A stretch of DNA of 13,981 nucleotides from Candidatus Poribacteria bacterium. Its GTDB lineage: Bacteria; Poribacteria; DTPJ01; WJIO01. The stretch lies in contig WJIO01000353.1 in NCBI GenBank assembly GCA_014730235.1, positions 1 through 13,981 of the forward strand. Direction: 5' to 3'. A program made the position numbers and the translations under genes. Under the pieces are notes generated by a model. It was not told the origin of the DNA and did not search any database. It saw only the letters and a program-made list of their open reading frames with translations. This document shows positions 1 to 13,981 of this stretch, piece after piece; within the stretch, counting starts at the first letter, position 1, and the number at the start of each line of letters is the position of its first letter.

Positions 1-2
1 AT

Positions 3-500
3 TACCAGTTTTATGCTCTGTCCAGCCAGCTTGGTAGGTCTTTTTACTATTTTATTTTCAGGGGAATACCTATTTTTGCTGTAATGGTTGCCTTTTTTCC
101 CTGGGAAGGGCCTCATTCGTTTCTTGCTTTTATCCTGTTTTTACCAAGTCTTGCTCTTGGGGTTGTAATAACTTTTTCCCTGCGCTTTCTGGTGGGCATA
201 TCGGCTTTCTGGTTTCTGGATACCAAAGGCTTCAGGGCAATAGTGATGGGGGCTGGAACTTTCCTTTCGGGCTTCATGCTTCCTATTTCCTTTTTCCCTT
301 CAGGATTTGCCAAAGTCTGCGAATGGATGCCCTTTGTGGGTCAAAGCTACATACCTGTGGCCATATATCTCGGTAAGTATACAGGCATGGTTATGATGAA
401 CATGCTCATCCGACAGGTTGGCTGGACGATTATTTTAATTGTCACAGGCAAAATACTTATGTCTATGGCTGTCAGGAAGCTGGTTATCCAGGGTGGTTGA
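3..500 (+). CDS. ABC-2 type transporter permease, 3' part (5' end outside window)
   Basis: This is the C-terminal ~165 residues of an integral membrane permease. The reading frame is open from the first complete codon at base 3, so the ATG at 84 is internal and the real start lies to the left. Several hydrophobic stretches alternate with short polar loops. The text around 'GFMLPISFFPSGF', followed by a segment near 'GQSYIPVAIYLG', matches what I know of the COG4587-type ABC-2 permeases that pair with a COG3694-type permease and a COG4586-type ATPase. All three types are present here in a row. The stop at 498-500 lies just before the ATG (503) of the next gene, so the two are probably translationally coupled. 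The protein would form half of the membrane channel. The substrate cannot be read from sequence, and these systems are mostly uncharacterised exporters. Confidence 0.85.
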   Translation, partial: YQFYALSSQLGRSFYYFIFRGIPIFAVMVAFFPWEGPHSFLAFILFLPSLALGVVITFSLRFLVGISAFWFLDTKGFRAIVMGAGTFLSGFMLPISFFPSGFAKVCEWMPFVGQSYIPVAIYLGKYTGMVMMNMLIRQVGWTIILIVTGKILMSMAVRKLVIQGG

Positions 501-502
501 TT

Positions 503-1303
503 ATGTATTACCTTAGAATGTATTACAGCCTTATCAGCGCAGAACTGTGCTCCCAGATGCAGTATAAGGTATCTTTTATCCTTCAGTTTATAAGCAATAT
601 ATTTATCACATTTATTGATTTTCTTGTAATATTATTCCTGTTGAATAAGTTCTCCCATATAAAGGCATGGACACTTTGGGAAGTGGGACTTTTATACGGC
701 ATGACATCCGTATCCTTTGCCAGTGCGGAGATGCTTGGCCGGGGATTTCATGTGTTTGATAAGATGATCCGCATGGGTACTTTTGACCGACTGCTTATAC
801 GTCCTGTGGGTGTATTTATACAGGTTCTGGCTTCGGAAGTAGAACCTCGCAAGTTGGGTCGTTTTCTCCAGGGTTTTACGGTTATGGTAATATCCTGGTA
901 TAAACTGGGTATTGGGTTTGATATAATTAAAATAGTTTTTCTTGCCGCTGCTGTTACCAGCGGTATGTTATTTTTTGGTGCCATTCTGGTAGCAGGTGCG
1001 GCTATATGCTTCTGGACTGTGCAAGGTACGGAACTGCCGAATATAATAACCTACGGCGGGGTGGAGGTGCTGAGTTATCCCATATCAATCTACAAAGAAT
1101 GGTTTCGCATCACCCTTATATTCATTATACCTTTGGCCTTTATAAATTATTTTCCAGCCTTATACATTCTGGATATGCCAGATCCCCTGGGACTGCCGCA
1201 TTTTATGAGGTTTATTTTCCCCTTTGTTACCATAATCGTTATGCTCCTGGCCTTCAGGTTCTGGAACTATGGCGTTCAGCATTATCAAAGTACAGGGAGT
1301 TAA
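503..1303 (+). CDS. ABC-2 type transporter permease (COG3694-like)
   Basis: A 266-residue polytopic membrane protein that should pair with the preceding permease to form the export channel driven by the ATPase downstream. It has about six hydrophobic segments. An 'FDKMIRMGTFDRLLIRP' cytoplasmic stretch lies at roughly residues 85-101, and a conserved 'EWFRITLIFIIPLAFINYFP' segment is near residues 200-220. The C terminus ends 'HYQSTGS', the tail I associate with the ABC2_membrane_6 / COG3694 family. Length fits that family (about 260). I chose ATG 503 over an in-frame TTG at 497 because the G-rich AGGGTGG at 490-496 sits 6 bases before 503 and would overlap the TTG. The start falls 2 bases after the previous stop, which suggests coupling. 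No signal peptide is needed. Confidence 0.9.
   Translation: MYYLRMYYSLISAELCSQMQYKVSFILQFISNIFITFIDFLVILFLLNKFSHIKAWTLWEVGLLYGMTSVSFASAEMLGRGFHVFDKMIRMGTFDRLLIRPVGVFIQVLASEVEPRKLGRFLQGFTVMVISWYKLGIGFDIIKIVFLAAAVTSGMLFFGAILVAGAAICFWTVQGTELPNIITYGGVEVLSYPISIYKEWFRITLIFIIPLAFINYFPALYILDMPDPLGLPHFMRFIFPFVTIIVMLLAFRFWNYGVQHYQSTGS
1294..1299 (+). promoter_or_regulatory. Shine-Dalgarno AGGGAG setting a TTG start at 1308
   Basis: AGGGAG lies 8 bases before TTG 1308. An in-frame ATG at 1269 would lie inside the previous gene without a comparable site and would add 13 residues with no counterpart in the usual ATPase N terminus. The site overlaps the last codons of the upstream permease, so translation is probably coupled. 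Confidence 0.65.
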
Positions 1304-1307
1304 TTCT

Positions 1308-2294
1308 TTGCCAATTATAGAAGTTGATAACCTTAGAAAAGAGTTTAAAGTATACCAGCACCGAAAAGGTTTCTGGGGTGCTATAAGAAACCTGGCGTCA
1401 TCCCAATATTCATTGATAAAAGCCGTTGATGGTATATCCTTCGGCGTTGATGAAGGCCAGATGATTGGGTATGTGGGCCCAAACGGCGCTGGTAAATCCA
1501 CCACCATCAAGATGCTGACAGGGATACTGGTTCCAACATCAGGGAAAATAAATGTAGCAGGTCTTACACCCCATAAAAACAGAAAAGAAAACGCCCGGAG
1601 AATCGGTGTTGTATTCGGACAGCGAACCCAGTTATGGTGGGATTTACCCGTTATCGAATCGTTTCAGCTACTCAGGCGAATATACCGGGTTTCAGGGGAG
1701 AATTACAGCAGAAATCTGGATATGTTCCATGACCTGCTTAATATAGGCGATTTTATCAATACCCCTGTAAGGAAATTGAGTTTGGGCCAGCGCATGAGGT
1801 GTGATTTGGCAGCCGCATTGCTTCATGACCCACCCATACTATACTTGGATGAACCCACCATCGGTCTGGATGTGGTTGCAAAACAGCGCATCCGGACATT
1901 TCTCAATAATATAAATCAGGAGCGAAAGATCACCATTGTCCTTACAACCCACGATCTGGCAGACGTGGAAAAACTATGCAGAAGGATGATGATTATAGAT
2001 CATGGAAAAATTATATACGATGGTACGGTGGATGAAATCAAGCGGCGTTATGGAAAAAACCGTCGTCTTGTCGTGGATTTTGCCCGGAATTACAAACATA
2101 TACACATCCCCGGCAGCGAAATTATCAGGCGCAATGGTCACAGGATATGGTTGCAATTTAACCGGGATCATTACTCCGCATCTCAACTTATTTCCCAAAT
2201 AGCAGAAAAATATGATATAATTGACCTGACCCTTGAAGAACCTGAAATCGAAACCATAGTAGCCGGGATATACGAAGGTAAGATGGAAGAATAA
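1308..2294 (+). CDS. ABC transporter ATP-binding protein (COG4586-like)
   Basis: A 328-residue ATPase that would power the two permeases encoded just upstream. Numbered from TTG 1308, it shows Walker A GPNGAGKST (57-65), the Q-loop glutamine in 'VFGQRTQLWW' (about 105), signature LSLGQ (157-161; the LSxGQ variant usual in this subfamily), Walker B LYLDEP with catalytic Glu (about 182), a D-loop 'IGLD', and the H-loop histidine in 'LTTHDL' (about 215). The last ~90 residues form a C-terminal extension after the nucleotide-binding domain, as in DrrA/NatA-type exporter ATPases. The N terminus starting 'PIIEVDNLRKEFKVY' is typical once the TTG start is used. It is the last gene of the operon. No regulator or substrate clue is present, so drug, lipid or polysaccharide export are all possible. 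Confidence 0.93.
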   Translation: MPIIEVDNLRKEFKVYQHRKGFWGAIRNLASSQYSLIKAVDGISFGVDEGQMIGYVGPNGAGKSTTIKMLTGILVPTSGKINVAGLTPHKNRKENARRIGVVFGQRTQLWWDLPVIESFQLLRRIYRVSGENYSRNLDMFHDLLNIGDFINTPVRKLSLGQRMRCDLAAALLHDPPILYLDEPTIGLDVVAKQRIRTFLNNINQERKITIVLTTHDLADVEKLCRRMMIIDHGKIIYDGTVDEIKRRYGKNRRLVVDFARNYKHIHIPGSEIIRRNGHRIWLQFNRDHYSASQLISQIAEKYDIIDLTLEEPEIETIVAGIYEGKMEE

Positions 2295-2298
2295 ACAG

Positions 2299-2441
2299 GG
2301 TTCTTCCGGGTTTAGTGTGGAAATGAAGAAAAATTACAAATTTTACACAAAACCCACTTTACTTGTCATTCCTGCTTTCGCAGGAATGACAAGCTTATAG
2401 AAGTTTTTTATTTTTACCACACTACTTAACTCCGAAGAACC
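2299..2441. repeat. MITE-like nested inverted repeat with palindromic core
   Basis: The whole gap after the ABC operon is an imperfect inverted repeat. Outer ends GGTTCTTC (2299-2306) and GAAGAACC (2434-2441) are complementary, as are AGTGTGG (2314-2320) and CCACACT (2417-2423). At the centre is a perfect 14-bp stem, 2362-2375 with 2380-2393, around a TTTC loop. Conceptual translation of the core on + reads VIPAFAGMT, the signature of a palindrome dispersed in many bacterial genomes and a common source of spurious ORFs. A T-rich run (2404-2415) after the core hairpin could add terminator activity for the ABC operon. No clear target-site duplication is visible. A relative lies at 13892-13936. 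Confidence 0.65.
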
Positions 2442-2454
2442 AAAAATCTAAAAT
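2426..2454 (+). promoter_or_regulatory. Possible sigma-A promoter for lhr
   Basis: TTAACT (2426-2431, 4 of 6 to consensus) and TAAAAT (2449-2454, 5 of 6) are separated by 17 bases, upstream of the helicase start. The -35 box lies inside the right arm of the inverted repeat. The DNA is AT-rich, so chance matches are likely and this is a weak call. Confidence 0.25.
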
Positions 2455-2513
2455 ATAGTATAAGAATGTAACAAAAACTGATTTGATAAAACTACCCCAG
2501 GGAGTCTATCTAT

Positions 2514-5500
2514 ATGTCTTTAGTTGAGCTTAATGATGACGGTATTCCGGGTATAAAGGAATTATCATCCTTATTCGAACCATACGTCTGGGAATGGTTT
2601 CAGGATACCTTTGGCAAGCCCAGTCCTCCCCAGTTGGCCAGTTGGCCCAGGATAGCAGAAGGCAGGAATACGCTGATATTTTCTCCTACTGGTTCGGGGA
2701 AAACCCTGGCAGCTTTTTTATGGTGTATAAATGACCTTTTCAGCATGGGTGCTCAAAAAGCCACAGTTTATGGTGAAGTGCCACTTCAGGATGCCGTATA
2801 CGTCCTTTATATTTCCCCTTTAAAAGCACTTAATAACGACATCCAGAAGAACCTGACAGAACCTTTGGAAGGTATAAAAAATTACGCTAAAAGACATATT
2901 ACAGATGTACCTGATATTAGATCAGAAGTGCGAACCGGTGACACAACTCAGAGTCAGCGTGCACGAATGGCCCGACGTCCTCCCCACATACTTATAACCA
3001 CCCCTGAGTCCCTCTTTATAATCCTGACAACACAGAAATTCCGGGAAGCCCTGCGAACTGTGAAATATGTTATTGTTGACGAAATCCACGCAATGTCCGA
3101 CAACAAGCGAGGGGTGCATCTATCATCCTCTCTGGAGAGATTACAGGACTTCGCCCGGGAGGATTTTACCCGGATTGGCCTTTCAGCCACCCAGAAGCCG
3201 CTGGACAGGATAGCAAAATACCTGGTAGGTGTTGATAATGATGGCAATCCCAGAGATTGTGAGATCGTGGACGTAGGGGCGCGAAAAGACCTGAACGTGA
3301 GGGTAATATCTCCGGTGGACAACCTTCTGGAATCCCACTTTGACGCTATATGGGGTTCATCCTACGCCCACATGCTTTCTATGGTGCATGAACATGATAC
3401 GACCCTCATATTTACCAATAGCCGATACAAGACTGAAAGGACATCCCTCAGGTTAAACGAGCTTTCGGAGGAAAATCCTGTAAATGTTGGAGCACATCAT
3501 GGAAGCATGTCCAAAAATGTCCGGCTGGACATGGAAAACAAGCTGAAGAACAGCGAGATGGATGCCCTGGTGGCTACTTCGTCTCTTGAGCTTGGTATTG
3601 ATGTGGGCAGCATAGACCTGGTTTGCCAGATACAGTCTCCCAAATCCGTATCAAAAGGTATGCAGCGCATTGGTCGGGCTGGACACCTGCTTAACGCTAC
3701 CAGCAAAGGACGTTTGCTGGTAACTGACAGGGATGACCTGGTAGAATCGGCTGTATTGGTATGGGCTATTATGGAAGGTGAGATTGACACAACGCGAATC
3801 CCCATGAATTGTCTGGATGTCCTGGCCCAACAGATCACAGCGGCAGTGGCTGCAGATGACTGGGAAGCTGATGATCTCTACCGTCTGATGCGTCATTCAT
3901 ACTGCTTTAAGGATTTAGAAAGGGATGATTTTGACCGGGTGCTGGACATGCTGGCGGCAAATTACTCCTTCCGTATGGAGCGCCCTCCCTATGCCAAGAT
4001 AAGCTGGGATAAGGTAAATAATATCCTCAGACCGGAACGCAGCGCGCGCTTAATTGCTTTTCGATCAGGCGGCACTATACCTGATGTGAACGACTACGAT
4101 GTGTATTTCGGAGCGCGTAAGACCAAAGTAGGGCAATTAGACGAGGGGTTCGTTGAAGAACTACACACCGGCGATATATTCATACTGGGTAGCTCGTCCT
4201 GGCAGGTGACAGGTATAGAAAAAAACCGGGTGGTGGTGGAAGATGTTTATGGCAAAGCACCGACTATTCCCTTCTGGGGCGGAGACAGGGATTCCCGCAC
4301 TTATGACTTGGGTGTATTGGTGGGAAAATTCCGCAGAACTATGGATGCCATGCTGGATAAAACAATATCAGAGATCGAGAACTGGCTTGTTGACGAATAT
4401 TTTGTAAACGAAAACGGGGCCAAGTCAATATACGAGTACTTCCGGGAGCAGAAATCCGTTATGGATCATATACCATCGGATCAATTGGTGATGGTGGAAC
4501 ACTTCCACAACGAACTGGGACAACAGCAGATAATAATTCATTCATCCTTTGGTATCCGCATGAATGATCCTTGGGCTATGGCCATAACTGAAGCCATAAG
4601 AAAGAAATACGGATTCCGCATACAATATGCCACTGTGGATGATGGGATTCTTTTGACAATGCCTCCGGAAAAAGAGATTGATCCCCATGAAGTGCTTGAT
4701 CTGGTAAACATTGATAACGTGGACGATTTGCTACAGGAAGCCGTATTCAACTCCCCGGTATTTGCCTCAAGATTTCGGCATAACGCTGTCCGGGCATTGC
4801 TGGTACTCAGGGAATATAAAGGCAGGAAAACACCAGTATGGCTACAAAATCTCCGGGCATCTGAGTTGCTGGAAGCCTGTAGAGAAGATAAGACATTCCC
4901 CCTGATACTGGAGACTATGCGGGAGTGTATGAACGAATCCCTGGATGTGCCAAATCTGTTGAAAGTGTTGGAAAATTTTGAGAACGGCATTATTACATCT
5001 AATGTTATAGATACAAAAATCCCATCGCCTTTTACCCATACCCTGTTACTGGTAGGTCAATATGGCGACTTTGGCACTATCTCGGATCGTGAACGCAAAA
5101 GCAGGATGATGCACCTTCACCGGGAGGTTTTGAGGCAGATTCTGGATGAGGAAACACTGCGAAATCTGCTGGACGAAGAAGCCGTCCAGTCTGTAGAATC
5201 CCGATTACAACACACTGATCCTCAGCGAAAAGCCAGGGATGCCAACGAATTAGCAAGGGTTATATCAGATTTAGGCGACCTGGTGCTTATTCCTGATGAT
5301 GAAATATCCATACAGGATCGAAGCCTGGACGATGCAGGACAGATGATGATGGAACTGGTGAAGGATCATCGGATTATTCGGGTTCCCCTGTCCACCACAG
5401 AGACTAACCGGGAGCGATGGATTACCACAGAGAATTTCCCACTTTACCGGGCGGCTTTTGGTATTGACATAAAGACGGATGATAAAGATGATGAGATTCT

Positions 5501-7748
5501 GGAATACCTGAAAAAATCAGGGGCAGTGTCTCTAAGCCGAATACCTGTGAAAAGCGGTATTGAAAAACCCATGGAAAAGCTTATAAACGGTTACCGGGTA
5601 CTGAGGCTTCATCCCCAATTTTCCCTCAGCGCGGATATGGATTCGGAAAATACCCGCGTTGAGTATGTCTCTGTAGATAGCTGGATTCCTGAGAACATAC
5701 TTGAACAGGATATGGAACGCCTGGAAGCCCGAAAAATCCTGGTGGAAAGGTTTATGAGGACACACGGGCCTGTAACCAAATACGAAATAATGGAACGCTA
5801 CGGCTTTTCCGATACCTTTGTAGGTTCTATTCTTTCCGACCTTTACGAAGAAGGAAGTATAGTCAGCGGAGAATACGTGCCAACCAAATCATTCCCCCAG
5901 TGGTGTTACAAGGCAAACCTGGAGGAGATTCACCGCCTGACTCTCAACCGTCTGCGTAAGGAAATGGAGCCAGCTACACCGGAGGAATACAATGATTTCC
6001 TTATCCGGTGGCAGCATGTGCATCCCGATACCCGGCTTTCAGGTGTTGACGGATTGACGGAAGCTATAGGACAGCTCCAGGGGTATGAGGTTTTGCAGGG
6101 CGTTATTGAACGGGATATGCTGCCATCCCGGGTTAAAGATTACAATAACTCCATGCTGGACAGGCTTTGTTACAGTGGTCAGGTGTTCTGGCGGAGGTTT
6201 GATTACAAATCCCTCAAGCGGGGAAGGATCGGTTTTTGCTTCCGGGAGGATCGGGATTGGGTAGTTACCAACCCGAAGGAAGTTGACATGAAAGTTGACA
6301 AATGGGATGAAGATATACCCGAACAATGCAACGCCGTCAGGGATTACCTACGTAAAAACGGTCCGAGTTTTTTCGACGATATCGTAAAGACAACCGATAT
6401 TGACTGGCGTTACGTCCTTCGTGCTATCTGGCATCTGGTGTGGACGGGTGAGGCCACCAATGATGGCTATGAATCTATACGTCATGCCGGTTTCACCAGC
6501 GGTCTTTCAGGGTGTTATGATTTATTCAAAAAACCCTGGAGTAAAGGCGTCACTGTTGATTATATCATAAAGCACATGCTGGACTATCGCAGGCTTGATC
6601 CTACCCTGGGAAGGTGGGTACCTACTGAAAGACTGCTGCCAGACTCTATGGAAACAATGGAAGCAGAAGTACGGGCGGCAAAGTGGGCGGAACTGCTGCT
6701 GAAACGATACGGGATTATGTGTAAAGACTGTATGAAACGGGAGCAGGGAACGCCGTCATGGGGTGACATACGAAAAGCCCTGATAAAGATGGAACTGCTG
6801 GGAAAAATACGCCGGGGGTTCTTTGTGCAGGAGCTTTCCGGTGAGCAGTTTGCCTATCCTGAAACGGTGGAATTGCTAAGGGAGGCAAAGCTCAGAAATC
6901 CAGAATCTGATGATGAAAACTCCCCAAACTTTGATCCTGATGAACCCATGATATTGCTGAATGTCATTGATCCGGCCAACGCCTTTACCAGCTTTCTGAG
7001 TCTGACAGACGAAGCCGGAGAGGATGTAAAGCTGGGTAATACTCCCCATAATTATGTGGTTTGCCAATATGGCAAGCCTATTGTTTCCTATGCAATTTCC
7101 TCAAATCATATAAAAATCTTAGCTGATTTAACAGACCAGATGGCAGAAAAGGCTATCAGAACCATAATGCAGCTTGTGGACAATCCCCCGCCGGTAGAAA
7201 GCTACAAGGAAATTAACATACGCGATTGGAATGGTCATCCTATTGATGTAAGCCCAGCCCGGTATTTGCTTATGAAGCTAGGTTTTGTAAATTCCGGTAC
7301 TCGGAGTAAAGGTTTTGTCTACGATGGACTCAGCAAAGCTGATGATGCCACTATAATGGAGATGGAACAGAATATACCCGAAATATTTGAAAGGGTTGAC
7401 AAGGAAAAAGCACCGGTAACCTACGATGCCCAGTGGATAATATCCAGATCATACAGGGATATAAGGGATCAGGTGAAAAAACTCCTGGAATTATTGCAGA
7501 AAGAATTACCCAAAAAGTGTGAATTCCATTACTATCCCCGCAGGATTGAGATAAGCTATCGCGGGGTAAAGTGTATTAATCCCCATATCCAGAAAAGGCA
7601 AATAAGGTTACAAATAACCCACAGGGGGTGGACTCCGGGAATATTGATTGATTCTGATACCGATCTGAATTCTCCTGAGTTCATGGAAGTATTCCAGACG
7701 CGATTCCAGAAGACCAGACAGGCTATTGATGATCTACTGGATTCATAG
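2514..7748 (+). CDS. lhr: Lhr-type large superfamily 2 helicase, long form with extra C-terminal domain
   Basis: A 1744-residue ATP-dependent 3'-5' DNA translocase/helicase of the Lhr family, implicated in DNA repair. The core shows Q-motif region PPQ (38-40), motif I SPTGSGKT (57-64), Ia SPLKAL (101-106), TPESL (163-167), Walker B DEIH (189-192), motif III SAT (224-226), motif IV LIFTNSR, motif V ATSSLELGIDVG (354-365) and motif VI QRIGRAGH (384-391). The winged-helix/Lhr core ends near residue 900 with the usual 'LLDEEAVQSVESRLQ'. The C-terminal half carries Lhr-CTD landmarks: GRW near 1365, IRRGFFV near 1432 and DPAN near 1487. In E. coli this region belongs to an AlkZ-like fold and has been reported to have uracil-DNA glycosylase activity. 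Canonical Lhr ends at about residue 1605, and another ~139 residues follow. AGGGAG (2499-2504) lies 9 bases before the ATG. It appears to be a single-gene unit, with no partner nuclease next to it. Confidence 0.95.
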   Translation: MSLVELNDDGIPGIKELSSLFEPYVWEWFQDTFGKPSPPQLASWPRIAEGRNTLIFSPTGSGKTLAAFLWCINDLFSMGAQKATVYGEVPLQDAVYVLYISPLKALNNDIQKNLTEPLEGIKNYAKRHITDVPDIRSEVRTGDTTQSQRARMARRPPHILITTPESLFIILTTQKFREALRTVKYVIVDEIHAMSDNKRGVHLSSSLERLQDFAREDFTRIGLSATQKPLDRIAKYLVGVDNDGNPRDCEIVDVGARKDLNVRVISPVDNLLESHFDAIWGSSYAHMLSMVHEHDTTLIFTNSRYKTERTSLRLNELSEENPVNVGAHHGSMSKNVRLDMENKLKNSEMDALVATSSLELGIDVGSIDLVCQIQSPKSVSKGMQRIGRAGHLLNATSKGRLLVTDRDDLVESAVLVWAIMEGEIDTTRIPMNCLDVLAQQITAAVAADDWEADDLYRLMRHSYCFKDLERDDFDRVLDMLAANYSFRMERPPYAKISWDKVNNILRPERSARLIAFRSGGTIPDVNDYDVYFGARKTKVGQLDEGFVEELHTGDIFILGSSSWQVTGIEKNRVVVEDVYGKAPTIPFWGGDRDSRTYDLGVLVGKFRRTMDAMLDKTISEIENWLVDEYFVNENGAKSIYEYFREQKSVMDHIPSDQLVMVEHFHNELGQQQIIIHSSFGIRMNDPWAMAITEAIRKKYGFRIQYATVDDGILLTMPPEKEIDPHEVLDLVNIDNVDDLLQEAVFNSPVFASRFRHNAVRALLVLREYKGRKTPVWLQNLRASELLEACREDKTFPLILETMRECMNESLDVPNLLKVLENFENGIITSNVIDTKIPSPFTHTLLLVGQYGDFGTISDRERKSRMMHLHREVLRQILDEETLRNLLDEEAVQSVESRLQHTDPQRKARDANELARVISDLGDLVLIPDDEISIQDRSLDDAGQMMMELVKDHRIIRVPLSTTETNRERWITTENFPLYRAAFGIDIKTDDKDDEILEYLKKSGAVSLSRIPVKSGIEKPMEKLINGYRVLRLHPQFSLSADMDSENTRVEYVSVDSWIPENILEQDMERLEARKILVERFMRTHGPVTKYEIMERYGFSDTFVGSILSDLYEEGSIVSGEYVPTKSFPQWCYKANLEEIHRLTLNRLRKEMEPATPEEYNDFLIRWQHVHPDTRLSGVDGLTEAIGQLQGYEVLQGVIERDMLPSRVKDYNNSMLDRLCYSGQVFWRRFDYKSLKRGRIGFCFREDRDWVVTNPKEVDMKVDKWDEDIPEQCNAVRDYLRKNGPSFFDDIVKTTDIDWRYVLRAIWHLVWTGEATNDGYESIRHAGFTSGLSGCYDLFKKPWSKGVTVDYIIKHMLDYRRLDPTLGRWVPTERLLPDSMETMEAEVRAAKWAELLLKRYGIMCKDCMKREQGTPSWGDIRKALIKMELLGKIRRGFFVQELSGEQFAYPETVELLREAKLRNPESDDENSPNFDPDEPMILLNVIDPANAFTSFLSLTDEAGEDVKLGNTPHNYVVCQYGKPIVSYAISSNHIKILADLTDQMAEKAIRTIMQLVDNPPPVESYKEINIRDWNGHPIDVSPARYLLMKLGFVNSGTRSKGFVYDGLSKADDATIMEMEQNIPEIFERVDKEKAPVTYDAQWIISRSYRDIRDQVKKLLELLQKELPKKCEFHYYPRRIEISYRGVKCINPHIQKRQIRLQITHRGWTPGILIDSDTDLNSPEFMEVFQTRFQKTRQAIDDLLDS

Positions 7749-7771
7749 TTGAAAGATAATTGAAATTTTTA

Positions 7772-7799
7772 TTGTATTTAAGTTGTTTATATTTATAAT
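7772..7799 (+). promoter_or_regulatory. Likely sigma-A promoter of the metal ATPase gene
   Basis: A perfect -10 TATAAT (7794-7799) sits 16 bases after a weak -35 TTGTAT (7772-7777) in the 98-base gap between lhr and the ATPase. No hairpin terminator is visible after lhr, so some read-through is possible. An 11-base dyad AATAATTTATT (7810-7820) lies near the expected transcription start and could be an operator. Confidence 0.45.
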
Positions 7800-7832
7800 A
7801 TGGTACTTGAATAATTTATTGTCCCTAACAAC

Positions 7833-7838
7833 AGGAGG
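7833..7838 (+). promoter_or_regulatory. Shine-Dalgarno AGGAGG selecting ATG 7847
   Basis: A perfect AGGAGG lies 8 bases before ATG 7847. The in-frame GTG at 7838 overlaps the last G of this site and cannot be the start that uses it, so the protein begins MSCETCC. Confidence 0.85.
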
Positions 7839-7846
7839 TGAACATC

Positions 7847-9796
7847 ATGTCCTGTGAAACCTGTTGTAAAAATGAAGATCATTGTAGTATTGAAGAAAAA
7901 GAAAATGAGGGGCTTTTAAAAAACAGGAAATTTCTCTGGCTTTTAGCAACATTAATAATCGTTGCGCCCTTTGAAATCCTTTCATTTTTTTCCATACATT
8001 TTCCTATATGGATCGAGCTTCCCATATCCCTGGCTATTGTGCTGTTTTTTGGCAGGCACATAATAATCAGCGGCTTGAAAAGTCTTATAAGGTTGAATTT
8101 TTCCAATATAAATTTGCTGATGACTATCGCCTCTTTTGGGGCTATATATCTTGGACACTATGCGGAAGCTGTGATAATCGTTGTTTTATTTGCCCTGGGT
8201 GAAACTTTAGAGGATTATGGAGTTGAACGAAGCCAGAAATCCCTCAAGGAACTGGTGGAAAAAGTCCCTAAATCGGCTTTGATAAAGGGAGAAGAGAAGA
8301 AAATACCCATTGAGGATATTAAAGCCGGTGAAATAATCGCCATAAAACCCGGTGATCAGATTCCCCTTGACGGTGTTGTCGTTGAGGGAAATTCATCAGT
8401 TGACGAAACCTCCATAACAGGAGAACCGTTGCCCAGCGGAAAATTTCCGGGTGATGAAGTCTATGCTGGAACTACAAATAAAGAAGGTTACATGGAAATA
8501 GCGGTAACAAAAGAGTCAAAGGACACAACCCTTTCTAAAATTATTGACCTCACATATAAGTCTGCCGCAAAGAAATCATCATCTCAGAGGTTTATCGAAC
8601 GATTTGCCCGGATATATACTCCCCTGGTGGTATTCACCGCCCTTTTGCTTGTGTTGATCCCCGTGCTGTTTATGGGCAAACCATTTAACGAATATTTTGA
8701 GCGGGCCTTAACTATTCTGGTTATATCATGTCCATGTGCGCTGGTTATATCCACACCGGTTTCCATATTCTCGGCTATAGGTAACGCAACCAAAAAAGGT
8801 ATACTGATAAAAGGTGGGAAGTATATTGAGGAGATAGGCAGGATAAAGGCCATAGCTCTGGACAAAACCCGGACATTAACTAAAGGTCAGCCTGTGGTTT
8901 CAGATATTGTGCCATTTCGAGGTACGGAAGAGGATGTTATCGCCTGCGCCGCCGGTATCGAATCCTATTCGGAGCACCCCATCGCTAAAAGTATTATATC
9001 AAAAGCTCAGGAAGGACAGCTTGATGTCCACGAATATATAGATTTTCAGGCAGTTCCCGGTAAAGGTATAAAAGGCAACTGTACTGTGTGTGTCAGCGGT
9101 CATCACTGTCTGGGAAGCATAAAATTTGTCAAGGAAGAGCATGAGGTAGATGAAAAAGTCTTTGAAAAGGTAAAGGAATTTGAAAAACAAGGTAAAACAG
9201 CTATTATCACCAGCGACAACAAAGGTGTAAAGGGTGTTATAGGCGTAACTGACGAAATAAGAAAAGAGAGTAAATCCGTCATTGAAAGACTTTTAAAGTA
9301 CAAAATAAACCCGGTCATCTTAACAGGAGATAACAGGGACTCAGCAGAATTCGTCGCCTCTAATCTGGGTATAAAAGACGTAAGAGCTGAACTTCTACCG
9401 GGTGGAAAAGCTCAGGAGATGTCAGAGCTTATTGAGGATTACAAGCATGTGGCTATGGTCGGTGACGGTGTAAATGATGCTCCGGCGTTGGCAACTGCTT
9501 CGGTAGGTATTGCTATGGGTGCTATTGGTTCAGATGTAGCTATTGAAAATGCCGATATTGCCTTGATGAAAGATAATCTGGATATGGTTCCATATCTGAT
9601 TGGTCTGGGTAAGAAGTGTGTAAATAAAATAAGATTTAACGTTTTCTTTGCAATACTAACCAAGTTGTTTTTTCTGATATTAGCCATTATCGGTTTGAGT
9701 AATTTGGTACTGGCTATCTTTGCTGATGTGGGAGTTACAGTGCTGGTGATTCTGAACAGCCTGAGGTTATATGGTTACAAAGATAAGACAAACTAA
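7847..9796 (+). CDS. P1B-type heavy-metal (Zn/Cd/Pb) efflux ATPase with DKTR phosphorylation motif
   Basis: A 649-residue P-type ATPase expected to pump divalent soft metals out of the cytoplasm. It shows TGE (191-193) in the actuator domain, CPC (295-297) in the membrane, HP (377-378) of the soft-metal class, TGD (493-495) and GDGVND (539-544). A Lys in the next-to-last membrane helix (about 606) and 'DVG' in the last (D627) are with CPC the P1B-2 Zn/Cd/Pb signature. There is no N-terminal HMA domain; instead a short tail has Cys 3, 6, 7, 13 and His 12. The phosphorylation loop reads DKTRTLTKG (339-347): the acceptor Asp is kept but the usual Gly is Arg (codon CGG at 8870-8872). A Cys/His cluster lies in the nucleotide-binding domain (412-421). 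No ArsR/MerR regulator is adjacent. Function is probable, but the altered motif leaves activity uncertain. Confidence 0.92.
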   Translation: MSCETCCKNEDHCSIEEKENEGLLKNRKFLWLLATLIIVAPFEILSFFSIHFPIWIELPISLAIVLFFGRHIIISGLKSLIRLNFSNINLLMTIASFGAIYLGHYAEAVIIVVLFALGETLEDYGVERSQKSLKELVEKVPKSALIKGEEKKIPIEDIKAGEIIAIKPGDQIPLDGVVVEGNSSVDETSITGEPLPSGKFPGDEVYAGTTNKEGYMEIAVTKESKDTTLSKIIDLTYKSAAKKSSSQRFIERFARIYTPLVVFTALLLVLIPVLFMGKPFNEYFERALTILVISCPCALVISTPVSIFSAIGNATKKGILIKGGKYIEEIGRIKAIALDKTRTLTKGQPVVSDIVPFRGTEEDVIACAAGIESYSEHPIAKSIISKAQEGQLDVHEYIDFQAVPGKGIKGNCTVCVSGHHCLGSIKFVKEEHEVDEKVFEKVKEFEKQGKTAIITSDNKGVKGVIGVTDEIRKESKSVIERLLKYKINPVILTGDNRDSAEFVASNLGIKDVRAELLPGGKAQEMSELIEDYKHVAMVGDGVNDAPALATASVGIAMGAIGSDVAIENADIALMKDNLDMVPYLIGLGKKCVNKIRFNVFFAILTKLFFLILAIIGLSNLVLAIFADVGVTVLVILNSLRLYGYKDKTN

Positions 9797-9801
9797 GAGT
9801 G

Positions 9802-9843
9802 AAAAACAAAGCCGGTTCGATTAATCGAACCGGCTTTGTTTTT
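9802..9843. terminator. Bidirectional intrinsic terminator (perfect 42-base palindrome)
   Basis: The arms 9802-9822 and 9823-9843 are exact reverse complements. They form a GC-rich stem (GCCGGTTCGA) with a short TTAA turn, flanked by A5C on the left and GT5 on the right. Each strand therefore gives a hairpin followed by a U-run. It lies 5 bases after the metal ATPase stop and 12 bases from the stop of the converging dehydrogenase gene, so it should end both transcripts. Confidence 0.93.
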
Positions 9844-9855
9844 GGTAATTTTATA

Positions 9856-10872
9856 TTAATCCCAGTTTATAATAACTTCTTTTTTGGTTTTAGATGATTC
9901 GTATATAGCATCCAATACCTTCATCATCAAAACACCATGTTCACCCGGACTTATAGGAATTTTGCCTGTCATAATACAATCGGCAAAATGCTCAAACTGA
10001 GATAAGCCTTTGGGATTTTGAGGGCTTATGTCCTCCAGAATTCCATTTCTGTCACTCCATATGGTCAATGGATTTAGAGTCGCACCAGCCTTGGTTCCGT
10101 AAATCTCAGAATATTGCCTTTCCGAAGCGCAGTTCATTGCCCAGCTTATCTCTACAGCCATAGTTGCGCCGTTTTCAAAGCGCACATATCCAGAGGCAAA
10201 ATCCTCCACGTCAAATGTTCCCTTACCCACAACCTGCGGGAATTTCTGGACAACACAACCGGAGACAGCCACAGGTTTGGGTGATCCCATCATATACATG
10301 GTCATGTCTATAACATGGACTCCCAGATCAATTAACGGCCCACCGCCCGATTTGGCTTTTGTGGTGAACCATCCGCCAGCACCGGGAATACCTCGACGGC
10401 GAATCCAGCCTGTCTTGGCGAAGTATATTTCCCCAAAATCACCGGCTTCCACACATTTCTTTATATACTGGATGTCACCTCTATAGCGGTTATTGAAATG
10501 GAGCATAAGTATAAGGTCATTTTTCTTGGCAGTCTCCAGCATTTCCTGACCTTCTTCAGCGTTCAGAGCCATAGGTTTTTCCACCATAACATGTTTGCCA
10601 GCTTTCAAGGCATCTATGGTTATGGGTTTGTGTAGAAAATTGGGCACTGCGATACTGACTGCATCCAGTTCTTTCATATCCAGCAGATCTTTATAGTCAG
10701 TAAAAACCTTTTTGATACCGTAATGATCTTTGGCATTTTCCAGACGATTTTCGTTTATATCAGCAAGTCCAACTACTTCGGCATTGGGAGCTTTTAGATA
10801 ACCTTCCAGATGAAAGCGTCCCATACCAAGACCTATTACACCGAAGTTTATCTTCTTCTTTTTCTTTGGCAT
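9856..10872 (-). CDS. Gfo/Idh/MocA family NAD(P)-dependent oxidoreductase
   Basis: A 338-residue soluble dehydrogenase that would oxidise or reduce a hydroxyl of a sugar, inositol or related polyol with NAD(P). The N-terminal Rossmann fold shows GVIGLGMGRFH (11-21) and an Asp-containing 'GLADIN' loop (35-40), which hints at NAD. The family EKP motif is at 98-100 with catalytic Lys 99. The substrate domain has 'GGGPLIDLGVHVIDM' (177-190), giving the expected Asp 182 and His 186. Length is normal (330-390). A lysine-rich start (residues 3-7) precedes the first strand. GGAGG (10878-10882) lies 5 bases from the ATG. It is the last gene of a likely three-gene operon, 49 bases after the corrinoid activase gene, and ends at the shared terminator. 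The substrate is unknown; sugar methyl ether or glycoside processing is a context-based guess. Confidence 0.92.
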   Translation of the reverse strand: MPKKKKKINFGVIGLGMGRFHLEGYLKAPNAEVVGLADINENRLENAKDHYGIKKVFTDYKDLLDMKELDAVSIAVPNFLHKPITIDALKAGKHVMVEKPMALNAEEGQEMLETAKKNDLILMLHFNNRYRGDIQYIKKCVEAGDFGEIYFAKTGWIRRRGIPGAGGWFTTKAKSGGGPLIDLGVHVIDMTMYMMGSPKPVAVSGCVVQKFPQVVGKGTFDVEDFASGYVRFENGATMAVEISWAMNCASERQYSEIYGTKAGATLNPLTIWSDRNGILEDISPQNPKGLSQFEHFADCIMTGKIPISPGEHGVLMMKVLDAIYESSKTKKEVIINWD

Positions 10873-10921
10873 TTATACCTCCAGATACTGGGTACGTTGA
10901 AGCATACCTCATGTAATAAAT

Positions 10922-12757
10922 TTATTCAGGAAACATCATGGCCATCATAAACTCATTCTGAAAATCCGGGTCAACGGCTAATTCCATGTAACCTGTGTTT
11001 TTTGCAATAGTTTCAGCCGTTTTACGGGCTTCCCTTGACATCAAAGCCATCTTGGCCCCGGCGGCAGCCGCATTACCTATAAAGTTGACTTTTTCCAACG
11101 GAAATTTAGGTATAAGACCCAGTTGGATAGCATTTTCACCCTTAATATAATTACCAAAAGCCCCGGCCATCAGGACTTCTGAAACATCGTCCAGAGAAAT
11201 ACCCATAGTCTTCATTAAAATATTTACACCAGCTTCAATAGCACCTTTGGCCAACTGCACCTGACGAACATCTTTCTGGGTAATAACCACTTCCCGGTCG
11301 TTGGATTTATCCAGCACCAGATGACGGCCATATTCATCGTTTTCTTTCAAATATTCTTTAAGGCCATCGGGTATTTTTGATCCAACTTCATCGGCTGATA
11401 GCATGCGCCCTGTGCTGTCCACAATACCCAACTTTAGCATCTCCGCCACAACATCAATAAGACCAGATCCGCATATTCCTATGGCATGGCCTCCTCTGAT
11501 CACCTGACAGACAGGTTTATCTTTAAGTTCAACTCTCTCTATAGCTCCGGGAGCGGCTCTCATGCCATGAGTTATCATTGCACCCTCAAAAGCTGGCCCG
11601 GCGGCACATGAACAGGTCATAAGCTTATCTTTTGATCCCAGAGCAAGTTCACCGTTGGTTCCAATATCAATAGCCAGTTTAATAGTGTCGCTTTTATGTA
11701 AATCCGAAGCCAGGATAACCCCCACAGTATCAGCACCAACAAAACCCGCGATACTTGGCAATACATACACATTAGCGTTGGAATTAACATTCAGGTTTAA
11801 CCTGTATGCCCTGGTCTCAACAGGATCGCTGACCACCGGCACATAAGGGATCAAAGACAGATACTTGGGAGGAATTTTCAGGAAAAGGTGGATCATTGTA
11901 GTATTGCCTACTACTGTAACCTCGTAGACATTATTCGGATCAACGCCGGCCTCATTACAGGCATATTCAGTGATCTGGTTTATAACCTGAACAACCCGTC
12001 TATTTAAATCCTCAAGGCCGTTTTCGTTTTCTACAGTATAATTAATTCTGGATATAACATCAGCACCATGAACGCCTTGTGTATTTAATGCCGAAGCTAC
12101 AGATATATTTGAGCCATTATTTAAATCTACCACATTGCAGACAACCGATGTTGTTCCAATATCCACAGCCAGGCCGTACTTTTTCCCTAAGGTGTTACCC
12201 GGCTCAATATCAATAAGCGTGTTTCCATCCAGGACGGCAGTTACCTTATATTTAGAATCCCTGATTATCTCTGACATTTTATATAAAACGTCCAGTTCTG
12301 CCACAAGTTTTCCACCGTTAAGATCCAGATTCTTTTCAAGGCTGGATAAATCGGCGATCTGGTTTTCCAGAGTTTGCTCATCAAGTTCTAAGTATACTTT
12401 GGATATATTTGGATGAAGCTTTACAAGCTGACCTTTTCCATCTGAAAGGATTTTGCTTTCTGCAATTTTTGAGTCCTCTGGAACATTTACCTCCATATCA
12501 CCCAAAACCTTTGTCTGGCATGCCAGTCTGTGACCTTTTTTCAGGTTTTCACTGGAAATTAATCTCTCCTCAGCCTCGGTAGGTATACTCAGATTACTAC
12601 CTTTTACTACAACACGACACTTTCCACATGTTCCTTCCCCACCACAGGGAGAGTTGATAACAATATCAACCGACGCCGCAGCGTCTTTAATGTTTGTGCC
12701 TTCTTTAACATCTGCTATTTTTCCGTCAGGTTTAAACTCAACCTTATAAGTAGCCAA
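10922..12757 (-). CDS. RACo-like reductive activator of corrinoid proteins (2Fe-2S ferredoxin + ASKHA/DUF4445)
   Basis: A 611-residue cytosolic metallo-ATPase of the family that re-reduces inactive Co(II) corrinoid proteins to Co(I) for methyl transfer (RACo of CoFeSP and the activases of O-demethylases; known members are about 600-640 residues). An N-terminal [2Fe-2S] domain has Cys 38, 44, 47 and 80 in plant-ferredoxin spacing. A linker region runs to about 190. The ASKHA part has phosphate loops 'VDIGTTS' (198-204) and 'AIDIGTNGE' (362-370), 'AGPAFEG' (386-392), 'GICGSGLID' (427-435), 'QKDVRQVQLAKGAI' (494-507) and 'AGAFGNYI' (531-538). These are all typical of DUF4445. The start is TTG 12757, with GGAG 7 bases upstream. 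It lies 77 bases after the ROK kinase gene. No methyltransferase or B12-binding protein is in the window, so its partner must be elsewhere. Confidence 0.9.
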   Translation of the reverse strand: MATYKVEFKPDGKIADVKEGTNIKDAAASVDIVINSPCGGEGTCGKCRVVVKGSNLSIPTEAEERLISSENLKKGHRLACQTKVLGDMEVNVPEDSKIAESKILSDGKGQLVKLHPNISKVYLELDEQTLENQIADLSSLEKNLDLNGGKLVAELDVLYKMSEIIRDSKYKVTAVLDGNTLIDIEPGNTLGKKYGLAVDIGTTSVVCNVVDLNNGSNISVASALNTQGVHGADVISRINYTVENENGLEDLNRRVVQVINQITEYACNEAGVDPNNVYEVTVVGNTTMIHLFLKIPPKYLSLIPYVPVVSDPVETRAYRLNLNVNSNANVYVLPSIAGFVGADTVGVILASDLHKSDTIKLAIDIGTNGELALGSKDKLMTCSCAAGPAFEGAMITHGMRAAPGAIERVELKDKPVCQVIRGGHAIGICGSGLIDVVAEMLKLGIVDSTGRMLSADEVGSKIPDGLKEYLKENDEYGRHLVLDKSNDREVVITQKDVRQVQLAKGAIEAGVNILMKTMGISLDDVSEVLMAGAFGNYIKGENAIQLGLIPKFPLEKVNFIGNAAAAGAKMALMSREARKTAETIAKNTGYMELAVDPDFQNEFMMAMMFPE

Positions 12758-12764
12758 TTTACTT

Positions 12765-12768
12765 CTCC
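12765..12768 (-). promoter_or_regulatory. Shine-Dalgarno GGAG(AAG) supporting a TTG start at 12757
   Basis: Reading the minus strand, GGAGAAG precedes TTG 12757, with 7 bases between GGAG and the start. There is no in-frame ATG or GTG near it upstream, and the ferredoxin domain begins at once after the TTG. The short out-of-frame ATG-GAG-AAG-TAA that contains this site is probably incidental. Confidence 0.6.
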
Positions 12769-12834
12769 ATTTAACTACTGGTCTGGTCGTTAATTAAACT
12801 ATAGCGAGAAGACCACTTTTTTAAATTCTATTAA

Positions 12835-13863
12835 TTAAACAAAATCAAAGGCCATAGCGGCACTGCCAACTATGCCCGCGTTATCAAGCTTCGATATACC
12901 AATAGGAACAGCCGGAACAACGCCCATCATGTTCTTATAGATATTCTCAGCTTTATCTACCATATTCTTCCAGTTTCTCATTGCGCCAGTCAGCACAACT
13001 ATAACCGGATCGAATATCTGTACTACATTTCGGATGCCATAGGCTAAAGCTTGAGCAGTTTGATTTTCTATCTCTAAAGCTATCTCATCCTCTTCTTCCG
13101 CAGCCTGGTTCACATGAAGGGGTTGGATATATTTGACAAGTTCCTGAGCATCGCCGCATAATAAATCGGGCTTTACTTTGGGATCGTTATAGATTTTATC
13201 AAGTATAAGGCTTCTCTTCCCATTCGTCAAAGCCTTTAATACAGACTTATCGCCTATATCCCTTATTGAGGTAGCAGCAGCATGAGACTCAAGGCAGTTC
13301 AAATGACCACATCCACAAATTCTGCTTTCTCTGCCTTCGGGTGTAGGGATTGTGACATGACCCAACTCCGCGCCTTTGAAGGTATCACCTTTCCATTTGT
13401 AATAGCGATCCAGTTCTTTCAGATGTAAAATAACCCCACCGCCAATTCCACTGCCCAGGGTATAGACAACCAGCGTTCCTTCAGGCCAGCCGCCGAATCT
13501 GCGTTCACCATCAGCAGCCACATTGGCATCGTTATCTATAACTATCTTCAGGCTTTTTAATTTTTCTTCTTTTTCAAGCTCTTTACCTACAGCAAGTCCT
13601 TCGAATTTAGGCATATTAGGTGAATGCTGTATAGTTTCACTTTGACCATCCCACGAAGGAATACCCATACCTACTGCCTTAACACTATCATCAGCAAGAT
13701 CAGCAAGTGCATCTTTAAGTTTTTTCATATATTCCTTTGGCTCAGGAACAGTCTTGACAATTTTAATATCACTTCTAAGCTGACCGTCGGCGCCTACCCT
13801 GGCGATCTTTGTATCAGTTGCCCCAAGATCAACGCCAATGACCTCAAAGTTTTCATTGGACAT
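12835..13863 (-). CDS. ROK-family sugar kinase (glucokinase-like)
   Basis: A 342-residue cytosolic kinase predicted to phosphorylate a hexose or hexose derivative with ATP. The phosphate-1 loop is 'IGVDLGATDTK' (9-19), the catalytic Asp is in NDAN (D112), phosphate-2 is 'TLGSGIGGG' (135-143), and the sugar-binding 'ELGH' is at 166-169. The ROK zinc site reads CGCGHLNCLE (183-192), with zinc-ligand Cys 183, 185 and 190; Asn replaces the usual Gly before the last Cys. 'VVVLTGAM' near the end matches the adenosine-side motif of the fold. There is no N-terminal helix-turn-helix, so it is an enzyme and not a ROK repressor. GAGGAG (13873-13878) lies 9 bases before the ATG. It is the first visible gene of the minus-strand operon. 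The region upstream to the window edge holds a palindromic repeat and no clear promoter. The specific sugar is undetermined. Confidence 0.9.
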   Translation of the reverse strand: MSNENFEVIGVDLGATDTKIARVGADGQLRSDIKIVKTVPEPKEYMKKLKDALADLADDSVKAVGMGIPSWDGQSETIQHSPNMPKFEGLAVGKELEKEEKLKSLKIVIDNDANVAADGERRFGGWPEGTLVVYTLGSGIGGGVILHLKELDRYYKWKGDTFKGAELGHVTIPTPEGRESRICGCGHLNCLESHAAATSIRDIGDKSVLKALTNGKRSLILDKIYNDPKVKPDLLCGDAQELVKYIQPLHVNQAAEEEDEIALEIENQTAQALAYGIRNVVQIFDPVIVVLTGAMRNWKNMVDKAENIYKNMMGVVPAVPIGISKLDNAGIVGSAAMAFDFV

Positions 13864-13891
13864 TCAGCTTTTCTCCTCAAAATCAGATGTT

Positions 13892-13936
13892 TGTCATTTC
13901 TGTTTTCGCAGGAATAAGAGTTTCGCAGGAATGACA
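13892..13936. repeat. Second, rearranged copy of the palindromic repeat core
   Basis: The left arm TGTCATTTCTGT (13892-13903) and right arm GCAGGAATGACA (13925-13936) match the core at 2361-2393, in the same orientation. Between them the unit TTTCGCAGGAAT occurs twice (13904-13915 and 13921-13932), so the right half has been partly duplicated. The two arm mismatches would be G-U wobbles in a + strand transcript. Flanking ATCAG (13882-13886) and CTGAT (13939-13943) extend the dyad. It lies 28 bases upstream of the ROK kinase start, in its leader or promoter region. Confidence 0.7.
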
Positions 13937-13981
13937 GCCTGATAGCATTTTCATTTGCTAGTCTCTCTTTAAGCACTGAAA

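Follow-up and report, generated by a model that had tools for sequence, protein, structure and literature searches.

The ATPase gene and its surroundings

The window, that is, the whole stretch of 13,981 nucleotides analysed here, contains a gene for a P1B-type heavy-metal ATPase, the features of which are collected in Table 1. Its reading frame is uninterrupted on the + strand from 7838 to 9796. The GTG at which the listed frame begins lies within the ribosome-binding sequence, and the ATG is therefore the better start; the residue numbers used here are counted from the GTG, and numbering from the ATG is obtained by subtracting 3. An earlier reading made from the letters alone (the sequence-only reading) had described a phosphorylation loop DKTRTLT, instead of DKTGTLT, in a gene that does not look decayed. 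Re-reading of the window gave the same loop and the same arginine codon, and the gene indeed looks whole, with an open frame, a ribosome-binding sequence and a terminator. The motifs TGE, CPC, HP, TGD and GDGVND are likewise intact, as had been claimed, to which we add that TGE is followed by a proline and not by the serine of most pumps. The sequence-only reading mentioned neither this TGES to TGEP change nor the four co-conserved Cys/His residues of the nucleotide-binding (N) domain that are described below.

Table 1. Positions of the ATPase gene and its features in the window
Feature	Position	Strand	Remark
P1B-type (Zn/Cd-like) heavy-metal ATPase gene	7847..9796	+	listed ORF starts at GTG 7838
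Ribosome-binding sequence GGAGGTG	7834..7840	+	precedes ATG 7847
A-domain dephosphorylation loop TGEP	8417..8428	+	TGES in most P-type ATPases
CPC metal-site motif, M4	8729..8737	+	
Phosphorylation loop DKTRTLT	8861..8881	+	GAC AAA ACC CGG ACA TTA ACT
Arg345 codon CGG	8870..8872	+	Gly in 53/53 comparison pumps; Arg or Lys in 69/69 clade members
Cys370	8945..8947	+	first of four clade-invariant N-domain Cys/His residues
His398	9029..9031	+	clade-invariant
Cys415-x2-Cys418	9080..9091	+	short insertion after GxG nucleotide motif; clade-invariant
Lys609 of M5	9662..9664	+	P1B-2 N(x)7K motif; by alignment (PMC6305203)
Asp630 of M6 with DxG(x)7N	9725..9757	+	P1B-2 signature; by alignment (PMC6305203)
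Strong intrinsic terminator, 19-bp stem	9802..9843	+	downstream of ATPase gene

The protein passes the cut-off of the P1B heavy-metal ATPase family TIGR01525 (582.9 bits, cut-off 346) and the curated cut-off of the cadmium family TIGR01512 (504 bits), just misses that of the copper family TIGR01511 (393 bits, cut-off 397) and stays below the curated cut-off of the ZntA equivalog NF033775 (450 bits, cut-off 1240). Pfam recognised only the E1-E2 ATPase and hydrolase domains and, in particular, no classical N-terminal metal-binding domain, a domain that is typical of P1B-2 pumps, though not universal among them. Instead, the N-terminal end consists of a short Cys-containing tail, MSCETCCKNEDHC. 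This tail (window positions 7847-7900) has four cysteines and one histidine and might bind metal; a similar tail is missing in most of the other clade members that were read, although one of them (L056) has a Cys-containing one. By sequence, ZntA (4umv) is the closest solved structure. AlphaFold predicts a P1B fold (mean pLDDT 85), which in structural comparison comes closest to ZntA, CopA and the Cd ATPase 7qbz.

The ATPase gene stands alone between a helicase gene and a Gfo/Idh-type gene; neither a metal operon nor an adjacent metal regulator was found at the window copy. The helicase gene (2514-7748) encodes an Lhr-like ATP-dependent helicase of 1744 residues with a long C-terminal extension, which passes the PRK13767 cut-off. 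On the - strand, 10922-12757 encodes a large protein that, by eye, combines an N-terminal plant-type 2Fe-2S ferredoxin-like motif with an ASKHA-like part and thereby resembles corrinoid activation proteins (RACo). A ROK-type kinase gene and a Gfo/Idh-type oxidoreductase gene, both assigned by eye, adjoin it.

A clade of pumps with arginine or lysine in the phosphorylation loop

The window's genome encodes three further P-type ATPases, all of which have glycine at the position of Arg345. So do 29 relatives fetched from other genomes, but these relatives are at most 42% identical to the window protein. When the pattern DKTRT was searched in 280 genomes (five phylum-level samples), only the window's match lay within an ATPase among the matches read, a reading from which two repeat-like matches (L123, L124) were left out. 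A genome scan with patterns taken from the window protein alone gave 0 matches, these patterns being private to that protein, and a search of viral contigs yielded no relative. The best plasmid match, on the other hand, was a protein encoded by a complete plasmid of Criblamydia sequanensis (Chlamydiota), which is 53% identical and carries DKTRTLT. A further scan, covering one genome per species, used the patterns IKAIALDK and EHP[IL]AKSI, which were derived from a two-sequence subregion alignment and include neither the arginine nor the cysteines. It kept the 80 loci that resembled the query most, a selection in which rarer intermediates may have been missed; 67 of these 80 (L037-L103) have DKTRTLT, DKTRTIT or DKTKTLT, and the remaining 13 have DKTGT.

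The window protein, the 67 scanned loci (among the 80 most like the query) and the plasmid sequence make up a set of 69 members, in which position 345 is arginine in 66, lysine in 3 and glycine in none. All six arginine codons are used (CGA 28, AGA 17, CGC 9, CGT 5, CGG 4 and AGG 3, next to AAA 3 for lysine). The three lysine loci (L048, L049 and L052), which have DKTKTLT and keep the Cys/His set, come from records with the label Actinomycetota, including one of Candidatus Humimicrobium; the two that were long enough to be placed in the tree group together. About a dozen phyla are represented by the labels of the clade records, namely Bacteroidota, Chlamydiota, Spirochaetota, Atribacterota, Actinomycetota, Armatimonadota, Planctomycetota, Ignavibacteriota, Myxococcota, Thermodesulfobacteriota and Pseudomonadota, as well as candidate phyla including WWE3. 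Most of these records are metagenome bins, and their phylum assignment may be mistaken in some cases; several named isolates are included as well, among them strains of Flavobacterium frigoris, F. degerlachei and F. granuli, all with arginine.

In a tree of 117 proteins a branch with a support of 100 separates all sequences with arginine or lysine from the rest, and a slower tree of 65 proteins, from which the trait columns had been removed, recovers them as a clade with 100/100 support. The nearest DKTGT neighbours of this clade are CadA/ZntA-like pumps. Judged by these sequence trees, the pumps with arginine or lysine form one clade of single origin. Spread of the arginine by convergence was considered and ruled out, since both trees give one clade. 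Members of the clade are down to 40% identical in pairwise comparison, so that the arginine has outlived much sequence change; moreover, the codons have changed many times while the positive charge has stayed, which argues for selection on the charge. The sequence data thus indicate that the arginine at position 345 is real and maintained by selection. The nearest relative of the window protein, L039, is 72% identical, and the nearest homologues (70-72%) all have arginine. Within the window's phylum, no ATPase with the motif was found in the 83 other genomes, so that, out of 84, the window's genome alone was found to carry it. Because of this rarity, and because its nearest kin are in other phyla, the window copy has likely been acquired horizontally, this being the simplest reading.

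Metal site, co-occurring changes and comparison with known pumps

The residues that define the superfamily (the aspartate with K and T, TGE, TGD and GDGxND) are all present in the window protein. The P-type signature DKTGT itself is replaced by DKTRT, which is why we term the protein a variant. P1B pumps are recognised by CPC and SEHP, both of which are found, and C298, P299, C300, H380 and P381 are each present in 69 of 69 clade members. The P1B-2 signatures are DxG(x)7N in M6 and N(x)7K in M5 (PMC6305203). The window protein has both, with D630/G632/N640 and N601/K609; across the clade the final N of DxG(x)7N is often replaced. In ZntA the metal site is formed by C392, C394 and D714, with K693 as counter-ion (PMC6305203, PMC8880997), and by alignment the equivalents of C392/C394, K693 and D714 in the clade are the CPC motif (69/69), Lys609 (65/65) and Asp630 (62/63). 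On the strength of this alignment, the membrane metal site of the clade is assigned to the Zn/Cd type.

Several other changes accompany the arginine. All 69 clade members have Cys370, His398, Cys415 and Cys418 in the N domain, and none of the 53 comparison DKTGT pumps does; 51 of the latter have a gap at position 415 and the other two L and I, and the residues listed for them at positions 370, 398 and 418 include no Cys or His. A His-His-Cys is added in the window protein and in many members from outside the Bacteroidota. TGEP replaces TGES in 66 of 69 clade members versus 5 of 53 comparison pumps, and the clade has an invariant Thr231 and Thr239 close to the linker of the A domain. In the secondary structure of the model, the strands E400-406, E410-415 and E422-426 suggest that His398, before one strand, would face Cys415-x2-Cys418, at the end of the next, across a hairpin. 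With four metal-type ligands fixed together, the Cys3His set looks like a metal site in the N domain. In addition, it has been reported that in the E2P state the TGES loop is docked against the DKTG loop (PMC5387105), and both partners of this contact would thus be altered, TGES to TGEP and DKTG to DKTR/K. All these changes map to one long branch, and for this reason the co-occurrence of the arginine, the Cys/His set and TGEP counts, as far as the trees go, as a single event and not as statistical proof that they work together.

The P1B-2 pumps ZntA of E. coli/Shigella and CadA of S. aureus share with the clade the fold, CPC, the Lys of M5, the Asp of M6, HP, GxG, TGD and GDGVND. At an identity of about 35-43%, the clade differs from them by having DKTRT instead of DKTGT, TGEP instead of TGES, and the N-domain Cys/His set with its short insertion, and by being without the classical N-terminal metal-binding domain. 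The P1B-4 pump sCoaT (7qbz) has the P1B fold and also lacks such a domain (PMC8880997), but has a DKTGT loop and, in its membrane site, S325-x-C327 and H657, whereas the clade has CPC, Lys and Asp. The P1B-1 copper ATPases CopA and ATP7B share the fold and CPC; unlike them, the clade has no N-terminal copper domains, and its membrane residues are of the Zn/Cd type.

Function of the variant pumps

In about 40% of the loci, Czc/Cus-type RND efflux genes adjoin the gene of the Arg-type ATPase: a CzcB-like adaptor is found near it in 29 loci and a CzcA/CusA-like RND pump in 28. Two of these pumps, of L043 and L035, were confirmed as members of the CusA/CzcA family, and those with a readable motif have DFGLIVDGA, which we take to be that of the divalent-metal type of RND pump. 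The RND genes (outer-membrane, adaptor and pump) mostly lie upstream of the ATPase gene (L043, L062-L100 and others), and some loci show a single long frame that spans both the pump and the outer-membrane protein.

We consider it probable that the window gene encodes a working P1B heavy-metal exporter, nearest to the Zn/Cd/Pb pumps CadA and ZntA, that belongs to a distinct and widespread DKT[R/K]T clade. Since the remaining catalytic residues are kept, D342 would still form the aspartyl phosphate. The pump would export a divalent metal to the periplasm, from where the RND pump, when present, would remove it.

The sequence-only reading had left the choice between a natural subfamily, a recent inactivating change and a sequencing error, and had proposed a homologue search to see whether the arginine is conserved in a clade. 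The search found that it is: arginine, rarely lysine, is the invariant state of a monophyletic group that spans many phyla, named strains included, and there is no series of near-equal homologues that all have glycine. It is true that CGG is one base away from GGG, that the draft genome is fragmented (451 contigs) and that, within its phylum, the motif was found in an ATPase of the window's genome alone. A sequencing or assembly error, or a recent private Gly to Arg mutation, is nevertheless refuted and retains hardly any probability, given that 68 other sequences from independent records, among them named isolates and a complete plasmid, have Arg or Lys at the same position, with all six arginine codons in use, and that a recent inactivating change is at odds with the arginine of the nearest homologues.

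That the whole clade has ceased to pump, the arginine abolishing phosphoryl transfer and the protein serving as a metal sensor or binding protein, is unlikely in our judgement. Its appeal lies in the Cys/His set, which could bind metal without transport, and in published accounts of DKTGT, which is said not to vary among P1B pumps (PMC5089723) and is named as the P-type ATPase signature (PMC10654040). However, D342, K343, TGE, TGD, K524, GDGxND and the membrane metal site are invariant or nearly so, and an inactive pump would hardly be expected to retain its catalytic and membrane-site residues; the efflux operon context also speaks against it. We regard as equally improbable that the pump is active and the arginine a near-neutral accident of the clade, with a side chain that perhaps faces the solvent and has no special role. 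The three lysines show that the exact chemistry is not needed, and some HAD phosphatases are known with N, S, E or Y at the position equivalent to Arg345. A neutral site should, however, show other residues, and only positively charged ones occur in the 69 sequences, despite identities down to 40%.

In a working exporter, the positively charged Arg or Lys of the phosphorylation loop could interact with either the docking TGEP loop in E2P or the phosphates of ATP in E1, and such a contact would change the phosphorylation or dephosphorylation steps. Cys370, His398, Cys415 and Cys418 would form an N-domain metal site, probably for Zn, which would be structural or sense cytosolic metal, and which may take the place of the classical N-terminal metal-binding domain that the pump lacks. 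More tentatively, and with rather low confidence, we propose that this Cys3His site in the ATP-binding domain senses cytosolic metal and gates phosphorylation or dephosphorylation via Arg/Lys and the altered TGE loop. If so, the catalytic head itself would exert metal control, in place of a terminal metal-binding domain like those that regulate other P1B pumps.

The branch is most likely an uncharacterised and widespread variant of the P1B pumps with a remodelled catalytic loop. In the literature searched, a scope outside which most subscription journals lie, so that an earlier notice is possible, DKTRTLT had no match, and DKTRT combined with ATPase matched only an unrelated paper on an ABC transporter. 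The glycine of DKTGT is treated as belonging to a signature that does not vary between pumps as different as bacterial metal exporters and the sodium pump, and a large natural Arg/Lys clade offers evolution-tested proteins for asking what this glycine does, with TGEP and the N-domain Cys/His residues as suggested compensating changes. The clade also brings to light little-described exporters of metals that occur in Bacteroidota, Chlamydiota and candidate phyla and that motif-based annotation could miss.

Two details of the neighbourhoods may be added. Next to the Criblamydia gene there are also genes for a multicopper oxidase and a copper-binding protein, and we therefore keep copper as an option: it may be the metal of that branch. 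Furthermore, a small conserved protein (about 129 residues), possibly related to DUF3703, is encoded next to the ATPase, mostly one gene upstream, in 11 loci (L066, L068, L078, L079, L083, L084, L090, L097, L098, L100 and L102).
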